From Flavobacterium oncorhynchi (GTDB taxonomy: Bacteria > Bacteroidota > Bacteroidia > Flavobacteriales > Flavobacteriaceae), in assembly GCF_002217355.1 (NCBI RefSeq), contig NZ_MUHA01000006.1, forward strand, positions 62,001 through 126,000: a DNA stretch of 64,000 nucleotides, in the 5' to 3' direction. Below are positions 1 to 64,000 of this stretch, in pieces. Below the pieces are notes generated by a model, which was given only the letters and a program-made list of their open reading frames with translations, ran no database searches and had not been told where the DNA came from. Within the stretch, counting starts at the first letter, position 1. Every line of letters starts with the position of its first letter. The translations under genes and the position numbers were made by a program.

Positions 1-737
1 GAAGCAATAAAAGTTCCATTAAAACCTTGATTTTTACCTTTTTTAAGAACAATGTTGATGATTCCAGATCCTCCTTCAGCATCGTAACGCGCTGATGGAT
101 TTGTGATAACTTCAACTTTGTCAATTGCATCTGCAGGAAGCTGGCGTAAAGCCTCTGCAACATTTATAGCATTAGAAGGTCTTCCATCAATTAAAATTCG
201 GATATTGTCGCTTCCTCTTAAACTTACATTTCCTTCAGTATCAACAGAAACTGATGGTACATTGTCTAGAACGTCACTAACAGTTCCGCCTTTTACAATC
301 ATGTCTTGACCAACATTATAAACTTTTTTGTCTAGTTTAATTTCTACTGTTGATTTTTCTGCACGAACAACAACTTCATTTAATTGAGCTGCATCTTCAG
401 ATAAATTTATAACACCTAAATTAGTATCTCCTTTAATACTTTTTTGCTTTAATTCAGTTGATTTAAACGAAATAAATTCAATCTTAATATCATAAATTCC
501 CGGTGCAACTGCAACATCAAATTCACCTTTGGGATTGGTGATTCCACCAGCAATAACTTTAGTATCGTTTGGAGCAGTTATTGAAATTGTTGCATATTCC
601 AACGGTTGTTTGCTTACTTTTTCTAAAACTTTTCCAGTAACTTTTACCTTGTTTTTTGCAGGCGGTCCCTGCTGTGCATAGTTGTAAAAACTTGTAAAAA
701 GCAATACAAGGATTACAGCGAATTTGATTTTCTTCAT
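1..737 (-). CDS. TonB-type outer membrane beta-barrel protein (N-terminal part; runs off the window)
   Basis: The frame is open from ATG at 737 to the left edge, about 245 residues. It starts with a signal peptide (MKKIKFAVILVLLF...YAQQ). A carboxypeptidase-regulatory-like beta-sandwich follows (VTGKVLEKVSKQPLEYATIS, then GVINL). Next is a TonB plug domain (LNEVVVRAEK, GGTVSDVLDNVPSVSVD, SLRGSDNIRILIDGRPS, IDKVEVITNPSARYDAEGGSGIINIVLKKG). The plug wording matches the outer-membrane beta-barrel family also seen at 58324-60729. The barrel itself lies outside the window, so the substrate cannot be guessed. The family identity is clear; only the start end is present here. Confidence 0.9.
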   Translation of the reverse strand, partial: MKKIKFAVILVLLFTSFYNYAQQGPPAKNKVKVTGKVLEKVSKQPLEYATISITAPNDTKVIAGGITNPKGEFDVAVAPGIYDIKIEFISFKSTELKQKSIKGDTNLGVINLSEDAAQLNEVVVRAEKSTVEIKLDKKVYNVGQDMIVKGGTVSDVLDNVPSVSVDTEGNVSLRGSDNIRILIDGRPSNAINVAEALRQLPADAIDKVEVITNPSARYDAEGGSGIINIVLKKGKNQGFNGTFIA

Positions 738-769
738 TTTTTTTTTGGTTTCTTTGATTCTTTAGACCG

Positions 770-777
770 CAAATGTA
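770..777 (-). promoter_or_regulatory. candidate -7 box of the TonB-type gene
   Basis: On the minus strand this reads TACATTTG, a perfect match to the flavobacterial -7 element TANNTTTG, 33 nt before the ATG at 737. I see no good TTTG at the expected -33 distance, so this is a partial match. Confidence 0.4.
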
Positions 778-830
778 GCTTTTGGTTTAAAGTATAAGAT
801 CATAAAAAAATGTTAATTTGGTATTTAGTA

Positions 831-1175
831 TTAATCTAAAAAAGAAGCCACTTTATCTAAATCTCTCCCAATAATTGCTTTTCCATTTTTTATAACAATT
901 GGACGTTCAATTAGAATTGGATTATCTGTCATTGCTTGAATAATTTCATCATTAGTCAATGTTTTTTCTTTATAGTTTTCTATCCAAATTTTTTCTTTGG
1001 TTCTAACCAATTCAGCGGGCTGAAGGTTTAATTTTTCAAGAAGTTCTTTTAATTCACTAAAGCTTGGTGTTTCAGTTAAATATGGAATTATTTCATATTC
1101 TTGATTTGTCTGGTCAATAAAAGCGAGGCAGTTTCTTGATTTTCCGCAGCGTGGATTGTGATAAATTTGTATCAT
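831..1175 (-). CDS. arsC: ArsC/Spx-family thioredoxin-fold protein, probable glutaredoxin-type arsenate reductase
   Basis: The product has 114 residues, the full length for ArsC. Its N-terminal MIQIYHNPRCGKSRNCL carries the family CxxS motif, with Cys10 as presumed catalytic residue. Later conserved pieces are LVRTKE (an Arg of the anion site) and NPILIERPIV followed by GKAIIGRD. Family members reduce arsenate with glutathione/glutaredoxin, but many Bacteroidetes copies stand alone, as here, without arsenic-resistance neighbours, so the physiological substrate is uncertain. It is transcribed away from the CPBP gene at 1290. The start is the ATG at 1175; no alternative is needed. Confidence 0.8.
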   Translation of the reverse strand: MIQIYHNPRCGKSRNCLAFIDQTNQEYEIIPYLTETPSFSELKELLEKLNLQPAELVRTKEKIWIENYKEKTLTNDEIIQAMTDNPILIERPIVIKNGKAIIGRDLDKVASFLD

Positions 1176-1289
1176 TTTGTTATATTTAAAGTGTGCTGAA
1201 ATAGGTTCTCTAAAAAAAGCGGTATTTTAGCAATAACAAAAATAGGGTTTACTATTTAAATAGAATTCTCATTTTAAAAAATTAAATAT

Positions 1290-2222
1290 ATGTTTTTAGA
1301 GCAAGGTGTTAAACCTGAAAATAAATTTTGGAAGTATCTTTTAGGATCTGTTTTTATTATTACAGCTTCATTTGTAGGACAGGTGCCTTTTACGATTGCT
1401 GTTTTTTGGAAAAGTTTCTCAGATAAAACTGGTTTTCCAACGGATAATGATGCGGCATTAAAAATATTTGAACCAAATCTTACTTTGTTTTTAATAATGA
1501 TTTCGTTTGTTTTTGCTCTAGCAGGTGTTTATTTTGTTGTAAAATACATACATCATCAAACGATGTTGTCGGTTACAACAGGGAGAAAAAAAGTCGATTG
1601 GAGCCGTATTTTGTTCTCTTTTATTTTATGGTCGGTTTTTTCTATTGCAAGTTTTTCTGTCTTGTATTTTCAAGCGCCTGAAAAATTTGTGTGGAATTTT
1701 AAGCTGATTCCATTTTTGATTTTAGTAGTTATAGGCGGCATTTTAATTCCTATTCAAACAAGTACAGAAGAATATGTTTTTAGAGGCTATTTAATGCAGG
1801 GCTTCGCAAATTTAGCACAGAATAAGTGGTTTCCGCTTATGATGACTTCATTAATATTTGGATTAATGCATATTTTAAATCCAGAGGTTACAAAAATGGG
1901 ATACATAATAATGGTGTATTATATAGGAACAGGTTTGTTTTTAGGAATTATTACACTAATGGATGATGGAATGGAGCTGGCTTTAGGTTTTCATGCCGCT
2001 AATAATCTTGTGGGAGCTTTATTGGTTACTTCAGATTGGACGGTTTTTCAGACGCATTCAGTTTTTATTGATTTATCAGAACCTTCGGCAGGTTTTGATG
2101 TCATTTTTCCAGTTGTAGTGGTGTATCCGATATTACTTTTTATCTATAGTAAAAAATACAATTGGACCAATTGGAAAGAGAAATTAACGGGTAAAATTAA
2201 TCTAACAGAATTATCAAATTAA
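1290..2222 (+). CDS. CPBP-family intramembrane metalloprotease
   Basis: The 310-residue protein has about eight hydrophobic segments. The three CPBP (Rce1/Abi) motifs are present: EEYVFRG near residue 165 (EExxxR), FGLMHILNP near 190 and FHAANN near 235, giving the glutamate and histidines of the intramembrane active site. The gene ends 8 nt before menE at 2231 and probably shares its transcript. The substrate is unknown: family members act in prenyl-protein processing, bacteriocin self-immunity or peptide maturation, and nothing here selects one. Start ATG at 1290. Confidence 0.85.
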   Translation: MFLEQGVKPENKFWKYLLGSVFIITASFVGQVPFTIAVFWKSFSDKTGFPTDNDAALKIFEPNLTLFLIMISFVFALAGVYFVVKYIHHQTMLSVTTGRKKVDWSRILFSFILWSVFSIASFSVLYFQAPEKFVWNFKLIPFLILVVIGGILIPIQTSTEEYVFRGYLMQGFANLAQNKWFPLMMTSLIFGLMHILNPEVTKMGYIIMVYYIGTGLFLGIITLMDDGMELALGFHAANNLVGALLVTSDWTVFQTHSVFIDLSEPSAGFDVIFPVVVVYPILLFIYSKKYNWTNWKEKLTGKINLTELSN

Positions 2223-2230
2223 ATACAATC

Positions 2231-3274
2231 ATGCAAAACTTAACACATAAAAATGTACACAATTATTTTAAATTAGACGGTTATCATTTGAATGCAGCCG
2301 ATTTGTGTCAAATTGGATATAGTTTTATCAAAGAAGGCGATGCATATGAACGATCTATTGGTGAATTTTTTCTGGATTGGTTTGATCATAAGGATTATAT
2401 CGAAATGACAACTTCTGGAACAACTGGTCTTCCTAAGTTGGTTAGACTTGAGAAACAAGCAATGATTCAATCGGCATTGGCAACAGGAGATTTCTTTGGT
2501 TTAAAACCGGGAGATAAAGCACTACTTTGTTTGCCGACTCAGTTTATTGCAGGAAAAATGATGCTGGTTCGAAGTTTAATATTGGGTTTAGAACTTGATG
2601 TTGTTGTGCCAAGTACAGAGCCTTTGGCTTATAATAACAAGCAATATGACTTTGTAGCAATGGTGCCATTACAGGTTCAAAATTCAATTGAAAAATTAAA
2701 AAACATCAAAAAGTTAATTATTGGAGGAGCAAAAATTGACAGTTCACTTGAAGAAAAATTATTGCCTTTAAAAACGAAGATTTATGAGACTTACGGTATG
2801 ACAGAAACCATAACTCATATTGCAGCCAAAAGAGTAGGGGAAAGTGTTTTTTCAATTTTGCCAAATGTAAAGATTGAAAAAGATGATCGTGGTTGCTTGG
2901 TTATTTATGTGTCTTCAATTTCTGATGAACCTATTATTACTAATGATTTAGTAGATTTAGTAAATGAGAATCAGTTTAGTTTTTTAGGAAGATTTGATAA
3001 TGTAATTAACAGCGGAGGAGTAAAGCTTATTCCTGAGCAAATAGAGGCGAAGTTAACTGGCAAAATTAACAGCCGTTTTTTTGTGACTGGTGTACCGGAT
3101 ACGACTTTAGGCGAAAAATTAATTTTAGTGATTGAAGGCGAAAAACAAGATTTTGCACCAGATTTTTTTGATGTTTTAGGGAAATTTGAAAAGCCAAAAG
3201 AAATTGTTTTTGTTCCGAAATTTAAAGAAAATGAAAACGGAAAACTACTGCGTAAACCGAGTTTACAATCTTAA
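2231..3274 (+). CDS. menE: AMP-forming acyl-CoA ligase, probable O-succinylbenzoate-CoA ligase (menaquinone synthesis)
   Basis: At 347 residues it is short for an ANL-superfamily ligase, as Bacteroidetes MenE proteins are. The ATP loop TTSGTTGLPK lies near residue 60. KIYETYGMTET is the adenylate-forming A5 motif, and FLGRFDNVINSGGVKLIPEQIE is the hinge region with the C-terminal domain. MenE makes o-succinylbenzoyl-CoA on the way to menaquinone. The rest of the men pathway is not in the window, so the assignment rests on length and motif spacing. It follows the CPBP gene closely and ends at a strong bidirectional terminator. Confidence 0.8.
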   Translation: MQNLTHKNVHNYFKLDGYHLNAADLCQIGYSFIKEGDAYERSIGEFFLDWFDHKDYIEMTTSGTTGLPKLVRLEKQAMIQSALATGDFFGLKPGDKALLCLPTQFIAGKMMLVRSLILGLELDVVVPSTEPLAYNNKQYDFVAMVPLQVQNSIEKLKNIKKLIIGGAKIDSSLEEKLLPLKTKIYETYGMTETITHIAAKRVGESVFSILPNVKIEKDDRGCLVIYVSSISDEPIITNDLVDLVNENQFSFLGRFDNVINSGGVKLIPEQIEAKLTGKINSRFFVTGVPDTTLGEKLILVIEGEKQDFAPDFFDVLGKFEKPKEIVFVPKFKENENGKLLRKPSLQS

Positions 3275-3288
3275 AAAAGTTAAATAAA

Positions 3289-3329
3289 AAATCCCAAATT
3301 CCAAGTTTGAAAATTGGAATTTGGGATTT
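3289..3329. terminator. bidirectional terminator between menE and the rsmB-like gene
   Basis: Perfect 16-bp stem AAATCCCAAATTCCAA (3289-3304) with TTGGAATTTGGGATTT (3314-3329), 9-nt loop, A/T-rich flanks on both sides. It lies between convergent genes. Confidence 0.8.
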
Positions 3330-3330
3330 A

Positions 3331-3348
3331 TCCCGATAGCTATCGGGA
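3331..3348. repeat. 18-bp perfect palindrome, copy 1
   Basis: TCCCGATAGCTATCGGGA; the identical palindrome occurs at 38084-38101. It directly follows the menE/rsmB terminator. Confidence 0.8.
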
Positions 3349-3360
3349 ATGGAATTTATT

Positions 3361-4575
3361 TTAAGCTTTTCTTTCCAAAAGCGCCATGTAAAATCCGTCA
3401 AAACCAGATTCTGAAGCCAATAATTTACGATCTTCTACAAAAGTAAATTGCTGTCCGATTTCAGTTTTTAAGAACTTTTGTACTTGCTCTTGATTCTCAG
3501 ATGGTAAAACAGAACAAGTTGCATAAACTAATTTTCCGCCTGGTTTTACAATTTTAGAATAGCTTTCTAAAACTTCACTCTGAACTTTACGAATATTGTC
3601 GATAAACTCAGGTTGTAATTTCCATTTAGAATCAGGGTTTCTTTTTAAAACTCCTAATCCGCTGCAAGGCGCATCAATTAATACACGATCTGCTTTTTCA
3701 TGCAGTTTTTTGATCACTTTTGTAGAGTCAATGATACGGTATTCAATATTAAAAGCACCATTTCTTTTTGCTCTTAATTTTAATTGCTTTAGTTTGCTTT
3801 CATATAAGTCCATTGCAATTAGTTGTCCTTTGTTTTCCATTAAAGATGCAATGTGTAATGTTTTTCCACCTGCTCCAGCACAAGTGTCTACAACGCGCAT
3901 TCCAGGTTTTACATCTAGAAAACCGGCAACCAATTGTGAGTTGGCATCCTGAACTTCAAAAAGCCCTTGTTTAAAAGCATCTGTCAAAAATACGTTTGCT
4001 CTTTCTTTTAAAACTAAAGCTTCTGGTTGGTCTTTTAAATACTCTGTTTCAATATTTAAATCCATCAGGGTATTTCTTAAGTTTTCTTTGGTACCTTTTA
4101 ATGTATTGGTTCTCAGGATAACTTTAGCTGGTTGGTTTTGAGCTGTAATTTCTTTTGACCAAATTTTTTCGCCAAGTTCTTTTACGCCCAATTCGTCCAT
4201 CCAGTCTGGAATAGATTCTTTTAAAGCTCTCACTTTCGAAAGCTCGTCAAAACGTCCTTTGATTTTTCTTTCAGGAGTTCCTTCTAATTGTCTCCAATCT
4301 GGGATTGGGTATCCTCTTAAAACAGCCCAAACAGCAAACATTCTCCATAGATTGTCTCTGTCATAAGGTTCTTTAACTTCTGCAATTTCTGCGTATAATC
4401 TTTTCCAACGAACAATTTCGTATATCGTTTCAGCAACAAACTTCCTGTCAGAACTTCCCCAACGTTTGTCTTTTTTTAATGCTCTGGCTACCACTTTGTC
4501 TGCATATTCTCCTTCGTTGAAAATTGCATTTAAAGAATCGATGGTAGTATAAACTAAATTTCTGTGTAATCTCAT
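3361..4575 (-). CDS. RsmB/NOL1/NOP2/Sun-family RNA cytosine-5 methyltransferase
   Basis: The 404-residue protein has an N-terminal NusB-like helical region and a Rossmann methyltransferase domain. Motif I is VVDTCAGAGGKTLH, motif IV is LIDAPCSGLG and motif VI is LVYATCSVLPSEN. The two cysteines of DAPCSG and ATCS are the release and catalytic residues of this m5C family. The likely substrate is 16S rRNA (RsmB C967 type), but the exact base cannot be told from sequence alone. It is a stand-alone unit converging on menE. ATG at 4575. Confidence 0.88.
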   Translation of the reverse strand: MRLHRNLVYTTIDSLNAIFNEGEYADKVVARALKKDKRWGSSDRKFVAETIYEIVRWKRLYAEIAEVKEPYDRDNLWRMFAVWAVLRGYPIPDWRQLEGTPERKIKGRFDELSKVRALKESIPDWMDELGVKELGEKIWSKEITAQNQPAKVILRTNTLKGTKENLRNTLMDLNIETEYLKDQPEALVLKERANVFLTDAFKQGLFEVQDANSQLVAGFLDVKPGMRVVDTCAGAGGKTLHIASLMENKGQLIAMDLYESKLKQLKLRAKRNGAFNIEYRIIDSTKVIKKLHEKADRVLIDAPCSGLGVLKRNPDSKWKLQPEFIDNIRKVQSEVLESYSKIVKPGGKLVYATCSVLPSENQEQVQKFLKTEIGQQFTFVEDRKLLASESGFDGFYMALLERKA

Positions 4576-4662
4576 TTCTAATATTTGAGTTGCAAAGGTA
4601 CTATTAATTGATTGAAAGTTAAATTTTTAATACTGAATCTTATTTCTGATTCTCATTAAAAG

Positions 4663-4693
4663 AAAAAACACTCTTAATTAGAGTGTTTTTTTT
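4663..4693 (-). terminator. terminator of kup
   Basis: Hairpin AAAACACTCT / AGAGTGTTTT with a TAATTA loop and T-run, just past the kup stop codon. Confidence 0.75.
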
Positions 4694-4712
4694 GAAATAT
4701 TTTGGACGCTTT

Positions 4713-6692
4713 TTATTCTTTAGGAACAATACGTGTTAATCCAATGTTTTCTGGAGCATGAAGCACCATTGGGAATTTCTCTACTTTAACAGAACTGCTG
4801 TCTAAACCAAAAGCTCTTTCTTCAGACAAACTCAGTTTCTTGATAAAGAAATACGAGTTCATGATGATGTTTTCGTGCCATCTTAAATCGTTGTCATTTG
4901 ATAAAAATTTCTCAGACAATACAAATTTAAAGTCTCCAATAATATTGTTTTTGTTCAATGATTCGTAACGACTTGTAATATCAACTTCACCACGTTTCAC
5001 CATATCTCGAATTACTTCTCTAAACATTAAATTGATTTTTGTAGGTTCTCTAAATCCTAAATTAAAATCGATTCTGTAAATGTCGTCTTTAGCAATTTCT
5101 GTAACTTTATATTGTGTTTTATAAGGTTCAGTAAGAATGTTTACGTGAACAAACCAATAAATATCGGCTCTTTTTGGACGTTTTTGTAAGATCGAATAAA
5201 TTACTTTTTCCTCTAATTCGTCAACGCGATTTGCATTAGTCATATAGACTAAGTGCGTAGCATATTTAGGAATAGAAAGGTCTTCGCTCAACTCCATTAA
5301 TACCTTTTTGTAATCGTCAATTTTGACAACTTTTGTATAATTCTTGTTGATTTTTTTAGCAAGATACCAAATCGTCATTATTGAAATTAATATACTCGCA
5401 ATGATTAAAGTTACATAACCTCCTTCGGCAAATTTTGTAATGTTTGCAATAAGGAAACTGAATTCTATTAATAAGTAAATAGTAATAAGAGGCACCATGA
5501 AATACAGTTTTACGCGTTTCATGATTAAGTAATAATTCAGTAAAATGGTCGTCATGATCATACATAAAATAATTGCAAGACCATAGGCATGCTCCATGTT
5601 TCCTGATTTTTCAAAGTGCAATACAATACCAACACAACCAAAAAACAATAACCAGTTTATTGACGGAATATACAATTGCCCTTTAACTTCAGTAGGATAT
5701 TTGATTTTTACTTTTGGCCAAAAATTCAAACGCATTGCTTCATTAATCAAAGTAAATGAACCACTGATAAGTGCTTGAGAAGCAATAACTGCTGCTAAAG
5801 TGGCTACAACGATACCAAATGGTAAAAACCAATGCGGCATAATAAGGTAAAACGGATTTCCGTTTTCACCGCCTAATTGTTGTAAAGTACTTCCTTCATG
5901 ATGAATAAGATAGGCAGCCTGACCAAAGTAATTTAATACTAAAGTCGTTTTTACAAACATCCAGCTTATTCTAATATTTTTTCGACCGCAATGTCCCATG
6001 TCTGAATACAAAGCTTCAGCTCCAGTAGTACATAAAAATACAAAGCCAAGAACAAAGAAACCATCAGGATGAACTGATAATAAATGATATGCGTAATATG
6101 GATTTATAGCTTTTATAACTTCAGGGAAGTGCATGATCTGAATAAATCCTAATGTTCCTAACATCGCAAACCAAATCAACATCATTGGAGCGAAAAACTT
6201 TCCAACTAGTTTAGTTCCAAATTGTTGTATGGTAAACAGAACAAAAAGAATTGCAATTACAATATAAACAATGGTTTGAGTTTCCATTGTTGGGTAGAAT
6301 GCTCTAATTCCTTCAACCGCTGATGAAATTGAGATTGGCGGTGTAATAATACCATCTGCAAGCAGTGCGCTTCCTCCAATAATCGCGGGCACAATGAGCC
6401 ATTGTATCTTGGTTTTTTTGACTAAAGCGTATAAGGCAAAAATCCCGCCTTCGCCGTGATTGTCGGCACTTAAAGTTATAAGCACATATTTTATAGTGGT
6501 TTGTAAAGTCAAAGTCCAAAACACACATGAAATACCGCCTAATACAATGTCGGCATTAATGGTATGGTCGCCAAGAATGGCTTTCATTACATACAATGGA
6601 GATGTACCAATATCTCCATAAATAATCCCTAATGTTATCAATAAACCCCCTATAGACAACTTACTATGTAAGTTTTTATGCGATGCGCTCAT
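4713..6692 (-). CDS. kup: KUP/HAK/KT-family potassium uptake protein
   Basis: The protein has about 659 residues and some twelve membrane segments in the N-terminal 430 residues, followed by a cytoplasmic C-terminal domain. Family signatures are LGIIYGDIGTSPLYV at the start, GGIFALYALV, a GSALLADGIITPPISISSAVEG block and SQALISGSFTLI. It imports K+ together with protons. The frame stays open up to a TTG at 6719, but the ATG at 6692 (MSASHKNLHSKLSIGG) fits the family start and follows an A/T-rich TAAAAATATAC leader, so I start there. It is monocistronic, between two hairpin terminators. Confidence 0.92.
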   Translation of the reverse strand: MSASHKNLHSKLSIGGLLITLGIIYGDIGTSPLYVMKAILGDHTINADIVLGGISCVFWTLTLQTTIKYVLITLSADNHGEGGIFALYALVKKTKIQWLIVPAIIGGSALLADGIITPPISISSAVEGIRAFYPTMETQTIVYIVIAILFVLFTIQQFGTKLVGKFFAPMMLIWFAMLGTLGFIQIMHFPEVIKAINPYYAYHLLSVHPDGFFVLGFVFLCTTGAEALYSDMGHCGRKNIRISWMFVKTTLVLNYFGQAAYLIHHEGSTLQQLGGENGNPFYLIMPHWFLPFGIVVATLAAVIASQALISGSFTLINEAMRLNFWPKVKIKYPTEVKGQLYIPSINWLLFFGCVGIVLHFEKSGNMEHAYGLAIILCMIMTTILLNYYLIMKRVKLYFMVPLITIYLLIEFSFLIANITKFAEGGYVTLIIASILISIMTIWYLAKKINKNYTKVVKIDDYKKVLMELSEDLSIPKYATHLVYMTNANRVDELEEKVIYSILQKRPKRADIYWFVHVNILTEPYKTQYKVTEIAKDDIYRIDFNLGFREPTKINLMFREVIRDMVKRGEVDITSRYESLNKNNIIGDFKFVLSEKFLSNDNDLRWHENIIMNSYFFIKKLSLSEERAFGLDSSSVKVEKFPMVLHAPENIGLTRIVPKE

Positions 6693-6769
6693 GTATATTT
6701 TTATAAAAGACGGTTGCAAATTTACTGTTTTAAAACAAATTAGCAGCTATTATAAGTAAAAAGATAAAA

Positions 6770-6798
6770 AAAAGCACAATCCCCAAATTGTGCTTTTA
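6770..6798 (-). terminator. terminator of the low-complexity lipoprotein gene
   Basis: AAAAGCACAAT / ATTGTGCTTTT hairpin about 30 nt after the stop codon at 6828. Confidence 0.75.
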
Positions 6799-6827
6799 GT
6801 TTTAAATAAAAAATAGAAATATTTAAG

Positions 6828-8192
6828 TTATCCTCTTCGTCCGCCTTCTCTTGAACCGGAACCACTTTCTCTCTGCGGCTGGCTGCTTCTTGATTCCTGA
6901 CTTCCTCTTGATGATTCAGAACGCTGTGCGCTTTGGGATCTTGAGTAAGAGGAGTTGTCAGAACTACCTCTGTTTTGAGAATAGCTTCTTGGTGATTCTG
7001 TTCTTTGTGCCGGTGCAGCTGATTGATTGACAGTTCTGTTTGTTGAACTTCTATCAGAAGAATAACCTCTTGATGATTCTGTTCTTTGTACAGGAACACT
7101 TCTTTCAGTGCTCATTCTATTATTTGAACTTGCTCTGTTTTCAGAATAACTTCTTGATGGCTGATTTGCTTGTTCAGAAACTCTGTTTGTTCTAGTTTCA
7201 TAAGAAGTTCTTGGTGAAGAAACGTTCGAATTGTTTCTATTGTTCTCTGTTCTTACCGGATTTGATACAACTGTTGAATTTTCTCTGCTAGAATTTGTTG
7301 AACGATTCGTATTGTTATAATTTCTGTTAGATGTTGATCGGTTATCATTATAGCTTCTGTTGTTTCCAAAATCACTGTTAGAAGACACTCTGTTTGTGTT
7401 TGATCGATTTGAATTATAAGTGTTTTGAGATCTGTTTGATTCTCTGCTTGCAATTCGTCTTTGATCTAAATCGTATCTGTTTCCAGTATTAGCATGTCTT
7501 TGTTCAAAACTATAATTAGGTCTGATTTTTTCGTAACCATAAGTACGTCTTGACTCATAAAGTACAGGAGCTCTATAGCTTCTTCTATAGTTTACGTAGT
7601 TGTAGCGATTATTCACATTGATGCAAACGTTGATGTTATTTCTATATCTGTAAACAGGATACGGACTCCAAGCAGCATAATAAGTTGGATAATAATTCCA
7701 ATACCATGATGAATAATAAGGTCTATAATTGGTAACCCAGAATGAAGAATAAATCACTGGAACGACATTGTAAACGGGCTCATAAATATAGTTTGTTCCA
7801 TATAAATAAGAGTTTCCTACAATTTGAACACTTACTTTGTTGTAATTGTCTCTTTCTACATCAATAGTAGCTACGTCTTGATAAACGTCGCGATCTAATA
7901 CAGCTTGAATAATTACAACGTGTGTTCTGTTTTCTACCGATTCGATAACACGCAAATAATCAACCTGATCATCGCCGTTTAAATCAAGGTTTGAAATTTG
8001 ATATTTAGGATCATTTAAACGTCTTTCAAAGTCTTGAAGATTTGATGATTCTCCAAACATCGAGGCAACCGCTCTAAGATCTAAGTTATCACTAATGTCT
8101 GAGTTTTTTGCGTAAACAGTAGTTTGGCTTTGTGCTGAACAAGAACCTAAAACTAATGCTGCGAGCGCTATAAAAAGTAGTTTAGTTTTCAT
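6828..8192 (-). CDS. secreted lipoprotein with Tyr-rich middle and Arg/Ser/Asn-rich repetitive tail; function unknown
   Basis: The 454-residue protein begins with a lipoprotein signal (MKTKLLFIALAALVLGSCSAQ, lipobox Cys18). Residues 25-120 are ordinary globular sequence (NLDLNGDDQVDYLRVIE looks like an acidic turn-rich domain). About residues 135-200 are very rich in Tyr and Trp (for example YYSSWYWNYYPTYYAAW). From about 225 to the end the chain is almost only R, S, N, T, Q and E, with a loose repeat of S-R-x-Y-S-x-N-R / Q-R-T-E-S-x-R and the ending GSREGGRRG. The tail looks disordered and strongly basic, which would suit binding to polyanions or cell-surface packing; that is inference. I do not recognise a named family. 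Confidence 0.8.
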   Translation of the reverse strand: MKTKLLFIALAALVLGSCSAQSQTTVYAKNSDISDNLDLRAVASMFGESSNLQDFERRLNDPKYQISNLDLNGDDQVDYLRVIESVENRTHVVIIQAVLDRDVYQDVATIDVERDNYNKVSVQIVGNSYLYGTNYIYEPVYNVVPVIYSSFWVTNYRPYYSSWYWNYYPTYYAAWSPYPVYRYRNNINVCINVNNRYNYVNYRRSYRAPVLYESRRTYGYEKIRPNYSFEQRHANTGNRYDLDQRRIASRESNRSQNTYNSNRSNTNRVSSNSDFGNNRSYNDNRSTSNRNYNNTNRSTNSSRENSTVVSNPVRTENNRNNSNVSSPRTSYETRTNRVSEQANQPSRSYSENRASSNNRMSTERSVPVQRTESSRGYSSDRSSTNRTVNQSAAPAQRTESPRSYSQNRGSSDNSSYSRSQSAQRSESSRGSQESRSSQPQRESGSGSREGGRRG

Positions 8193-8377
8193 GATAAAAT
8201 CTATTAAATATTAATATTGGGAGATATCCAATTACTGTGCCACAAATTTATTTATAGCTTAATGTGTTTTTAGATGACTGTTGTATAGTTGTTTATGTTT
8301 TATTTGGATAGAAAAGTAATTTTGTTTGATGGATATTAGAGGAGGGAAAAGTTGTTTTATAAAAAAGCGAAAACTTA

Positions 8378-8407
8378 TTTGAAATGTTATAATAAATTGT
8401 ATTTTAG
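8378..8407 (+). promoter_or_regulatory. candidate promoter of the BNR-repeat protein gene
   Basis: TTTG at 8378-8381, an 18-nt spacer, then TATTTTAG at 8400-8407 (TANNTTTG with one mismatch). It ends 22 nt before the ATG at 8430, which also supports that start over upstream codons. Confidence 0.45.
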
Positions 8408-8429
8408 CAACAGCCAAATCTTATTTTAT

Positions 8430-9491
8430 ATGAAAAAACTAGTTTTATTTTGCAGTATTTTTATTTTATTGATGTCATTTCAAACATTTAATTATAAAGC
8501 CAAAGTTAATTTCAGCAGCGGTTTTACATCAATGACAATAGATACTTTGTTTAAAGATAAAATTAGTATAAGAGCAATTTTAATCGATAAAAATAAAGTT
8601 TGGTATGGAGCTGATAATTCTCGTTTTGGCTATTATGATTTAGATAAAAAAGAGAAGTTTGAAGAGCATATTTATCGTGATACACTTAAGTTAGAATTTA
8701 GAAGCATTGCACAAACTTCAAAAAATGTGTTTCTATTAAGTGTTGCAAACCCAGCATTGCTCTATTCTGTTGATAAAAAAGACAAAAAAGTGAAACTGGT
8801 TTATAAAGAGATAAATCCGAAAGTTTTTTACGACAGTATGCAGTTTTGGAATGATAAAGAAGGTATTGCTATTGGAGATCCAACAGAAGATACTTTTTCT
8901 ATAATTGTTACTCGTGATGGCGGAGAAACTTGGACTAAAATATTATCTGATAAATTGCCAACAAATGCAGTGGGAGAAGCCGCTTTTGCAGCAAGTAATA
9001 CTAATATTGTTATAAAAGGGAATGATACTTGGCTGGTTTCAGGTGGAAAAAAAGCACGTGTTTTTTATTCAGCAGATAAGGCAAAAACATGGAAAGTTGT
9101 TGAAACTCCAATTGTGCAGGGAAAAGCGATGACAGGTATTTTTACTGCAGATTTTTATGATTCTAAACACGGTTTTATTGCAGGAGGTGATTATGAGATT
9201 CCGAGTAGAAAAGTAGATAACAAGGCCTTTACAAAAGATGGCGGAAAGACTTGGGAATTGATTGGGCAGAATATGGGATTTGGTTATGCATCATGTGTGC
9301 AATACGTTCCAGGAGGAAATGGAAAAGAGATTATTTGTGTAGGCTCTGAGGGAATTCAGTATTCTCAAAATGGAGGTGAAAACTGGACACAATTATCTAC
9401 AGATACTAAATTTTTTACTGTTCGCTTTATCAATAGAAATACAGCAATAGCTGCAGGACATAATAAAGTAGTTCGACTTAATTTTAAGTAA
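8430..9491 (+). CDS. exported BNR/YCF48-like beta-propeller protein
   Basis: I start at ATG 8430 (MKKLVLFCSIFILLMSFQTF), which gives a signal peptide at the very N-terminus. The frame is open 26 codons further, but only to a TTG inside the promoter region. The mature part, about 330 residues, contains repeated Asp-box motifs: TRDGGETWTKI, SADKAKTWKVV, TKDGGKTWELI and SQNGGENWTQL, plus IAAGHNKVVRL at the end. Such blades build a six- or seven-bladed propeller as in sialidase/YCF48/oxidoreductase-like proteins. No catalytic Arg triad of sialidases is evident, so a binding or enzyme-accessory role in the periplasm is more likely. It is a single-gene unit. Confidence 0.82.
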   Translation: MKKLVLFCSIFILLMSFQTFNYKAKVNFSSGFTSMTIDTLFKDKISIRAILIDKNKVWYGADNSRFGYYDLDKKEKFEEHIYRDTLKLEFRSIAQTSKNVFLLSVANPALLYSVDKKDKKVKLVYKEINPKVFYDSMQFWNDKEGIAIGDPTEDTFSIIVTRDGGETWTKILSDKLPTNAVGEAAFAASNTNIVIKGNDTWLVSGGKKARVFYSADKAKTWKVVETPIVQGKAMTGIFTADFYDSKHGFIAGGDYEIPSRKVDNKAFTKDGGKTWELIGQNMGFGYASCVQYVPGGNGKEIICVGSEGIQYSQNGGENWTQLSTDTKFFTVRFINRNTAIAAGHNKVVRLNFK

Positions 9492-9498
9492 AAAAAAC

Positions 9499-9542
9499 AA
9501 GAACCCTAAATAATAAAGTAAGTATTATTATATAGGGTTCTT
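9499..9542. terminator. bidirectional terminator
   Basis: AAGAACCCTA arm pairs with the ATAGGGTTCTT arm; AATAATA / TATTATT extends the stem. It lies between the convergent propeller gene and the sigma-factor operon. Confidence 0.75.
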
Positions 9543-9566
9543 ATCGCTGTTGTATTTTTAAGAAGC

Positions 9567-10025
9567 TTAATTTTTTCCTGCTTTGTCTCGGTATTGTTTT
9601 AATAATTTTCGATTAAAATCATCTTCAGATTTTTTAAGCTTTAATATTTTCTTTGCCGAAAGTATTTTTTTAAGATTTGCTGTGTATTTCTCGCGTAAAA
9701 GATACAGTTCTTTATCTGTAGATTCGATTTGAGATAATAATGCAGCTGCTTCTTTTTCTGAAAGAGAACTTAGATTATCGTCATCTAATTTACGCAGGTA
9801 AGTTTTCATTTTGTTATGACGCAGTTCATATTGTTTATCGTCATAAGTATTGTAAATTGGCCAAAATTTTTCAGCTTCAGTTGAAGTAAGTTCTAATTCA
9901 GTTGTTAAAAAAGAAACCTTATATGCTTTGATCTTTTCACGTTTATCATCTGCTTTGTCATTTTGAGCGTAAAATGAAAAGCTTACTAAAAACAGAAGGA
10001 ATGTTAGTATATTTTTAGTTTTCAT
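9567..10025 (-). CDS. periplasmic helical protein of the sigma-factor operon (Spy/CpxP-like arrangement)
   Basis: The 152 residues begin with a signal peptide (MKTKNILTFLLFLVSFSFYAQ). The mature part is helical and very charged, with a LTSTEAEKFWPIYNTYD stretch and a Lys-rich C-terminus. Small periplasmic proteins with this layout commonly close ECF-sigma operons in Bacteroidetes and resemble CpxP/Spy envelope sensors in style. I see no exact LTxxQ motif. The start is 20 nt after the stop of the preceding membrane protein gene, so it is the third gene of one operon. Confidence 0.7.
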   Translation of the reverse strand: MKTKNILTFLLFLVSFSFYAQNDKADDKREKIKAYKVSFLTTELELTSTEAEKFWPIYNTYDDKQYELRHNKMKTYLRKLDDDNLSSLSEKEAAALLSQIESTDKELYLLREKYTANLKKILSAKKILKLKKSEDDFNRKLLKQYRDKAGKN

Positions 10026-10044
10026 ATTTTAATTTTTTTGTTTT

Positions 10045-10458
10045 TTATTCAGAAATTAAATTTTCAATATTTGGATTAGAAGATAAGATGTCTTCTAGAG
10101 TTTCTTGTTCCAGTGCAACATTTTTATTCAGCTTTTCAATGTCTTTAGTGTCTAATTCTCGAATTAAATCGTATTGATTTAAATTTGATTGGTAAGACAA
10201 GTAGGTTTCTAAAGTTGCTTCATCAAGTTCTTTTGATGTTGCATTATAATTGTTGATAATAGGAATCATTAATGCAATACCTACTAAAGCGGCAGCAATA
10301 AGGGTGATTGTTTTTTTGCGTTTGTATATCGGAATTATTTTAACTTCTTCTTCGTTTATCTGCTGTAAAACTTTTGCCGAGATTGTATCAAAATAATTTT
10401 CAGGAGTTTTAAATCCTGATGATATTTTCGGTTCGTTTTCTAGTTTAAATGCTTTCAT
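10045..10458 (-). CDS. single-pass membrane protein, candidate anti-sigma factor
   Basis: The 137-residue protein has a cytoplasmic N-terminus of about 50 residues (FKTPENYFDTISAKVLQQI), one membrane helix (ITLIAAALVGIALMIPII, about 50-67) and an acidic outer part. It lies immediately downstream of an ECF sigma gene (34 nt gap), the usual position and topology of an anti-sigma factor. There is no zinc-binding anti-sigma motif. The role is inferred from topology and position only. Confidence 0.65.
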   Translation of the reverse strand: MKAFKLENEPKISSGFKTPENYFDTISAKVLQQINEEEVKIIPIYKRKKTITLIAAALVGIALMIPIINNYNATSKELDEATLETYLSYQSNLNQYDLIRELDTKDIEKLNKNVALEQETLEDILSSNPNIENLISE

Positions 10459-10491
10459 AATAACAATAAGATAAGTTTTGCTGCAAAAGGT

Positions 10492-11034
10492 TTAATTTGA
10501 TGTAACATATATTTCTATTTTTTTCACAGCATGATGATAAGATGCTTTTAGTGCGCCAACCGATGTTCCAAGAATTTCTGAAATTTCTTCGTACTTTAAT
10601 TCTTCAAAATATTTCATTTTAAAAACCAACTGTTGTTTTTCAGGTAATGTAATTATTGCTCTTTGAAGTTTGATCTGAATTTCATCTCCATCAAAATAAA
10701 CATCTGATTTTAAATTATCAATTGTTTTATTTTGCAGACTTTCAGAAGTAATACCATTTAGTTTTGCTTTCTGATTTAAAAAAGTCAAAGCTTCATTTGT
10801 GGCAATGCGATACATCCAGGAAAAAAGCCTGCTTTCTTCCTTGAAGTTTTTTAAGTATTGAAATACTTTAACGAAAGTGTTTTGTAAAACATCGTCGGCA
10901 TCATCATGATTCAAAACAATATTTCGAATATGAGAATACAATGGTTTTTGATAATCAGATAGGAGTTTTTGAAACGCTGTATTTTGCGTTTTAGGATTTA
11001 ATAATTGTTGTATAAATTCCTTCTCGTCTGTCAA
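10492..11034 (-). CDS. ECF-type RNA polymerase sigma factor
   Basis: The 180 residues contain a sigma region 2 core (LYSHIRNIVLNHDDADDVLQNTFVKVFQYL, then SRLFSWMYRIATNEAL) and a region 4 helix-turn-helix (LPEKQQLVFKMKYFEELKYEEISEILGTSVGALKASYHHAVKKI). The start is a TTG at 11034: an in-frame TAA lies 10 codons upstream and no ATG occurs in between or before the conserved domain. It heads a three-gene operon with a membrane protein and a small periplasmic protein, so it probably controls an envelope stress response including its own operon. Confidence 0.88.
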   Translation of the reverse strand: MTDEKEFIQQLLNPKTQNTAFQKLLSDYQKPLYSHIRNIVLNHDDADDVLQNTFVKVFQYLKNFKEESRLFSWMYRIATNEALTFLNQKAKLNGITSESLQNKTIDNLKSDVYFDGDEIQIKLQRAIITLPEKQQLVFKMKYFEELKYEEISEILGTSVGALKASYHHAVKKIEIYVTSN

Positions 11035-11108
11035 ACTTTTTGATTTATCAAACCTTTATATAGTGTTAGAATGAATTTTAAACAAAAGGTTTAATGACCT
11101 TCGAAAGT

Positions 11109-12311
11109 TTAAAATTCTGATTGCTCTTCTTCTTGAGTTTGTGTTGGTGGTGTTGCAGGTTTTGGAGTTGCCGGCTTTGGTGTAGCAGGTTTCGTTACGG
11201 CAGGTTTTGCTGTTTCGGGCCTTACAGTGTCGACACCTTCTTCTGGTTCAGATGAATAAACTGGTGAGTTGACTGGCGCTGCAGGCACGATTTTAGGAAT
11301 AATAGGGAAGTAGATTTCCGTTAGTAATTTAGATGGGCTTTTTACATCTAATTTACTGATCGATAAAACTTCAAGATGCGACCAGCTTAATTCTGGTTTT
11401 ATCTTTTGATTGTTAATATATGCTGTTGTTTTTGAAATAGCTTCGTTAGTATGTGAATAATCACCTTTTAAAGTTGTTTTCACCGCATCAAAACCATTTA
11501 ATTTTCCTGATGAAATATCACTTCCAGAACTAATTGATATTTCTTTGTTTATAGGAAGACATATTGAAATTTTTGCTAATCCTGACGCAGTATCATAGGT
11601 ATGATAAATGATAAATGGTTTTCCAGTTGTACTTAGACCATTGGTTTCGCTAAAGTGAATAAGTTTTGGAATAACAATTCTGGCATTTTTATTTACTTTC
11701 TGAATTTCACTGGTAAAAGTCTGTTTGATATATGGAGTTTCAGTTTTCTTTACAACCCCATTTACTTCTACAGCATAAGTTTTTGTTTCGTAATCTAAAT
11801 TTTTGTCAATATTTGCGAGGCTTTTTTCGTAAATAGTTCCAATAACCTTGTCAGAACCGCCATTTAGCGCTGTGTATATTTTAAACAAAAAGCTCATGGT
11901 TCCTTTTGCTTTCCAAGTAACTTTTGTTTTACCTGCCAAAGTATCCTTAAAAGTCCAAGTTACGTCAGCTTCTGTGCCGTCGTATTTCATTTTTTGTTCA
12001 ATGCTTTCACCTTCTTTTGTTTTTAGGGTAATTGCATTTCCATTGCCTTCATCACCTGACCAATAAAATGATGCTCCATTTCCGCTGGTTTTGTTCGGAA
12101 AAGTCATTTTTATTGATGGATCTTCTGTAGACCAAGATTCAAAATCTTCATAGTTTCTAAAATCATTTACATAATTATAGACTGTAGCTTTTGGCGAATT
12201 GATGACTTTGCTTCTTTCAACAGAAAAAATCCCTTTTTGGGTAGCAACAAAAACGGTTAGAGCGACTAAACTTAATAATAGTAAAAGAAATAAATATTTT
12301 AGAATCTTCAT
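11109..12311 (-). CDS. membrane-anchored SRPBCC (polyketide-cyclase-like) plus GyrI-like fusion with Pro-rich tail
   Basis: The 400 residues start with one membrane helix (YLFLLLLLSLVALTVFVAT). An SRPBCC ligand-pocket domain covers about residues 30-175 (SKVINSPKATVYNYVNDFRNYEDFESW ... VTWKAKGTM). About residues 190-345 look like a GyrI/effector-binding domain (TGKPFIIYHTYD, KLNGFDAVKTTLKGDYSHTNEA, LTEIYFPI). The tail has repeated KPATPKPATPPTQT elements and is disordered. The two ligand-binding folds on one anchored chain suggest small-molecule binding at the membrane; the ligand is unknown. It ends 75 nt before the sigma gene starts on the same strand, but with no clear sign of co-transcription. 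Confidence 0.75.
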   Translation of the reverse strand: MKILKYLFLLLLLSLVALTVFVATQKGIFSVERSKVINSPKATVYNYVNDFRNYEDFESWSTEDPSIKMTFPNKTSGNGASFYWSGDEGNGNAITLKTKEGESIEQKMKYDGTEADVTWTFKDTLAGKTKVTWKAKGTMSFLFKIYTALNGGSDKVIGTIYEKSLANIDKNLDYETKTYAVEVNGVVKKTETPYIKQTFTSEIQKVNKNARIVIPKLIHFSETNGLSTTGKPFIIYHTYDTASGLAKISICLPINKEISISSGSDISSGKLNGFDAVKTTLKGDYSHTNEAISKTTAYINNQKIKPELSWSHLEVLSISKLDVKSPSKLLTEIYFPIIPKIVPAAPVNSPVYSSEPEEGVDTVRPETAKPAVTKPATPKPATPKPATPPTQTQEEEQSEF

Positions 12312-12470
12312 TGATGCAGGTTTTGCGTAAAGTTATAAATTTTATTGCGAGTCCAAACTAATAACAAAAATAAAAGTTGGATTCAATTTTGTTTCCAATT
12401 ACTGGATTTTATAAAATAACGATTTGGGAAAGGTTAAATTGTGCTTTTCTTGAAAGTTTAAGTTTTGGGC

Positions 12471-12659
12471 TTATCTTTTTAGAAAGACTTTAATTACGAA
12501 TAAAATCGCAATAAAAAGAAGAAATGCAATAAGGACTTTGTAATTTCCTTTGTAAAAAACTTTGTGCAGCGCTAGATCTTTACGGTAAGCAAAAATCATT
12601 ATGATTACAAATGCGATAAAAAAACAGAGTCCGAAAATTAATTGTCCTTGACTAAACAT
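12471..12659 (-). CDS. small two-helix membrane protein, unknown
   Basis: The 62 residues form two hydrophobic helices (LIFGLCFFIAFVIIMIFAY and VLIAFLLFIAILFVIKVFL) joined by a basic loop (RKDLALHKVFYKGNYK), so both ends are probably outside and the loop inside. It starts with ATG at 12659 and is divergent from the pyrophosphohydrolase gene. The clean signal-like topology and the ATG make it a real gene; no function is recognised. Confidence 0.65.
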   Translation of the reverse strand: MFSQGQLIFGLCFFIAFVIIMIFAYRKDLALHKVFYKGNYKVLIAFLLFIAILFVIKVFLKR

Positions 12660-12742
12660 ACTTTAAAAATTATTTTTGACAAATTTAGAGAATTGTATAC
12701 GATTTGTTGCTAATTTGCCATTTCATTTAATCAAATAAAAAC

Positions 12743-13123
12743 ATGAAGAAACAACTGGATGCAGTTACAGAATTTCATACTGCTTTTAAAATAGGTCACA
12801 GTCATACTCCAATTGCTGATTTAGGAGAAACTAAAAAACTGCTTCGTTATAATTTAATGAAAGAAGAAAATGAAGAATATCTTGAAGCGGTTCAAAATAA
12901 TGATTTAGTTGAAATTGCTGATGCACTTGGTGATATGATGTATATTTTATGCGGTACAATTATCGAACATGGTCTGCAGGATAAAATTGAAGCTGTTTTT
13001 GATGAAATTCAGCGTAGTAATATGAGTAAACTTGGCGAAGACGGAAAGCCTATTTATCGTGAAGATGGAAAAGTGATGAAAGGGCCAAATTATTTTAAGC
13101 CTGATTTTTCGAAGTTGTTATAA
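12743..13123 (+). CDS. MazG/PRA-PH-like nucleotide pyrophosphohydrolase
   Basis: The 126-residue all-alpha protein carries the NTP-PPase metal-binding pattern: EENEEYLEA (ExxEE) and EIADALGDMMYIL (ExxD) about 17 residues later. These coordinate Mg2+ in MazG/HisE/dUTPase-type enzymes. The C-terminal LGEDGKPIYREDGKVMKGPNYF is typical of the stand-alone phage/bacterial HisE-like branch. It likely cleaves a nucleoside triphosphate to the monophosphate, perhaps a damaged one. It is a single-gene unit followed by a repeat-rich intergenic stretch. Confidence 0.82.
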   Translation: MKKQLDAVTEFHTAFKIGHSHTPIADLGETKKLLRYNLMKEENEEYLEAVQNNDLVEIADALGDMMYILCGTIIEHGLQDKIEAVFDEIQRSNMSKLGEDGKPIYREDGKVMKGPNYFKPDFSKLL

Positions 13124-13129
13124 AGAAGA

Positions 13130-13200
13130 TTAAACGCAAAGGACGCTAAGTTTTTTTTCTGCTGTTCGTGTAAAAACGTAAAGTTCGCAAAGCTCTGCGT
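13130..13200. repeat. 'cells counting' A/T-G-C intergenic repeat (R2 family)
   Basis: Contains AACGCAAAGGACGCTAAG and GTTCGCAAAGCTCTGCG. The same GCAAAG/CTTTGCG vocabulary recurs at 38038-38070, 38280-38325, 41364-41462, 42902-42945, 43110-43213 and 54823-54895, mostly flanking the R1 palindromes. Confidence 0.55.
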
Positions 13201-13206
13201 TATTTT

Positions 13207-13306
13207 TGTCATTTCGACGAAGGAGAAATCTTCGCTAGAAGCTCTACAAAGATTGGTCTTTCGTTGCGGAGTTACTTGTGGAGATTTCTCCTTCGTCGAA
13301 ATGACA
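13207..13306. repeat. R1 palindromic repeat, copy 1 (100 bp)
   Basis: Perfect 25-bp terminal inverted repeats: the left arm begins TGTCATTTCGACGAAGGAG and the right arm ends CTCCTTCGTCGAAATGACA. The interior is about 50 bp. Other copies are at 32455, 38133, 41244 and 43005. Confidence 0.9.
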
Positions 13307-13324
13307 AGATTGTGAAAAAAAACG

Positions 13325-13356
13325 AACCCGACAGATTTTTAAAATCTGTCGGGTTT
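13325..13356. terminator. terminator of ilvE
   Basis: AACCCGACAGATTTT / AAAATCTGTCGGGTT, nearly loop-free, with a T-run on the plus side and an A-run on the other. It is 20 nt after the ilvE stop. Confidence 0.8.
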
Positions 13357-13377
13357 TTATATTTAAATATCTTTGAA

Positions 13378-14448
13378 TTATTGAACTTTAACTGTCCATC
13401 CATAAGTATCTTCAGAAAGTTTATTTTGAAGACTTGTTAGTTTTTCTTTCAAGAATGAAGCGTATGAATTCTCTACTGGAGTCATTTCATAATATTCACC
13501 TTTATATGAGAATCCTTTAATTACACTGATTACTGCAGCAGTACCAGCTCCAAAAATTTCTTTTAAAGATCCGTTTTTAGCAGCTTCAACTAGTTCAGAA
13601 ACAATTACTGGACGAACTTCAACATTTAAGCCTTCTTTTTCAGCCATTGCAATTAAACTTTTTCTGGTAATACCATCCAAAATTCTTTCGCTTGTTGGAG
13701 CTGTCAATAGAGTATCGTTAATTCTGAAGAAAACGTTCATTGTTCCAGCTTCTTCTAATTTTGTATGCGTGGCATCGTCAGTCCAAATAACTTGTTGAAA
13801 ACCATCTTTGTTTGCTAAGTTAGTTGGGTAAAACTGAGCAGCGTAGTTTCCTGCTGCTTTTGCAGCACCAATTCCACCATTTGCAGCTCTACTGTAATGT
13901 TCAGCAATAATTACTTTTACTTCACCTCCATAGTAAGATTTTGCAGGAGAAAGTAAAATCATAAATTTATATTCGTCAGATGGATTTGCGATTACTCCAG
14001 GTCCTGTCGCAATCATAAAAGGACGAATGTACATACTTGCACCATTTCCTCTTTGAATCCATTCTTGGTCGATTTTTAATAATTCATTCAAACCTTCCAT
14101 AAATACATCTTCTGGAACTTCCGGCATCGCCATACGAACAGCAGAATTGTTGAAACGCTTGTAATTTTCATCAGGTCTAAACAACCAAACATCATTATTC
14201 TCATCTTTGTAAGCTTTCATTCCTTCAAAAATAGCTTGTCCATAATGAAAGACTTTAGAAGATGGATCCATTAAAATAGGCGCATATGGCTTAATGACCG
14301 GAGTCTGCCATTGTCCGTCTTTATAATCACATTCTAATAAATGGTCTGTAAATACAGCACCAAAGCTTAAGTTTTCAAAGTCTACAGAGCTTATCTTAGA
14401 CGATTCAGCTTTTCTGATTTCAATTTTGCTTGTTTGAGTTGTACTCAT
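13378..14448 (-). CDS. ilvE: branched-chain amino acid aminotransferase
   Basis: The 356-residue fold-type IV PLP enzyme catalyses the last step of Leu, Ile and Val synthesis. Signatures are FHYGQAIFEGMKAYKDENN in the N-terminal domain, ASMYIRPFMIATGPGVIANPS, AKAAGNYAAQFYPTNLANKDGFQQVIW (with the catalytic Lys region) and TMNVFFRINDTLLTAPTSERILDGITRKSL, which holds the phosphate-binding loop. Length and motifs are those of the long BcaT group. It is divergent from mnmD and ends at a strong terminator. ATG at 14448. Confidence 0.93.
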   Translation of the reverse strand: MSTTQTSKIEIRKAESSKISSVDFENLSFGAVFTDHLLECDYKDGQWQTPVIKPYAPILMDPSSKVFHYGQAIFEGMKAYKDENNDVWLFRPDENYKRFNNSAVRMAMPEVPEDVFMEGLNELLKIDQEWIQRGNGASMYIRPFMIATGPGVIANPSDEYKFMILLSPAKSYYGGEVKVIIAEHYSRAANGGIGAAKAAGNYAAQFYPTNLANKDGFQQVIWTDDATHTKLEEAGTMNVFFRINDTLLTAPTSERILDGITRKSLIAMAEKEGLNVEVRPVIVSELVEAAKNGSLKEIFGAGTAAVISVIKGFSYKGEYYEMTPVENSYASFLKEKLTSLQNKLSEDTYGWTVKVQ

Positions 14449-14534
14449 AATTATGTAAAGTTTTTATCTAATTTGTATTCTTTCAAATGAAAATCTAACG
14501 TAATGATCTGATGAAGAATAGGTTTTGTTGAATG

Positions 14535-14542
14535 CAAAATTA
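14535..14542 (-). promoter_or_regulatory. candidate -7 box of ilvE
   Basis: Reads TAATTTTG on the minus strand, a perfect TANNTTTG, about 87 nt before the ilvE ATG. No clear TTTG partner. The rest of the 310-bp ilvE/mnmD divergent region shows no other structure. Confidence 0.4.
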
Positions 14543-14697
14543 CGGAAAAATATATAATTTGTTTAGTAAAACTGCATTAATTCCTGTATTTGACTGAGAT
14601 TTGTTTATCTTATAATAAACCTAAAATTTTAGCGAAGTTTTATAAAGATTTTATGAAAAAAGTGTCGTTTTTTAAGGCTTTACGCATTTGTTTTGAC

Positions 14698-14705
14698 TAA
14701 ATTTG
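14698..14705 (+). promoter_or_regulatory. candidate -7 box of mnmD
   Basis: TAAATTTG, a perfect TANNTTTG, about 54 nt before the mnmD start; a -33 partner is not evident. Confidence 0.4.
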
Positions 14706-14758
14706 ACTGAGAAAATGGACTATAAATCAATGTAAATTCATTGTAAAATTTGAAAATA

Positions 14759-15424
14759 GTGAAAAGAGAAATAATTAAAACGCTAGATGGTTCAACAACA
14801 ATTCATTTGGAAGAATGGAACGAAAGTTACCATTCCAAACATGGTGCTATTCAAGAAGCAAAACATGTATTTATAAAAAATGGGTTGTCATTATTTGAAA
14901 GTAATCCGGTTTCTATTCTTGAAATTGGTTTTGGTACTGGTTTAAATGCGTTTATTACTTTTTTAGAATCAGAACAAAAGCAGAAGCACATTAATTATGT
15001 TGGAGTAGAAGCATATCCGATTGCTGCAAGTGAAGTTTTGGGAATGAATTATGTTGAAGAATTAGAAGCAGAAAATTTTTCGGAAGTATTTAAAAAAATG
15101 CATGAAAGCGAGTGGAATCAAGAAGTGAAAATTAACTCAAGATTTTCATTAACTAAAAGAAAACAATTTTTTGATGAAATTGATGATTTAGAAATTTTTG
15201 ATTTGATTTACTTTGATGCTTTCGGATATCGAGTACAGCCGGAGCTTTGGAGTACAGCCATTTTTCAGAAAATGTACAATAGTTTAAAGCCAAACGGCGT
15301 TCTTGTTACGTATGCTGCTCGAGGAGTTGTTAAAAGAAGTATGATTGAGGTTGGTTTTACTGTTGAAAAATTAACAGGGCCTCCTGGGAAAAGAGAAATG
15401 TTTAGAGCTTTTAAAAAGGTTTAA
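14759..15424 (+). CDS. mnmD: tRNA (mnm5s2U34) methyltransferase, stand-alone MnmD
   Basis: About 221 residues. MnmD is the methyltransferase half of MnmC and completes mnm5s2U at the tRNA wobble position. Visible motifs are ILEIGFGTGLNAF (SAM motif I), DLIYFDAFGYRVQPELW (motif IV with the D-A-F of this family) and GVLVTYAARGVVKRSM plus GPPGKREMFRA at the end. The frame opens at a TTG (14750), but a GTG at 14759 gives VKREIIKTLDGSTTIHL, which matches the usual family N-terminus, so I prefer it. There is no fused FAD oxidase domain, as usual in Bacteroidetes. Confidence 0.87.
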   Translation: MKREIIKTLDGSTTIHLEEWNESYHSKHGAIQEAKHVFIKNGLSLFESNPVSILEIGFGTGLNAFITFLESEQKQKHINYVGVEAYPIAASEVLGMNYVEELEAENFSEVFKKMHESEWNQEVKINSRFSLTKRKQFFDEIDDLEIFDLIYFDAFGYRVQPELWSTAIFQKMYNSLKPNGVLVTYAARGVVKRSMIEVGFTVEKLTGPPGKREMFRAFKKV

Positions 15425-15590
15425 ATGAGTTGTTTAGAACGATTCTAGATTGATTTATATGTAGTAAGAAAACGTATTCGCTGCTAAAGTTTTTAAAAAA
15501 ATAAGTTAAAAATTGTCTTTATGAATGATATTTGCTTAAATTTGGCTCGAGTTTAAAATAATAGATAATCCCCGAAAATCTTGTTTTATT

Positions 15591-15788
15591 ATGTCAAAAA
15601 TAATGTTTGATTACACGAAATCAATACTTGAAAGAGTAAGTTTCGATCCGATACTTTTTTGTAAAGAACTAGAAAAAGCTATCAAAACACTGTTGCCATA
15701 CGAAATGGAACAATTGCAAGAATGGTTATTAAATTTTATAATTGAAAAACCAGAACTTAAACAAAGTCTACTACTAATTAAAGTATAA
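15591..15788 (+). CDS. small hypothetical protein
   Basis: The 65 residues (MSKIMFDYTKSILERVSFDPILFCKELEKAI...) are predicted helical and amphipathic, with no signal or membrane segment. It has its own leader and a strong terminator 4 nt after the stop, so a genuine short gene is likely. I do not recognise a function. An alternative ATG lies at 15603. Confidence 0.6.
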   Translation: MSKIMFDYTKSILERVSFDPILFCKELEKAIKTLLPYEMEQLQEWLLNFIIEKPELKQSLLLIKV

Positions 15789-15791
15789 AAG

Positions 15792-15817
15792 AAAAGGAGC
15801 CGAAATTGGCTCCTTTT
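15792..15817. terminator. bidirectional terminator
   Basis: AAAAGGAGCC / GGCTCCTTTT with a 6-nt loop, between the small gene and oxyR (convergent). Confidence 0.85.
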
Positions 15818-15823
15818 TTATTT

Positions 15824-16765
15824 TTATTTCTTTTGCAGCGGACTGATGATTTGCACGTTTTGAAAAACAATGGCTCCTTTTACGACGCCGGCAATTGTTG
15901 ATCTAAGTGCATCAATAATTTGCATTTTTAATTCGCTCTTCGGGTAAATTAAACTTACTTCGCGAGCAGGTTTTGGTTCCTTAAAATTTCGCAGTTTCAG
16001 TTTATCGGATTCTTTTAAGTCTAAAGTGTGCAAATACGGAAGTAATGTTGTGCCCAAACCTTCGTCGGCTAGTTTTATCAAAGTTTCAAAACTTCCACTT
16101 TGAATTTGAAAATTATTTTGGTCAGCATCAGCACTATGTTTGCATAAATTTAAAATTCCATCTCTAAAACAATGCCCGTCTTGTAAAAGTAAAATTTCAT
16201 TGATGTTTAAATCAGCAACTTCGATTTCTTCTTTTTGAAAACTGCTGTGATGTTCTGGAATATAGGCTACAAATGGCTCAAAGTATAAAACGATCTCTTT
16301 TATTTTTTCATCTTCAAGCGGAGTTGCTGCAATAGCTGCATCCAAATGACCGTTTTTTAATTTTACAATAATTTCATCCGTATTAAGCTCTTCAATTAAA
16401 AGTTTAACCTTTGGATATTTCTTAATGAAATTATTTAAAAACATAGGTAAAAGAGTCGGCATAATGGTTGGGATAATTCCTAGTCGAAATTCTCCGCCAA
16501 TAAAACCTTTTTGCTGCTCAACAATATCTTTAATTCGGTCAGCTTCGTTTACAATATTTTTTGCTTGGTTTACAATCTTTTGCCCAATATCCGTAAGCTG
16601 AATAGGTTTTTTACTTCGGTCGAATATTAAAATATTTAGTTCTTCTTCAATTTTTTGGATCTGCATACTTAAAGTAGGCTGAGTCACAAAGCATTTTTCA
16701 GCAGCAAGCGTAAAATTTTTATGCTCTGCAACGGCTAATACATATTGTAATTGAGTTATCGTCAT
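15824..16765 (-). CDS. oxyR: peroxide-sensing LysR-type regulator OxyR
   Basis: The 313 residues start with a LysR winged helix (MTITQLQYVLAVAEHKNFTLAAEKCFVTQPTLSMQIQKIEEELN). The sensor domain contains GHCFRDGILNLC: its cysteines fall at residues 199 and 208, the same numbers as the disulfide pair of E. coli OxyR. Oxidation by H2O2 is expected to switch it to an activator. It is divergent from dps, a classic OxyR target, and the 100-bp gap probably holds its operator. ATG at 16765. Confidence 0.92.
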   Translation of the reverse strand: MTITQLQYVLAVAEHKNFTLAAEKCFVTQPTLSMQIQKIEEELNILIFDRSKKPIQLTDIGQKIVNQAKNIVNEADRIKDIVEQQKGFIGGEFRLGIIPTIMPTLLPMFLNNFIKKYPKVKLLIEELNTDEIIVKLKNGHLDAAIAATPLEDEKIKEIVLYFEPFVAYIPEHHSSFQKEEIEVADLNINEILLLQDGHCFRDGILNLCKHSADADQNNFQIQSGSFETLIKLADEGLGTTLLPYLHTLDLKESDKLKLRNFKEPKPAREVSLIYPKSELKMQIIDALRSTIAGVVKGAIVFQNVQIISPLQKK

Positions 16766-16837
16766 TTTAATAGAATTTTTTGATGCAAAAATAACTAAAT
16801 ATAATTTTTTTTTATGTTTTTTTTAAAGAAGTTAGCT

Positions 16838-16845
16838 TAAATTTG
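16838..16845 (+). promoter_or_regulatory. candidate -7 box of dps
   Basis: TAAATTTG, a perfect TANNTTTG, 20 nt before the dps ATG. No TTTG is found at -33, which would fit a promoter that needs an activator such as the adjacent OxyR. Confidence 0.45.
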
Positions 16846-16865
16846 TAGTAAACTCATTATAAAAA

Positions 16866-17354
16866 ATGAAAATTATGAAAACAAATATTTTAGGACTTCC
16901 AGTAAAAGAATCAGAGTTATTAGTAAAAGAATTAAATGTTCTATTGTCAAATTTTCAAGTTTATTATCAAAATCTAAGAGGAATTCATTGGAATATTAGA
17001 GGGAAACGTTTTTTTGATCTGCATGTTAAGTTCGAAGAATTGTATACAGATTCACAATTAAAAATTGATATGATTGCCGAAAGAGTTTTGACAATTGGAG
17101 GAACACCTTTACATACATTTGAGGATTATATTAAAAATAATAAATTAACTGTTGGAAAAAATATATCAAATGACGAGAAAGCGGTTCATTTAATTGTGAG
17201 CTCTTTATCGGATTTGCTAAAAATTGAGCGGGAAATATTGAATAAATCTGCAGAAATTAACGATGAAGGTACGAATTCGATGATGAGTGATTTTATTGCA
17301 GAGCAGGAAAAAACGATCTGGATGATGAACGCTTGGCTTGACGAGGAGTTATAA
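16866..17354 (+). CDS. dps: Dps-family DNA-protecting ferroxidase
   Basis: The 162-residue four-helix ferritin-like protein has the Dps ferroxidase ligands: NLRGIHWNIRGKRFFDLHVKFEELYTD (His, His, Asp/Glu of the inter-subunit site). The C-terminal helix is MMSDFIAEQEKTIWMMNAWL. Dps forms dodecamers that store iron using H2O2 and bind DNA. The divergent oxyR neighbour supports peroxide induction. A second ATG at 16875 (MKTNILGLPV) could be the true start. Confidence 0.9.
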   Translation: MKIMKTNILGLPVKESELLVKELNVLLSNFQVYYQNLRGIHWNIRGKRFFDLHVKFEELYTDSQLKIDMIAERVLTIGGTPLHTFEDYIKNNKLTVGKNISNDEKAVHLIVSSLSDLLKIEREILNKSAEINDEGTNSMMSDFIAEQEKTIWMMNAWLDEEL

Positions 17355-17378
17355 TAACTTGTTTGTTAATAAATTAAG

Positions 17379-17409
17379 AGGCAGAATGAGTAGGTTACCC
17401 ATTCTGCCT
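17379..17409 (+). terminator. terminator of dps
   Basis: AGGCAGAATG / CATTCTGCCT followed by a T-run. Confidence 0.8.
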
Positions 17410-17487
17410 TTTTTATGAATGTTAAATTTCTATGAAAATTTTGGTTTGATGCTTTGATTTTGTTTGTATAACGTTATTTTTGCTGGA

Positions 17488-17772
17488 ATGAAATTAGTTG
17501 CTCGCATATTATTATTCATATTTATTGCTTTCTTATCTACCCCTACAATTATTACGGTGATGAAGAAAAGCACAGATACGTCTATATTTTTCAGTTTTTC
17601 TGAAGAAGAGCATTCTCATAAAGAACTTAAGGCTGCTGTATATCCAGCAATACTTCAACATGAAGTTGTTATGCCTGTCTATATCGAAAAAAAGACGATT
17701 GCGTCTGAAAATATTGTAAAACTAGACAATATTTCTCCGAGCATTTTTGCTCCACCTCCCAACTTGGCATAA
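17488..17772 (+). CDS. small single-pass membrane protein heading the SulP/carbonic anhydrase cluster
   Basis: Starting at ATG 17488 the product is 94 residues: one N-terminal helix (KLVARILLFIFIAFLSTPTIITV) and a soluble tail with SEEEHSHKE and a proline-rich end (SPSIFAPPPNLA). The open frame reaches back to a TTG at 17464, but the ATG puts the helix at the N-terminus. It precedes the SulP gene by 82 nt on the same strand. It could be an accessory subunit of the anion transporter; that is position-based only. Confidence 0.6.
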   Translation: MKLVARILLFIFIAFLSTPTIITVMKKSTDTSIFFSFSEEEHSHKELKAAVYPAILQHEVVMPVYIEKKTIASENIVKLDNISPSIFAPPPNLA

Positions 17773-17854
17773 TACTTCCGATTTATTTTGAACTAACTGT
17801 ATTTTTGATTAAATGCGGTAAAACTTTGATGAATAATTTATTTAGTATTGTATT

Positions 17855-19492
17855 ATGACAAAAAAAATTAATCTTTTTGCCAACCTTAAGTCTGACTTTG
17901 CTTCAGGTTTAGTGGTTTTCTTGGTCGCTCTTCCGTTGTGTTTAGGTATTGCAATGGCTTCTGGAGCGCCTTTATTTTCTGGAATTATTGCAGGTGTTAT
18001 TGGTGGTATAGTAGTTGGTTATTTGAGCCAATCGCATATCAGCGTTTCAGGACCAGCTGCCGGACTAACAGCTATTATTTTAACTGCGATTACTGATTTA
18101 GGTGCTTTTGATGTGTTTTTGATGTCTGTTTTTATTGCAGGACTAATTCAATTAGCATTAGGGTTTTTAAAAGCCGGAAGTATCTCCAATTATTTTCCAA
18201 CAAATGTTATCGAAGGAATGTTGGCAGGTATTGGAATTATCATTATTTTAAAACAATTACCTCACGCATTTGGTTACGATGCAGATTTTGAAGGCGATCA
18301 GGCTTTCATTCAAAATGACGGAAGTAATTCATTTTCATTTCTGTTTGATGTAGTTAATCACATTCATTTAGGAGCTGTGGTAATTTCGCTTGTTTCTCTT
18401 GCTATTTTAATTTCTTGGGATAAAGTTCCTTTTTTAAAGAAATTAAAATTAGTTCCAGGTGCGCTTGTTGCTGTTGTTCTAGGAGTAGTTTTAAACGAAT
18501 TTTTTGTTTCTTCAGGAAGCTCATTGGCGATTGCAAAAGAACATTTGGTTTCATTGCCAGTTCCAAAATCTTTTGACGAATTTAAATCTATTTTAATTAC
18601 ACCAAATTTTGCTGCGGTTACAAATCCTCAGGTTTGGGTAGTTGGTATTACAATTGCCATTGTAGCTTCTATTGAGACACTTTTGTGTATTGAAGCTGCA
18701 GACAGAATGGATGTTCAAAAACGTTATACGAATACAAATGTTGAGCTTAGAGCACAAGGTATTGGTAATATTGTGAGTTCACTTTTAGGAGGTTTACCAA
18801 TGACTTCTGTAGTAGTGAGATCTTCTGCAAACAATAATGCAGGAGCAAAATCAAAAATGTCGGCTATTATTCACGGTGTATTATTATTGATAAGTGTTTT
18901 ATCGATTCCTACTATTTTGAATAAAATTCCATTGGCAACATTAGCTACCGTTTTAATTTTGGTAGGATATAAATTAGCTAAACCAGCTACATTCAAACAT
19001 TTCTGGGAAAAAGGAAAATATCAGTTCATACCTTTTGTTGCAACCTTAGTATTTGTTGTAGCAACAGATTTACTTAAAGGTGTAGCGTTAGGAATTATTA
19101 TCAGTGTTATTTTCGTATTAAGAGGAAACTTAAAAAGAGCATACAGCTTTAAGAAAGAAGAATACGAAGACGGAGATATTATTCATATCGATTTAGCGCA
19201 AGAAGTTTCTTTCTTGAACAAAGCTGCGATTAAATTGACTTTGAGTGAGATTCCTGAAAACTCTAAAGTAGTTATTAGTGCAGAAGATACAGAGTATATT
19301 GCGCATGATGTTTTAGATTTAATTCGTGAGTTTAAAGAAACGCGCGCTATTGACGAAAACATCGAAGTGAAGCTGAAAGGATTTAAAGAAGCTTACGAAC
19401 TTGAAAACACACCAGAGAATAATAATCATGTCTCTATAGAACATTATTATGATGTTGCTAAAAGAGAAATGGTACAGAAAGAAAAAGTTTAA
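17855..19492 (+). CDS. SulP-family anion transporter, probable bicarbonate transporter
   Basis: The 545 residues have 12-14 membrane segments with the SulP signature FLVALPLCLGIAMASGAPLFSGIIAG and VSGPAAGLTAIILTAI. SIETLLCIEAADRMD and GLLGG-type loops follow, and a C-terminal STAS-like domain starts near residue 440 (DIIHIDLAQEVSFLNKAAIKLTL). SulP proteins carry sulfate, bicarbonate or other anions. A beta-carbonic anhydrase gene follows 124 nt downstream, which points to bicarbonate/CO2 supply rather than sulfate. Confidence 0.87.
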   Translation: MTKKINLFANLKSDFASGLVVFLVALPLCLGIAMASGAPLFSGIIAGVIGGIVVGYLSQSHISVSGPAAGLTAIILTAITDLGAFDVFLMSVFIAGLIQLALGFLKAGSISNYFPTNVIEGMLAGIGIIIILKQLPHAFGYDADFEGDQAFIQNDGSNSFSFLFDVVNHIHLGAVVISLVSLAILISWDKVPFLKKLKLVPGALVAVVLGVVLNEFFVSSGSSLAIAKEHLVSLPVPKSFDEFKSILITPNFAAVTNPQVWVVGITIAIVASIETLLCIEAADRMDVQKRYTNTNVELRAQGIGNIVSSLLGGLPMTSVVVRSSANNNAGAKSKMSAIIHGVLLLISVLSIPTILNKIPLATLATVLILVGYKLAKPATFKHFWEKGKYQFIPFVATLVFVVATDLLKGVALGIIISVIFVLRGNLKRAYSFKKEEYEDGDIIHIDLAQEVSFLNKAAIKLTLSEIPENSKVVISAEDTEYIAHDVLDLIREFKETRAIDENIEVKLKGFKEAYELENTPENNNHVSIEHYYDVAKREMVQKEKV

Positions 19493-19615
19493 ACAAATTA
19501 TATTAATTAAAGGTATTTCTTCATGGTGAGAAGTATTAGAAAATTAGATAACTTTACCGTAAGTTATTTTTTATATGTTTAAGCATGTTGAAGTACCAAT
19601 CAAAAAATCAAAAAA

Positions 19616-20251
19616 ATGAAAGAGTTTTATAAGCAGTTACTAGAGAACAATAAGCAATGGGTTGAGAAATCATTAGCATTAGATCCTAATTTTTTTGCTG
19701 ATTTAGCAAAAGGGCAGACTCCGCCTTTATTATGGATTGGGTGTTCTGACAGTCGCGTTCCTGCAAACGAAATTATTGGAGCAAAAGCTGGTGAAGTTTT
19801 TGTACACAGAAACATTGCAAACATGGTTGTTCACTCAGATATGAATATGTTGAGTGTTTTGGATTATGCCGTTAATGTTTTAAAAGTAAAACACGTTATT
19901 GTTTGCGGACATTACGGTTGTGGCGGCGTAAAAGCGGCTATGGGTCAGCAATCTGTTGGAATTATCGATAACTGGATTCGTCATATTAAAGATGAGTATC
20001 GTTTACACGATAAATATTTAAACTCAATTCAAGATGAAACAGAGCGTTTTAATGCTTTTGTTGAAATCAATGCTAAAGAGCAGGTTTATAACTTGGCAAA
20101 AACTTCGATTGTACAAGGTGCATGGAAAAGCGGTCAAGATTTAATGCTTCACGGATGGGTTTACGGATTAAATTCAGGTTTTGTAACCGATTTAAATGTA
20201 AATATTAGTTCAAACGAAGAGCTTGATGAAGTTTATCAGCTTGATCTTTAA
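19616..20251 (+). CDS. beta-class carbonic anhydrase
   Basis: The 211 residues interconvert CO2 and bicarbonate. Zinc ligands and catalytic dyad are visible: Cys43-x-Asp45-x-Arg47 (WIGCSDSRVP), His99 and Cys102 (VCGHYGCGGV). The length and the WVYGLNSG C-terminal region are those of the plant-like beta branch. There is no signal peptide, so it is cytoplasmic. With the SulP transporter upstream it forms a carbon-uptake module. A terminator follows. Confidence 0.93.
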   Translation: MKEFYKQLLENNKQWVEKSLALDPNFFADLAKGQTPPLLWIGCSDSRVPANEIIGAKAGEVFVHRNIANMVVHSDMNMLSVLDYAVNVLKVKHVIVCGHYGCGGVKAAMGQQSVGIIDNWIRHIKDEYRLHDKYLNSIQDETERFNAFVEINAKEQVYNLAKTSIVQGAWKSGQDLMLHGWVYGLNSGFVTDLNVNISSNEELDEVYQLDL

Positions 20252-20273
20252 TAGTTAAATAAAAATTGTTATG

Positions 20274-20303
20274 AAAAAATCGCCTCAAAAGGGCGATTTT
20301 TTT
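20274..20303. terminator. bidirectional terminator after carbonic anhydrase
   Basis: AAAAAATCGCC / GGGCGATTTTTT, 6-nt loop, between convergent genes. Confidence 0.8.
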
Positions 20304-20316
20304 TATTCGTTTTCAT

Positions 20317-20991
20317 TTAATCAAAGTAATACATTTCAAATACATCACCAGAATACCAGTACTCGCGAATATCATAGTAGGTCGAATTATTTAAATAATT
20401 TGTAAAAAAACGATAACAATTATCTGTCTCAGAATAATAAATTATGCTTTTGTGATTATCAATCATATATATTGTGGGGTAATTTTGTGTGCTGCTCTGT
20501 TCGTATAGTGGTTTTATTGAAATCTTAATATTATGATAGTATTTGAGTATTTTTTCTTTACTTGTTAAATCAGGAATGTTTTTATTTTGATTGTTAAAAA
20601 AGATTACATTAATTTCTTTATAAAATAATGAATCATTTCTAAAAAGATAAGTGATAATTGTATTATCTAATTCTTTTTTAAGATAATCAATGTTTTTTTT
20701 CTTTTTAATTGAATCTTCATGGTCAAAATTCCATAGTTGCGTTGGACATAATTTCCCTTCTTTATTTACTTCTGGTTTTACATTAGAATACATATCATAT
20801 TTTGCAATAGATTTAATTGTGTCATCAACTTGATCTTCATCATCTAGTATTGCGGTATATGAATAGTGGTAAAAACCATTCTTTTTCAAATCTTGTTGTG
20901 TTATAGGTTTGGTTAAAAAGTGATTAATTGTATCTTTCTTTTTGCAAGATATAAATGTTAACGTAAGGAATAATAGGGCTATATTTCTCAT
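20317..20991 (-). CDS. lipoprotein of unknown function, second gene of a two-gene unit
   Basis: The 224 residues begin with a lipoprotein signal (MRNIALLFLTLTFISCKKK, lipobox Cys16). The rest is rich in Lys, Asp, Tyr and Asn with no recognised domain (EDQVDDTIKSIAKYDMYS, DNCYRFFTNYLN). Its ATG lies one base after the stop of the 286-residue gene upstream, so the two are translationally coupled. The base composition is AT-richer than the flanks. A small lipoprotein following a larger unknown protein recalls effector/immunity pairs, but nothing proves it. Confidence 0.65.
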   Translation of the reverse strand: MRNIALLFLTLTFISCKKKDTINHFLTKPITQQDLKKNGFYHYSYTAILDDEDQVDDTIKSIAKYDMYSNVKPEVNKEGKLCPTQLWNFDHEDSIKKKKNIDYLKKELDNTIITYLFRNDSLFYKEINVIFFNNQNKNIPDLTSKEKILKYYHNIKISIKPLYEQSSTQNYPTIYMIDNHKSIIYYSETDNCYRFFTNYLNNSTYYDIREYWYSGDVFEMYYFD

Positions 20992-20992
20992 A

Positions 20993-21853
20993 TCATGTTA
21001 TTGCTAATCCAGATTCTTGTAATTCTTTCAATATATCCCTCACTTTGTTAATTGGCTTGCCTTCTGATCTCTGGGGAGAAACATAACCATTTGTATTGTT
21101 TCTTTTGTAATGTTGATAGAAGGTTTGCTCGTCAAGATAAACAGGTCCGTTAACAGGATAAGTATATTCTGCAAGACTAAATCGTGGCTCAGCACTTAAG
21201 GCAAATCCTAAAATTTTTATTGATGTGTCTGCGATTACAGATGCTTTTCCTGGTAAAAAACCAACAGCAGCTGTTGTGATTCCTAATAGGCTTAGCTTTT
21301 TATTTAAATCATCTCTGTTTTCAGAAACTTTTAAATAGGTATAATTTATATAAGTTCTGCGGTTGCAAATGGAAGCTTGTTTAATGTACTCGTGGAATTT
21401 TTTTAGTAAATATATTTTCCCATTCCTGAAAGTAATCTGCTTGTTCTTTATTACCAGATTATGAAGTTCCTTTTTGTCAACACATTGTTCTAGCTCTTTT
21501 TGTATTTTGGAAGAAGGGTCTAAAATGTGCTCTCCATTTACATACTTTAATTTGAATGTTGTGTTGACTTTTTCTCCTTTTATTATTCGTCCTTTATTAT
21601 CCATATAGATGGTTAAGGCGCTCAAATAACAATTTCTTGGGGTTGTTGAAACATCGCCTCTTTCAACAGGATCAGTGTAACATTTATTCAGTTCTAAAGA
21701 TGTCAAAGCGGTAATACAATGAAATAAGCCATTTATTTTCATTGATATACTTTGTGTATAGTAAGATCTATATAAATCTCTATATTGATATTCTTCCCAA
21801 GGTTCAGGTACAATATCTGGTTCGTAATTGCCAAGACTAATTGATGGTCCCAT
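20993..21853 (-). CDS. hypothetical protein, 286 residues, first gene of a two-gene unit
   Basis: There is no signal peptide. The N-terminal half has paired Cys and Tyr (NGLFHCITALTSLELNKCYTDP, TTPRNCYLSALTIYMD), the middle is Lys-rich, and a hydrophobic Gly/Ala segment near 200-225 (LLGITTAAVGFLPGKASVIADTSIKILGFALS) could insert in a membrane. The C-terminus looks like a small helical cap (GKPINKVRDILKELQES). I do not recognise the family. A secreted-effector role, with the coupled lipoprotein as immunity partner, is a hypothesis. ATG at 21853. Confidence 0.6.
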   Translation of the reverse strand: MGPSISLGNYEPDIVPEPWEEYQYRDLYRSYYTQSISMKINGLFHCITALTSLELNKCYTDPVERGDVSTTPRNCYLSALTIYMDNKGRIIKGEKVNTTFKLKYVNGEHILDPSSKIQKELEQCVDKKELHNLVIKNKQITFRNGKIYLLKKFHEYIKQASICNRRTYINYTYLKVSENRDDLNKKLSLLGITTAAVGFLPGKASVIADTSIKILGFALSAEPRFSLAEYTYPVNGPVYLDEQTFYQHYKRNNTNGYVSPQRSEGKPINKVRDILKELQESGLAIT

Positions 21854-21985
21854 CTTTATAATTTTACTGTTTTAGTAAAAATATTTTATCTAAATGAGAC
21901 TAGAGGCCAGTAAAAGGTGAAAAAGTAGTAAAATAAGGTATTTTTTTAAATCCGAAAGTCTTTTATGTATTAAAAATATTACATA

Positions 21986-22017
21986 AAAAAACACCCTTTG
22001 CAAGGGCAATTTTTTTT
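21986..22017 (-). terminator. terminator of the LETM1-like gene
   Basis: CCCTT / AAGGG core in an A-run/T-run context overlapping the stop codon region; weak but well placed. Confidence 0.5.
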
Positions 22018-23218
22018 ATTCGTTTTCGTCTAGATTTTCATTAAAAGCAGACGGTAATAATGTTGGGATAAACTTGATTAGAATAGGCAGCAATAAACTT
22101 CCGCCGGGAAGTAAAAAGATAGTAAGCGACGGAATGGTTTTGCAAATATCTAAAAGCTGTTTTTTTACTTTCTTCTTTTCCTTGGCATCCAAATCTCGCG
22201 TAGTAGAATATGCCAATAAAACCATTAATTCTTTACTCTGGATAATTTCCTTAACCAATCTGTTTTTGTTTCTTACAATCAATTTTACAACGCTGTGTGT
22301 CATTTGATCGTAAAAATGTTTGACAGGATTGGAGTAGTTAAAATAGGGGATTTTCTTTTTATGAGTGGTAATAAAAGCATTTGTTGTAGCAATACTATTT
22401 GAAACAAAATCATCAGAAACTCCCATCATTGATCCTAATGAATACAAAAAGTAGGCTTCTTCATTTTCTACAACACCATCGCTCCATAAAGCCATTCCAG
22501 CCATATCGATTAGGTAATATTGTTCTAATTTGTTGCCGAAATAGTCCAGTTGTAAAGTCTCTAAAGTTTCAACAGTAACTTTCGAGAATTTAGAATAACG
22601 AATAGATGCTTCAAAAAGTTTAATTAACAAATCATCATGCTGAGATTTGATGGTTTTGGTTTTTAATGCCAGCGCAACAATTCCAAGAACAGTTTCTTCG
22701 ATCCGTTTTAAATATTTTTCAGGTATTTCGCCATGCACTAAATATTGTCTAAATGCCAAAACATCAATAAACAAAAGGGCATTGGTTACCAGATGCGAAA
22801 AGTTCTTGCTGATAATACTATCGTTTGTTTGTACTCTTTGATCTATTATATTTTCTAAAGATAAAGAAGGAGTGTCTTTTGGCAGTAAAATTTTAAACAA
22901 ATTGAAACCTTCAGGATTCATTTGTTTGTAGAATTTTAAAACTTCGGTAATAAAATGAAGAGGTTCAAAATCTCTTTTTTCTAAACAAAAAACATTGTAA
23001 AGTGTATTTAGTAAAGCGACTTTAGAAATTTCGGTTTTAAACCAGCCTTTTATCGGAATTGGAATTCGAGAATCGATAGCAATAATATGTCCATATATAA
23101 AACCAGTTTCTCTAACTTTATAGTAGAACGAATCTGTAGTCTCAAAAGGGATTGCTTCTGAAAACTTTTGTTCGCTAAAATACTTGTCTATCCAGCCTGG
23201 TGCAGATGGGTTAATCAT
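22016..23218 (-). CDS. LETM1-like protein
   Basis: About 400 residues. The C-terminus carries the LETM1-like helical signature: LLDICKTIPSLTIFLLPGGSLLLPILIKFIPTLLPSAF, matching the segment around the membrane helix of mitochondrial LETM1. The N-terminal 300 residues are soluble and helical, including ALWSDGVVENEEAYFLYSLGSMMGVSDDF, a TerB-like pattern. Flavobacterial homologues are often named LETM1-related biofilm-associated proteins; the molecular role is not established. I start at ATG 23218 (MINPSAPGWIDKYF); the open frame goes three codons further, to a TTG. Confidence 0.78.
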   Translation of the reverse strand: MINPSAPGWIDKYFSEQKFSEAIPFETTDSFYYKVRETGFIYGHIIAIDSRIPIPIKGWFKTEISKVALLNTLYNVFCLEKRDFEPLHFITEVLKFYKQMNPEGFNLFKILLPKDTPSLSLENIIDQRVQTNDSIISKNFSHLVTNALLFIDVLAFRQYLVHGEIPEKYLKRIEETVLGIVALALKTKTIKSQHDDLLIKLFEASIRYSKFSKVTVETLETLQLDYFGNKLEQYYLIDMAGMALWSDGVVENEEAYFLYSLGSMMGVSDDFVSNSIATTNAFITTHKKKIPYFNYSNPVKHFYDQMTHSVVKLIVRNKNRLVKEIIQSKELMVLLAYSTTRDLDAKEKKKVKKQLLDICKTIPSLTIFLLPGGSLLLPILIKFIPTLLPSAFNENLDENE

Positions 23219-23281
23219 TGACTTCAATTTATAGCTGCAAAGCTATATCTTTTTCTTGTTTTAGTGTGAATATAAAATAAA

Positions 23282-23317
23282 ATAACCACTAGATTTTTGT
23301 GAAAAAATAGTGGTTAT
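23282..23317 (-). terminator. terminator of the Cu/Zn SOD gene
   Basis: ATAACCACTA / TAGTGGTTAT, 16-nt loop, just after the sodC stop. Confidence 0.7.
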
Positions 23318-23326
23318 AGGTTTTAT

Positions 23327-23854
23327 TTATTTGATAATTCCTGCACAAGCAACTCTTCCGCCGGCATTTCCAGTTGGTTGAGTAGTAAAGTCGTCAGTAC
23401 CTTGATGAACAATTAAACCTTTTCCTAGAATATTTTTTGTCTCATCTTCGCAGCCAATGCACCATTCATCAGTTGTCATTGTAATAGTTCCATTTCCTTT
23501 TTCATCAGCGGTGAAATTTCCAATATCACCTTTGTGATATTCTCCAACGCCCCATTTTCCATGCTTTTTAAAGGTTGGATTCCAGTGTCCGCCTGCAGAA
23601 CTTCCATCAGCCGAAGTACAATCTGCTTTTTCGTGAATGTGTATAGCGTGAACACCCGGTGTTAATCCAGATATTTTTGCTGTAAAAGTGACCTTACCGT
23701 TTTTCTCTGTAAAAGTTGTCGTTCCTGCTACCTTGCTGTTGCTTTTTGGTTCTAAAGCAACCGTCAGAGTTTTGGCATCACTTGATTTTGTATTTGTTTT
23801 ACAACCAATGACTAAAGCTGTAATTATAGCGAAAGACGCGATTATTTTTTTCAT
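23327..23854 (-). CDS. sodC: Cu/Zn superoxide dismutase, lipoprotein
   Basis: About 175 residues from ATG 23854 (MKKIIASFAIITALVIGCKTN, lipobox Cys). Another ATG four codons upstream would add MPIN. The metal site is complete: HAIHIHEKADC (two Cu His and the disulfide Cys), GGHWNPTFKKHGKWGVGEYHKGDIGNF (bridging His, Zn ligands), and IVHQGTDDF, with the C-terminal GGRVACAGII supplying the second Cys. It removes superoxide outside the cytoplasm. The C-terminal Arg of GGRVAC is the substrate-guiding residue. Confidence 0.92.
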   Translation of the reverse strand: MKKIIASFAIITALVIGCKTNTKSSDAKTLTVALEPKSNSKVAGTTTFTEKNGKVTFTAKISGLTPGVHAIHIHEKADCTSADGSSAGGHWNPTFKKHGKWGVGEYHKGDIGNFTADEKGNGTITMTTDEWCIGCEDETKNILGKGLIVHQGTDDFTTQPTGNAGGRVACAGIIK

Positions 23855-24067
23855 ATTTATGGGCATTTAAATTAAATATTAAGTAAATTTAACATAAAAT
23901 AACGACAAAGCGAGGTTGTAAAAGTTAAATAAAAGTCAAACTACTCCTTGTAATTTATTGAAAGCACCAATACGAAACGAATTATAATATGTAAATTAGT
24001 AGTGATTTTGAGCCTTGTTTTTTTTAAAAAATAGGCTCAATTTGTTTAAATTTAATACTTTAATTTT

Positions 24068-24505
24068 ATGATGAAAAGAATTTCGATCTTAGCCTTTCTT
24101 AGTATAATGCTGCTTTCTTGTAGTGTTTCTAAAGACAAAAAAGGTGATGCAACGGCTAAACTTGATGGAAGTTGGGAACTTAATTTTATTACGGGCCCAA
24201 GAATTGCCTTTGAAGGATTATATCCAAATAAGAAACCAATAATAAATTTTAATACAAAAGACAGTCAGGTTTCGGGTAATAATAGTTGTAATTCCTATAC
24301 AGGAAAACTTGTTTTAGATGGTAATAAAACAGATTTTACACAACCTATGGCAGTTACCAAAATGATGTGCCTTAACGGACAGGGAGAAAGTGTGTATATG
24401 AATACACTTCAAAAAATAACGTCATATGATATTACAGATGATGGAAAAACACTTCTATTTATTTCTGGTGATATTGTCATGATGAGATTCACGAAAAAAC
24501 AGTAA
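24068..24505 (+). CDS. META-domain lipoprotein
   Basis: The 145 residues have a lipoprotein signal (ISILAFLSIMLLSCSVSKD). The META/HslJ fold follows: LDGSWELNFITGP, PIINFNTKDSQVSGNNSCNSYTGKL, TKMMCLNGQGESVYMNTLQKITSYDIT and LLFISGDIVMMRF. The two conserved Cys (SCNSY, MMC) are present. META domains occur in heat-inducible and motility-linked lipoproteins; the precise role is unknown. The terminator stem overlaps the stop codon. Confidence 0.85.
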   Translation: MMKRISILAFLSIMLLSCSVSKDKKGDATAKLDGSWELNFITGPRIAFEGLYPNKKPIINFNTKDSQVSGNNSCNSYTGKLVLDGNKTDFTQPMAVTKMMCLNGQGESVYMNTLQKITSYDITDDGKTLLFISGDIVMMRFTKKQ

Positions 24506-24520
24506 GGTTACTTACTGTTT
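24495..24520 (+). terminator. terminator of the META gene
   Basis: AAAACAGTAAG / CTTACTGTTTT with a 4-nt loop and T-run; the 5' arm contains the stop codon. Confidence 0.75.
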
Positions 24521-24566
24521 TTTTTTGATTACGATTTAATGTTAAACAATATAAATGCTGTTTAAA

Positions 24567-25085
24567 ATGAAAACTAAATTATCTATTTTATTAGTATTGC
24601 TGGTCTTTGTGAATTTTTCTGTCTCAGCACAGCAAAAATCTAAGAAAGAACTAAAGGCCGAGAGAGAACTGCAAAAACAGAAAGAAATTGAGGCTTTGAT
24701 CGAGGCTAAAGATTTTGTTTTTGAAGCGCAAAAAGCTACTCCTACAGGAGGCAGGATTATTGATTTAGATTATAAAACTTATTTTTTAAATTTTAATACT
24801 GTAAAAACAACTTGTGATTTACCCTTTTTTGGACGTGGATTTAATGTTGGATATGGAACTGACGGCGGAATTAAATTTGAAGGAGTGCCTTATAATTTAA
24901 AGATTGAAAAGAATAAAAAAAACTATATTGTGAAAGCGACAGTTAAAGGGAAAAATGATGTTTTTGATTTGGTATTTACCATCTTTTTTAATGGAAGCAG
25001 TTCTCTTTCTATTAACAGTAACAATAGATCTTCTATTTTTTATGATGGTATAGTAAGCGCGCCTAAGAAGGCTGTGGATAAGTAG
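24567..25085 (+). CDS. DUF4251-type exported protein
   Basis: About 172 residues from ATG 24567 (MKTKLSILLVLLVFVNFSVSAQQ), which gives a proper signal peptide; an ATG at 24555 would add MLFK. A Lys/Glu-rich coiled segment (KSKKELKAERELQKQKEIEALIEAKDFVFEAQ) leads into a beta domain with PTGGRIIDLDYKTYFLNF, TCDLPFFGRGFNVGYGTDGGIKFEG and a last IFYDGIVSAPKK strand. This is the layout of the Bacteroidetes DUF4251 family, periplasmic and of unknown function. Confidence 0.78.
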   Translation: MKTKLSILLVLLVFVNFSVSAQQKSKKELKAERELQKQKEIEALIEAKDFVFEAQKATPTGGRIIDLDYKTYFLNFNTVKTTCDLPFFGRGFNVGYGTDGGIKFEGVPYNLKIEKNKKNYIVKATVKGKNDVFDLVFTIFFNGSSSLSINSNNRSSIFYDGIVSAPKKAVDK

Positions 25086-25122
25086 TAAAGAGTTGTTATT
25101 AATGATGCCCTGAATTATTTTT

Positions 25123-26043
25123 ATGCTAAAAAAATCGTCTTGTTTTTTGTCTGCAAAGTGTTTGTTTGCATTATTATTTTTCTTTGGGGTATTATATTCC
25201 TATAGTCAAGATTTAGAACCAAGAGTTTACGCTAATGTTGCTAAAGATTTGAATGTTGCAGCAATTGGTTATGTTTTTATGAATGGTAATGTGCTCACAG
25301 ATCCTTCGCTGCCAATTACAGATTTTACGCTTCACAGCCACAATTTAGCAGTAAATTATATTCGAACTTTTGCAGTTTCTGATAAATTGGCTCGTGTGCA
25401 AGTTGTGTTACCTTATACATTCATGGATGGTTCGCAAACACGCACAAATGGTGATGTTTTAACAGGATCACGAACTGGATTTGCAGATATGAAAGTTCGG
25501 TTAGGAATTAATTTACTCGGTTCGCCTGCACTCGATAAGACAGAATTTAGAAATTTTGAGCAAAAAACGATTTTAGGGGTAAGTTTAGTAACTTCAATAC
25601 CAACGGGCAGATATTATAATGATAAACAAGTTAATATAGGAACAAACCGTTGGGGATTTAAACCTGAAATAGGAGTTTCAAAACGTTTTGCACATGTATA
25701 TGCTGAAGCCTATGGCGGTGTTTGGTTTTATACTAATAATAATGATTTTCTTGGAAAAAAATTAGAGCAAAAGCCAACTTACAGTTTACAGGCACATGCC
25801 AGTTATTATTTTCAGAATAAAATGTGGGTGGGATTTAATACAAACTGGTTTTTTGGCGGGAAAACAATTACAGATGGTGTTTCTGATGACAGCCAAATTG
25901 ATAATTGGCGGGTAGGAGCAACATTTTCAACTCCTGTAGCAAAAGGGCAGTCTATAAAATTTCAGTATCATGTTGGAGCATATACTAATAACGGACTTAA
26001 TTATTATGCTTTATCAGCGGCTTATCAATATTCATTTTTTTAG
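25123..26043 (+). CDS. outer-membrane transporter-like beta-barrel (MetA-pathway type)
   Basis: The 306 residues have a signal peptide (LFALLFFFGVLYSYSQ) and alternating aromatic/polar beta strands ending in the barrel signal YALSAAYQYSFF with terminal Phe. Motifs such as VQVVLPYTFMDGSQTR, GFADMKVRLGINLLGSP and LVTSIPTGRYYNDKQVNIGTNRWGFKPEIGVSK are typical of the 'transporter'/phenol-degradation MetA family of small barrels. The transported solute is unknown. Probably co-transcribed with the DUF4251 gene 37 nt upstream. Confidence 0.78.
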   Translation: MLKKSSCFLSAKCLFALLFFFGVLYSYSQDLEPRVYANVAKDLNVAAIGYVFMNGNVLTDPSLPITDFTLHSHNLAVNYIRTFAVSDKLARVQVVLPYTFMDGSQTRTNGDVLTGSRTGFADMKVRLGINLLGSPALDKTEFRNFEQKTILGVSLVTSIPTGRYYNDKQVNIGTNRWGFKPEIGVSKRFAHVYAEAYGGVWFYTNNNDFLGKKLEQKPTYSLQAHASYYFQNKMWVGFNTNWFFGGKTITDGVSDDSQIDNWRVGATFSTPVAKGQSIKFQYHVGAYTNNGLNYYALSAAYQYSFF

Positions 26044-26082
26044 ACAGAAAAAAAAATGTACGATTAATGTGTTAAAAATCAG

Positions 26083-26090
26083 TATATTTG
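26083..26090 (+). promoter_or_regulatory. candidate -7 box
   Basis: TATATTTG, a perfect TANNTTTG, 41 nt before the ATG at 26132. No clear -33 partner. Confidence 0.4.
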
Positions 26091-26131
26091 AGTATGCATA
26101 ATCCACTAAGAACAAATTTAAAATCAAAATT

Positions 26132-26617
26132 ATGAAAAAATTAAGTCTTATTTTTATTTTGGCTGCGGCCACGTTTTCTTCTTATGCTCAATCTTCTTTC
26201 AAAGAAGACTTAGATGTTGTACAAAGTGTTTATGGAAAATCGAAAAGTGATCTTGTAAAAGAATACATGAATTTATCTGATACTCAATCTGCAGCATTTA
26301 CAAAAGTTTATGACAGCTATGAAGCGCAGCGTAAAGCTCTTGGTCAAACAAAATTTCAATTGCTTAATGATTATGCGGCCAATTACGCAACATTAACAGA
26401 TGAAAAAGCAGATCAATTGGCAAAAGCAGCTTTGAAAAATGAAATTGATTACGAAAAGTTATTTTCAAAAACGTATGGTCAGGCAAAAAAAGCTGTTGGA
26501 TCTATAAATGCGGCAAAATTTATACAGTTAGAAGTTTATCTTCAAACAACAATTCGTAACGAAATACAAAATTCAATTCCGTTTATTGGAGAATTAGACA
26601 AAGCAAAATTGAATTAA
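26132..26617 (+). CDS. small exported helical protein, unknown
   Basis: The 161 residues have a signal peptide (MKKLSLIFILAAATFSSYAQ) and a helical mature part with MNLSDTQSAAFTKVYDSYEAQRKALG, similar in style to Spy/CpxP-like periplasmic proteins such as the one at 9567-10025 (both have an L(T/S)xTx(A/S) helix followed by a Y-D-xYE/D stretch). No function is recognised. It has its own -7 box and a strong terminator. Confidence 0.68.
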   Translation: MKKLSLIFILAAATFSSYAQSSFKEDLDVVQSVYGKSKSDLVKEYMNLSDTQSAAFTKVYDSYEAQRKALGQTKFQLLNDYAANYATLTDEKADQLAKAALKNEIDYEKLFSKTYGQAKKAVGSINAAKFIQLEVYLQTTIRNEIQNSIPFIGELDKAKLN

Positions 26618-26634
26618 GAGATTTATATTCACAT

Positions 26635-26669
26635 AAAAAAGGCAGTTATTGTAATAACTGCCTTTTTTT
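26635..26669. terminator. bidirectional terminator
   Basis: AAAAAAGGCAGTTATT / AATAACTGCCTTTTTTT with a 2-nt loop, between convergent genes. Confidence 0.85.
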
Positions 26670-26673
26670 ATGC

Positions 26674-29187
26674 TCAATTTTCGTTTTCGTCTTTCTTTTT
26701 ATTTTGATCCTGTTTAATATAAATATCTTGCTGTGGAAAAGGAATCTCGATATTATTTGCTCTAAAAACTTTATCAATTTCAATAATTAAATCACTTTTT
26801 ACATCACTTGCAAAATTTATATTTCCAACCCAATATTTAATAACAATGTCAATAGAACTGCTGTTGAAAGTAGTTATCCAAATAATTGGTTCTGGATATT
26901 GAAGTACTAAAGTGTGGTTTCTTAATATTTCATTCAACAAGGATTTTACATTTTCCAAATTAGTTCCGTAAGCCACTCCAATAGAAATGTCTGTTCGTTT
27001 TTTATTGTTTGAAAGTGTCCAATTCGTTAAATGCTGGCTCAACAAATCTCCATTTGGTATTATAACATCGGCGCCGTCAAAAGTTCCCACAACACTGCTT
27101 CGTATACCGATAGATTTCATTTTTACCATTTGACCGCCTATTTCGATTGTATCATTTATATTAACAGGTTTTTCAAAAGCAATTATTAAACCGCTGACAA
27201 TATTATTTACTAATGTTTGAAGTCCAAATCCGATACCAACACCTAAAGCACTAATAATAATCGTTAAACGGTCAACAGGAATACCAGATGATATAAAAGC
27301 AAGACTTATTCCGATACTAAATATGGCAATTTGTATGAAAAGCATCCAGCTGCCAAATTTATTTTTTTTAACGCCTGAAGATGAATTAATAGAGGTACTG
27401 GTTAAAAATGCAACAATTTTAGCAATGACTACAGAAGCAATAATGATAAAAAAGAAAACCAAAATACTTTGATATGAATAATTGAAGTCACCAATATTTC
27501 GAGGTTCTGTAAAAAAGCCAATAATTGGATCGAGAATGGCTTGAAAAAGGTATGAATTCTTGCCGATAGACACCAGCCATCCAAGAACAAATAAAGTGTT
27601 AATTTTAGGATCGGTACTGATTTTTTCTAATTCGTTGCTGTTTAATAATTTCTCTTCGTTTGATTCTCTCAAATAATTGGAATAGTTTATAATGTCAGCA
27701 AGTAAACGATATGTTGTGGTGAATAAATAATACATTAAAACCGTTATAATACCGTTTATGGCTAGAAGCTTTCCTAAATTATAGTTTTTACCAATTAGGA
27801 TGAATAATATAGAAGTGATTTCAAAAGTTATTAAAACATATAAACTGTATTTAAAAAAGGGATTTAAAATCTCTTTATTCTTTTTTAGATTATAAATTGT
27901 AAATGCAATTGATGAAAAAGCTATTATTAAAATTAAAATAACCTCTTTTACAGAATGTGTTAGAATATTATTGTCATACAATCCTAGAAGAATAATAATG
28001 ACATAAGCTTTCCATACAAACTTTTCTTTTGGAGTAAAATATTCTTTATTTACTATGGTTAAAGCAATTATCGATACCAGCCAAATGAGCGCTGTAAAGG
28101 CAAAAGGAGGGTAGGTGAAGAAAAAATTGAACAAAGTAAACGAAACTAATACAGCACAAGAAACCGGGTGCCTGAATATTTGTTTGGAAAGTTTTGTGGT
28201 ATTGTAAACGCCCTCTTTTTTATATTTCTTTTTAAGAAACAACAGATAAATGACTAAAACTACTGCAAGCAGAAGCATTAAAACAATCGTTTTAAAATGA
28301 TTTGAGATAAAGAATATTAATATGATCGATTCCTTGGTAAGGGAGTAAAAAAAAGATTCATAAAATGACATTTCATTTGAGTTGGTACTAAAAATGGTTC
28401 CGTCAGAGTCTAATAGATTTTGAAATTCATTTTTTCTAATATTATCGGTTTCGATGATGTCGTTTTGAAGATCATACTTAAAATGTCTCGCAGTTATTTG
28501 CAGCTTGCTGATACTGTCAAGTGCATCTTTAAATCGCTTATTAAGCGAGTTGACATTAGAGTACATTTGAGAATAACGATCATAATATAGAATCTTTCGC
28601 AATGAATCTTTTGGAAGTATAAACAGTGATTTTTGAATCGTTAAAGAGTCAATTTTTCCTTGTATTTTACTTAACTCAATACTGTTGTTTTTGATCTTTG
28701 AAAGCTGAATTTCTAGACGCGTCTGCAATTCATTAAGCATAATCGATGTAACGGTTATGTTTCTAAGCGTTTGAAAATCATTTCGATTTTTGATTATACC
28801 ATCTATAGCTGTTTTTTTTAGTTTAATTGCATAATCTAGTTCTGTGGTGAAAGCTTTGTAATCAATACCCGTTTTTAAAATGACATTGGCATCCTGAATG
28901 TTTTTAGAAATAGCATCAAATAATAAATTATGATTTTTGGTTATTTTATTTTCAATATAAAGCTGCCTGCTTTTCTCTTCATCTAATTTGAGTAAACTTT
29001 CAATTTTAGTGTTTTTAGGAATCTCATTTTTTAGTTTTAGACTATCTTCTAAAATTGAATTTTGAGCATAAGAAGTATAAACTGGACTTGCCGTTAAAAG
29101 TATAATTGCAAGTACTTTTAAAACAGTAAAGTTAATTATGATGTTTTTATAAAAAATAGTATTGCGAATTATAGTCGAAAATATCAT
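26674..29187 (-). CDS. large MscS-type mechanosensitive ion channel (MscK-like layout)
   Basis: The 837 residues comprise an N-terminal signal/anchor (VLAIILLTASPVYTSYA) and a long periplasmic coiled-coil region (to about 285). About ten membrane helices follow, then the MscS core near 640-830: GVGIGFGLQTLVNNIVSGLIIAFEKPVNINDTIEIGG is the pore-lining TM3 and beta domain, then VIIPNGDLLSQHLTNWTLSN. A cytosolic cage ends with IEIPFPQQDIYI. Such channels release solutes under hypo-osmotic shock. The periplasmic coiled coil and extra helices are those of the MscK/DUF3772-like group. ATG at 29187. Confidence 0.85.
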   Translation of the reverse strand: MIFSTIIRNTIFYKNIIINFTVLKVLAIILLTASPVYTSYAQNSILEDSLKLKNEIPKNTKIESLLKLDEEKSRQLYIENKITKNHNLLFDAISKNIQDANVILKTGIDYKAFTTELDYAIKLKKTAIDGIIKNRNDFQTLRNITVTSIMLNELQTRLEIQLSKIKNNSIELSKIQGKIDSLTIQKSLFILPKDSLRKILYYDRYSQMYSNVNSLNKRFKDALDSISKLQITARHFKYDLQNDIIETDNIRKNEFQNLLDSDGTIFSTNSNEMSFYESFFYSLTKESIILIFFISNHFKTIVLMLLLAVVLVIYLLFLKKKYKKEGVYNTTKLSKQIFRHPVSCAVLVSFTLFNFFFTYPPFAFTALIWLVSIIALTIVNKEYFTPKEKFVWKAYVIIILLGLYDNNILTHSVKEVILILIIAFSSIAFTIYNLKKNKEILNPFFKYSLYVLITFEITSILFILIGKNYNLGKLLAINGIITVLMYYLFTTTYRLLADIINYSNYLRESNEEKLLNSNELEKISTDPKINTLFVLGWLVSIGKNSYLFQAILDPIIGFFTEPRNIGDFNYSYQSILVFFFIIIASVVIAKIVAFLTSTSINSSSGVKKNKFGSWMLFIQIAIFSIGISLAFISSGIPVDRLTIIISALGVGIGFGLQTLVNNIVSGLIIAFEKPVNINDTIEIGGQMVKMKSIGIRSSVVGTFDGADVIIPNGDLLSQHLTNWTLSNNKKRTDISIGVAYGTNLENVKSLLNEILRNHTLVLQYPEPIIWITTFNSSSIDIVIKYWVGNINFASDVKSDLIIEIDKVFRANNIEIPFPQQDIYIKQDQNKKKDENEN

Positions 29188-29233
29188 AATACTTTGCTTT
29201 TGGGAGTTACCCCAAAAATACTACAAAAAAAAA

Positions 29234-29260
29234 CAACCTAAAAAAAGTTTTTTTAGGTTG
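29234..29260 (-). terminator. terminator of the chitinase gene
   Basis: CAACCTAAAAAAA / TTTTTTTAGGTTG, 1-nt spacer, 16 nt after the stop. Confidence 0.7.
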
Positions 29261-29275
29261 CTTAGTATTCTGATT

Positions 29276-30367
29276 TTATTTGTTTCTAGTTTCGTATATG
29301 GTATTTACCATTCCATTGCGAGGAGCATCTAGAGGAAGTTCCCAGAACATGATACCGCCAAGTTTCTTAGCTTTTGCATATTCTGTTTTGGCTTTTATTG
29401 AAGTTAAATCGTCACCAGTTGCAAATGTTTTTTCTTTTTCATTGTACCAGTAAGGCGCTTTAGCTTTATCATCCCAAAAATATTTCCATCCGTTAGCTTC
29501 CGTATAATAAGTAGAGAAGTTTTTAAAATCAACCCCTTGAATATGTTCTCCAGCTTGATAAAGACCATTGTTTATATTAGCGACGTTTTTCCATGTTCTA
29601 GTGTAAAAAGCACCTCCAATAACTAATTTTTCTGCAGGAATTCCAAGTTTTAGCAAGTAAGTAACAGCTCTGTCTGTTGATTCTTCTTTTGGATTTGTAC
29701 TGTATAACGGAGTATGATGTCCAGTTACTTTAGAATAACCGTTTACTAAATCATAACTCATAATATTAATGCGATTTACATATGGTGCAACTGCTTTCCA
29801 GTCTATAGATTCATCCAGACATTTTTGAAAACCACCTGCAGCAAAACTTAATTCATATTTTTTACCCAATGTTGAGCGTAAGATTTTAAGAAGTGCCGTA
29901 AAATTTGGCTTGTCAGCTGCCTGATATAAATGACCAGGAAGACCTTCGATAGATGGATATTCCCAATCTAAATCTAAACCATCAACTTTAAAATAATCAC
30001 TAACTTCTTTTACAGATTTGGCAAAAGTTAATCTTCCCTCAGCAGTAGAAAATGCAGCAGAGCAAGGTTCGCAGCCACCCCAGCCGCCAAGTGAAAGTAT
30101 GATTTTTAATTGTGGATTTTTAGCTTTTAAGGAAACTAAATGTTTAATTGTAATTGAGTCTTTAGGAGAGTCAACACCTAATTTTCCATCTCTTAAATGG
30201 CAAAAACTAAAGATAATTTGATCCAGCTTATTTACTTCGTATTCGTTTATTAGTTTATCATCGCCTGTGTAATAAGCTATGATATCCATTTTTTTGTTTT
30301 TTTGTGCAAAAAGATTTGTTGATAAACAGCACAGCAAAAGCATGGCAATCAGGTTAATTTGTTTCAT
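29276..30367 (-). CDS. glycoside hydrolase family 18 protein (chitinase type)
   Basis: About 363 residues. The catalytic motif is complete: DGLDLDWEYP (DxxDxDxE, Glu136 as acid/base). SLGGWGGCEPCSAAFS (SxGG) forms the earlier barrel strand, and INIMSYDLVNGY and LGGIMFWELPLDAP complete the active-site barrel. Signal peptide MKQINLIAMLLLCCLSTNLFAQ starts at ATG 30367; the frame opens further to a TTG at 30415, but that would bury the signal. It cleaves beta-1,4-GlcNAc polymers such as chitin. No carbohydrate-binding or T9SS sorting domain is attached. Confidence 0.92.
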   Translation of the reverse strand: MKQINLIAMLLLCCLSTNLFAQKNKKMDIIAYYTGDDKLINEYEVNKLDQIIFSFCHLRDGKLGVDSPKDSITIKHLVSLKAKNPQLKIILSLGGWGGCEPCSAAFSTAEGRLTFAKSVKEVSDYFKVDGLDLDWEYPSIEGLPGHLYQAADKPNFTALLKILRSTLGKKYELSFAAGGFQKCLDESIDWKAVAPYVNRINIMSYDLVNGYSKVTGHHTPLYSTNPKEESTDRAVTYLLKLGIPAEKLVIGGAFYTRTWKNVANINNGLYQAGEHIQGVDFKNFSTYYTEANGWKYFWDDKAKAPYWYNEKEKTFATGDDLTSIKAKTEYAKAKKLGGIMFWELPLDAPRNGMVNTIYETRNK

Positions 30368-30535
30368 TTTATGTTTTTTTAGCGTTTTTAGAATGCTAAA
30401 TATAAAGGAATACAATTGATATTTAACTATTTCATCGACCTTAAAAAGTTAATTTTAACGAATATTTTGCAAATCGTTGCAAAAATATTGCGCTTAATCA
30501 TTGCACATATTTACGTAAAGAACACAAACAAAAAT

Positions 30536-30567
30536 AAACCCGCACAGTTTCGGAGTTGTGCGGGTTT
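30536..30567 (-). terminator. terminator of the beta-oxidation operon
   Basis: AAACCCGCACA / TGTGCGGGTTT, 10-nt loop, perfect 11 bp, about 33 nt after the acyl-CoA dehydrogenase stop. Confidence 0.85.
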
Positions 30568-30599
30568 AAACAAATTAAAAGCTAAAAACTATTTTTATA

Positions 30600-32405
30600 T
30601 TAGAAGCAGTAAGTATCTTCGGCAACTAATTTTGCGGCAATTTTTTCTCTCAATGCCACTACGTTTGGTAAGTTGGTGTATTTAGTGAAACGTTTAAGTC
30701 CCATTAACATCATACGTTGTTCATCACCTTCAGCGAAAGAAGCAATTCCTTCTTTTCCTCTTAGGTTTACGATATCTACAGCTTTGTATAAGTATAATTT
30801 TGCCATAGCGATTTGCTCTTGTACTTTGTTTTCGCCTTGAGCTTTTGCTAACTTTTCAGTTCTCAAGATTGTACTTTCAGCCATGTAAATTTCGATTAAG
30901 ATATCAGAAGCAGCCATCAATAATTGTTGGTGAGCATCTAATTCTGGACCATATTTTTGAACAGCGCTACCAGCAACCATTAAGAAAACTTTCTTAAGGT
31001 TTGCGATAATTCCTTTTTCTTCAGCAAATAATTCAGAGAAATCTGGAGTATCAAAAGATGGAATTCCCATTAATTCTTCCTGAACTTTCATTGCTGGTCC
31101 AAGTAAATCAACGTGACCTTTCATTGCTTTTTTGATCAACATACCTACAGAAAGCATTCTGTTGATTTCGTTTGTTCCTTCGTAGATACGAGCGATACGA
31201 GCATCTCTCCAAGCACTTTCCATTGGAGTATCTTCAGAGAATCCCATTCCGCCAAAAATCTGAATTCCTTCATCAGAACAAGATTGAACGTCTTCAGAAA
31301 CTGCTACTTTCAAGATAGAACACTCGATAGCATATTCTTCAACACCTTTCAATTCAGCTTCTTGGTGAGAAGTTCCTTCTGCTTCACGAGCAGTAATTCT
31401 ATCTTCGATATCTTTTGCAGCACGATAAGAAGCACTTTCTCCAGCGTAAGCGTTAGTTGCCATTTCAGCTAATTTAGAACGGATGGCGCCAAAAGTAGAA
31501 ATAGAAGTATTGAACTGTATTCTTTCGTTAGCATATTTTACAGCTCCAGAAGTAACTCTTCTTTGAGCATCAAGACATGCAGCAGCCAATTTAATACGAC
31601 CAACGTTCAAAGCGTTCATTGCGATTTTGAAACCGTTTCCTCTTTCAGACAACATGTTTTCAACAGGAACTTTTGTATCGTTGAAGAAAACCTGACGAGT
31701 AGAAGAAGCACGGATTCCTAATTTATGCTCTTCTTCATTCATAGAAATTCCGTTTGAAGGATCGTTTTCTACGATGAAACCTGTAATATTTTTATCATCT
31801 CCAATACGAGCAAAAACGATGAAAACGCTACAGAAACCTGCATTCGAAATCCACATTTTTTGACCTGTAATAGAGTAGTATTTTCCGTCTTCAGATAAAA
31901 CAGCTTTTGTTTTTCCTGAGTTTGCATCAGATCCAGCGCCTGGTTCCGTTAAGCAATAAGCTCCAAACCATTCTCCAGAAGCTAATAACGGAACGTATTT
32001 TTTCTTTTGTTCTTCAGTACCGTAAAGTGTAATTGGCATAGTTCCAATTCCTGTATGTGCACCAAAAGCAGTTGAGAACGAACCTGTTGCTCCAGAAATG
32101 TAGTCACAAACTAACATTGTAGAAACAAATCCCATTCCTAATCCACCGTATTCTTCCGGAACCGCAACTCCAAGAAGTCCTAGTTCACCAGCTTTACGCA
32201 TAGATGATTCTGTATAAGCATAATCTTTTTTCTCAAAACGATCTTTATGCGCCCATAATTCTTTGTCAACGAACTCTTTTACAGAGTCACGCATCATTAA
32301 CTGCTCTTCCGAGAAATCTTCTGGTGTGAAGATATCCTCGCATTTTGTTTCTTTAACTAAAAACTGACCACCACGAGTCACGTTTTTTTCGATTGTATCT
32401 GCCAT
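30600..32405 (-). CDS. acyl-CoA dehydrogenase (long form)
   Basis: The 601-residue flavoprotein carries out the first oxidation of beta-oxidation. Motifs are FGAYCLTEPGAGSDANSGKTKA and MWISNAGF in the central FAD/substrate region, and IFGGMGFSEDTPMESAWRDARIARIYEGTNEINRML, which contains the catalytic-base and FAD-binding segment. A C-terminal extension of about 150 residues (AEEKGIIANLKKVFLMVAGSAVQKYG ...) marks the long ACAD form of Bacteroidetes. It is the last gene of the operon thiolase - this gene, after an inserted R1 repeat. ATG at 32405. Confidence 0.92.
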   Translation of the reverse strand: MADTIEKNVTRGGQFLVKETKCEDIFTPEDFSEEQLMMRDSVKEFVDKELWAHKDRFEKKDYAYTESSMRKAGELGLLGVAVPEEYGGLGMGFVSTMLVCDYISGATGSFSTAFGAHTGIGTMPITLYGTEEQKKKYVPLLASGEWFGAYCLTEPGAGSDANSGKTKAVLSEDGKYYSITGQKMWISNAGFCSVFIVFARIGDDKNITGFIVENDPSNGISMNEEEHKLGIRASSTRQVFFNDTKVPVENMLSERGNGFKIAMNALNVGRIKLAAACLDAQRRVTSGAVKYANERIQFNTSISTFGAIRSKLAEMATNAYAGESASYRAAKDIEDRITAREAEGTSHQEAELKGVEEYAIECSILKVAVSEDVQSCSDEGIQIFGGMGFSEDTPMESAWRDARIARIYEGTNEINRMLSVGMLIKKAMKGHVDLLGPAMKVQEELMGIPSFDTPDFSELFAEEKGIIANLKKVFLMVAGSAVQKYGPELDAHQQLLMAASDILIEIYMAESTILRTEKLAKAQGENKVQEQIAMAKLYLYKAVDIVNLRGKEGIASFAEGDEQRMMLMGLKRFTKYTNLPNVVALREKIAAKLVAEDTYCF

Positions 32406-32454
32406 TGCTAATGTTTTTTGTATGTTTTTTATTTATGTTTTTTGTACACAATCT

Positions 32455-32554
32455 TGTCATTTCGACGAAGGAGAAATCTTCGCAAGTAGCTTTAAAACGA
32501 GATTCTAATCTTTGTCGAGTTTCTCGTGAAGATTTCTCCTTCGTCGAAATGACA
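32455..32554. repeat. R1 palindromic repeat, copy 2 (100 bp), inside the beta-oxidation operon
   Basis: About 27 bp of each end are inverted copies (TGTCATTTCGACGAAGGAG ... CTCCTTCGTCGAAATGACA). It sits in the 178-bp gap between the thiolase and acyl-CoA dehydrogenase genes, so the transcript would carry a long hairpin. Confidence 0.9.
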
Positions 32555-32583
32555 AACTGAATGTATACTTTACTTAATAATAC

Positions 32584-33765
32584 TTATAATACTTCGTAGA
32601 TTCCAGCGCTTCCTTGCCCAGTTCCCACACACATCGAAACGATTCCGTACTTATTACCTCTGCGTTTCATCTCATCGAATAACTGAACAGAAAGTTTAGC
32701 TCCTGTACATCCCAGAGGGTGACCTAAAGCGATTGCTCCACCGTTTACGTTTACAATTTCAGGGTTAATATTTAACTCACGAGTTACTGCTAAAGCTTGT
32801 GAAGCAAAAGCCTCGTTTAGTTCAATTAAATCGATATCATTCAATGTTAATCCTGCTTGTTTTAACGCTTTCGGAATTGCTTTTACCGGACCGATACCCA
32901 TAATTCTTGGCTCAACACCAGAAGAAGCAAAGTTTACCAAACGTGCGATTGGCTCAAGATTTAATTCTTTTACCATTTCTTCGCTCATAATTAAAACAAA
33001 AGCAGCACCGTCACTCATTTGAGAAGAGTTACCCGCAGTTACACTTCCGTCAGCAGCAAAAACTGGTCTTAAACCTGCTAAAGCTTCTTTAGAAGTTCCT
33101 GCTCTTGGTCCTTCGTCTTTATTTACAACGTATGATTTTGTTTCTTTTTTACCATTTTCATTGATGAAAGTCTGCTCAACAGTAATCGGAACGATTTGTT
33201 TGTCAAATTTTCCTTCTGCTTGCGCTTTTAAGGCTTTCATATGAGAGTTGTAAGCAAACTCATCCTGATCTTCTCTAGAGATTTTATATTGATTGGCAAC
33301 CGCTTCAGCAGTTAAACCCATTCCCCAGTAGTAATCCTCGTGACCTGCAGCTGCAACTTTATAATCCGGAGTTGGTTTGTAACCTCCCATCGGAATAAAA
33401 CTCATACTTTCAGCTCCACCGGCAATGATACAATCTGCCATTCCTGATTGGATTTTAGCAGTCGCCATTCCAATAGTTTCTAATCCGGAAGCACAGTAAC
33501 GGTTTACTGTAACACCAGGAACGTCTTCCACTTTTAATCCCATTAGAGAGATTAAACGTCCAACGTTCAAACCTTGTTCAGCTTCCGGCATGGCATTTCC
33601 TACCATAACGTCGTCGATACGTTTTTTATCAAAATCAGGCAGTTCGTCCATCATAAACTGGATCGTTTCTGCAGCTAATTCATCAGGTCTTTTAAATCTA
33701 AAAACACCCTTTGGAGCTTTTCCAACTGCTGTTCTATATGCTTTTACTATATATGCTGTTTTCAT
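32584..33765 (-). CDS. fadA: acetyl-CoA acyltransferase (3-ketoacyl-CoA thiolase)
   Basis: The 393 residues are standard thiolase length. VNRYCASGLETIGMA contains the nucleophilic Cys near residue 90. NEAFASQALAV (with NEAF), GGAIALGHPLGCTGAKL (catalytic His) and MCVGTGQGSAGIYE (second Cys) complete the active site. It cleaves 3-ketoacyl-CoA to acetyl-CoA. It lies between the HAD/ECH fusion and the acyl-CoA dehydrogenase, all on the minus strand, as a complete beta-oxidation set. ATG at 33765. Confidence 0.93.
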   Translation of the reverse strand: MKTAYIVKAYRTAVGKAPKGVFRFKRPDELAAETIQFMMDELPDFDKKRIDDVMVGNAMPEAEQGLNVGRLISLMGLKVEDVPGVTVNRYCASGLETIGMATAKIQSGMADCIIAGGAESMSFIPMGGYKPTPDYKVAAAGHEDYYWGMGLTAEAVANQYKISREDQDEFAYNSHMKALKAQAEGKFDKQIVPITVEQTFINENGKKETKSYVVNKDEGPRAGTSKEALAGLRPVFAADGSVTAGNSSQMSDGAAFVLIMSEEMVKELNLEPIARLVNFASSGVEPRIMGIGPVKAIPKALKQAGLTLNDIDLIELNEAFASQALAVTRELNINPEIVNVNGGAIALGHPLGCTGAKLSVQLFDEMKRRGNKYGIVSMCVGTGQGSAGIYEVL

Positions 33766-33802
33766 TTGTTTTTGTTTTTTTAAGATTTATTAGAAGAAAG
33801 AG

Positions 33803-33839
33803 GCAAGAGGCAAGATATTTCTAAAGTCTTGCTTCTTGT
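33803..33839. repeat. imperfect hairpin between fadB-like and thiolase genes
   Basis: GCAAGAGGCAAGA (33803-33815) is nearly complementary to TCTTGCTTCTTGT (33827-33839), two mismatches. An intra-operon hairpin or fragment of an intergenic repeat; effect unknown. Confidence 0.45.
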
Positions 33840-33855
33840 TTCTTGCATCTTTTAT

Positions 33856-36246
33856 CTAATTACGAAGTGGTTTTCCTTTAGTTAACATATATTGAATACG
33901 CTCCAGTGTTTTTCTTTCTGTACATAAACTCAAGAAAGCTTCACGTTCGATATCTAATAAGTATTGTTCAGATACTAAAGTTGCTTCAGATAAATCACCA
34001 CCAGCCATTACGTAAGCCAGTTTGTTAGCAATTTTCTTATCGTGCTCAGAAATGTATTTTCCGGCTTCCATTTGATCCGTTCCTACTAAGAACATACCTA
34101 AAGCTTGTTTTCCTAATACTTTAACATCCGTTCTTCTGATTGGTTGTGTATAACCCGCTTCTGCCATTAGCAAAGCATGTTTTTTAGCTTCAGCAATCTG
34201 ACGATCTTTGTTTACTACAATAACATCTTTTCCATGTTGAAGAAGTCCAGTATCAAAAGCTTCATAACCAGAAGTCGAAACTTTAGCCATTGCGATTGTT
34301 AAGAAATACTCTTGAAGAACGTTCAATTCCACATCATTTTTGCGGAATAAATCTGAAGCTCTTAAAGCCATTTCTTTAGATCCACCTCCGCCAGGAAGTA
34401 CACCAACACCAAATTCAACTAATCCCATATACGTTTCTGCAGCAGCAACCACTTTATCAGCGTGTAAGCTCATTTCGCATCCACCCCCAAAAGTCATTCC
34501 GTGAGGCGCAACTACAACTGGAATAGAAGAGTAACGAACACGCATCATTGTATCTTGGAACAATTTAATTGCCATGTTCAATTCGTCGTATTCCTGTTCA
34601 ACTGCCATCATGAAAATCATTCCGATATTAGCACCAACAGAGAAATTCGCTGCCTGGTTACCAATAACAAGACCTTGATATTCTTTTTCAGATAGGTCGA
34701 TTGCTTTATTGATAGCTTGTAGAACATCTCCACCAATTGTATTCATTTTAGATTGGAATTCTAAGTTTAAGATTCCGTCTCCTAAATCCTGAATGATTGC
34801 ACCACTGTTGCTCCAAACTTTTTTGCTTTCGCGAATGTTGTTCAGAATAATAAATGAATCTTGTCCAGGAACTTTTACTTGTGATTTTGTTGGAATATTA
34901 TAGAAATAAGTCGCTCCTTCTTTTACAGTATAAAAACTATCGCTTCCAGAAGCCAGCATTTCAGTAACCCATGCAGCAGGGGCTAAACCTTCCGCTTTCA
35001 TGATTTCAATTCCTTTGGCAACACCAATAGCATCCCAAATTTCGAATGGACCGTTTTCCCATCCAAAACCAGCTTTCATGGCATCATCAATTTTGTATAA
35101 TTCGTCTGAGATTTCAGGAATTCTGTTTGACACATACGCAAACATTCCGGCGAAACTCTTACGGTAGAATTCTCCCGCTTTGTCTGTTCCTTTTACTAAA
35201 ACTTTAAAACGATTGATTGGTTTATCAATAGTCTTTGTTAGTTCAAGAGTAGCAAAATTTGCTTTTTTCGCAGCGCGGTATTCTAATGTATTTAAGTCTA
35301 AAGAAAGAATATCTTTATCTACTTTTTTGTAGAAACCTTGTCCTGTTTTGCTTCCTAACCAGTTATTTTCCATCATTTTGTTGATGAAATCAGGAAGTTT
35401 GAACAATTCGTGTTGTTCGTCGTTCGGGCAGTTTTCGTAAATACCGTTGGCAACGTGTACCAAAGTATCCAATCCAACAACGTCAACGGTACGGAAAGTA
35501 GCCGATTTTGGGCGACCAATTACTGGTCCAGTCAATTTATCAACTTCTTCAATTGTTAATCCCATTTCTTTAACTAAATGGAATAAACTTTGGATTCCGT
35601 AAATACCAATTCTGTTTCCAATAAACGCTGGAGTATCTTTAGCAACAACAGAAGTTTTTCCTAAGAATTTAGATCCGTATTCGTTTAAGAAATCCAATAC
35701 TTCAGTAGAAGTTTTTGGACCAGGAATAATTTCAAATAATTTTAAGTAACGCGCAGGGTTAAAAAAGTGAGTTCCGCAGAAGTGTTGTTGAAAATCTTCG
35801 CTTCTTCCTTCGCTCATAAAATGAATTGGAATACCAGAAGTGTTTGAAGTAACCAAAGTTCCCGGTTTACGGAATTTCTCGATTTGTTCAAAAACCAATT
35901 TCTTAATGTCTAAACGCTCTACAACAACCTCGATAATCCAGTCAACATTGGCAATTTTTGCCATATCATCAGTCGTATTTCCAGTCGTAATTCTATTTGC
36001 GAATTTTTGACTGTAAATAGGAGATGGTTTCGATTTTAATGAATTCGCCAAATGTTCGTTTACCACACGGTTGCGAACGGCTTTACTTTCAAGTGTTAAT
36101 CCTTTTTTAGCTTCAGCTTCGGTCAGTTCACGCGGTACAATGTCTAGAAGTAAAACTTCGACACCAATGTTAGCAAAATGACAAGCTATACCTGAACCCA
36201 TAATTCCGGATCCAATTACAGCAACTTTTTTAATTGTGCGTTTCAT
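33856..36246 (-). CDS. fadB: 3-hydroxyacyl-CoA dehydrogenase / enoyl-CoA hydratase fusion
   Basis: The 796 residues have the HAD domain first: VAVIGSGIMGSGIACHFANIGVEVLLLDI is the NAD loop, followed by THFFNPARYLKLFEIIPG and DTPAFIGNRIGIYG, then two helical HAD domains (about 320-450). The C-terminal third is a crotonase fold (NFSVGANIGMIF oxyanion loop and MTFGGGCEMSLHADKVVAA, VEFGVGVLPGGGGSKEMALRA). The order HAD then ECH is the one used in Bacteroidetes and is the reverse of E. coli FadB. It performs the middle two steps of beta-oxidation. ATG at 36246, 56 nt after the MarR gene. Confidence 0.92.
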   Translation of the reverse strand: MKRTIKKVAVIGSGIMGSGIACHFANIGVEVLLLDIVPRELTEAEAKKGLTLESKAVRNRVVNEHLANSLKSKPSPIYSQKFANRITTGNTTDDMAKIANVDWIIEVVVERLDIKKLVFEQIEKFRKPGTLVTSNTSGIPIHFMSEGRSEDFQQHFCGTHFFNPARYLKLFEIIPGPKTSTEVLDFLNEYGSKFLGKTSVVAKDTPAFIGNRIGIYGIQSLFHLVKEMGLTIEEVDKLTGPVIGRPKSATFRTVDVVGLDTLVHVANGIYENCPNDEQHELFKLPDFINKMMENNWLGSKTGQGFYKKVDKDILSLDLNTLEYRAAKKANFATLELTKTIDKPINRFKVLVKGTDKAGEFYRKSFAGMFAYVSNRIPEISDELYKIDDAMKAGFGWENGPFEIWDAIGVAKGIEIMKAEGLAPAAWVTEMLASGSDSFYTVKEGATYFYNIPTKSQVKVPGQDSFIILNNIRESKKVWSNSGAIIQDLGDGILNLEFQSKMNTIGGDVLQAINKAIDLSEKEYQGLVIGNQAANFSVGANIGMIFMMAVEQEYDELNMAIKLFQDTMMRVRYSSIPVVVAPHGMTFGGGCEMSLHADKVVAAAETYMGLVEFGVGVLPGGGGSKEMALRASDLFRKNDVELNVLQEYFLTIAMAKVSTSGYEAFDTGLLQHGKDVIVVNKDRQIAEAKKHALLMAEAGYTQPIRRTDVKVLGKQALGMFLVGTDQMEAGKYISEHDKKIANKLAYVMAGGDLSEATLVSEQYLLDIEREAFLSLCTERKTLERIQYMLTKGKPLRN

Positions 36247-36302
36247 AATTTGTTACTATTTGTTTTTTGTATGAGAATCTGAATTATCTCTTAAAAGAAA
36301 TA

Positions 36303-36761
36303 CTATTCTTTTTCTGTGTTTTCTGTTTGATTAAATATGTTTTTATCGTGAATCAGTTCATTTATAATTTCAGAGACTTCGATAAAATGTTTCAGCTTTT
36401 CTTCCGAAACATGTTTCTTAACGGTTTCATTAAATTTTAGAACTGTATTTTTAGATAAATCTCTTTTTTCTTTTCCAAATTCGGTTAGGTAAATCAAAAC
36501 ACCTCGGCCGTCGCTTGGGTTTTTCTTGCGAACAATTAAACCCTTTTCTTCCATAGATTTTAAGGTTCTTGTTAAGCTTGTTGCTTCCATACCCATTCTT
36601 GGACCAAGAGCCGTTGACGGGGTTCCTTCTTCTTTATCCATGCTTAAAAGAGCAAATCCCGTTGCCATTGTAGCATCGTACTTTGCAGCCTCTTCATTAT
36701 ACATTCTTGAAACAGCCTGCCATGTAGCTCTCAAAATATAATCTATTGTTTTGTCTTTCAT
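36303..36761 (-). CDS. MarR-family transcriptional regulator, first gene of the beta-oxidation operon
   Basis: The 152 residues contain the MarR winged helix: ALLSMDKEEGTPSTALGPRMGMEATSLTRTLKSMEEKGLIVRKKNPSDGRGVLIYLTEFGKEKRDL, with the RKKNPSDGRG wing. It is the first gene of the fadB-fadA-acyl-CoA dehydrogenase run, so it probably controls that operon, perhaps releasing DNA on binding acyl-CoA; that is inference from position. A palindrome upstream (36801-36810) could be its operator. ATG at 36761. Confidence 0.88.
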   Translation of the reverse strand: MKDKTIDYILRATWQAVSRMYNEEAAKYDATMATGFALLSMDKEEGTPSTALGPRMGMEATSLTRTLKSMEEKGLIVRKKNPSDGRGVLIYLTEFGKEKRDLSKNTVLKFNETVKKHVSEEKLKHFIEVSEIINELIHDKNIFNQTENTEKE

Positions 36762-36800
36762 AGGTAACTATATCGATTTCAAATATAATTAAAAAATACT

Positions 36801-36810
36801 ATGCATGCAT
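36801..36810. promoter_or_regulatory. candidate MarR operator
   Basis: ATGCATGCAT, a perfect 10-bp palindrome within TACTATGCATGCATATA, 40 nt before the marR ATG. The size and location fit autoregulation. The remaining 170 bp up to the WYL gene are plain A/T-rich runs. Confidence 0.4.
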
Positions 36811-36982
36811 ATAATTTTTTAATAAATTTTTGGTTAATTAAAAAACATCCCTGATTTAGAGGGTTTTGCTGGTTTATTTATAGTGAAATATACTATTCTT
36901 TTTTTAGATTTTAACACTTTTTATGTTGTAAAAAACTTTTTTTAGTTTTTAAAACGTTTTTTATTCTGTATTCTGTAAAAAA

Positions 36983-38020
36983 TTATGCATTTAATTCAGT
37001 ACCGTTTTCGGTTTCATATCTTGAGATTGCCTTTTTTAGAATCGTTTTCATGCGATTTCTTAGATTTTCAGGCCTTAAAATTTCTATAGAATCTCCAAAA
37101 CCTAATAAAAGTCGTTCCATTTCATAGTTAGGTGAAATAAACAAATGCACAATAATACTTTTATCTTCATTTTCCCTAATCAATCGCTGCGACGAATGCA
37201 AAGGTTTTGTCAACACATAAGGTGCATTTATTGCGTCAATCCAAAGCTCAATGCGTCTGGGCTGTAAACCAGAATTTACAGTGACACCAATTATATCCTT
37301 ATAATAAGTATCAGCATCAAAATGTTCTTCTAAATAAGGAATGTTAAAATCGTAATCAATTGCAATAATTCTGTCCAAAGCCAAATTGGTGATTGGTTGT
37401 GAGGTTTTTTTCTTTCCTATTAAAAACCAGCGGTTATTGAATTCCTTTAATATAAAGGGATGAAAATGAAATTTACTCTCTTCTTTTGATTTGAATGATT
37501 TGTAAGTAATCACAAGTACAACTTTCTTAATGATCGCCTGATAAACTTCGTCTAAATAGTGCAAACCTTTTAAACTCTCGTTTTTGTCTAAATAAATAAC
37601 AGGTTTTGTATGCGATTTTTCGGCATAGATTTTATCTTCTAAACGTTGTAAGATATCCGAAACATCATTAAAAAGGGAGAAATCTTTAAATTGTTTTAAC
37701 ATCGAAACGGTTTCTGTTAAAACATTCATATCGGTTTCCGTCAGCGGAATATCGGTTATGGTAAAATCTTCGTCTTCATATTTATAATACTTTTTATCAT
37801 AAACGACAATAGGAGCGTTATACCCCAGTTTTTCACTCCGCATCAATTGAATATCCATCTGAATAGTTCGCTTGCTGATTGGGTTCTGACGTCCTTCATA
37901 TTCAAATAATGCTTCAGAACAGCATTCGATTAAATCTTCTAATGTCCATTGGCGATATTGGTTTTGCAGAGATTTATCGATGGTTTTGTACCGAATTAAG
38001 GCGTTTTTGTTTTGTGACAT
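36983..38020 (-). CDS. WYL-domain transcriptional regulator
   Basis: About 345 residues. An N-terminal helix-turn-helix (WTLEDLIECCSEAL, ISKRTIQMDIQLM) is followed by a linker and the WYL domain (YQAIIKKVVLVITYKSFKSKEES, FHFHPFILKEFNNRWFLIGKKK, TNLALDRIIAID). The C-terminus is a WCX-like extension. The open frame reaches back to a TTG at 38062 inside an intergenic repeat; the ATG at 38020 (MSQNKNALIRYKTIDKS) is the reasonable start. WYL domains bind small ligands or nucleic acids and regulate many defence and repair loci. It lies about 1 kb upstream of the Ro/RtcB locus, so it is the best local candidate regulator. Confidence 0.85.
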   Translation of the reverse strand: MSQNKNALIRYKTIDKSLQNQYRQWTLEDLIECCSEALFEYEGRQNPISKRTIQMDIQLMRSEKLGYNAPIVVYDKKYYKYEDEDFTITDIPLTETDMNVLTETVSMLKQFKDFSLFNDVSDILQRLEDKIYAEKSHTKPVIYLDKNESLKGLHYLDEVYQAIIKKVVLVITYKSFKSKEESKFHFHPFILKEFNNRWFLIGKKKTSQPITNLALDRIIAIDYDFNIPYLEEHFDADTYYKDIIGVTVNSGLQPRRIELWIDAINAPYVLTKPLHSSQRLIRENEDKSIIVHLFISPNYEMERLLLGFGDSIEILRPENLRNRMKTILKKAISRYETENGTELNA

Positions 38021-38037
38021 TGCTTTGTGTGTTTTTT

Positions 38038-38070
38038 TGCTCGCAAAGTCGCAAGGGCGCAAAGTTTTTA
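38038..38070. repeat. R2-family intergenic repeat
   Basis: CTCGCAAAGTCGCAAGG...GCGCAAAGTTTTT vocabulary, directly before the WYL start codon. Confidence 0.55.
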
Positions 38071-38083
38071 TTTTTTAAGCCAC

Positions 38084-38101
38084 TCCCGATAGCTATCGGG
38101 A
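38084..38101. repeat. 18-bp perfect palindrome, copy 2
   Basis: TCCCGATAGCTATCGGGA, identical to 3331-3348. It lies between the WYL start and an R1 repeat. Confidence 0.8.
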
Positions 38102-38132
38102 TAAAGGATTAAAATAATTTTCCCCCATTTTA

Positions 38133-38259
38133 TGTCATTTCGACGAAGGAGAAATCTCCACAAGTAACTCCGCAACGAAAGTCCAATCTTTATGGAGCTT
38201 CGCATGAAGATTTGCTTCGCCAGTTTGCTATCGCTCGAATCTTCTTCGTCGAAATGACA
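38133..38259. repeat. R1 palindromic repeat, copy 3 (127 bp)
   Basis: Same ends as the other copies. The interior from TCCACAAGTAACTCCGCAAC to GGAGCTT is the reverse complement of the interior of copy 1, so the element sits in opposite orientation. About 27 extra bases (TTTGCTTCGCCAGTTTGCTA and neighbours) enlarge the right half. Confidence 0.88.
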
Positions 38260-38279
38260 AACTGTGTGTTTAATTAATA

Positions 38280-38325
38280 CTTTAAATAAAAACTTTGCAA
38301 CTCTGCGTCTTTGCGAGATTCAATT
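38280..38325. repeat. R2-family intergenic repeat
   Basis: AAACTTTGCAACTCTGCGTC then TTTGCGAGATTC; flanks R1 copy 3 on the other side. Confidence 0.55.
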
Positions 38326-38327
38326 TT

Positions 38328-38942
38328 TTAGCTTAATAACTTTATTTCTTTTTCAATATTAGCCCGAGCTTTCTCTTCATACAAACTCCTAAATTCCTCG
38401 GTCTGAAAAATAAATTCATTTTCTAGAAAATGCTTCAATGCTTTTGCGCGTCCGGGTTTGTATAGAAAATCAGGATAAATGCGATATTCTTTCCGAATTT
38501 GTTCGAAGTAGATTTTATAATCATCCCAATCTTTAGTAAGTATTTTCAAATCAAAATCGATTAACCAATTGATGTCTTCAATCTCATTTTGCTGATGTTG
38601 CTGTGTTGCACAGATTGCATCAAAAACTATTTGTTTATTTAGATTGGTATTATCAGGTAAAATTGCCAAAGCATATTCAGCACTTTTGAGTTCGTTATCT
38701 TTTTTGGAAGCCGAATACACAAAATCATGATAAAAGATTGAAAATAATACTTCATTAGGATTTTGAAGTTTATCACGATACGTTTCAAAACTGGCAATCA
38801 TTTCTTTTAAATGCGTGAGATTGTGATAATATCTTGATTTTTTGGAATATGCCTTTTCTAAATCCAACCAGTTTTGCTGAATATCATCTGCTGAAAAGCC
38901 AATATTCGAAAGTAATTCAGAATAGATTTTCCCTAAATTCAT
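38328..38942 (-). CDS. HD-like metal-dependent hydrolase (often misnamed NMDAR subunit)
   Basis: The 204-residue helical protein has YYHNLTHLKEMI near residue 40, FSIFYHDFVYSASKKDNE near 70 and LIDFDLKILTKDWDDY later. The H...HD...D pattern suggests the HD superfamily of metal phosphohydrolases. Databases often label these proteins 'N-methyl-D-aspartate receptor NMDAR2C subunit', which is a propagated error. The substrate is unknown. It is divergent from the Ro gene; its ATG at 38942 is only 34 nt from the palindrome at 38976, so it may share that control site. Confidence 0.75.
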   Translation of the reverse strand: MNLGKIYSELLSNIGFSADDIQQNWLDLEKAYSKKSRYYHNLTHLKEMIASFETYRDKLQNPNEVLFSIFYHDFVYSASKKDNELKSAEYALAILPDNTNLNKQIVFDAICATQQHQQNEIEDINWLIDFDLKILTKDWDDYKIYFEQIRKEYRIYPDFLYKPGRAKALKHFLENEFIFQTEEFRSLYEEKARANIEKEIKLLS

Positions 38943-38975
38943 GTTGTTTTTTACTCAAATTTAAAATTCTTTTTT

Positions 38976-39000
38976 TACTGCGCAAAATAATTGCGCAGTA
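38976..39000. promoter_or_regulatory. palindromic operator upstream of the Ro60 gene (copy 1)
   Basis: TACTGCGCAA (38976-38985), AATAA, TTGCGCAGTA (38991-39000): a perfect 10-bp inverted repeat with a 5-nt centre. The same 25 bp with one base changed recur at 40594-40618, in front of the RNA array. Both are followed by TTTG at +12 and AAGAAATAA at +19. Confidence 0.8.
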
Positions 39001-39011
39001 GTTTCGAAATC

Positions 39012-39041
39012 TTTGCTCAAGAAATAAAACAATAATCATTG
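39012..39041 (+). promoter_or_regulatory. candidate promoter of the Ro60 gene
   Basis: TTTG at 39012-39015 would be the -33 element. The -7 place holds AATCATTG (39034-39041), a poor match to TANNTTTG, 18 nt later. A weak -7 behind an upstream palindrome suggests activator-dependent transcription, starting about 15-20 nt before the ATG at 39065. Confidence 0.45.
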
Positions 39042-39064
39042 TCTAATTTTAAAAACCAGAAATT

Positions 39065-40582
39065 ATGAAATTCAATTTTTTAGCAAAAGAGAAAAACAAT
39101 ATAGTTAATCACGAAAATGCTCCGGCTTTTTCTTTAACATCGGAATATGAATTATATACAGCAGTTGTAACAACAAGCTTAAGTGCTTCATTTTATGAAA
39201 AAGATACAACTCGTTTGGAACGCATCAAAAATTTGATTCAAAAATGTAATCCAGTGTTTGTAGCAAAACTTGCCGTTTATGCTCGAAACGAAATGCATAT
39301 GCGTTCTGTACCATTAGTTTTGGTTGTAGAATTGGCTAAGATCTATTCTGGCGATTCTTTAATCAGTAAAATGATAATTCACGTAATTCAGCGTGCAGAT
39401 GAGATAACAGAATTGTTAGCGTATTACCAAATGGCAAACGAACGAAATGGCGTTAAAAAATTAAACCGTTTGTCAAAGCAAATACAAAAAGGTTTGGCGG
39501 TTTCATTCAATAAATTTGATGAATATCAATTGGCAAAATACAATCGCGATGGTGTGGTTAAATTAAAAGATGCTTTGTTTTTGGTTCACCCGAAAGCAAA
39601 AGATGAAGCACAGCAAGCAATCTTTAATAAAGTTGCGAGTAACACTTTGCAAACGCCATATACTTGGGAAACTGAGTTGTCGCAATTAGGTCAGGTGAAA
39701 TTCTATAATGAGAATGAAAAGCAAAAAGCATTCACTCAAAAATGGGAAGAATTGATCGACAGTGGTAAAATAGGTTACATGGCATTGTTGCGTAACTTAC
39801 GAAATATCTTAGAAGCTAATGTTTCAGGTTTTCATATGTTGAAAGTATGCGATTACCTTTCTAACGAAAAAGCAGTCGTAAACTCAAAACAATTGCCATT
39901 CCGATTTTTATCTGCTTATCGTGAACTGAAAGATTTGAATTTTAAATTAACTTCAATGGTTTTAGATGCTTTGGAAGATGCCGTTACAATTAGTTCACAA
40001 AACATAAAAGGATTTGATGTAAACACGTCAATTGTAATTGCTTGTGACGTTTCAGGTTCAATGCAACAGCCAATTTCACCAAAAAGTAAAGTATTGCTTT
40101 ATGATATCGGTTTGATGTTGGGTATGTTAATGCAAAGCCGTTGTAAAAATGTGGTAAGCGGTATGTTTGGTGATCGTTGGAAAATAATCAATATGCCAAA
40201 ACGAAGCATATTGGCCAACGTGAACGAATATTACAAACGTGAAGGTGAAGTAGGTTATGCTACAAATGGTCATTTGGTTTTGGAAGATTTGATCAGCCGA
40301 AAAGAAATTGTAGACAAAGTAATGTTGTTTACCGATGTTCAAATGTGGAATAATGCTTACACAAAAGACTCATTTGCAAACTCCTGGAACCGATACAAAA
40401 GAATCGCACCAAATGCAAAATTGTATTTGTTTGATTTGGCTGGTTACGGTCAGTTACCAATAAACATCGAAAAAAACGATGTATATTTAATAGCCGGTTG
40501 GTCTGATAAAGTGTTTGATGTTTTGAATGCTTTAGAAGATAAAAACAGCGCTTTGAATTACATTAACCGAATAGAATTGTAA
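39065..40582 (+). CDS. rsr: Ro60-family TROVE/VWA RNA-binding protein (bacterial Rsr)
   Basis: The 505 residues are the normal bacterial Ro length. Residues about 15-310 form the TROVE ring of HEAT-like helices (FVAKLAVYARNEMHMRSVPLVLVVELAK, KIGYMALLRNLRNILEANVSGFHMLKVC). The VWA domain starts with SIVIACDVSGSMQQP, an intact MIDAS (Asp328-x-Ser-x-Ser), then KVMLFTDVQMWN. Ro proteins bind Y RNAs on the outer ring and misfolded RNA ends through the hole. In other bacteria Rsr works with Y RNA and exonucleases or RtcB. Here an array of Y-RNA-like elements follows 85 nt downstream and rtcB after that, which strongly supports the assignment. Confidence 0.93.
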   Translation: MKFNFLAKEKNNIVNHENAPAFSLTSEYELYTAVVTTSLSASFYEKDTTRLERIKNLIQKCNPVFVAKLAVYARNEMHMRSVPLVLVVELAKIYSGDSLISKMIIHVIQRADEITELLAYYQMANERNGVKKLNRLSKQIQKGLAVSFNKFDEYQLAKYNRDGVVKLKDALFLVHPKAKDEAQQAIFNKVASNTLQTPYTWETELSQLGQVKFYNENEKQKAFTQKWEELIDSGKIGYMALLRNLRNILEANVSGFHMLKVCDYLSNEKAVVNSKQLPFRFLSAYRELKDLNFKLTSMVLDALEDAVTISSQNIKGFDVNTSIVIACDVSGSMQQPISPKSKVLLYDIGLMLGMLMQSRCKNVVSGMFGDRWKIINMPKRSILANVNEYYKREGEVGYATNGHLVLEDLISRKEIVDKVMLFTDVQMWNNAYTKDSFANSWNRYKRIAPNAKLYLFDLAGYGQLPINIEKNDVYLIAGWSDKVFDVLNALEDKNSALNYINRIEL

Positions 40583-40593
40583 AAAAAAGAATC

Positions 40594-40618
40594 TACTGCG
40601 CCAAATAATTGCGCAGTA
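40594..40618. promoter_or_regulatory. palindromic operator upstream of the RNA array (copy 2)
   Basis: TACTGCGC (40594-40601) and GCGCAGTA (40611-40618) pair perfectly. The centre differs from copy 1 by a single base (C for A at 40602). It begins 12 nt after the Ro stop codon. In RNA it could also act as a stem at the end of the Ro message, but a terminator T-run is missing. Confidence 0.75.
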
Positions 40619-40629
40619 TGATTTGAATA

Positions 40630-40645
40630 TTTGTAAAAGAAATAA
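40630..40645 (+). promoter_or_regulatory. candidate promoter block of the RNA array
   Basis: TTTG at 40630-40633 and AAGAAATAA at 40637-40645 repeat the Ro promoter block at exactly the same distances from the palindrome (+12 and +19). If TTTG is the -33 element, transcription starts near 40664-40668, precisely where the first RNA's outer helix begins (40667). Confidence 0.5.
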
Positions 40646-40666
40646 GTTCATTGAAAATAGAATAAA

Positions 40667-40807
40667 AAACAAGTGTCGTAGATAAGTGTTACTTCGTATT
40701 GATAACGCCCGGGACGTGGGTTCGATCCCCACCAATTCTGTTTAATTACAGAAATGTAGCTCAGTGGTTAGAGCAGGATATGTCACTTATCGTTTATTGC
40801 CTTGTTT
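40667..40807 (+). ncRNA. Y-RNA-like RNA 1 with circularly permuted tRNA mimic (YrlA type)
   Basis: Outer helix AAACAAG (40667-40673) / CTTGTTT (40801-40807); internal loop TGTCGTA / GTTTATTGC; inner helix GATAAGTG (40681-40688) / CACTTATC (40784-40791); then the conserved TTACTTCGT. The apical domain is a permuted tRNA. A T-arm GTGGG-TTCGATC-CCCAC (40716-40732) comes first, then the 3' acceptor strand CAATTCTG, a loop, the 5' acceptor strand CAGAAATG (40749-40756) and TA plus a D-arm GCTC-AGTGGTTA-GAGC (40759-40774). T-loop, D-loop and 7-bp acceptor follow tRNA numbering with one mismatch. This matches the known YrlA design of bacterial Y RNAs. No anticodon arm exists. Confidence 0.85.
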
Positions 40808-40815
40808 TAAAATAA

Positions 40816-40951
40816 AAAAAGAATGTCGTAAATAAGAGTTACTTCGTCTCAAATTTGGGGAGGAATAGCGAAGTTGTAAAATCAGCAAGGTTATCCAGTT
40901 CGACTCTGGCAAGACAAGCCCCGTTTCTCTTATTGCTTTTTACTTCTTTTT
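40816..40951 (+). ncRNA. Y-RNA-like RNA 2 with tRNA-like arms in normal order
   Basis: Outer helix AAAAAGAA (40816-40823) / TTCTTTTT (40944-40951); internal loop TGTCGTA / GCTTTTTAC; inner helix AATAAGAG (40831-40838) / CTCTTATT (40927-40934); then TTACTTCGT. The apical part has GGGG (40857-40860) pairing with CCCC (40919-40922) as an acceptor-like stem. ATAGCGAAGTTGTAAAATC resembles a D-arm and CCAG-TTCGACT-CTGG is a T-arm (40895-40909). Here D comes before T, as in a real tRNA, and no anticodon arm fits between them. Confidence 0.75.
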
Positions 40952-40956
40952 AAAAC

Positions 40957-41027
40957 TGAAAAATGTCGTGTATAAGAGCTACTTCGTTTAGGTTGAATAT
41001 TAACTCTTATAAATTATTACTTTTTCA
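40957..41027 (+). ncRNA. Y-RNA-like RNA 3, minimal, no tRNA mimic
   Basis: Outer helix TGAAAAA (40957-40963) / TTTTTCA (41021-41027); internal loop TGTCGTG / AATTATTAC; inner helix TATAAGAG (40971-40978) / CTCTTATA (41004-41011); then CTACTTCGT and a short AU-rich apex (TTAGGTTGAATATTAA) with no tRNA arms. Confidence 0.75.
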
Positions 41028-41032
41028 AAAAA

Positions 41033-41118
41033 TTAGATGCCGTCTATAAAGCGCTACTTCGTGGCATGATAATATTAGGTTCGAATCCTAAAAGTCGCTT
41101 ATAGAATATTGCTCTTAA
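41033..41118 (+). ncRNA. Y-RNA-like RNA 4 with a lone T-arm
   Basis: Weak outer pairing TTAGA (41033-41037) / TCTTAA (41113-41118); internal loop TGCCGTC / GAATATTGC; inner helix TATAAAGCG (41045-41053) / CGCTTATA (41096-41103), one bulged A; then CTACTTCGT. The apex holds a perfect T-arm, TTAGG-TTCGAAT-CCTAA (41075-41091), but no D-arm or acceptor. Confidence 0.72.
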
Positions 41119-41190
41119 AAAAGAGTGTCGTCAGGAAATGGTTCCTTCGTTCCAAAGAAATTTAAACCATTCCTAAGTGTTACCTCTTTT
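41119..41190 (+). ncRNA. Y-RNA-like RNA 5, minimal, divergent stem
   Basis: Outer helix AAAAGAG (41119-41125) / CTCTTTT (41184-41190); internal loop TGTCGTC / AAGTGTTAC; inner helix AGGAAATGG (41133-41141) / CCATTCCT (41167-41174), one bulged A; then TTCCTTCGT. The stem sequence differs from the other four at most positions yet still pairs. No tRNA-like arms. Confidence 0.72.
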
Positions 41191-41243
41191 AAAATTAAAA
41201 AATGAATGTTGAACATCAATTAAATAAAATTAAAGACACAGTG

Positions 41244-41345
41244 TGTCATTTCGAGGAACGAGAAATCTCCACGAGAAGCTCTACAAAGATTGGCGATTTT
41301 GATTGCGGAATTACTTGCGAAGATTTCTCGTTCCTCGAAATGACA
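41244..41345. repeat. R1 palindromic repeat, copy 4 (102 bp), changed but still complementary arms
   Basis: The left arm starts TGTCATTTCGAGGAACGAG and the right arm ends CTCGTTCCTCGAAATGACA. Compared with copies 1 and 2 two bases differ (CGAGGAACG for CGACGAAGG), and both arms changed together. Confidence 0.88.
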
Positions 41346-41363
41346 AACGGCGTGTTAATCACT

Positions 41364-41462
41364 TTAGATAAAAACTTTGCGTCTTAGCGACTTTGCGAGA
41401 AATATGCCTTCGGTTGGCAAAAAAACCTTTGCGCCTTTGGCACTTTGCACCTTTGCCCCTTA
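41364..41462. repeat. R2-family intergenic repeat before rtcB
   Basis: AAACTTTGCGTCTTAGCGAC, TTTGCGAGAAATATGCC, CCTTTGCGCCTTTGGCACTT and TGCACCTTTGCCCC in a row. It fills the leader of rtcB, which also gives a spurious in-frame codon upstream of the real ATG. Confidence 0.6.
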
Positions 41463-41474
41463 AAAAACAAAAAA

Positions 41475-42896
41475 ATGAAAACACAAATAAACGGTACAGA
41501 TATATTAGAATTAGGATTCCCAGAAGGAAAAATAATCGGAATCGCCTTAAAAATAAACAGCAAAAGAAACGGATTCACAAGAGACGAAATGATTACAAAT
41601 TTCAAAAACGTCTTAGAAACTCCGGAGAATTATATAGAGGATAAAATCTTCAGCAAATTAGCCGTTGCTTTAATCGAAAAATCAAATGAAAAACCAGAAG
41701 ATTTCATCGCTTTAAATGAAAATCCGAATGCGTATTCGGCTTACGGATTAGATCATATTGAAGACGGAGCCAGAAAACAAATGGAAGTTGCCATGAAACT
41801 TCCTGTTACGGTTGCGGGCGCTTTAATGCCAGACGCGCACCAAGGTTACGGATTGCCAATTGGCGGAGTTTTGGCTACAAAAAATGCCATTATTCCGTAT
41901 GGTGTTGGAGTTGATATTGGATGTAGAATGGCGTTATCGGTTTATGATATTCCAGAAGATTTTTACTTTGAAAACGAAGCTAAATTCAAAAGAGAATTAA
42001 TCGCGCATTCTAAGTTTGGAGCAGGTCACGGATTTCACGGTCAGTACAAATCAGATCATGCGGTTTTGGAGAATGAGACTTTCAATATGAATCCGTTTGT
42101 GAAGAACTTGAAAGATAAAGCCTGGTCGCAATTAGGATCTTCGGGTGGTGGAAATCACTTTGTGGAATTCGGAATCATGGAATTTGCGCAAGACGATGCA
42201 GTTTTGAATATCCCAAAAGGAAAATACGTCGCTTTGTTAACGCATTCCGGTTCACGCGGAATGGGAGCCACAATTGCCGGACATTATACGAAAATCGCCA
42301 AAGACGAATGTAAACTTCCAGAAGTGGCCAAAAACTTAGCGTATTTAGATATGAATTCGCAATTAGGTCAGGAATACTGGCTGGCGATGAATTTGGCGGG
42401 AGATTACGCTTCGGCTTGCCACGAGATTATCCATAACAAAATGGAACGCACTTTGGGTACGACGATTTTAGCCAAAGTCGAAAACCACCATAATTTCGCC
42501 TGGAAAGAAATCTGGAACGGCGAAGAAGTAATCGTACATAGAAAAGGAGCAACCCCAGCCGGAAAAGGCGTTATGGGAATCATTCCGGGAAGTATGACCG
42601 CACCGGGATTTTTGGTGAGAGGAAAAGGCGAGGAGAACGCCATTAATTCGGCGTCGCATGGAGCAGGAAGACAAATGAGCAGAACCCAAGCCATAAAAAA
42701 CATCACACAAACCGAAATGAAATCCATCCTGAAAGATCATGGCGTTACGCTTATCGGAGCAGGACTTGACGAAGCCCCAATGGTGTATAAAGATATCAAT
42801 CAGGTGATGGAAGCACAACAGGATTTAGTGGATGTTGTGGCGAAGTTTACACCGAAACTGGTTAGAATGGCAGATGATGGAAGCAGAGAAGATTAG
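41475..42896 (+). CDS. rtcB: RtcB-type RNA ligase
   Basis: The 473 residues form the Mn2+/GTP-dependent ligase that joins 2',3'-cyclic phosphate (3'-phosphate) to 5'-OH RNA ends. The active site is intact: MPDAHQGYGLPIGGV (Asp, His), GVDIGCRMAL (Cys150), GSSGGGNHFVEFG, LTHSGSRGMG, HRKGATPA and INSASHGAGRQMSR with His395 as GMP acceptor. The start is ATG 41475 (MKTQINGTDILELGFPEGK); the frame opens further upstream only into repeat sequence. It is the third component of the Ro / Y-RNA / RtcB repair locus, on the same strand. Confidence 0.95.
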   Translation: MKTQINGTDILELGFPEGKIIGIALKINSKRNGFTRDEMITNFKNVLETPENYIEDKIFSKLAVALIEKSNEKPEDFIALNENPNAYSAYGLDHIEDGARKQMEVAMKLPVTVAGALMPDAHQGYGLPIGGVLATKNAIIPYGVGVDIGCRMALSVYDIPEDFYFENEAKFKRELIAHSKFGAGHGFHGQYKSDHAVLENETFNMNPFVKNLKDKAWSQLGSSGGGNHFVEFGIMEFAQDDAVLNIPKGKYVALLTHSGSRGMGATIAGHYTKIAKDECKLPEVAKNLAYLDMNSQLGQEYWLAMNLAGDYASACHEIIHNKMERTLGTTILAKVENHHNFAWKEIWNGEEVIVHRKGATPAGKGVMGIIPGSMTAPGFLVRGKGEENAINSASHGAGRQMSRTQAIKNITQTEMKSILKDHGVTLIGAGLDEAPMVYKDINQVMEAQQDLVDVVAKFTPKLVRMADDGSRED

Positions 42897-42901
42897 TTTC
42901 T

Positions 42902-42945
42902 TTTGAGGTTCAAAGGTGCAGAGAGGCAAAGGTTCAAAGGTTTTT
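42902..42945. repeat. R2-family intergenic repeat
   Basis: GAGGTTCAAAGGTGCAGAGA then GGCAAAGGTTCAAAGG, right after rtcB; the reverse sense of the CTTTG.. copies before tatD. Confidence 0.55.
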
Positions 42946-42962
42946 AACCGATTGAATCGTAG

Positions 42963-42982
42963 AGACGCACAGCAGTGCGTCT
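42963..42982. repeat. 20-bp hairpin AGACGCAC/GTGCGTCT
   Basis: AGACGCAC AGCA GTGCGTCT, perfect 8-bp stem with a tetraloop, between rtcB and an R1 copy. Could act as a terminator-like stem but lacks a T-run. Confidence 0.6.
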
Positions 42983-43004
42983 AACACAACGTATCCTCAT
43001 TTTA

Positions 43005-43106
43005 TGTCATTTCGACGGAGGAGAAATCACACGCGGGATTCGACAAAGATTGGCGACATTCTGTGCGGAGTTTCTAGTGCGATTTCTCCCTTCGGTCGAA
43101 ATGACA
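43005..43106. repeat. R1 palindromic repeat, copy 5 (102 bp), degraded
   Basis: Ends TGTCATTTCGACGGAGGAG and CTCCCTTCGGTCGAAATGACA-like right arm; arms now contain small bulges. Interior keeps ACAAAGATTGGCGA as in copy 4. Confidence 0.85.
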
Positions 43107-43109
43107 AAC

Positions 43110-43213
43110 TTTGTCCCTCTGTCCCTTTGAACCTTTGCAACTTAAAAATAAAATAACAAAAAGACTCAAAGAGAAGAAACCTTTGTCCCTCTGTCCCTTT
43201 GAGCCTTTGTAAC
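43110..43213. repeat. R2-family repeat, direct duplication before tatD
   Basis: CTCTGTCCCTTTGAACCTTTG at 43120 region and CTCTGTCCCTTTGAGCCTTTG just before the ATG form a direct repeat about 75 bp apart. The rtcB-tatD gap (42897-43223) is therefore entirely repeats. Confidence 0.6.
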
Positions 43214-43223
43214 TTTAAAAAAC

Positions 43224-44021
43224 ATGAATTACATAGACATAGGAATCAACCTAACCAACAAACAATTCCAAAACGACATAGACGATGTCGTACAAGACGC
43301 GCTTGACGCCGATGTATCACAAATGATACTCACAGGCACCAATGTTCGAAATAGCGAAGAATCTGCGAAGATTGCAAGACAATATCCGGGCGTGCTTTAC
43401 GCTACGGCGGGAATACATCCGCATGATGCGAAGAGTTTTGATGCGCAGAGTATTTCGAAACTCAGGAAATTATTAGAACTGAAACACGTCGTTTCTGTTG
43501 GCGAATGCGGACTCGATTTTGATCGTGATTTTTCGCCCCGAAACAAACAGGAAGAATGTTATAAAGCTCAATTAGAATTGGCGATTGAAGTTCAGAAACC
43601 TTTGTTTTTGCACGAAAGAAGCGCTTTTAATTCGTTTATGAATATTACCAAAGACTATTTACCGCAATTGCCAAAAGCTGTTGTGCATTGTTTTACGGGA
43701 ACTTTGCAAGAAGCCAAAACCTATCTCGATAACGGATTTTATCTGGGTTTTACGGGAGCGATTTCAGATGCCAAACGTTTTAGTCATTTAAAAGAAGTCA
43801 TTCAGTACGTACCGCTCGACCGAATGATGATTGAAACTGATGCGCCGTTTATGCTTCCTAAAAATGTCCCGAACAGCCTCTTGAAGAAATACCACGAACG
43901 CCGTTGCGAACCTGCTTTTCTGCCGTATGTTGCCGGAACAATTGCACAGTTTAAAGGAATTACTTTGGATAAAGTTGCGGAGGAAACGACTAGGAATTCT
44001 AAAAGCTTTTTTGGGATTTAA
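43224..44021 (+). CDS. tatD: TatD-family metal-dependent nuclease
   Basis: The 265-residue TIM-barrel hydrolase has the N-terminal metal motif replaced by IDIGINLTN (TatD proper rather than YcfH/YjjV, which have HCH). GIHPHDAK, SVGECGLDFDRDFSP (metal Glu), LFLHERSAF, AVVHCFTGT and IETDAPFM follow. TatD enzymes are 3'-5' exonucleases on DNA/RNA and have been linked to DNA repair and apoptosis-like decay. The position right after rtcB on the same strand could make it part of RNA end processing, but a repeat-filled 327-bp gap separates them. ATG at 43224. Confidence 0.9.
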   Translation: MNYIDIGINLTNKQFQNDIDDVVQDALDADVSQMILTGTNVRNSEESAKIARQYPGVLYATAGIHPHDAKSFDAQSISKLRKLLELKHVVSVGECGLDFDRDFSPRNKQEECYKAQLELAIEVQKPLFLHERSAFNSFMNITKDYLPQLPKAVVHCFTGTLQEAKTYLDNGFYLGFTGAISDAKRFSHLKEVIQYVPLDRMMIETDAPFMLPKNVPNSLLKKYHERRCEPAFLPYVAGTIAQFKGITLDKVAEETTRNSKSFFGI

Positions 44022-44198
44022 CTGAATAAAATGCGAAAAAAGTGCATTTTAACCGATTTACAAGTTAGTTGTAGAATAAAATATTACTAAGAAATTTATT
44101 ATAAATAGATTTGAATAAATTGTGGAAAATAAAAAAAACAAAGATATGGTTAAAACTCATTACCATTTTAAAATGAGTTAAATTAAATATATAAAATT

Positions 44199-45146
44199 AT
44201 GGGATTTGACAAATCTGACTATTTATTTAATGTGCTAGAAACACATAAAATGAAACATATCGATTCATTATTCGATAAGTTTAAAGAAAGAAGAAAAGAG
44301 ATTAAAGAGAAGTTAGAGGAAAAGTTTGGTGATGATATTTATACAACTTTTAATTCAGGATCTTATGCTAAACATACTGCTGTAAATGCCAAATTTGATT
44401 TGGACATTGTTGCTCCTTGTAAAAGAAATTCTTTTTCCACAATAACAGGAATGTTTGATGACTTTTTTGATTTTTTGCAAACGGAATATAAAGAGATAGC
44501 TTATGTACGAAAACAAAAAGTTTCTATTGGAATTGAATTCTTTGCAGATGAAGATAATGAAGTTGTGCAAATTGATGTAGTACCGGGAAGAGAATTGAAG
44601 CAAGGAGATTATCCAAATGATAATTATCTTAATATAAATATAAATGTTGATGGTTCAAATTATACCCAAACTAACATTCATGCTCAAATAGAGAATATAA
44701 AAGGAAAGAGTGATGCGAGACAAATAATTAGACTTCTTAAAATATGGAAATACCAAAATTATAAGGATTATAAATCTTTTTTCATTGAATTAATTGTAAT
44801 CAAAGCATTTGAAAACAAAATTGTTTCTGGCAGTTTATGGTCAAAATTTAAAACGGTCTTGGAATACATTATAGATGAAATTGAAGAAGATAATTTTTCT
44901 TTAAAAGATCCTGGTAATTCGAGTAATGATATTGCGAAAACAATGGATAGTTATAAAAAAACTTTACTAAAAAACGATCTAAAATTTTTACTAGATCAAG
45001 TAGAGTTAAATGATGAAAATTTAAAAAATCATTTTAAAGAAAACGAAAAATTTAAATTTGTTGAGCAATCTTCTGAATCTAAGGGATCTTATAGAGTTAA
45101 TGATTCATCTAGAGCTATTATTCCTCCTAGTAATCAATTTGGGTAA
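44199..45146 (+). CDS. CD-NTase (cGAS/DncV-like nucleotidyltransferase) of a CBASS-like operon
   Basis: The 315 residues contain the polymerase-beta core: FNSGSYAKHTAVNAKFDLDIV with Gly54-Ser55 and Asp67-x-Asp69, and the third acid Asp126 in VVQIDVVPG. A helical nucleotidyltransferase C-domain follows (ARQIIRLLKIWKYQNYKDYKSFFIELIVIKAF). It should make a cyclic oligonucleotide signal on phage infection. The C-terminus is a flexible tail ending in IPPSNQFG with a terminal Gly, as expected for the protein that the neighbouring E2-E1 enzyme conjugates in type II CBASS. The base composition is AT-richer than tatD and rtcB. The next gene starts 3 nt after its stop. Confidence 0.88.
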   Translation: MGFDKSDYLFNVLETHKMKHIDSLFDKFKERRKEIKEKLEEKFGDDIYTTFNSGSYAKHTAVNAKFDLDIVAPCKRNSFSTITGMFDDFFDFLQTEYKEIAYVRKQKVSIGIEFFADEDNEVVQIDVVPGRELKQGDYPNDNYLNININVDGSNYTQTNIHAQIENIKGKSDARQIIRLLKIWKYQNYKDYKSFFIELIVIKAFENKIVSGSLWSKFKTVLEYIIDEIEEDNFSLKDPGNSSNDIAKTMDSYKKTLLKNDLKFLLDQVELNDENLKNHFKENEKFKFVEQSSESKGSYRVNDSSRAIIPPSNQFG

Positions 45147-45149
45147 TAA

Positions 45150-46754
45150 ATGGAAGAAAGATTAAGTGCAATTATAAATATTTTTCAACAGTTTGATGAT
45201 CTTAAAATAATTAAAAATTTTGAGATCATCGATAGTTACATAAGTGGAAAAATTGAGATTTCGTGTTTACAGAAACCTAATATTATTTTTGATGTTAAAA
45301 TTTCAAATAATTATCCTCTAAAATCAGGTACTGTAGAGTCAATAAGTTTTATAAATAAAAATCTAAAAAAATATTCCCATATAAATTTTGATGGATCTGT
45401 CTGTTTTCATAATCCAACACATCCAGATTTAGAATATAAATTAGAGTTTGATATTAAGGCATTATTGGAGTGGGTCGATAAATATTATATTAAGGAATTA
45501 AATGACGGGCACTTTGAATATCTTTTTTATAAAAATCAGGATTCAAATCAAGTTTTTTTATTTTCTGATCCTGATAATTCAATCACTAGAGAGGATTTTG
45601 GTTTTATGTTTTTTAATAAACATAGTACATTTAATGATAAAAATACATTTTTGATCCAAGGATTAAAGAGTCAAACTGGAAGAAATAATATTATTTTTGG
45701 ATGGAGTAAATATTATAGCGGGTTTAAAGGAGCAAATAAAGGATTGTATTACATTGCAGAAAAACCACCAGTTTATTACCGCAATTTTGCTTATGAGAAG
45801 TGGTCTGATTTTAAAACTATTTTATCGAATGAGTTTTTTAAGTTTCTAAATGATTCCAAAAGACATATTGAAAGAAAGCATTTATTAGATAATAAATACT
45901 TGATATTATTGTATGGCTATCCAATAGATAATGAAAAAATGCATTTTGAGACTTTAAAAATTGATTATTATAACATTCCAATTTTTAAGAATGAAATTTC
46001 CGATGATTATATTACATGGTGTAAAACGGTAGACAGTTCTTATGAATTGTTTTTTGGAAGGGGAAAATTAAATGATAATTTGACTGAAAAGAAAATATTA
46101 ATAATAGGAATAGGCGCTGTTGGTAGTAGTTTATCTGAATCTTTAGTGAGAGGAGGGTGCAAGTATGTCGATATTTTAGATTACGATATTAAAGAAATTG
46201 GAAATATATGTAGAGCGAAGTATAATTTTATGCATGGAGAGAGACCAAAGGTAGATGAATTAAAATTTTCGCTAATTGCGATTTCTCCTTTTGTAAATGT
46301 AGAAAGTTATAATCTACCATTATTACCACTTCAAACACTACCAGATTTAAAAAAGAATTATGCTGATTATTTAGATAAATATGATTTTATTTTTAATTGT
46401 TCTGCTAGTAATGATGTTAATATTATTTTAGATCAACTAGAAATTAAAAATAAAACAATTGTTAGTATATCGATATCAAATCATGCTAATGATTTAGTAT
46501 GTATAATCGGAAATGAGAATATATATAACAGTAATTCAGAGATTTTTCAAGAAATTAACCAAGATTTAATTGATATGTTCAATCCTCAAGGTTGCTGGAA
46601 TCCTACGTTTAAAGCATCGTATCACAATATCAATGCTTTAGTCAATTATGCATTAAGTAACATTGATTATAGATTAAAGAAAGGACTTGCATTGAAAACA
46701 TTTTTATTACAAGTTGCAGAAGAAAGTAATTATAAAATTAATTTAAAAGATTGA
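45150..46754 (+). CDS. cap2: E2-E1 fusion of type II CBASS (Cap2-like, ThiF family)
   Basis: The 534 residues begin with a UBC/E2-like domain containing INFDGSVCFHNP, Cys85 being the candidate E2 cysteine. From about 300 a ThiF/E1 domain follows: ILIIGIGAVGSSLSESL (ATP loop GxGxxG near 315-325), DILDYDIKEIGNICRAKYNF and a later NPQGCWNPTF with Cys482 as the candidate E1 cysteine. In type II CBASS this enzyme joins the CD-NTase C-terminus to a target and so primes cyclase activity. The gene fits tightly between the CD-NTase and the JAMM gene. Confidence 0.88.
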   Translation: MEERLSAIINIFQQFDDLKIIKNFEIIDSYISGKIEISCLQKPNIIFDVKISNNYPLKSGTVESISFINKNLKKYSHINFDGSVCFHNPTHPDLEYKLEFDIKALLEWVDKYYIKELNDGHFEYLFYKNQDSNQVFLFSDPDNSITREDFGFMFFNKHSTFNDKNTFLIQGLKSQTGRNNIIFGWSKYYSGFKGANKGLYYIAEKPPVYYRNFAYEKWSDFKTILSNEFFKFLNDSKRHIERKHLLDNKYLILLYGYPIDNEKMHFETLKIDYYNIPIFKNEISDDYITWCKTVDSSYELFFGRGKLNDNLTEKKILIIGIGAVGSSLSESLVRGGCKYVDILDYDIKEIGNICRAKYNFMHGERPKVDELKFSLIAISPFVNVESYNLPLLPLQTLPDLKKNYADYLDKYDFIFNCSASNDVNIILDQLEIKNKTIVSISISNHANDLVCIIGNENIYNSNSEIFQEINQDLIDMFNPQGCWNPTFKASYHNINALVNYALSNIDYRLKKGLALKTFLLQVAEESNYKINLKD

Positions 46755-46755
46755 A

Positions 46756-47223
46756 GTGATATTAAAAAATGCTGAAACTGGTTTACAAATAGAATTTGAA
46801 GATGAAATCATTAAAGAATTTGAAAAAATTGCATTAAAATTTTATCCTAATGAAATAGGAGGATATCTTATGGGATATTATACTGAAGATAAAAGTAACG
46901 CAGTAATAGTCAAACAAATTCTTTCTAATAATTTTGAGAATTCTCCAACTTCATTTAGACATGTTGTAGATCAGAAACTAAAAGAAAAATTTATAAAAGT
47001 ATTTAATGAAGAAAAGATTCACTATTTAGGAGAGTGGCATACACATCCCAACTCAAATTCAAATTATAGTTTAACAGATTTTAATGCTTTAAAAAAAATA
47101 GCTAATAATAAAGATTCTAATATTAATAATCCAATTTTACTGATAATTGGATTTGATAAGACAGGAATCAAAGACTATAGTTTTAATGTTTTCTTTAATA
47201 ACAAATTATATAAATATGAGTAA
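46756..47223 (+). CDS. cap3: JAB/JAMM metalloprotease of type II CBASS (Cap3-like)
   Basis: The 155 residues show a complete JAMM zinc site: Glu33 (EIGGYLMG), His95-x-His97 and, exactly ten residues further, Asp108 (EWHTHPNSNSNYSLTD). Cap3 removes the conjugate made by Cap2. The start is a GTG at 46756, one base after the Cap2 stop (the frame is closed upstream and no ATG precedes the domain). The 3' end overlaps the start of the nuclease gene. Confidence 0.9.
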   Translation: MILKNAETGLQIEFEDEIIKEFEKIALKFYPNEIGGYLMGYYTEDKSNAVIVKQILSNNFENSPTSFRHVVDQKLKEKFIKVFNEEKIHYLGEWHTHPNSNSNYSLTDFNALKKIANNKDSNINNPILLIIGFDKTGIKDYSFNVFFNNKLYKYE

Positions 47224-48052
47224 AATAAATTTAAAGGAGTTATTTGGAGGTTTGCAGAATCAAATGGTAGCACAATTAAACACCAATCGTGAATATATTA
47301 GTCATCCTGGCTCTGTAGGAGATGCTTTAGAAAATGTTTGGATTGATTGGTTAAGAAAGTATCTCCCTAACAGATATTGTGTTGATAAAGCTATTGTCAT
47401 TGATTCTAATGGAAATACTAGTCATCAAATAGATGTCGTAATTTATGATCAACATTTTACTCCTTTCGTATTTAATCAAAATGGGTTTATTTATATTCCT
47501 GCAGAAGGAGTTTATGCTGTTTTTGAAGTAAAACCTGATTTTGAAGGTAGTGTAGCTGTATCGAAAAGTGAAACAATTAGCTATATAGAATACGCAGGTA
47601 GAAAAATTCAAAGTGTTAGGGAGTTAAAAAGGACTTCCGTTGGAATAATTAATGCAGGAGTTCCTTGGAGCCCAAGACCGTTAACAAAAATTATTGGAGG
47701 AATATTAGCAAGTACTAATAGTATTAAGAAGCAAACAACTCTAAACAATCATTTACAGAACTTAACAGGATTAAAAACCATGGAAATGGGATGTTCGATA
47801 GAATTCGGAAGTTTTTATATTGATTATGAAGGGGTACAGGAACTTTCTATAGACAATGTCCAAGAAAACATAGAAAAGTATTACATGAATAGAACAATTA
47901 AAGATATCGAATATAGTGATAAGGAAGTTTCTCTTGTTTCTTTTTTTCTTCAATTAACTCATTATTTACAGCAAGTTATAGGGACAGTAGCATCTATTGA
48001 TCTAGATTCATATGCTAAAGCAATTGGATTTAGTATTGATAAAAGTATATAA
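47216..48052 (+). CDS. DUF6602-like PD-(D/E)xK nuclease, probable CBASS effector
   Basis: The real start is ATG 47216, overlapping the cap3 stop in ATGAGTAA (translational coupling). The frame's upstream part belongs to cap3. The 278 residues begin with helices (FGGLQNQMVAQLN, SVGDALENVWIDWL), then a nuclease core: HQIDVVIYD (Asp73) and YAVFEVKPDF (Glu104-x-Lys106), with SVGDALE supplying the alpha-helical acid. This is the PD-(D/E)xK pattern of DUF6602. The C-terminal 130 residues (TRTIKDIEYSDKEVSLVSFFLQL, TVASIDLDSYAKAIG) are unassigned. It is the only candidate effector in the operon; no SAVED or TM domain is seen, so how it would sense the signal is unclear. Confidence 0.8.
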   Translation: MSKINLKELFGGLQNQMVAQLNTNREYISHPGSVGDALENVWIDWLRKYLPNRYCVDKAIVIDSNGNTSHQIDVVIYDQHFTPFVFNQNGFIYIPAEGVYAVFEVKPDFEGSVAVSKSETISYIEYAGRKIQSVRELKRTSVGIINAGVPWSPRPLTKIIGGILASTNSIKKQTTLNNHLQNLTGLKTMEMGCSIEFGSFYIDYEGVQELSIDNVQENIEKYYMNRTIKDIEYSDKEVSLVSFFLQLTHYLQQVIGTVASIDLDSYAKAIGFSIDKSI

Positions 48053-48119
48053 TTAAAAGTAAGCTTTTTCTTTAGAGAGGGTTTAGTGCATCTAAATTTT
48101 CTATTATGTAAAAAGAAAA

Positions 48120-48179
48120 CCAGATAGTGCAGATTTGTAATCCATGCCCGCAAAGATTGGATATATGAGCACTATCAGG
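48120..48179. repeat. long hairpin, REP/RAYT-like
   Basis: GATAGTGC (48123-48130) and GCACTATC (48169-48176) bracket TGCCCGCAAAGATTGGATAT. The style resembles flavobacterial REP-type repeats; no transposase is nearby in the window. Confidence 0.5.
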
Positions 48180-48197
48180 TTTCAAATAAAAACCCAA

Positions 48198-48223
48198 ACC
48201 CTGCAAATACCAATTTGCAGGGT
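48198..48223. terminator. terminator after the CBASS operon (copy 1 of a repeated terminator)
   Basis: ACCCTGCAAAT / ATTTGCAGGGT with T-run. The stretch AACCCTGCAAATACCAA plus TTGCAGGGT recurs almost exactly at 54041-54068. Confidence 0.85.
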
Positions 48224-48346
48224 ATTTTTTTAGTATCAAATCGTACTTTTAATTCTGAGATTTTTTAACATTTTAAAGACATTATTTTAAGAATAAACTG
48301 ATTTAAAATTCTTACATTACCACCTCGAAATAAAAGCCTATTAAAG

Positions 48347-48781
48347 ATGAATATCAGCATCTCAGTTAAACAATTAGGAAAAAAACATCCGCTTCTTCAG
48401 GGAAAAAATATAGCGCTGGCTATAGAAAATCCTTTCATTTCCACACAAAAACTAATCGAATCGATTGTAGATTATCAAGTGCAATTATTCCATGCTTCTT
48501 CTTTTGAGTTTGAGGACGAAGACAAAATCCATCTTCCAAAAGAAAATTACCTTCCCATTCTAACCGACACAGGAAAAGTAGGTTTTGGCGCACTTTACAA
48601 CCACAACAAAGTAGATTTGGCCAAAGCGCAGGAAAATGCCATAGTGGCCTTCGAAGACGGAATGTACGCTGTTTTCTACGGCGACGATCAGCTCGAAACC
48701 TTAACCGAGGAAATCGATTTATCCAAAAATAAAGCCATCACTTTTATCAGACTTACGTTTCTGGCGGGAAGCTATTGGTAA
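48347..48781 (+). CDS. hypothetical protein preceding the DUF4132 gene
   Basis: The 144 residues show no signal or membrane segment and an alpha/beta look (MNISISVKQLGKKHPLLQGKNIALAIENPFISTQKLIESIVDYQVQLFH..., ending FIRLTFLAGSYW). The middle (LPKENYLPILTDTGKVGFGALYNHNKVDLAKAQENAIVAFEDG) is acidic and the tail looks like a buried strand. I do not recognise the family. It lies 116 nt upstream of the DUF4132 gene on the same strand, within the stretch bracketed by the repeated terminator, so it is probably its functional partner. Confidence 0.65.
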   Translation: MNISISVKQLGKKHPLLQGKNIALAIENPFISTQKLIESIVDYQVQLFHASSFEFEDEDKIHLPKENYLPILTDTGKVGFGALYNHNKVDLAKAQENAIVAFEDGMYAVFYGDDQLETLTEEIDLSKNKAITFIRLTFLAGSYW

Positions 48782-48856
48782 AAAATCAATGGCAATGACA
48801 ATATCAATTTGAATGTCAATTACAATAACAAAATTCAATTATGTGTTGTTTTCCAC

Positions 48857-48889
48857 AACTCATAACTCATAACCCATAACTCATAACTA
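48857..48889. repeat. short tandem repeat (ACTCATA-type units)
   Basis: AACTCATAACTCATAACCCA then TAACTCATAACT, four imperfect 10-11-bp units right before the DUF4132 ATG. Confidence 0.6.
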
Positions 48890-48897
48890 CAAAAATT

Positions 48898-51800
48898 ATG
48901 ACAATTGAAGATTTATTAAAAAGCAAAGCAATCGAGAATCCGATTAAGAGGTTCAAGAAAGAATTGGAAGAAATTGTAAACAGTAATCTGGTTACGAAAT
49001 TATTTTCCGGATCAAAACTCAAAAAAGAAGTCGCTGAGTTTGGTTTGGAGTTTCTTAAGCTTGACGACAATTATTACAGCAATTATATTTCGCTGGGATC
49101 TAAGCAGGCCGAAAAGTTTACAGCACTGATAAAAGACAATATTTGGGAAGACAAAAACTATTATGATCTTTTGGTTTTCTTTTTCGGGGAAGAAAATGCG
49201 GTTTATGTAAAAGAGGCCTGGAACAGACTTCCGCAAAAAATGTATCAAACAGGATATTCCAGACGTTCTTTTAGAGCACCAAATCATAAAAAATATCTGC
49301 TGGTTAATCAGGTTAATTTTCTGCGTTCGTTGTTAAACGGAGCCAGTAAATACCATTATCAGGACTCGAAAACGGTTTATTATAATTTGAGTTTAGAAGA
49401 TCAGATTCGTTATGATACTGAGATTTCAAATTCGGGTAACCAATTTATGATTTGGTCAACGGCACTTGATTTGAATAAGTCGAATCTGTATCAGCTGTTT
49501 GAAGATATTATTTTCAATAAAGAGCCACAGGGAAAAGTTTCCCGAAACATCATCAAAGCACTTTTAAACAGTGATAAAAAGGAAAACTGGGAACTGGTAG
49601 AAAAATTATTGCTTTCGGCACAGCGTCAGGAAGGATTGCGTCAGGTTGTTTTAGAAGCGTTGGACGAAACCAGTATCGGCGCTTTGCAATACATGATCAA
49701 AGTGATTATCGACAATAAACTGAGCCGTTTTTCATCAGTGGTAAGGGCAATCGACACATGGACAGGTTTAGGTTGGGAAGCCGAAAAAGAAACGACGGTT
49801 CGTAATATTTTGGATTTGGCATACGGTTATTTTTCGAATCAAGAAACCATTCCGACAGGCATTCGCAGTAAAAATAATAACGAATCCTATATGGCGCTTT
49901 GGGTTCAGGGCGTTTTAGATGTTGAGAAAACGGTTCCGTTTCTGCATGAATTAGTAGAAAAAGGTTCGGTAGAAAAGAAATGTCTGGCGCTGAAATTTGC
50001 CGGAGAAACTGCCGATCCGTATATCGAAATGCCTCTTTATTTTAAAGCTTTAGACGATGAAAATCTTCAGGTTTTGGCATTTGCCGTTCCAAGAATGAAC
50101 GCACTTTTGGATGCCAACACCAAATCGAAATATTATGTCGAAAATGCCGATTATCCGGATTTCTTCAATAAAGTGTACAATCTTGCCCAAACGATAACCG
50201 TAAAAGAAAAAACTTTTGAAGGAAAAGTATTTTCATGGCTGAATGCGAAGTTCGAAAAAGATACTTTGTATTCGTCGGCCATCAATTTAATTGGCGATCA
50301 CAATGATAGATTGGAACTAATTTTAAATCAGTTCGAAAGTTTTTCTATTAATTTAAGAGAAAAACTGACGCGTGAAATTCTCGGCGATTATTACAGTTAT
50401 TCGTTTTACAGTTTAAAAAACGATAGCGGAAAAGAGAAAAAAGCACCAACAGATTTTCAAAGAAGTTTTGCCTTAAGAATTTTGAAAGACAGGGGAGAAT
50501 CTCTTGTAGCTTCGGCAATTTCTACCTTGAACAACCTGACGCTTACAGCTGACGAATTGGGAATTTTTCAGGAATTGTACAAACGTAAAAACTCCAATTT
50601 AAAGAAAAACCTAACGGCAATTTTACTGAAACAGGAAGAGTCAGAAATAACTTCTTTTGTAGGTTCGATTCTGGAAAAAGGCGATATGGAACAGCGTATG
50701 TCGGCTTTGGATATTATGCTGCAATTGCAGAAAAACAATAAACTGACCGATAAAGTAAACGATTGGGTAAAAGCGTATTCGGCACGACCAAAAATTACCG
50801 AAAAAGAAACCAAATTTATCGAACAGTTAGAACCGTCGCAAAAGAAAAATATTCTAAGCGCCGAAAACGGATACGGTTTCTTTACACCAAATCAGGTCTC
50901 AGCTTATGAATTGCCAAAACCAGCTTCGGATTCTTTGTATTCAAAAGCGGTAAAAGCACAGCAATATGGTTTTTCAAAATCGATGTCTCATATTAAAAAT
51001 GAAATTTCGAAACTGTATCAATTATTCGAAGAAAACCGAAATTATGAATACGAAATCGAAAACTACGATAATAGTAAACAAACGGTTTTGCTTGGAAATA
51101 CTTTCAGAACATTAAAAAATCTGAAAGACGAAAAAGACAAGGAAGCTTTGGCGACAAATTATCCTTTATACGAGGTTTGGTCTGGCTGGTTTCAGGATTC
51201 AGGATTAGACGAAAGAGATTTGTTTTTAATAACGCTGATAAGCAATTGCGACCGAAAAGTTTGGCGTGATTTCCTCGAAAAACATATTTTTTATTATAAA
51301 GAATTATTACCGCATCCCAACAAAAGAGGTTACGATTGGGACAATGCGATTCTGAATATTTTAAATGCTTTAAAGCTAAAATATGCCTTTAAAGAAGAAA
51401 CAGATTTTTTGATTGATGCTTGTACGACTTTGTATGCAGATCTTCCGCAATCTGTTTTGGAGTTTGAATACAAACCTGGAAAAGACCAATATTATTACAA
51501 TTCAGATAGTGGAAATGGCTGGCAGAATCAGGGCTTTTTTGATATTTATCTGAACAAAATCAGTTTAGCCGATTTAACCCCACAACAGGAAAATAAAGTC
51601 TGGAATTTGTACAGATGGCGACAACTCAACGGATTGGAAAGAAATATTTCGTACTGTAAACCGCCAATTCATTTATACTGCACCGCTTTTGAACAAAAAT
51701 TAATTACCGAAGGCGAATTGTACGAAGGTATTTTGGAACCGGAAAGAATTTCGGTTTTAACCAGCGAAAGCAAACATTACAGACATTATGGAAGCGAAGA

Positions 51801-53970
51801 ATTGCTAAAAACGTTCCCATTTTTAGTTCCGATGATTGATGAAATCCGCGAAACATTTTTGGATATCGAAGTCAAAAGAGGCGATTCGAATACTTCGGTT
51901 ACGCCTTTGGTTCAGAGTTTTCAGAAAATTTATGGCATTAATCGTTTGGTCGAAATGCTTACTGCGCTTGGAAAAGCAAGTTTGTACAAAGGCTATATTT
52001 ATTCGTGGAGTTATACCGAATTGACGAAACAAAAGCTATTCAGTTATTTACTGAAAAGATGTTATCCGTTAGAATCGGATACACAGCAAATTTTTAATGA
52101 AGCCGTTAAAAAAGCCAAAATTTCAGAAGAAAGATTGATTCAAACTGCAATTTATGCTCCGCAATGGCAAAAGTTCATCAGTAATTATTTAGACTGGAAA
52201 GGTCTGGATGAAGGAATCTGGTGGTTTCATGCGCATACTAAAACGGCAAGTTACAGCGCTGTAAATTCGGAATTGGAAAGCGAAATGGCGAAATTCTCGT
52301 CAATCGATTTACAAGATTTTAAAGACGGAGCGGTTGATAAAGATTGGTTTGTTTCGGCCTATAAAAAATTAGGCAAAGCCAAATGGGAAATGCTGTACGA
52401 ATCGGCTAAATATGTAACCGACGGAAACGGACATCGTCGCGCTCGTTTATACGCAGACACGATTACGGGCGACTTGAAAATTAGGGAAGTTACCGCAAAA
52501 GTAAAAGACAAACGTGATCAGGATTATTTGCGTGTTTACGGTTTGGTGCCTTTAAGCAAAGCAAGTCCTGAAAAAGATATTTTGGCACGTTACGAATATT
52601 TACAGCAGTTTAAAAAAGAAAGCAAAGAGTTTGGTTCGATGAAACAAGCAAGCGAAGCTTTGGCAATTCGTGTAGCTTTGGAAAATTTAGCCAGAAATGC
52701 GGGATATCCGGATCCTGTTCGTTTGACTTGGGCAATGGAAACAAAACAAATTCAGAATATATTATCTAAGGAAACGGAAGTTAAGTTAGATGATGTAACG
52801 ATAAGTTTGGTCATCAACAAAGAAGGAAAAGCCGATTTGGTTACTTTGAAAGGTGATAAAGAATTAAAATCGATTCCGCCGAAATACAAAAAAGACAAAG
52901 GAATTCTGGAACTGACAAATTACCGCAAAACAATGCGCGAGCAATGGACACGTTCAAGAAAAGGTCTGGAAGAAAGTATGATTCGAGGAGACGAGTTTTT
53001 ATTCGCAGAAATGCAGAATCTGTTCGAACATCCTATTATTTCTAAACATTTGGAGAAACTGGTTTTTATTTCCAACGAAGATCAAATTGGTTTTTATGTA
53101 GATGGAAATTTGGTATCGGCTTTAGGAGAAATGATTTCGTTAAACGAAAAACAGACTTTTAGAATCGCACATTGTTTTGATTTGCATAAAAATAATGTTT
53201 GGACAGATTTTCAGAAATATTGTTTTGACAATAAATTGCAACAGCCATTTAAACAGATTTTCAGAGAATTGTATGTTCCAACGCCAGATGAATTAAAAGA
53301 AAAATCAATTTCAAGACGTTATGCCGGACATCAGGTTCAGCCAAATCAGACTTTAGCATTATTAAAAGGAAGAGGCTGGAAAGTAGATTATGAAGAAGGT
53401 TTGCAGAAAGTTTTTCATAAAGAAGGCTATCAGGTCAAAATGTACGCCCTGGCAGACTGGTTCTCTCCCGCAGATGTTGAAAGTCCGACTTTGGAAACGA
53501 TAGAATTTCATTCCTTAAAAGATTATAAAAATGTTCCTTTTGAAGATATCAATCCAAGGATTTTCTCAGAAGTAATGCGAGATATTGATCTCGTGGTAAG
53601 CGTTGCCCATGTAGGCGGAGTTGACCCTGAAGCGAGTCATTCTTCTATCGAAATGAGAGCTGTTCTGTTAAGAGAAACACTGCGTTTATTCAAAATCAAG
53701 AATGTTGAAATTACCGGAAACCACGCCATTATAAAAGGACAATTGGCAGAATACAGCGTGCATTTAGGAAGTGCGGTTGTGCATCAGGTTCCAGGTAAAT
53801 ATTTGTCTATACTACCAATTCATTCGCAACACAGAGGACGTTTGTTCCTTCCATTCGCAGATGACGATCCAAAATCGGCTGAGGTAATGTCTAAAGTTTT
53901 ATTGTTTGCGAAAGACAATGAAATTCAGGATCCAACTATTTTAAGTCAGATTGATAAGACATATGCTTAA
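48898..53970 (+). CDS. giant DUF4132 protein (MolR/YehI-like)
   Basis: At 1690 residues it is the largest gene of the window. There is no signal peptide. Much of the N-terminal two thirds reads as helical HEAT-like repeats (VEKKCLALKFAGETADPYIEMPLYFKALDDENLQVLAFAVPRMNALL). The C-terminal part holds the DUF4132 region: AKVKDKRDQDYLRVYGLVPLSK, EFGSMKQASEALAIRVALENLARNAGYPDPVRLTWAME, a MREQWTRSRKGLEESMIRGDEF segment, HQVQPNQTLALLKGRGWKV, and a final SVAHVGGVDPEASHSS plus SVHLGSAVVHQVPG. E. coli MolR/YehI belongs to this family; its role is unsettled. No WGR domain or AAA partner is seen here. G+C is higher than in the CBASS genes just upstream. Confidence 0.85.
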   Translation: MTIEDLLKSKAIENPIKRFKKELEEIVNSNLVTKLFSGSKLKKEVAEFGLEFLKLDDNYYSNYISLGSKQAEKFTALIKDNIWEDKNYYDLLVFFFGEENAVYVKEAWNRLPQKMYQTGYSRRSFRAPNHKKYLLVNQVNFLRSLLNGASKYHYQDSKTVYYNLSLEDQIRYDTEISNSGNQFMIWSTALDLNKSNLYQLFEDIIFNKEPQGKVSRNIIKALLNSDKKENWELVEKLLLSAQRQEGLRQVVLEALDETSIGALQYMIKVIIDNKLSRFSSVVRAIDTWTGLGWEAEKETTVRNILDLAYGYFSNQETIPTGIRSKNNNESYMALWVQGVLDVEKTVPFLHELVEKGSVEKKCLALKFAGETADPYIEMPLYFKALDDENLQVLAFAVPRMNALLDANTKSKYYVENADYPDFFNKVYNLAQTITVKEKTFEGKVFSWLNAKFEKDTLYSSAINLIGDHNDRLELILNQFESFSINLREKLTREILGDYYSYSFYSLKNDSGKEKKAPTDFQRSFALRILKDRGESLVASAISTLNNLTLTADELGIFQELYKRKNSNLKKNLTAILLKQEESEITSFVGSILEKGDMEQRMSALDIMLQLQKNNKLTDKVNDWVKAYSARPKITEKETKFIEQLEPSQKKNILSAENGYGFFTPNQVSAYELPKPASDSLYSKAVKAQQYGFSKSMSHIKNEISKLYQLFEENRNYEYEIENYDNSKQTVLLGNTFRTLKNLKDEKDKEALATNYPLYEVWSGWFQDSGLDERDLFLITLISNCDRKVWRDFLEKHIFYYKELLPHPNKRGYDWDNAILNILNALKLKYAFKEETDFLIDACTTLYADLPQSVLEFEYKPGKDQYYYNSDSGNGWQNQGFFDIYLNKISLADLTPQQENKVWNLYRWRQLNGLERNISYCKPPIHLYCTAFEQKLITEGELYEGILEPERISVLTSESKHYRHYGSEELLKTFPFLVPMIDEIRETFLDIEVKRGDSNTSVTPLVQSFQKIYGINRLVEMLTALGKASLYKGYIYSWSYTELTKQKLFSYLLKRCYPLESDTQQIFNEAVKKAKISEERLIQTAIYAPQWQKFISNYLDWKGLDEGIWWFHAHTKTASYSAVNSELESEMAKFSSIDLQDFKDGAVDKDWFVSAYKKLGKAKWEMLYESAKYVTDGNGHRRARLYADTITGDLKIREVTAKVKDKRDQDYLRVYGLVPLSKASPEKDILARYEYLQQFKKESKEFGSMKQASEALAIRVALENLARNAGYPDPVRLTWAMETKQIQNILSKETEVKLDDVTISLVINKEGKADLVTLKGDKELKSIPPKYKKDKGILELTNYRKTMREQWTRSRKGLEESMIRGDEFLFAEMQNLFEHPIISKHLEKLVFISNEDQIGFYVDGNLVSALGEMISLNEKQTFRIAHCFDLHKNNVWTDFQKYCFDNKLQQPFKQIFRELYVPTPDELKEKSISRRYAGHQVQPNQTLALLKGRGWKVDYEEGLQKVFHKEGYQVKMYALADWFSPADVESPTLETIEFHSLKDYKNVPFEDINPRIFSEVMRDIDLVVSVAHVGGVDPEASHSSIEMRAVLLRETLRLFKIKNVEITGNHAIIKGQLAEYSVHLGSAVVHQVPGKYLSILPIHSQHRGRLFLPFADDDPKSAEVMSKVLLFAKDNEIQDPTILSQIDKTYA

Positions 53971-54040
53971 GAGTGCAATGATAGAAATATCAAAAGAGGT
54001 TTGTCTTAGAAAATAGATAAATTATAACAATAAAAGCCCA

Positions 54041-54068
54041 AACCCTGCAAATACCAACTTGCAGGGTT
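54041..54068 (+). terminator. terminator after the DUF4132 gene (copy 2 of a repeated terminator)
   Basis: AACCCTGCAA / TTGCAGGGTT; together with the flank CCAAACCCTGCAAATACCAA it repeats 48198-48223 with one substitution. Confidence 0.8.
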
Positions 54069-54097
54069 TTGTTATAAAAAATATATTTTGGGTGTTT

Positions 54098-54130
54098 TTT
54101 GTTAAATTATGACAAAATATACTACATTTG
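54098..54130 (+). promoter_or_regulatory. consensus flavobacterial promoter of tiny unit 1
   Basis: TTTG at 54098-54101, a 21-nt spacer, TACATTTG at 54123-54130: a perfect match to TTTG-N17-23-TANNTTTG. Confidence 0.75.
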
Positions 54131-54159
54131 TATCTGTAATTAATAATAGAAAAATACAT

Positions 54160-54252
54160 ATGATACTTTTAGTAAGCAAAAATTTTGAACATTTAGCCGG
54201 AGATATTCCAGTTGAGGTGTTTGGATGCGTATGTATTTTTATGAAATTATAA
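54160..54252 (+). CDS. very short ORF 1 (30 residues)
   Basis: Reads MILLVSKNFEHLAGDIPVEV then FGCVCIFMKL. It lies 30 nt after a consensus promoter and 35 nt before a terminator, so the whole unit is under 200 nt. It might be a genuine microprotein, a leader peptide or just part of a small RNA. The Cys-Val-Cys and hydrophobic ends are unusual for a chance ORF, but coding is unproven. Confidence 0.4.
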   Translation: MILLVSKNFEHLAGDIPVEVFGCVCIFMKL

Positions 54253-54286
54253 TGTAAAGTTTAGAGTTTAACTCATCATAAAATAG

Positions 54287-54316
54287 AAAAGCGTCCTCAT
54301 TTCAGGGCGCTTTTTT
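54287..54316 (+). terminator. terminator of tiny unit 1
   Basis: AAAAGCGTCC / GGGCGCTTTTTTT hairpin with T-run. A fragment of another flavobacterial repeat (CACTTCGGCTTCGCTCAGTG, from 54328) follows. Confidence 0.75.
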
Positions 54317-54565
54317 TGTTTTAAAGCACTTCGGCTTCGCTCAGTGTGACATCTAAGCAAACCAAAACTAAAAATATTTAAAAAAAATAATTGACCAAAT
54401 GTTTAATGATTAATCAAAATAGCGAAATATAATCTTGAAAAGTAATCTGATGAGTAACAGTCATTTGATAAAAAGATAAATCTGCACTAGTTTGCGGACA
54501 GGGATTTCTTTGTTTTAATTTTAGTGTTAATTAATTGATAGTCAGAAAATTAATCTTAAAAAATA

Positions 54566-54598
54566 TTTGGAAATATGATTTTTTCGATATTATCTTTG
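54566..54598 (+). promoter_or_regulatory. consensus flavobacterial promoter of tiny unit 2
   Basis: TTTG at 54566-54569, a 21-nt spacer, TATCTTTG at 54591-54598. Same spacing as the promoter at 54098. Confidence 0.75.
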
Positions 54599-54666
54599 CC
54601 TGACAAATTTGAAACAAAGAGTTTCAAATTACAACAACAACAACAACAATTAAAAAAAATAAAACA

Positions 54667-54762
54667 ATGAGTTTTAAATTATACATATACAACCCAAGAC
54701 TAGCAGCCGCGACTTCGAATAGCGAATGCTTTTACATATCGGTGCATCAATATAGGCAATAG
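54667..54762 (+). CDS. very short ORF 2 (31 residues)
   Basis: Reads MSFKLYIYNPRLAAATSNSE then CFYISVHQYRQ. The start follows an A-rich leader (a CAACAACAAC run, then TAAAACA) typical of translated flavobacterial genes. A terminator lies 24 nt downstream. As with ORF 1, it could encode a small peptide or leader. A tract of CAA repeats (54632-54648) lies in its 5' region. Confidence 0.45.
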   Translation: MSFKLYIYNPRLAAATSNSECFYISVHQYRQ

Positions 54763-54785
54763 GATAATTATATCGTATTTGTTAT

Positions 54786-54815
54786 GAAGCACCTTTGATT
54801 GGGTGCTTTTTTTTG
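54786..54815 (+). terminator. terminator of tiny unit 2
   Basis: GAAGCACC / GGGTGCTTTTTTTT with a 7-nt loop. Confidence 0.8.
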
Positions 54816-54822
54816 CCATAGT

Positions 54823-54895
54823 GGCAAAGGTTCAAAGGGGCAGAGAGACAGAGAAAAAAACTTAGTATCTCAGCACCTTAGAACCTCAGAAGCTT
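54823..54895. repeat. R2-family intergenic repeat
   Basis: GGCAAAGGTTCAAAGGGGCA, AGAGACAGAG, then CTCAGCACCTTAGAACCTCA: the same wording as 42902-42945. Confidence 0.55.
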
Positions 54896-54923
54896 AATAA
54901 AAATAAACAATAAAAATTTAAGG

Positions 54924-55082
54924 ATGAATCAAAAAATAGGACTTAGGTCAGACTATAGTGGTCAAACAGATAAAGTGGAATTTAGTGAGCCGCCATTTGC
55001 CTCGAGAAGAAAGATGGATTTGGAACTTATTAACCTATGGAAGGAAAAGGTGAATTTTAGGAAAATTATATATATCATTTAG
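54924..55082 (+). CDS. short ORF (52 residues), unknown
   Basis: Reads MNQKIGLRSDYSGQTDKVEF then SEPPFASRRKMDLELINLWK and a hydrophobic end. The leader TTTAAGG and the hydrophilic, compositionally normal sequence suggest real coding. The following gene starts 109 nt later on the same strand and may be its partner. No function is recognised. Confidence 0.45.
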   Translation: MNQKIGLRSDYSGQTDKVEFSEPPFASRRKMDLELINLWKEKVNFRKIIYII

Positions 55083-55191
55083 AGATATTTCTCTGTTAAA
55101 GCAATGGTGCTTTTGAACTTTTGTGATATTGGATTTCTTAGAAAAACCTTCGATTTCCTGAGATTCCCAAGAATTACAAAATCAAAATACC

Positions 55192-55695
55192 ATGCAAAAC
55201 AATACATTACAACAATATAAAAACGCAATTAGAAAAAAATACGAGTTAGAAAAAGAAGGCAGATACTTTGATTATTTGTACAAACCTTCTCGTGGAAAAC
55301 TTCGTGATTTATGCTGGTTGATTTTCGAAAATAACCCAACAAAAGAGGATTCAAATGTTTTTAGCAATCTCTTGGGCTTAGATTTCGATCATAGTAAAAA
55401 GAATAAGTTTAAGGAGAAGAAGGATAAGTTTAGACCTATCGAGACTTTCTTTAAAGGTGAAACAGATCCGTCAAACATCGATGCAATAAATATGGCAGCA
55501 ATTTTGGTTGATTTTGAACCGCGTCCTTTTAAAAAGTTTTACGAAAACTCTAAAACTGAAGAAACAAAACCAGTTAAACGGATGGAGAAAGCTAAAGCAG
55601 TTTTTGAAAAAAAGAGTTCTCTAAAAAAAGAAAAGGCTGAAAAAAAGTCTAAGAGAAGAAACTTCTTTAGAGATTTTAAAAGTATGTTTTTCTAG
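55192..55695 (+). CDS. hypothetical basic protein
   Basis: The 167 residues have an N-terminal domain of about 110 residues (NTLQQYKNAIRKKYELEKEGRYFDYLYKPSRGKLRDLCWLIFENN, then a conserved-looking PIETFFKGETDPSNIDAINMAAILVDFEPRPFKKF). A strongly basic Lys/Arg tail follows (KSSLKKEKAEKKSKRRNFFRDFK). The tail suggests nucleic-acid or membrane association. I do not recognise the family. It ends at a bidirectional terminator with the acyl-CoA synthetase gene. Confidence 0.65.
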   Translation: MQNNTLQQYKNAIRKKYELEKEGRYFDYLYKPSRGKLRDLCWLIFENNPTKEDSNVFSNLLGLDFDHSKKNKFKEKKDKFRPIETFFKGETDPSNIDAINMAAILVDFEPRPFKKFYENSKTEETKPVKRMEKAKAVFEKKSSLKKEKAEKKSKRRNFFRDFKSMFF

Positions 55696-55747
55696 AAAAC
55701 AGAAATTCGAAACTGCCAAAACTATATTGAAGAGATCTTCATTAAAT

Positions 55748-55783
55748 AAAAAACGGCTGTCTAAATTTTAGACAGCCGTTTTT
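55748..55783. terminator. bidirectional terminator
   Basis: AAAAACGGCTGTCTAAA / TTTAGACAGCCGTTTTT, nearly loop-free, perfect. Confidence 0.88.
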
Positions 55784-55806
55784 CTTTGGTTAATTATTTT
55801 GGAATT

Positions 55807-57585
55807 TTAATTGTGATCGTAGATTTTTGCGTAAAGATCTTTATAGATTTCTTTAATGATTTTACGTTTTAATTTTAGAGTAGGAGTAAGCTGTCCGCCA
55901 TCGATAGACCAAACATCTGGAGTAAGTTCAAAACGTTTGATTTTTTCCCAGTTTCCAAATTTTTCATTGATGCTTTCGACTTCTTCATTTATACGTTTGA
56001 TTACATCGGCATTTGCACTAATTGCTGCATCTGTATTTCCTAAAGTAATTTTATGAATTTTAGCCCATTCTTTTACGAACTCAAAATTGGGCTGAATAAA
56101 AGCACCCGGCATTTTTTCGCCATCGCCAATTACCATAATCTGCTCGATAAAACGAGATTGTTTCATAGCATTTTCAATGATTTGCGGTGCAATATATTTT
56201 CCTCCTGATGTTTTGAACATTTCTTTTTTACGGTCGGTAATTTTTAAGAAACCTTCGCTGTCGATTTCTCCAATATCTCCCGTATGGAAATAACCATCTT
56301 GCAAAGCTTCTGCAGTTTTTTCAGGATCTTTAAAGTAACCCAGCATTACATTTGGTCCTTTGCAAAGAATTTCACCGTCTTCGGCAATTTTTACTTCGAC
56401 GTTACGAATTGGTTTTCCAACAGTTCCAATTTTAAAACCTCTATTTCTTTGGTCGTTTACGGCAATTACAGGCGATGTTTCAGATAAACCGTAACCTTCC
56501 ATAACTGGAATTTCGGCAGCAGCAAAAACTCTTGTTAAACGAGGCTGTAGAGCGGCACTTCCAGAAACCATTAAATCTAAATTTCCTCCCAAACCTTCTT
56601 TCCATTTACTGAAAATAAGTTTGCGGGCAATTTTTAACTGAAACTCATACCAAGCACCATTGGCTCCGTATGGTTCATATTTTAAACCTAAATCAATAGC
56701 CCAGAAAAATAGTTTTTTCTTGATGCCTGTTAATTCGGCTCCTTTAGCATAAATTTTATCATAAACTTTTTCTAAAAGTCTTGGTACAGCTGTAATTACA
56801 TTTGGACGAACTTCTTTTAAGTTGTCGCTGATTTTTTCAATTGATTCTCCAAAATAAACTGAAATACCATAATATTGATAGATGTACAAAATCATTCTTT
56901 CAAAAATATGGCAGATAGGCAGGAAGCTTAAAGCGCTGCTTTTTCCTGGATCAAACGGAATTCTTGGTGCACTGTCTAAAACATTAGAAACAATGTTTCT
57001 GTGCGAAAGCATAACTCCTTTTGGGCGTCCTGTAGTTCCAGAGGTATAAATAATAGTAGCTAAATCGTCCGTTTTTATACTGTCTTTTCTTGCTTCAACT
57101 TCGGTTTGATTGCTTTGGTCTTCACCAAGCGTTAGTAATTCAGACCAATGTTTGCAGCCTTCAATTTCATTAAAAGAATAAACTTCTTTTAGAGTTGGCA
57201 CATTTGCTTTGATAAGATTTACTTTTTCAAGTACTTCTACATCCGAAACAAAGCAATAAATACTGCCGCTATGATTCAAAATATATTCGTAATCTTCTTC
57301 AGAGATTGTTGGATAAATAGGCACGTTTTGCGCACCAGTCTGCTGGATACCAATATCCATAATATTCCACTCAGTACGGTTGTTTGAGGTGATTAGGGCA
57401 ATTTTATCATCTTTTTGAACACCCATGCGCAATAATGCTCTCGAAACAGCATTTGCTTTTGCAATATATTCCTGGCTAGATGTTTTTTCCCAGACTCCAT
57501 TTTTTTTAGTTGCTAACGCAACCGGAAGATCGTAAGTTTCTTGTTGATAATAGGGAAAATCAAAAAGGCGTGTGATTGAAACCAT
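55807..57585 (-). CDS. long-chain acyl-CoA synthetase (AMP-binding)
   Basis: The 592-residue protein activates fatty acids to acyl-CoA for lipid synthesis or the beta-oxidation operon at 30.6-36.8 kb. The P-loop ATIIYTSGTTGRPKGVMLSHRN lies near residue 175. VMEGYGLSETSPVIAVN is motif A5 and GYFHTGDIGEIDSEGFLKITDRKKEMFKTSGGKYIAPQ the hinge, followed by the C-terminal domain. This is the FAA1-type form usual in Bacteroidetes. It is a single-gene unit with ATG at 57585. Confidence 0.9.
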   Translation of the reverse strand: MVSITRLFDFPYYQQETYDLPVALATKKNGVWEKTSSQEYIAKANAVSRALLRMGVQKDDKIALITSNNRTEWNIMDIGIQQTGAQNVPIYPTISEEDYEYILNHSGSIYCFVSDVEVLEKVNLIKANVPTLKEVYSFNEIEGCKHWSELLTLGEDQSNQTEVEARKDSIKTDDLATIIYTSGTTGRPKGVMLSHRNIVSNVLDSAPRIPFDPGKSSALSFLPICHIFERMILYIYQYYGISVYFGESIEKISDNLKEVRPNVITAVPRLLEKVYDKIYAKGAELTGIKKKLFFWAIDLGLKYEPYGANGAWYEFQLKIARKLIFSKWKEGLGGNLDLMVSGSAALQPRLTRVFAAAEIPVMEGYGLSETSPVIAVNDQRNRGFKIGTVGKPIRNVEVKIAEDGEILCKGPNVMLGYFKDPEKTAEALQDGYFHTGDIGEIDSEGFLKITDRKKEMFKTSGGKYIAPQIIENAMKQSRFIEQIMVIGDGEKMPGAFIQPNFEFVKEWAKIHKITLGNTDAAISANADVIKRINEEVESINEKFGNWEKIKRFELTPDVWSIDGGQLTPTLKLKRKIIKEIYKDLYAKIYDHN

Positions 57586-57743
57586 GTTTAATATATTGAA
57601 TTTTATCGCAAATTAAATAAAAATTAGGTATAATTTTTAATTTTATGGAATTTTATGGGAAAATTTATAGGTACTTTTAAAAATCAACGAAAACGTTTTC
57701 TTTTTTGTAGTAAATTTTAGAAAAAACAAGAATTATTTATTTT

Positions 57744-58187
57744 CTACGAGCGTTTTTTTGATTCAGAATCTTCAGAATAATCTTTGATTCGTTCGCCCAT
57801 TATAAACATTTTTTTCTTGTTGAAATGAATTGAAAATTGAACATAAATCCAATCTTCTTCATTATTAGGTTTGTACCACATTGTATACGAAGCACTGTTG
57901 TAACCTTCTTTGAAAATTGGAATACCGTCTTCAGAACATTCGATTCCCCAGTTTATACTTTTTTTGGATAAATCTTCGTATTGAAAAGTTCCTGTTCCAT
58001 TAGCATTCAATTGTACAATTGGCTCGGTTTTTCCTTCGTATAAAAAGGTTCCATCAATTGGATAACCAATTTTTGTTGTAATAAAATGATCGTGAATTTT
58101 ATATCTTATTTTGTCAATCTTAATTTGGGCATGCGATTGAGCTGCGACTAGAAATAGCGCATAAAGGAGTGCTTTGTAAAATTTCAT
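57744..58187 (-). CDS. exported hypothetical protein
   Basis: About 147 residues from ATG 58187 (MKFYKALLYALFLVAAQSHAQ, signal peptide). The frame extends upstream to a TTG at 58262, which would precede the signal with a non-membrane stretch and is unlikely. The mature part is beta-rich (KIRYKIHDHFITTKIGYPIDGTFLYEGKTEPIVQLNANGTGTFQYED, VQFSIHFNKKKMFIMGERI) and ends in a charged tail. No family is recognised; it lies just downstream of a TonB-type gene on the same strand, but with its own start region. Confidence 0.65.
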   Translation of the reverse strand: MKFYKALLYALFLVAAQSHAQIKIDKIRYKIHDHFITTKIGYPIDGTFLYEGKTEPIVQLNANGTGTFQYEDLSKKSINWGIECSEDGIPIFKEGYNSASYTMWYKPNNEEDWIYVQFSIHFNKKKMFIMGERIKDYSEDSESKKRS

Positions 58188-58323
58188 TCTATGTAGGCTA
58201 ATTTGTTTTTGGAATGGGCCAAAAAGTTCTTGGGCTCGAACTTTTTGGCGAATATAGTTCAAATTTCAGTAGAAATTAGAATCCAAATTACAAGAATGAA
58301 TATTTTTATTTTTGAGTAAAAAA

Positions 58324-60729
58324 CTATTCGGTAGAGAATTGATTTTCTAATAGTTTTTCTTTAAAATCAGATTTAAAAGTATATGCAAAAGTGAGCATAA
58401 ATGCACGAGTATCTGATTTATTAGTTCTATTGTTGCTAAATAGTAAAGTATTGTTTTTGTAACCGCTTTCGAGTGTGTTAAACATATCGGTAACAACCAA
58501 ACCTAAACGAGCGTTTCCTTTTCCAAGTTTTTGCTGAAAACCCATATCAACATTATAAACCGGAATTCGTTTTCCTTGTGCGGTTGTTAAGGCCGAATTG
58601 TAATTTCCGATAATCTGAAGTTTTCCGCCTTTCCAAGGAACAAAATTATTGATGATTTTTCCGTACCAGCTGAAAGCGTTTTTCACCACATCTTGAGTTA
58701 GGTTTGTGGCATCTATTTTTTGTTCAAAAGCTGTTAAACTAATATTAGCATCATAAAAAGAGAATGGTTTTAAGGTGAAGATAGTTTCTAAACCATAAGT
58801 TATCGTACTTCCTATGTTTCTTGGCTGCAGTAAAATTACACCATTGTCCTGCAATTCGGCATATTGTCTAATCGCGTCTTTTGCATTTCGGTAAAAAGCA
58901 TTGGTCGAAAAAGAATAATTTTCCCAGTTTTTATTGTAGCTTACTTCTGCGATATGAATAATTTCAGGTTTCAAATAAGGATTTCCGCCATGAGGATTTA
59001 ATGCATCAGTAATATCAATAAACGGATTTAAATCGTCTAAATCTGGACGGTTAATACGCTTGCTGTAGCCAAATTTGATAAACTCATCTGGTTTTAAATT
59101 CATTTGTAAAGAAGCAGATGGAAATAGCTTTAAATAATGATTTGAAAAATTATCAGTATTGTTCTGCGTTTTACCATTATTTGAAACCTGCTCTGCGCGA
59201 AGTCCTAAATTATATTTCCATTTCGGATTGTCTGTTTCGCCAATAAACGAATTCAACATTCCGTAAACAGCATTTATTTGTTCGTTGTATTTAAAAGTAT
59301 TGCTTGCCAAAGGATTAACAATATATTCGCCGTTTGTCAGATCAGCACTTTCAAAGTCTGAGTCAAAAAAACGAAACGTTCCTTTATATCCAGTTTCCAC
59401 AATTGATTTTTCAGATACTGGAACCGTATAATTTACAATAGCATTCGAGATGTTTTCATTTGTATAATTATGAGTTCTTTGCCATGCAGCATCACCTATT
59501 TGTTGTTTATAAGCGTCATAATTGTAAGTGTCAATATCAGTGTTCTCTTTGTGTTTGTTGAAAGAAGAAGTAATACTTGCATTTAGACTTTTTCTGTCGT
59601 CAGAAAATTTTCGATCATAATTAAAAGCAAGTTCGCCCACTTTTGTACGTTCCAGTTCTAAAGAATGACGTTTGTTACTCGAAAAAAACTGATTTGCGCT
59701 TGTGTTTACCTGCGTGTACAAAGTTTCGTCATTGTCTTGATTTTCTAAATTTCCGAGCGCTTCAAATGAAAAGCTGTTTTTGTCATTTGGAGTAAAATCG
59801 ACGTTAAATTTCAAGTTTTGCAAACCTTCTGTACGAGCATCATCTCTATTTTGATGAATGTAATGTTGATCGTCTATGAGAAAATTAGTTCGATCAGCAT
59901 TTATCTTTTTGGTTCTGCCGGCAAAACGATTATCGTAGGCTAAACCAAAATTCCATTTTTCAGTTTTATGATTTAACAATATAGAGCTGTTGATTCTTCC
60001 TTTGGCACCAAAACCAGTTCCTAAAACTACCGCTCCATTTATGCCTTTTTGATTGTTCTTTTTAAGCTTAATATTTATAATTCCGCTTTCAGCATTAGCG
60101 TCATATTTTGCTGTTGGATTGCTTATGACTTCAATGCTTTCTATGCTGCTTGCCGCAATCTGATCCATATTTGTAATGGCCGAATTTTTACCATTAATCA
60201 AAATCATTGGTGATTTTCCTCTAAGTGTTATACCGCCTTCAGCATCTACTGCAACAGTCGGAATACTTTTTAGCATATCAGTCGCCGTTCCGCCAGACTG
60301 AGAAATGTTAGAAGCCGCATTAAAAACAAATCCTTCATCGGTTTTTTGAATTTGTTTTCGCTGAGATTTTACAACAACATCATTTAGTAAATTGGTATCG
60401 GTTTGCAATTTGATGGTTCCAATAGAAATTGGGCTGTCAGTTACCTTTATTTTTTGAAAAATAGTTTTAAAACCTATTAGTTTAAATTGAAGTTGATAAT
60501 CTCCAGATTGAATGTTTTCTAATGCAAAATTTCCCATAACATCAGTTACGGCATAATTGGCTGTTTTCGTAGAATCGCTGGCACTTTTTAGAACCACATC
60601 AACAAATTCGACGGGAAGTTTTCCGTCGGTGATATTTCCTTTTATAGCAGCGGTTTTTTGAGCAAAGGAAAATTGGCTTATAGTAAATAAGAGAATCAGC
60701 AGGGATAATTTTTGGATCATATTTTTCAT
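58324..60729 (-). CDS. TonB-type outer membrane beta-barrel protein (OMP_b-brl_3 type)
   Basis: The 801 residues follow the same plan as the protein at 1-737. Signal peptide IQKLSLLILLFTISQFSFAQ, a carboxypeptidase-regulatory-like domain (AAIKGNITDGKLPVEFVDVVLK), a plug (LLNDVVVKSQRK, GGTATDMLKSIPTVAVDAEGGITLRGKSPMILINGK, IESIEVISNPTAKYDANAESGIINIKLKK) and a 500-residue barrel ending RAFMLTFAYTFKSDFKEKLLENQFSTE. There is no SusD partner nearby. The substrate is unknown; the uptake of an iron complex or peptide is possible. ATG at 60729; a second ATG at 60720 (MIQKLSLL) could be used. Confidence 0.88.
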   Translation of the reverse strand: MKNMIQKLSLLILLFTISQFSFAQKTAAIKGNITDGKLPVEFVDVVLKSASDSTKTANYAVTDVMGNFALENIQSGDYQLQFKLIGFKTIFQKIKVTDSPISIGTIKLQTDTNLLNDVVVKSQRKQIQKTDEGFVFNAASNISQSGGTATDMLKSIPTVAVDAEGGITLRGKSPMILINGKNSAITNMDQIAASSIESIEVISNPTAKYDANAESGIINIKLKKNNQKGINGAVVLGTGFGAKGRINSSILLNHKTEKWNFGLAYDNRFAGRTKKINADRTNFLIDDQHYIHQNRDDARTEGLQNLKFNVDFTPNDKNSFSFEALGNLENQDNDETLYTQVNTSANQFFSSNKRHSLELERTKVGELAFNYDRKFSDDRKSLNASITSSFNKHKENTDIDTYNYDAYKQQIGDAAWQRTHNYTNENISNAIVNYTVPVSEKSIVETGYKGTFRFFDSDFESADLTNGEYIVNPLASNTFKYNEQINAVYGMLNSFIGETDNPKWKYNLGLRAEQVSNNGKTQNNTDNFSNHYLKLFPSASLQMNLKPDEFIKFGYSKRINRPDLDDLNPFIDITDALNPHGGNPYLKPEIIHIAEVSYNKNWENYSFSTNAFYRNAKDAIRQYAELQDNGVILLQPRNIGSTITYGLETIFTLKPFSFYDANISLTAFEQKIDATNLTQDVVKNAFSWYGKIINNFVPWKGGKLQIIGNYNSALTTAQGKRIPVYNVDMGFQQKLGKGNARLGLVVTDMFNTLESGYKNNTLLFSNNRTNKSDTRAFMLTFAYTFKSDFKEKLLENQFSTE

Positions 60730-60821
60730 GAAACAAAGATATTTACCAGAATGTTCACGCTTGCTTAAGCTGTCTTAAGATACCATTAAATTAATCTTAG
60801 AATAGTTTTAAATAGTTTAGT

Positions 60822-60988
60822 TAGCCACGAATTACACGAATTTCCACGAATGCATTGTGTGTAAAAGTTTGCCACAGATTAAAAGGATTCTCACAGATTA
60901 TTTTTTGACAATGAAAAAAAATCATTTTAATCCTTATAATCTGTGGCTAAAAAAAATAATTCGTGAAAATTCGTGAAATTCGTGGCTA
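60822..60988. repeat. nested inverted repeat, 167 bp
   Basis: The left end TAGCCACGAATTACACGAAT is matched by the right end ATTCGTGAAATTCGTGGCTA. Inside, GCCACAGATTAAAAGGATT (from 60871) is matched by AATCCTTATAATCTGTGGC (to 60947). The motifs CACGAAT and CACAGATTA are each repeated within the arms. It fills the gap between the TonB gene and purL. Confidence 0.75.
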
Positions 60989-60990
60989 TA

Positions 60991-61020
60991 AAAAAACGCC
61001 CGATAAATTCGGGCGCTTTT
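60991..61020 (-). terminator. terminator of purL
   Basis: ACGCCCGA / TTCGGGCG with A- and T-runs, 16 nt after the purL stop. Confidence 0.8.
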
Positions 61021-61036
61021 AGTAAAAATATATTTC

Positions 61037-64000
61037 TTAGTTTTTCTCAATCCATTTTCTGGCATTAACAAAAGCTTCGTGCCAAGGTGAAACCTCGTCA
61101 TTTCTGTCTTTTGGATAATGTGCCCAGTTCCATTGGAAAGTAGAACGCTCAATGTGAGGCATCATAACCAAATGTCTTCCTGTTTTGTCACACATCATTG
61201 CTGTGTTGTAATCAGAACCGTTAGGATTAGCAGGATAACCTTCGTAAGCATATTTAGAAACAATGTTATATTGGTCTTCTGCATAAGGCAATTTAAATTT
61301 ACCTTCTCCGTGAGAAACCCAAACTCCTAAAGTACTTCCGGCCAATGTTGATAACATAACCGAATTATTCTCCTGAACTTTTACAGAAGTAAAGATGCTT
61401 TCGTGTTTGTTACTTTCATTATGGTGCATTTTTCCGTGAACTTCATGCTCCGGATTAATCACTTCCAATTCCATAAACAACTGACATCCGTTACAGATTC
61501 CAACAGATAAAGTATCTTCTCTTTTGAAGAAATTATCTAAAGCTGTTTTTGCTTTTTCATTGTATAAGAAAGCTCCAGCCCAGCCTTTAGCAGAACCTAA
61601 AACATCTGAATTAGAGAATCCTCCAACGGCACCAATAAACTGAATATCTTCAAGAGTTTCACGACCAGAAATTAAATCGGTCATGTGAACGTCTTTTACA
61701 TCAAAACCTGCTAAGTACATTGCATTTGCCATTTCACGCTCAGAATTACTTCCTTTTTCACGAATAATCGCCGCTTTTGGTCTTGGTTTAGAATTGTCGA
61801 TTTCTGGTTTTTTTCCTGTAAAATGTGCAGGGAAAGTATAATTTAAAACCTGATTTTTATAGTTTTCGAAACGAGCTTTTGCAGTTCCGTTTTTAGATTG
61901 TTTTTGATCTAATAAATAAGAAGTTTCAAACCAAACATCTCTGTAAGTTGGAATATCTAATTTGTAATCTGCAATTTCTAAAGTTGCAGTAGAAGATACA
62001 GATCCAATTTTGAAGAATTCGATATTATTAGCATTTAATTTAGCTTCAACAGCCGAATCAGATTTAGCTTGGAATACGATTCCGATGTTTTCAGCGAAAA
62101 GGATTTTCAATAAGTCTTTTTCCGCGAAAGCGCTGAAATCAATTTTTGCTCCAAGATTTACATCAGCAAAACACAATTCTAATAAAGTAGTAATTAAACC
62201 ACCGCTTCCAATATCGTGTCCAGCAAGAATTTGGCTTTCGCCGATTAATTCCTGAATGGTATTAAAAGCGTTTTTGAAGAAAGAAGCATCTTTAATTGTA
62301 GAAGTTTCATTTCCAATTGTATTTCTGATTTGTGCAAAAGATGAACCTCCAAGTTTGAAATCATCCTGAGATAAATTGATATAGTAAATAGAATCTCCGT
62401 TTTTCTGTAAAACCGGTTCTACTACTTTTCTAATATCTGTACAGTTTCCTCCAGCAGAAATAATAACCGTTCCTGGCGCGATTACTTCGTCGTTTGGATA
62501 TTTTTGTTTCATCGAAAGTGAATCTTTTCCTGTCGGAATATTGATTCCCAATTCAATTGCAAATTCTGAACAACCTTCAACAGCAGCGTATAAACGAGCG
62601 TCTTCACCTTCGTTTTTACAAGCCCACATCCAGTTTGCTGATAATGAAATTCCTTTTAACTGATCTTTAATTGGCGCCCAGATAATGTTTGATAACGATT
62701 CTGCAATAGCATTTCTAGATCCTGCAACTGGATCAATTAAAGCAGCGATAGGAGCGTGCCCAATAGAAGTTGCAATTCCTTCTTTACCTAAATAATCCAA
62801 AGCCATAACTCCGACATTATTTAAAGGCAATTGTAAAGGTCCAGCATTTTGTTGTTTCGCTACTTTTCCTCCAACGCAACGGTCCACTTTGTTAGTCAAC
62901 CAGTCTTTTGAAGCAACAGCCTCTAAACGCAAAACGTCTTTTAAATAACTTTCGAAATCTCCTGCGTTGTAAGCAACATCAGCATATTTTCTATCGATAG
63001 TTTTATCAGTCATAACCGTTTTTGGGGAACTTCCGAAGAAATCTTCTAAAGCATAATCCATCGGCTTTGAACCATTTGATTGTGATTGAAAAGTAAAACG
63101 GTGATCTCCCGTTACATCTCCAACTTGATACATTGGAGAACGCTCTCTGTCAGCAATTCTTTGTAAGGTATCGATATCTTTTTGACCAATAACCAATCCC
63201 ATTCTTTCCTGAGATTCGTTACCAATAATTTCTTTTGCAGAAAGAGTAGGGTCTCCAACCGGTAATTTATCCAAATCGATTAAACCTCCAGTTTCTTCAA
63301 CCAATTCCGAAAGACAGTTTAAGTGTCCTCCAGCTCCGTGATCGTGAATAGAAACAATTGGGTTATTGTCGCTTTCAACTAAACCACGAATTGCATTAGC
63401 AGCACGTTTTTGCATTTCAGGGTTTGAACGCTGAATGGCATTTAATTCGATTCCTGAACCGAAAGCTCCAGTGTCTGCAGAAGAAACCGCAGCACCACCC
63501 ATTCCAATTCTGTAATTTTCTCCACCTAAGATTACGATTTTATCGCCTTCTTGTGGTTTCTTTTTAATTGATTGATCTAGTTTTCCATATCCAATTCCTC
63601 CCGCTTGCATGATCACTTTATCGTAACCAATTTTACGGTCGTTTTCTGAATGTTCGAAAGTTAAAACAGAACCTGTAATAAGCGGTTGCCCGAATTTATT
63701 TCCAAAATCAGAAGCTCCGTTTGAAGCTTTGATCAAAATATCCATTGGAGTTTGGTACAACCATTTTCTTTCTTCAAGAGCGTTTTCCCATTTTCTGTCG
63801 TCGTTTAAACGAGAATAAGATGTCATATAAACGGCAGTTCCTGCTAATGGTAATGAACCTTGTCCTCCTGCTAAACGGTCACGAATTTCTCCTCCAGAAC
63901 CTGTTGCAGCACCATTGAAAGGTTCAACTGTGGTTGGGAAATTGTGTGTTTCGGCTTTTAAAGAGATAACCGAATCAAATTCTTTTATTTCGTAAAAATC
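61037..64000 (-). CDS. purL: phosphoribosylformylglycinamidine synthase (large fused PurL), N-terminus beyond the window
   Basis: About 987 residues are visible; the full enzyme is usually about 1220, so roughly 230 N-terminal residues lie outside. The frame runs through the ATG at 63826 to the edge: KAETHNFPTTVEPFNGAATGSGGEIRDRLAGG lies upstream of it, so that ATG is internal. The synthase domains contain VSIHDHGAGGHLNCLSELVEETGG, ATSIGHAPIAALIDP and AGHDIGSGGLITTLLELCFA. The C-terminal glutaminase has VGICNGCQLFMELEVI (nucleophilic Cys) and a HVMMPHIERSTFQW-like end with His and Glu. It makes FGAM in purine synthesis. Confidence 0.95.
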   Translation of the reverse strand, partial: DFYEIKEFDSVISLKAETHNFPTTVEPFNGAATGSGGEIRDRLAGGQGSLPLAGTAVYMTSYSRLNDDRKWENALEERKWLYQTPMDILIKASNGASDFGNKFGQPLITGSVLTFEHSENDRKIGYDKVIMQAGGIGYGKLDQSIKKKPQEGDKIVILGGENYRIGMGGAAVSSADTGAFGSGIELNAIQRSNPEMQKRAANAIRGLVESDNNPIVSIHDHGAGGHLNCLSELVEETGGLIDLDKLPVGDPTLSAKEIIGNESQERMGLVIGQKDIDTLQRIADRERSPMYQVGDVTGDHRFTFQSQSNGSKPMDYALEDFFGSSPKTVMTDKTIDRKYADVAYNAGDFESYLKDVLRLEAVASKDWLTNKVDRCVGGKVAKQQNAGPLQLPLNNVGVMALDYLGKEGIATSIGHAPIAALIDPVAGSRNAIAESLSNIIWAPIKDQLKGISLSANWMWACKNEGEDARLYAAVEGCSEFAIELGINIPTGKDSLSMKQKYPNDEVIAPGTVIISAGGNCTDIRKVVEPVLQKNGDSIYYINLSQDDFKLGGSSFAQIRNTIGNETSTIKDASFFKNAFNTIQELIGESQILAGHDIGSGGLITTLLELCFADVNLGAKIDFSAFAEKDLLKILFAENIGIVFQAKSDSAVEAKLNANNIEFFKIGSVSSTATLEIADYKLDIPTYRDVWFETSYLLDQKQSKNGTAKARFENYKNQVLNYTFPAHFTGKKPEIDNSKPRPKAAIIREKGSNSEREMANAMYLAGFDVKDVHMTDLISGRETLEDIQFIGAVGGFSNSDVLGSAKGWAGAFLYNEKAKTALDNFFKREDTLSVGICNGCQLFMELEVINPEHEVHGKMHHNESNKHESIFTSVKVQENNSVMLSTLAGSTLGVWVSHGEGKFKLPYAEDQYNIVSKYAYEGYPANPNGSDYNTAMMCDKTGRHLVMMPHIERSTFQWNWAHYPKDRNDEVSPWHEAFVNARKWIEKN

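Follow-up and report, generated by a model that had tools for sequence, protein, structure and literature searches.

A tandem array of five predicted Y RNA genes with a common handle and differing heads beside ro60 in Flavobacterium

The ro60-rtcB locus

In the window (i.e., the whole 64,000-nucleotide stretch of Flavobacterium oncorhynchi DNA that was analysed), a gene for a Ro60 orthologue, five structured elements and a gene for the RNA ligase RtcB lie in that order, with both protein genes on the + strand (Table 1). The first-pass annotation, made from the letters alone, had proposed five tandem elements of one plan at 40667-41190. All five are present, with the positions and outer helices that it gave, and the gaps between successive copies measure 8, 5, 5 and 0 nt, as expected from its range of 0-8 nt. 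No Rfam family reaches its gathering score anywhere in the window, and neither ARAGORN nor RF00005 at gathering level reports a tRNA gene there.

Table 1. Features of the locus, by position in the window
Feature	Position	Strand	Basis
Ro60 orthologue, 505 aa (TROVE and vWA-like, DxSxS motif)	39065..40582	+	Pfam PF05731
E1, predicted Y RNA, permuted tRNA-like head	40667..40807	+	helices; R1 match 1.2e-6
E1 outer helix	40667-40673/40801-40807		
E1 T arm, GTGGG-TTCGATC-CCCAC	40716..40732	+	sequence; Rfam YrlA alignment
E1 acceptor-like stem, CAATTCT / AGAAATG, 6 of 7 pairs, 10-nt closing loop	40733..40756	+	
E1 D arm, GCTC-AGTGGTTA-GAGC, TA before it	40759..40774	+	
E2, predicted Y RNA, conserved linear T-arm head	40816..40951	+	66-sequence alignment A2; R1 2.7e-33 (own genome; E2 is a training sequence of R1)
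E2 outer helix	40816-40823/40944-40951		
E2 head, GGGG/CCCC stem enclosing two-part arm and T arm, linear order	40857..40922	+	
E2 two-part arm	40865-40869/40890-40894 and 40873-40876/40883-40886	+	
E2 T arm	40895-40909		
E3, predicted Y RNA, 16-nt loop head	40957..41027	+	helices; R1 match 1.2e-6
E3 outer helix	40957-40963/41021-41027		
E4, predicted Y RNA, T-arm-only head	41033..41118	+	helices; R1 match 4.4e-4
E4 outer helix	41033-41037/41113-41118		
E4 predicted tRNA elbow, GG (41063-41064) and T arm TTAGG-TTCGAAT-CCTAA (41075-41091)	41063..41091	+	
E5, predicted Y RNA, 16-nt loop head	41119..41190	+	helices; detector match
E5 outer helix	41119-41125/41184-41190		
RtcB RNA ligase, 473 aa counted from ATG	41475..42896	+	Pfam PF01139 2.1e-82

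The upstream protein belongs to the TROVE family, matching PF05731 at 106.9 bits (cut-off 23, E 1.9e-30); its match to the vWA_Ro60 model PF25045 (4.3e-4) lies under that model's own cut-off. The sequence DVSGS is invariant among 10 Ro60 orthologues. Profile matches link the protein to the solved Ro60 structures 1yvp (1.6e-6) and 9nen (1.4e-6), with only 0.15 for the Rsr structure 2nvo. With 27.4 of the 900 bits that the Rsr equivalog model NF041674 (NCBIfam) demands, the window protein falls short of that cut-off and therefore represents a divergent Ro60 branch.

Several other features lie nearby. Directly past the ro60 stop codon, a hairpin (CTGCGC...GCGCAG, 40596-40616) recurs upstream of the array in many relatives, and is a possible terminator or processing site ahead of the array. 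Between E5 and rtcB, a long inverted repeat (GTGTCATTTCGAGGAACGAGAAATCTC..., 41242-41347) is probably a dispersed intergenic repeat; it lies outside the array and gives rise to strong-looking matches to miRNA families at 41241-41350, which we rejected as spurious. Further downstream, at 44199-48052, consecutive genes for a SMODS nucleotidyltransferase and ThiF/E1-like, JAB and DUF6602 proteins look like a CBASS-type defence operon, with matches to NCBIfam CBASS models that are all under their cut-offs.

The handle and its link to Ro60

Each element runs from an outer helix through a 7-nt strand opposite a 9-nt strand to an inner helix, followed by YTMCTTCGT. We refer to this basal part as the “handle” and to what it encloses as the “head.” The exact 7 x 9 loop of the first-pass annotation holds for all five window copies; in relatives, the spacing is mostly, but not always, exact. 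When 3' spacings of 8, 9 and 10 nt were allowed and spacing was not scored, the best pairing fell at 9 nt for 287 of 417 sites, at 8 nt for 86 and at 10 nt for 44. The loop is conserved as claimed, but it is not wholly unpaired, since two pairs are possible across it: the G of TGYCGT with the C of TTRC, and the Y of the former motif with the R of the latter. In A2, an alignment of 66 E2 homologues whose elements were found by the detector described below, the first of these pairs is G-C in 60 sequences and G-U in six, and the second is U-A in 50, C-G in 13, U-G in two and unpaired in one. Because the Y and the R change jointly, the conserved loop is probably smaller than was thought; taken singly, the Y-R pair misses significance in the tree-aware test below (E 0.70). 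The revised handle thus consists of an outer helix, a bulged U, two pairs, a small loop and an inner helix. The inner helices are as annotated, except that the one in E4 carries a bulged A (TATAAAGCG/CGCTTATA).

The plan of the elements is far from what chance yields. We ran a motif-plus-pairing detector over the sequence downstream of Ro60 in the window and in 35 fetched loci of the genus (36 regions; 43,661 bases). It reports 157 elements, as against none in any of 20 dinucleotide shuffles of these regions and none on their minus strand. The sole region without elements adjoins a distant second TROVE gene, that of genome G315. Across the whole window, on both strands, the detector reports four of the five elements and nothing else, E4 being missed probably because of its bulge. 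Since the detector scores pairing, the handle was also tested on 417 distinct sites chosen by the 5' motif alone. Their pairing with their own downstream sequence averages 28.2, as against 16.8 (sd 4.2) with foreign sequence; own pairing exceeds all 40 foreign sequences at 253 of the sites and fails to do so at 164. The TTRC motif, which was not scored, is present at 313 of the 417 own sites, compared with 50 of 200 foreign ones. For the core pattern of class-B elements, 83 of 90 occurrences lie inside detected elements (overlapping genomes counted twice). Five of the seven missed ones resemble class-B elements by eye; for one (L127) no handle partner stands out, and the last matches by chance. 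Viral contigs contain no occurrence.

The helices of A2 covary. Overall, 96.2% of the cells in paired columns are paired. Both sides have changed in 25 of the 35 pairs, where shuffled alignments average 16.6 and none of 500 reaches 25. The covariation score of 0.453 drops to 0.089-0.146 when the partner is slid by 1-3 columns. We also used a tree-aware null of 60 simulated alignments, in which the substitutions are placed anew on the tree (a purpose-written script, not R-scape). For the whole of A2, six column pairs reach E<0.05, and all six are in the proposed structure: one in the outer helix, three in the inner helix and two in the head. The remaining 29 structure pairs do not reach E<0.05 in this test, nine of them with a score of zero, as their columns show little variation or vary on a single side. 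The covarying helices of the first-pass annotation are thus borne out against shuffle, slide and tree-aware controls, and in this alignment compensatory change conserves the predicted handle. Homologous loci retain the helices, where their loss would have spoken against selected structure. Some E2-type elements stand apart: one (in G306, L035) has no TG of TGYCGT, and in another (in G170, L049) the detector's 3' partner lies farther out and the alignment is poor.

The array is tied to Ro60 across genomes. A scan of 398 genomes of the genus by motif only was dropped as too loose, since it matched 227 of them and a reversed control also matched in many (uncounted). It was replaced by R1, an RNA covariance model built from A2. 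A search of this kind, for which the first-pass annotation had proposed a model of the five copies, matched 36 of the 398 with R1, with R1 trained on part of the genomes that it recovers: all 35 with a TROVE match over the cut-off and one of the 363 others. In the window genome, R1 at E 0.001 does not report E5. G342, with a broken, sub-threshold TROVE match, has no R1 match. Besides the window, all 34 close Ro60 loci of the genus bear elements; as noted, only G315's distant second TROVE gene lacks them. In a second, overlapping set, we examined the best 80 of 312 named Ro60 loci, from Flavobacterium, Chryseobacterium, Pedobacter, Epilithonimonas, Sphingobacterium, Cesiribacter, Taibaiella and several MAGs; these genera belong to the Bacteroidota. 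Elements lie downstream of Ro60 in 79 of these 80 loci, with 1 to 11 per locus, and the lone exception has just 198 bases of downstream sequence. RtcB, by contrast, was found within a downstream stretch of mostly ~4 kb in no more than 25 of 35 genus loci and 25 of the same 80 of 312 named loci. Since many array loci show no RtcB in that stretch, the constant partner of the array is Ro60, and the link to RNA repair is not general.

The single R1-positive genome without TROVE over the cut-off, G388, has an orphan array on its one contig (C1:3044031-3045274, L235), with five detector matches, two of them overlapping. No Ro60 or RtcB gene was found in the 10-kb stretch examined with this array, and no TROVE match genome-wide. 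It could reflect either recent loss of Ro60 or a role independent of Ro60.

Heads of the elements

The first-pass annotation took the five copies as equal. They are so in the plan of the handle; their heads differ, and three have tRNA-like parts. Among 594 elements in two overlapping sets of loci, 479 distinct heads occur.

In E1, the head runs from T arm to acceptor strand, 10-nt loop, second acceptor strand, TA and D arm. Read from its sequence, this is the upper half of a tRNA, opened at the anticodon, closed at the acceptor and thereby circularly permuted. Across permuted heads, acceptor strands of the same module average 6.3 of 7 pairs, and re-dealt strands 4.27; the pairing was measurable in 174 of 232 permuted modules, with overlapping genomes counted twice. 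The order T, acceptor, D of YrlA-type RNAs occurs in E1 only and not in E2 to E5. Correspondingly, the YrlA model RF02553 matches E1 alone of the five elements, at 24.5 bits, without reaching its gathering score of 69; in seven loci of relatives it gives 41.3 bits at best. Junctions between neighbouring tRNA genes in the window genome score 27.5, 27.4 and 26.8 bits, i.e., more than E1, so the YrlA match is unspecific, and when E values up to 10 are admitted, 13 of 14 control genomes also give sub-cut-off matches. We therefore do not count the E1 match as proof of membership. Because the YrlA model matches tRNA junctions, one possible origin of the permutation is a captured tandem-tRNA junction, which would give a permuted head at once. 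At one locus, L124, tRNA genes flank the array on both sides in two runs (1515-2727 and 6475-8451), with 18 Rfam tRNA matches over the gathering score, some of them weak; such surroundings could allow the capture of tandem tRNA junctions in the form of permuted heads. Chained permuted tRNA-like units also occur upstream of Ro60 in two Chryseobacterium loci (L150:1424-1603 and L153:1461-1595), where they match YrlA and tRNA in Rfam and lie outside any detected Y handle.

The E2 head keeps a linear order. Each of its helices has 96.6-99.7% of cells paired in A2, and it shows compensatory changes of its own; two of its column pairs, 64-75 and 89-99, are among the six that reach E<0.05 in the tree-aware test. 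In the E4 head, GG comes before a T arm. Relatives supply 56 distinct heads of 24-50 nt, and GG occurs in the first 11 nt of all 40 that have a T arm and of none of the 16 that do not; in the 11 nt past the T arm, it occurs in 13 of the 40. As predicted from these sequences, the GG and the T arm would form the D-loop/T-loop contact, a tRNA elbow without the rest. No tRNA isotype was assigned to any head, since the best-scoring isotype varies, often by small margins. The D-loop GG and the T-loop TTC seem to be lost together (Fisher p 0.0013), but we did not rely on this: only seven of 206 counted modules are without TTC, 39 were dropped because one of the two arms was missing, and D arms were located by a crude method.

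Heads also appear to move between handles. The Ro60 genes of G202 and G366 are 96.2% identical, their 55-nt E1 handles are identical and so are their E2 heads, whereas their E1 heads are two different tRNA-like bodies (aligned identity 0.67). The E1 head of G202 groups with those of G000 and G049, two genomes with only 92.5 and 91.2% identity to G202 in Ro60 DNA. Among 20 E1-type elements, eight of the 15 pairs with handles at least 97% identical have heads below 0.70; for 29 E2-type elements, this holds for none of 71 such pairs. Divergence between E1-type elements starts right after the YTMCTTCGN strand and ends at the inner 3' strand. That close relatives combine one identical handle with different heads indicates exchange.

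Relatives have a further kind of head. Eleven of the 80 named loci (the best 80 of 312), mostly of Chryseobacterium (L115, L126, L130, L134, L142, L146, L153, L157, L161, L164 and L167), carry a head of ~165 nt that opens with 23S-like sequence. These heads, on elements downstream of Ro60, start as a near copy of a stretch of 23S rRNA (AACTATAACGGTCCTAAGGTAGCG...); on the E. coli gene, their best local alignments begin at position 1906 or 1911. The L157 head has matches in 5375 of 5426 E. coli genomes; among the matches listed, its first 30 nt are 96.7% identical to a sequence labelled 23S rRNA (E 3e-3). In L142 and L153 the 23S alignment extends over 59 nt of the head; past its start, the one such head compared with shuffles, that of L161, aligns to 23S no better than they do. 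Such heads would be a possible 23S mimic on a Ro60 handle.

Adaptors on Ro60 and known Y RNAs

With their adjacency to ro60 and their basal stem with a conserved internal loop, the elements are, as far as sequence defines them, bacterial Y RNAs in the broad sense. We consider it likely that the locus holds five Y RNA genes, as predicted, whose common handle binds Ro60 and whose differing heads link it to RNA-processing partners; the best reading of the elements is as interchangeable Y-RNA adaptors on Ro60. The array would be transcribed either together with ro60 and rtcB or independently of them, and would yield separate RNAs, each with its handle on the outer face of the Ro60 ring. The tRNA-like heads might recruit proteins that recognise the tRNA elbow or acceptor, either PNPase, as for YrlA, or tRNA-modifying enzymes, and the headless E3 and E5 may cover or gate the ring. 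Since RtcB is encoded at the same locus, the complex could serve RNA decay or repair after tRNA damage. It is also conceivable that the array works as one RNA rather than as separate ones, in which case the elements may act jointly.

More tentatively, and with odds that we would place somewhat against it, the Ro60 loci of Bacteroidota may be adaptor libraries. A constant handle would be grafted at fixed junctions onto heads, at most eleven in a genome, that copy upper halves of tRNAs, bare elbows and a 23S stretch, so that one ring could address many RNA enzymes; permutation would arise through a captured tandem-tRNA junction.

The strongest competitor, which we regard as unlikely, is that the RNAs are decoys: the tRNA-like heads (in relatives, 23S-like ones) would titrate nucleases or modifying enzymes, Ro60 would only stabilise them and RtcB would mend the damage. 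Heads that imitate targets, the adjacent rtcB and the defence-type run of cyclase, E1/ThiF-like and JAB genes downstream (44199-48052) are in keeping with this, as is the proposal, in an excerpt of PMC7790460, that the tRNA-like domain of YrlA competitively inhibits an anticodon nuclease. However, the same excerpt states that YrlA fragments were not seen in Salmonella, the heads here have no anticodon arms, E3 and E5 imitate nothing recognised, and the handle is conserved together with Ro60. We find it much less probable still that the five hairpins are a single cis-acting leader, i.e., a structured untranslated region that controls rtcB (or ro60). Copies only 0-8 nt apart between two genes of the same strand leave hardly any room for promoters between them, but each element closes its own full stem, detected copies range from 1 to 11 in the named loci (best 80 of 312), and no RtcB was found downstream, within mostly ~4 kb, in 10 of 35 genus loci (one of them arrayless) and 55 of the 80 named ones (best 80 of 312). 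That the array is debris or selfish repeats, i.e., decayed tRNA genes and repeats trapped downstream of Ro60, is hardly credible: the tRNA-like parts and the L124 array amid many true tRNA genes fit it, but the compensatory changes in the handle and the E2 head, the near-perfect co-occurrence with Ro60 and the lack of any further detected copy in the window do not.

The reading as adaptors matters because the roles of bacterial Y RNAs are largely open past a few studied cases, and it is directly testable: with one Ro60, different heads should find different partners. The locus would also be a case of tRNA mimicry cut down to the elbow (E4), joined in relatives by a head with a 23S-like opening. 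At a practical level, R1 finds Y-like RNAs where the Rfam search of the window at gathering level finds none.

The handle resembles that of animal Y RNAs, which have a Ro-binding basal stem, a bulged base and a G-pyrimidine step. To our knowledge, animal Y RNAs are without tRNA-like heads and are not encoded beside Ro60. Among bacteria, the closest comparison is with YrlA (RF02553; Salmonella, PDB 6CU1), which, like E1, has a Ro60-type neighbour and a basal stem formed by both ends with an internal loop. The Rfam consensus of YrlA also shares with the array elements the order outer helix, loop, inner helix, then CUA. In addition, the tRNA-like domain of the bacterial Y RNA 6CU1 has its T, acceptor and D arms circularly permuted, as in E1 (according to an excerpt of PMC11472068). 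E1 differs from YrlA in the letters of its handle and scores 24.5 of 69 bits, and the other four elements bear heads of other kinds. The array here counts five genes, and up to eleven were detected in relatives (best 80 of 312), as opposed to yrlB and yrlA in the Salmonella operon.

That operon, rsr-yrlBA-rtcBA, combines a Ro60 orthologue, Y RNAs and RtcB like the window, as outlined in part of PMC7790460. In contrast to it, RtcA is not among the nine neighbouring window proteins scanned, the array of relatives tracks Ro60, often without RtcB, and the Y RNAs are more numerous and more varied. A review (PMC11277228) mentions Y RNAs that precipitate with Ro60 of Bacteroides thetaiotaomicron and Propionibacterium propionicum. 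Among the literature matches listed, titles and abstract openings name no Y-RNA array of Flavobacterium or Chryseobacterium; primary papers may describe one. As for function, YrlA is reported to be a substrate of DusA and TruB and to bind PNPase (excerpt of PMC8394870), and RYPER consists of Rsr, Y RNA and PNPase (excerpts of PMC8394870 and PMC7790460). The predicted role of the elements as a tether between Ro60 and a partner resembles that of the Y RNA in RYPER, except that several different candidate tethers are present per genome here. Y RNAs, YrlA and the Ro60/RtcB locus are thus already known; what appears to be new is the modular array, as a variant of them.
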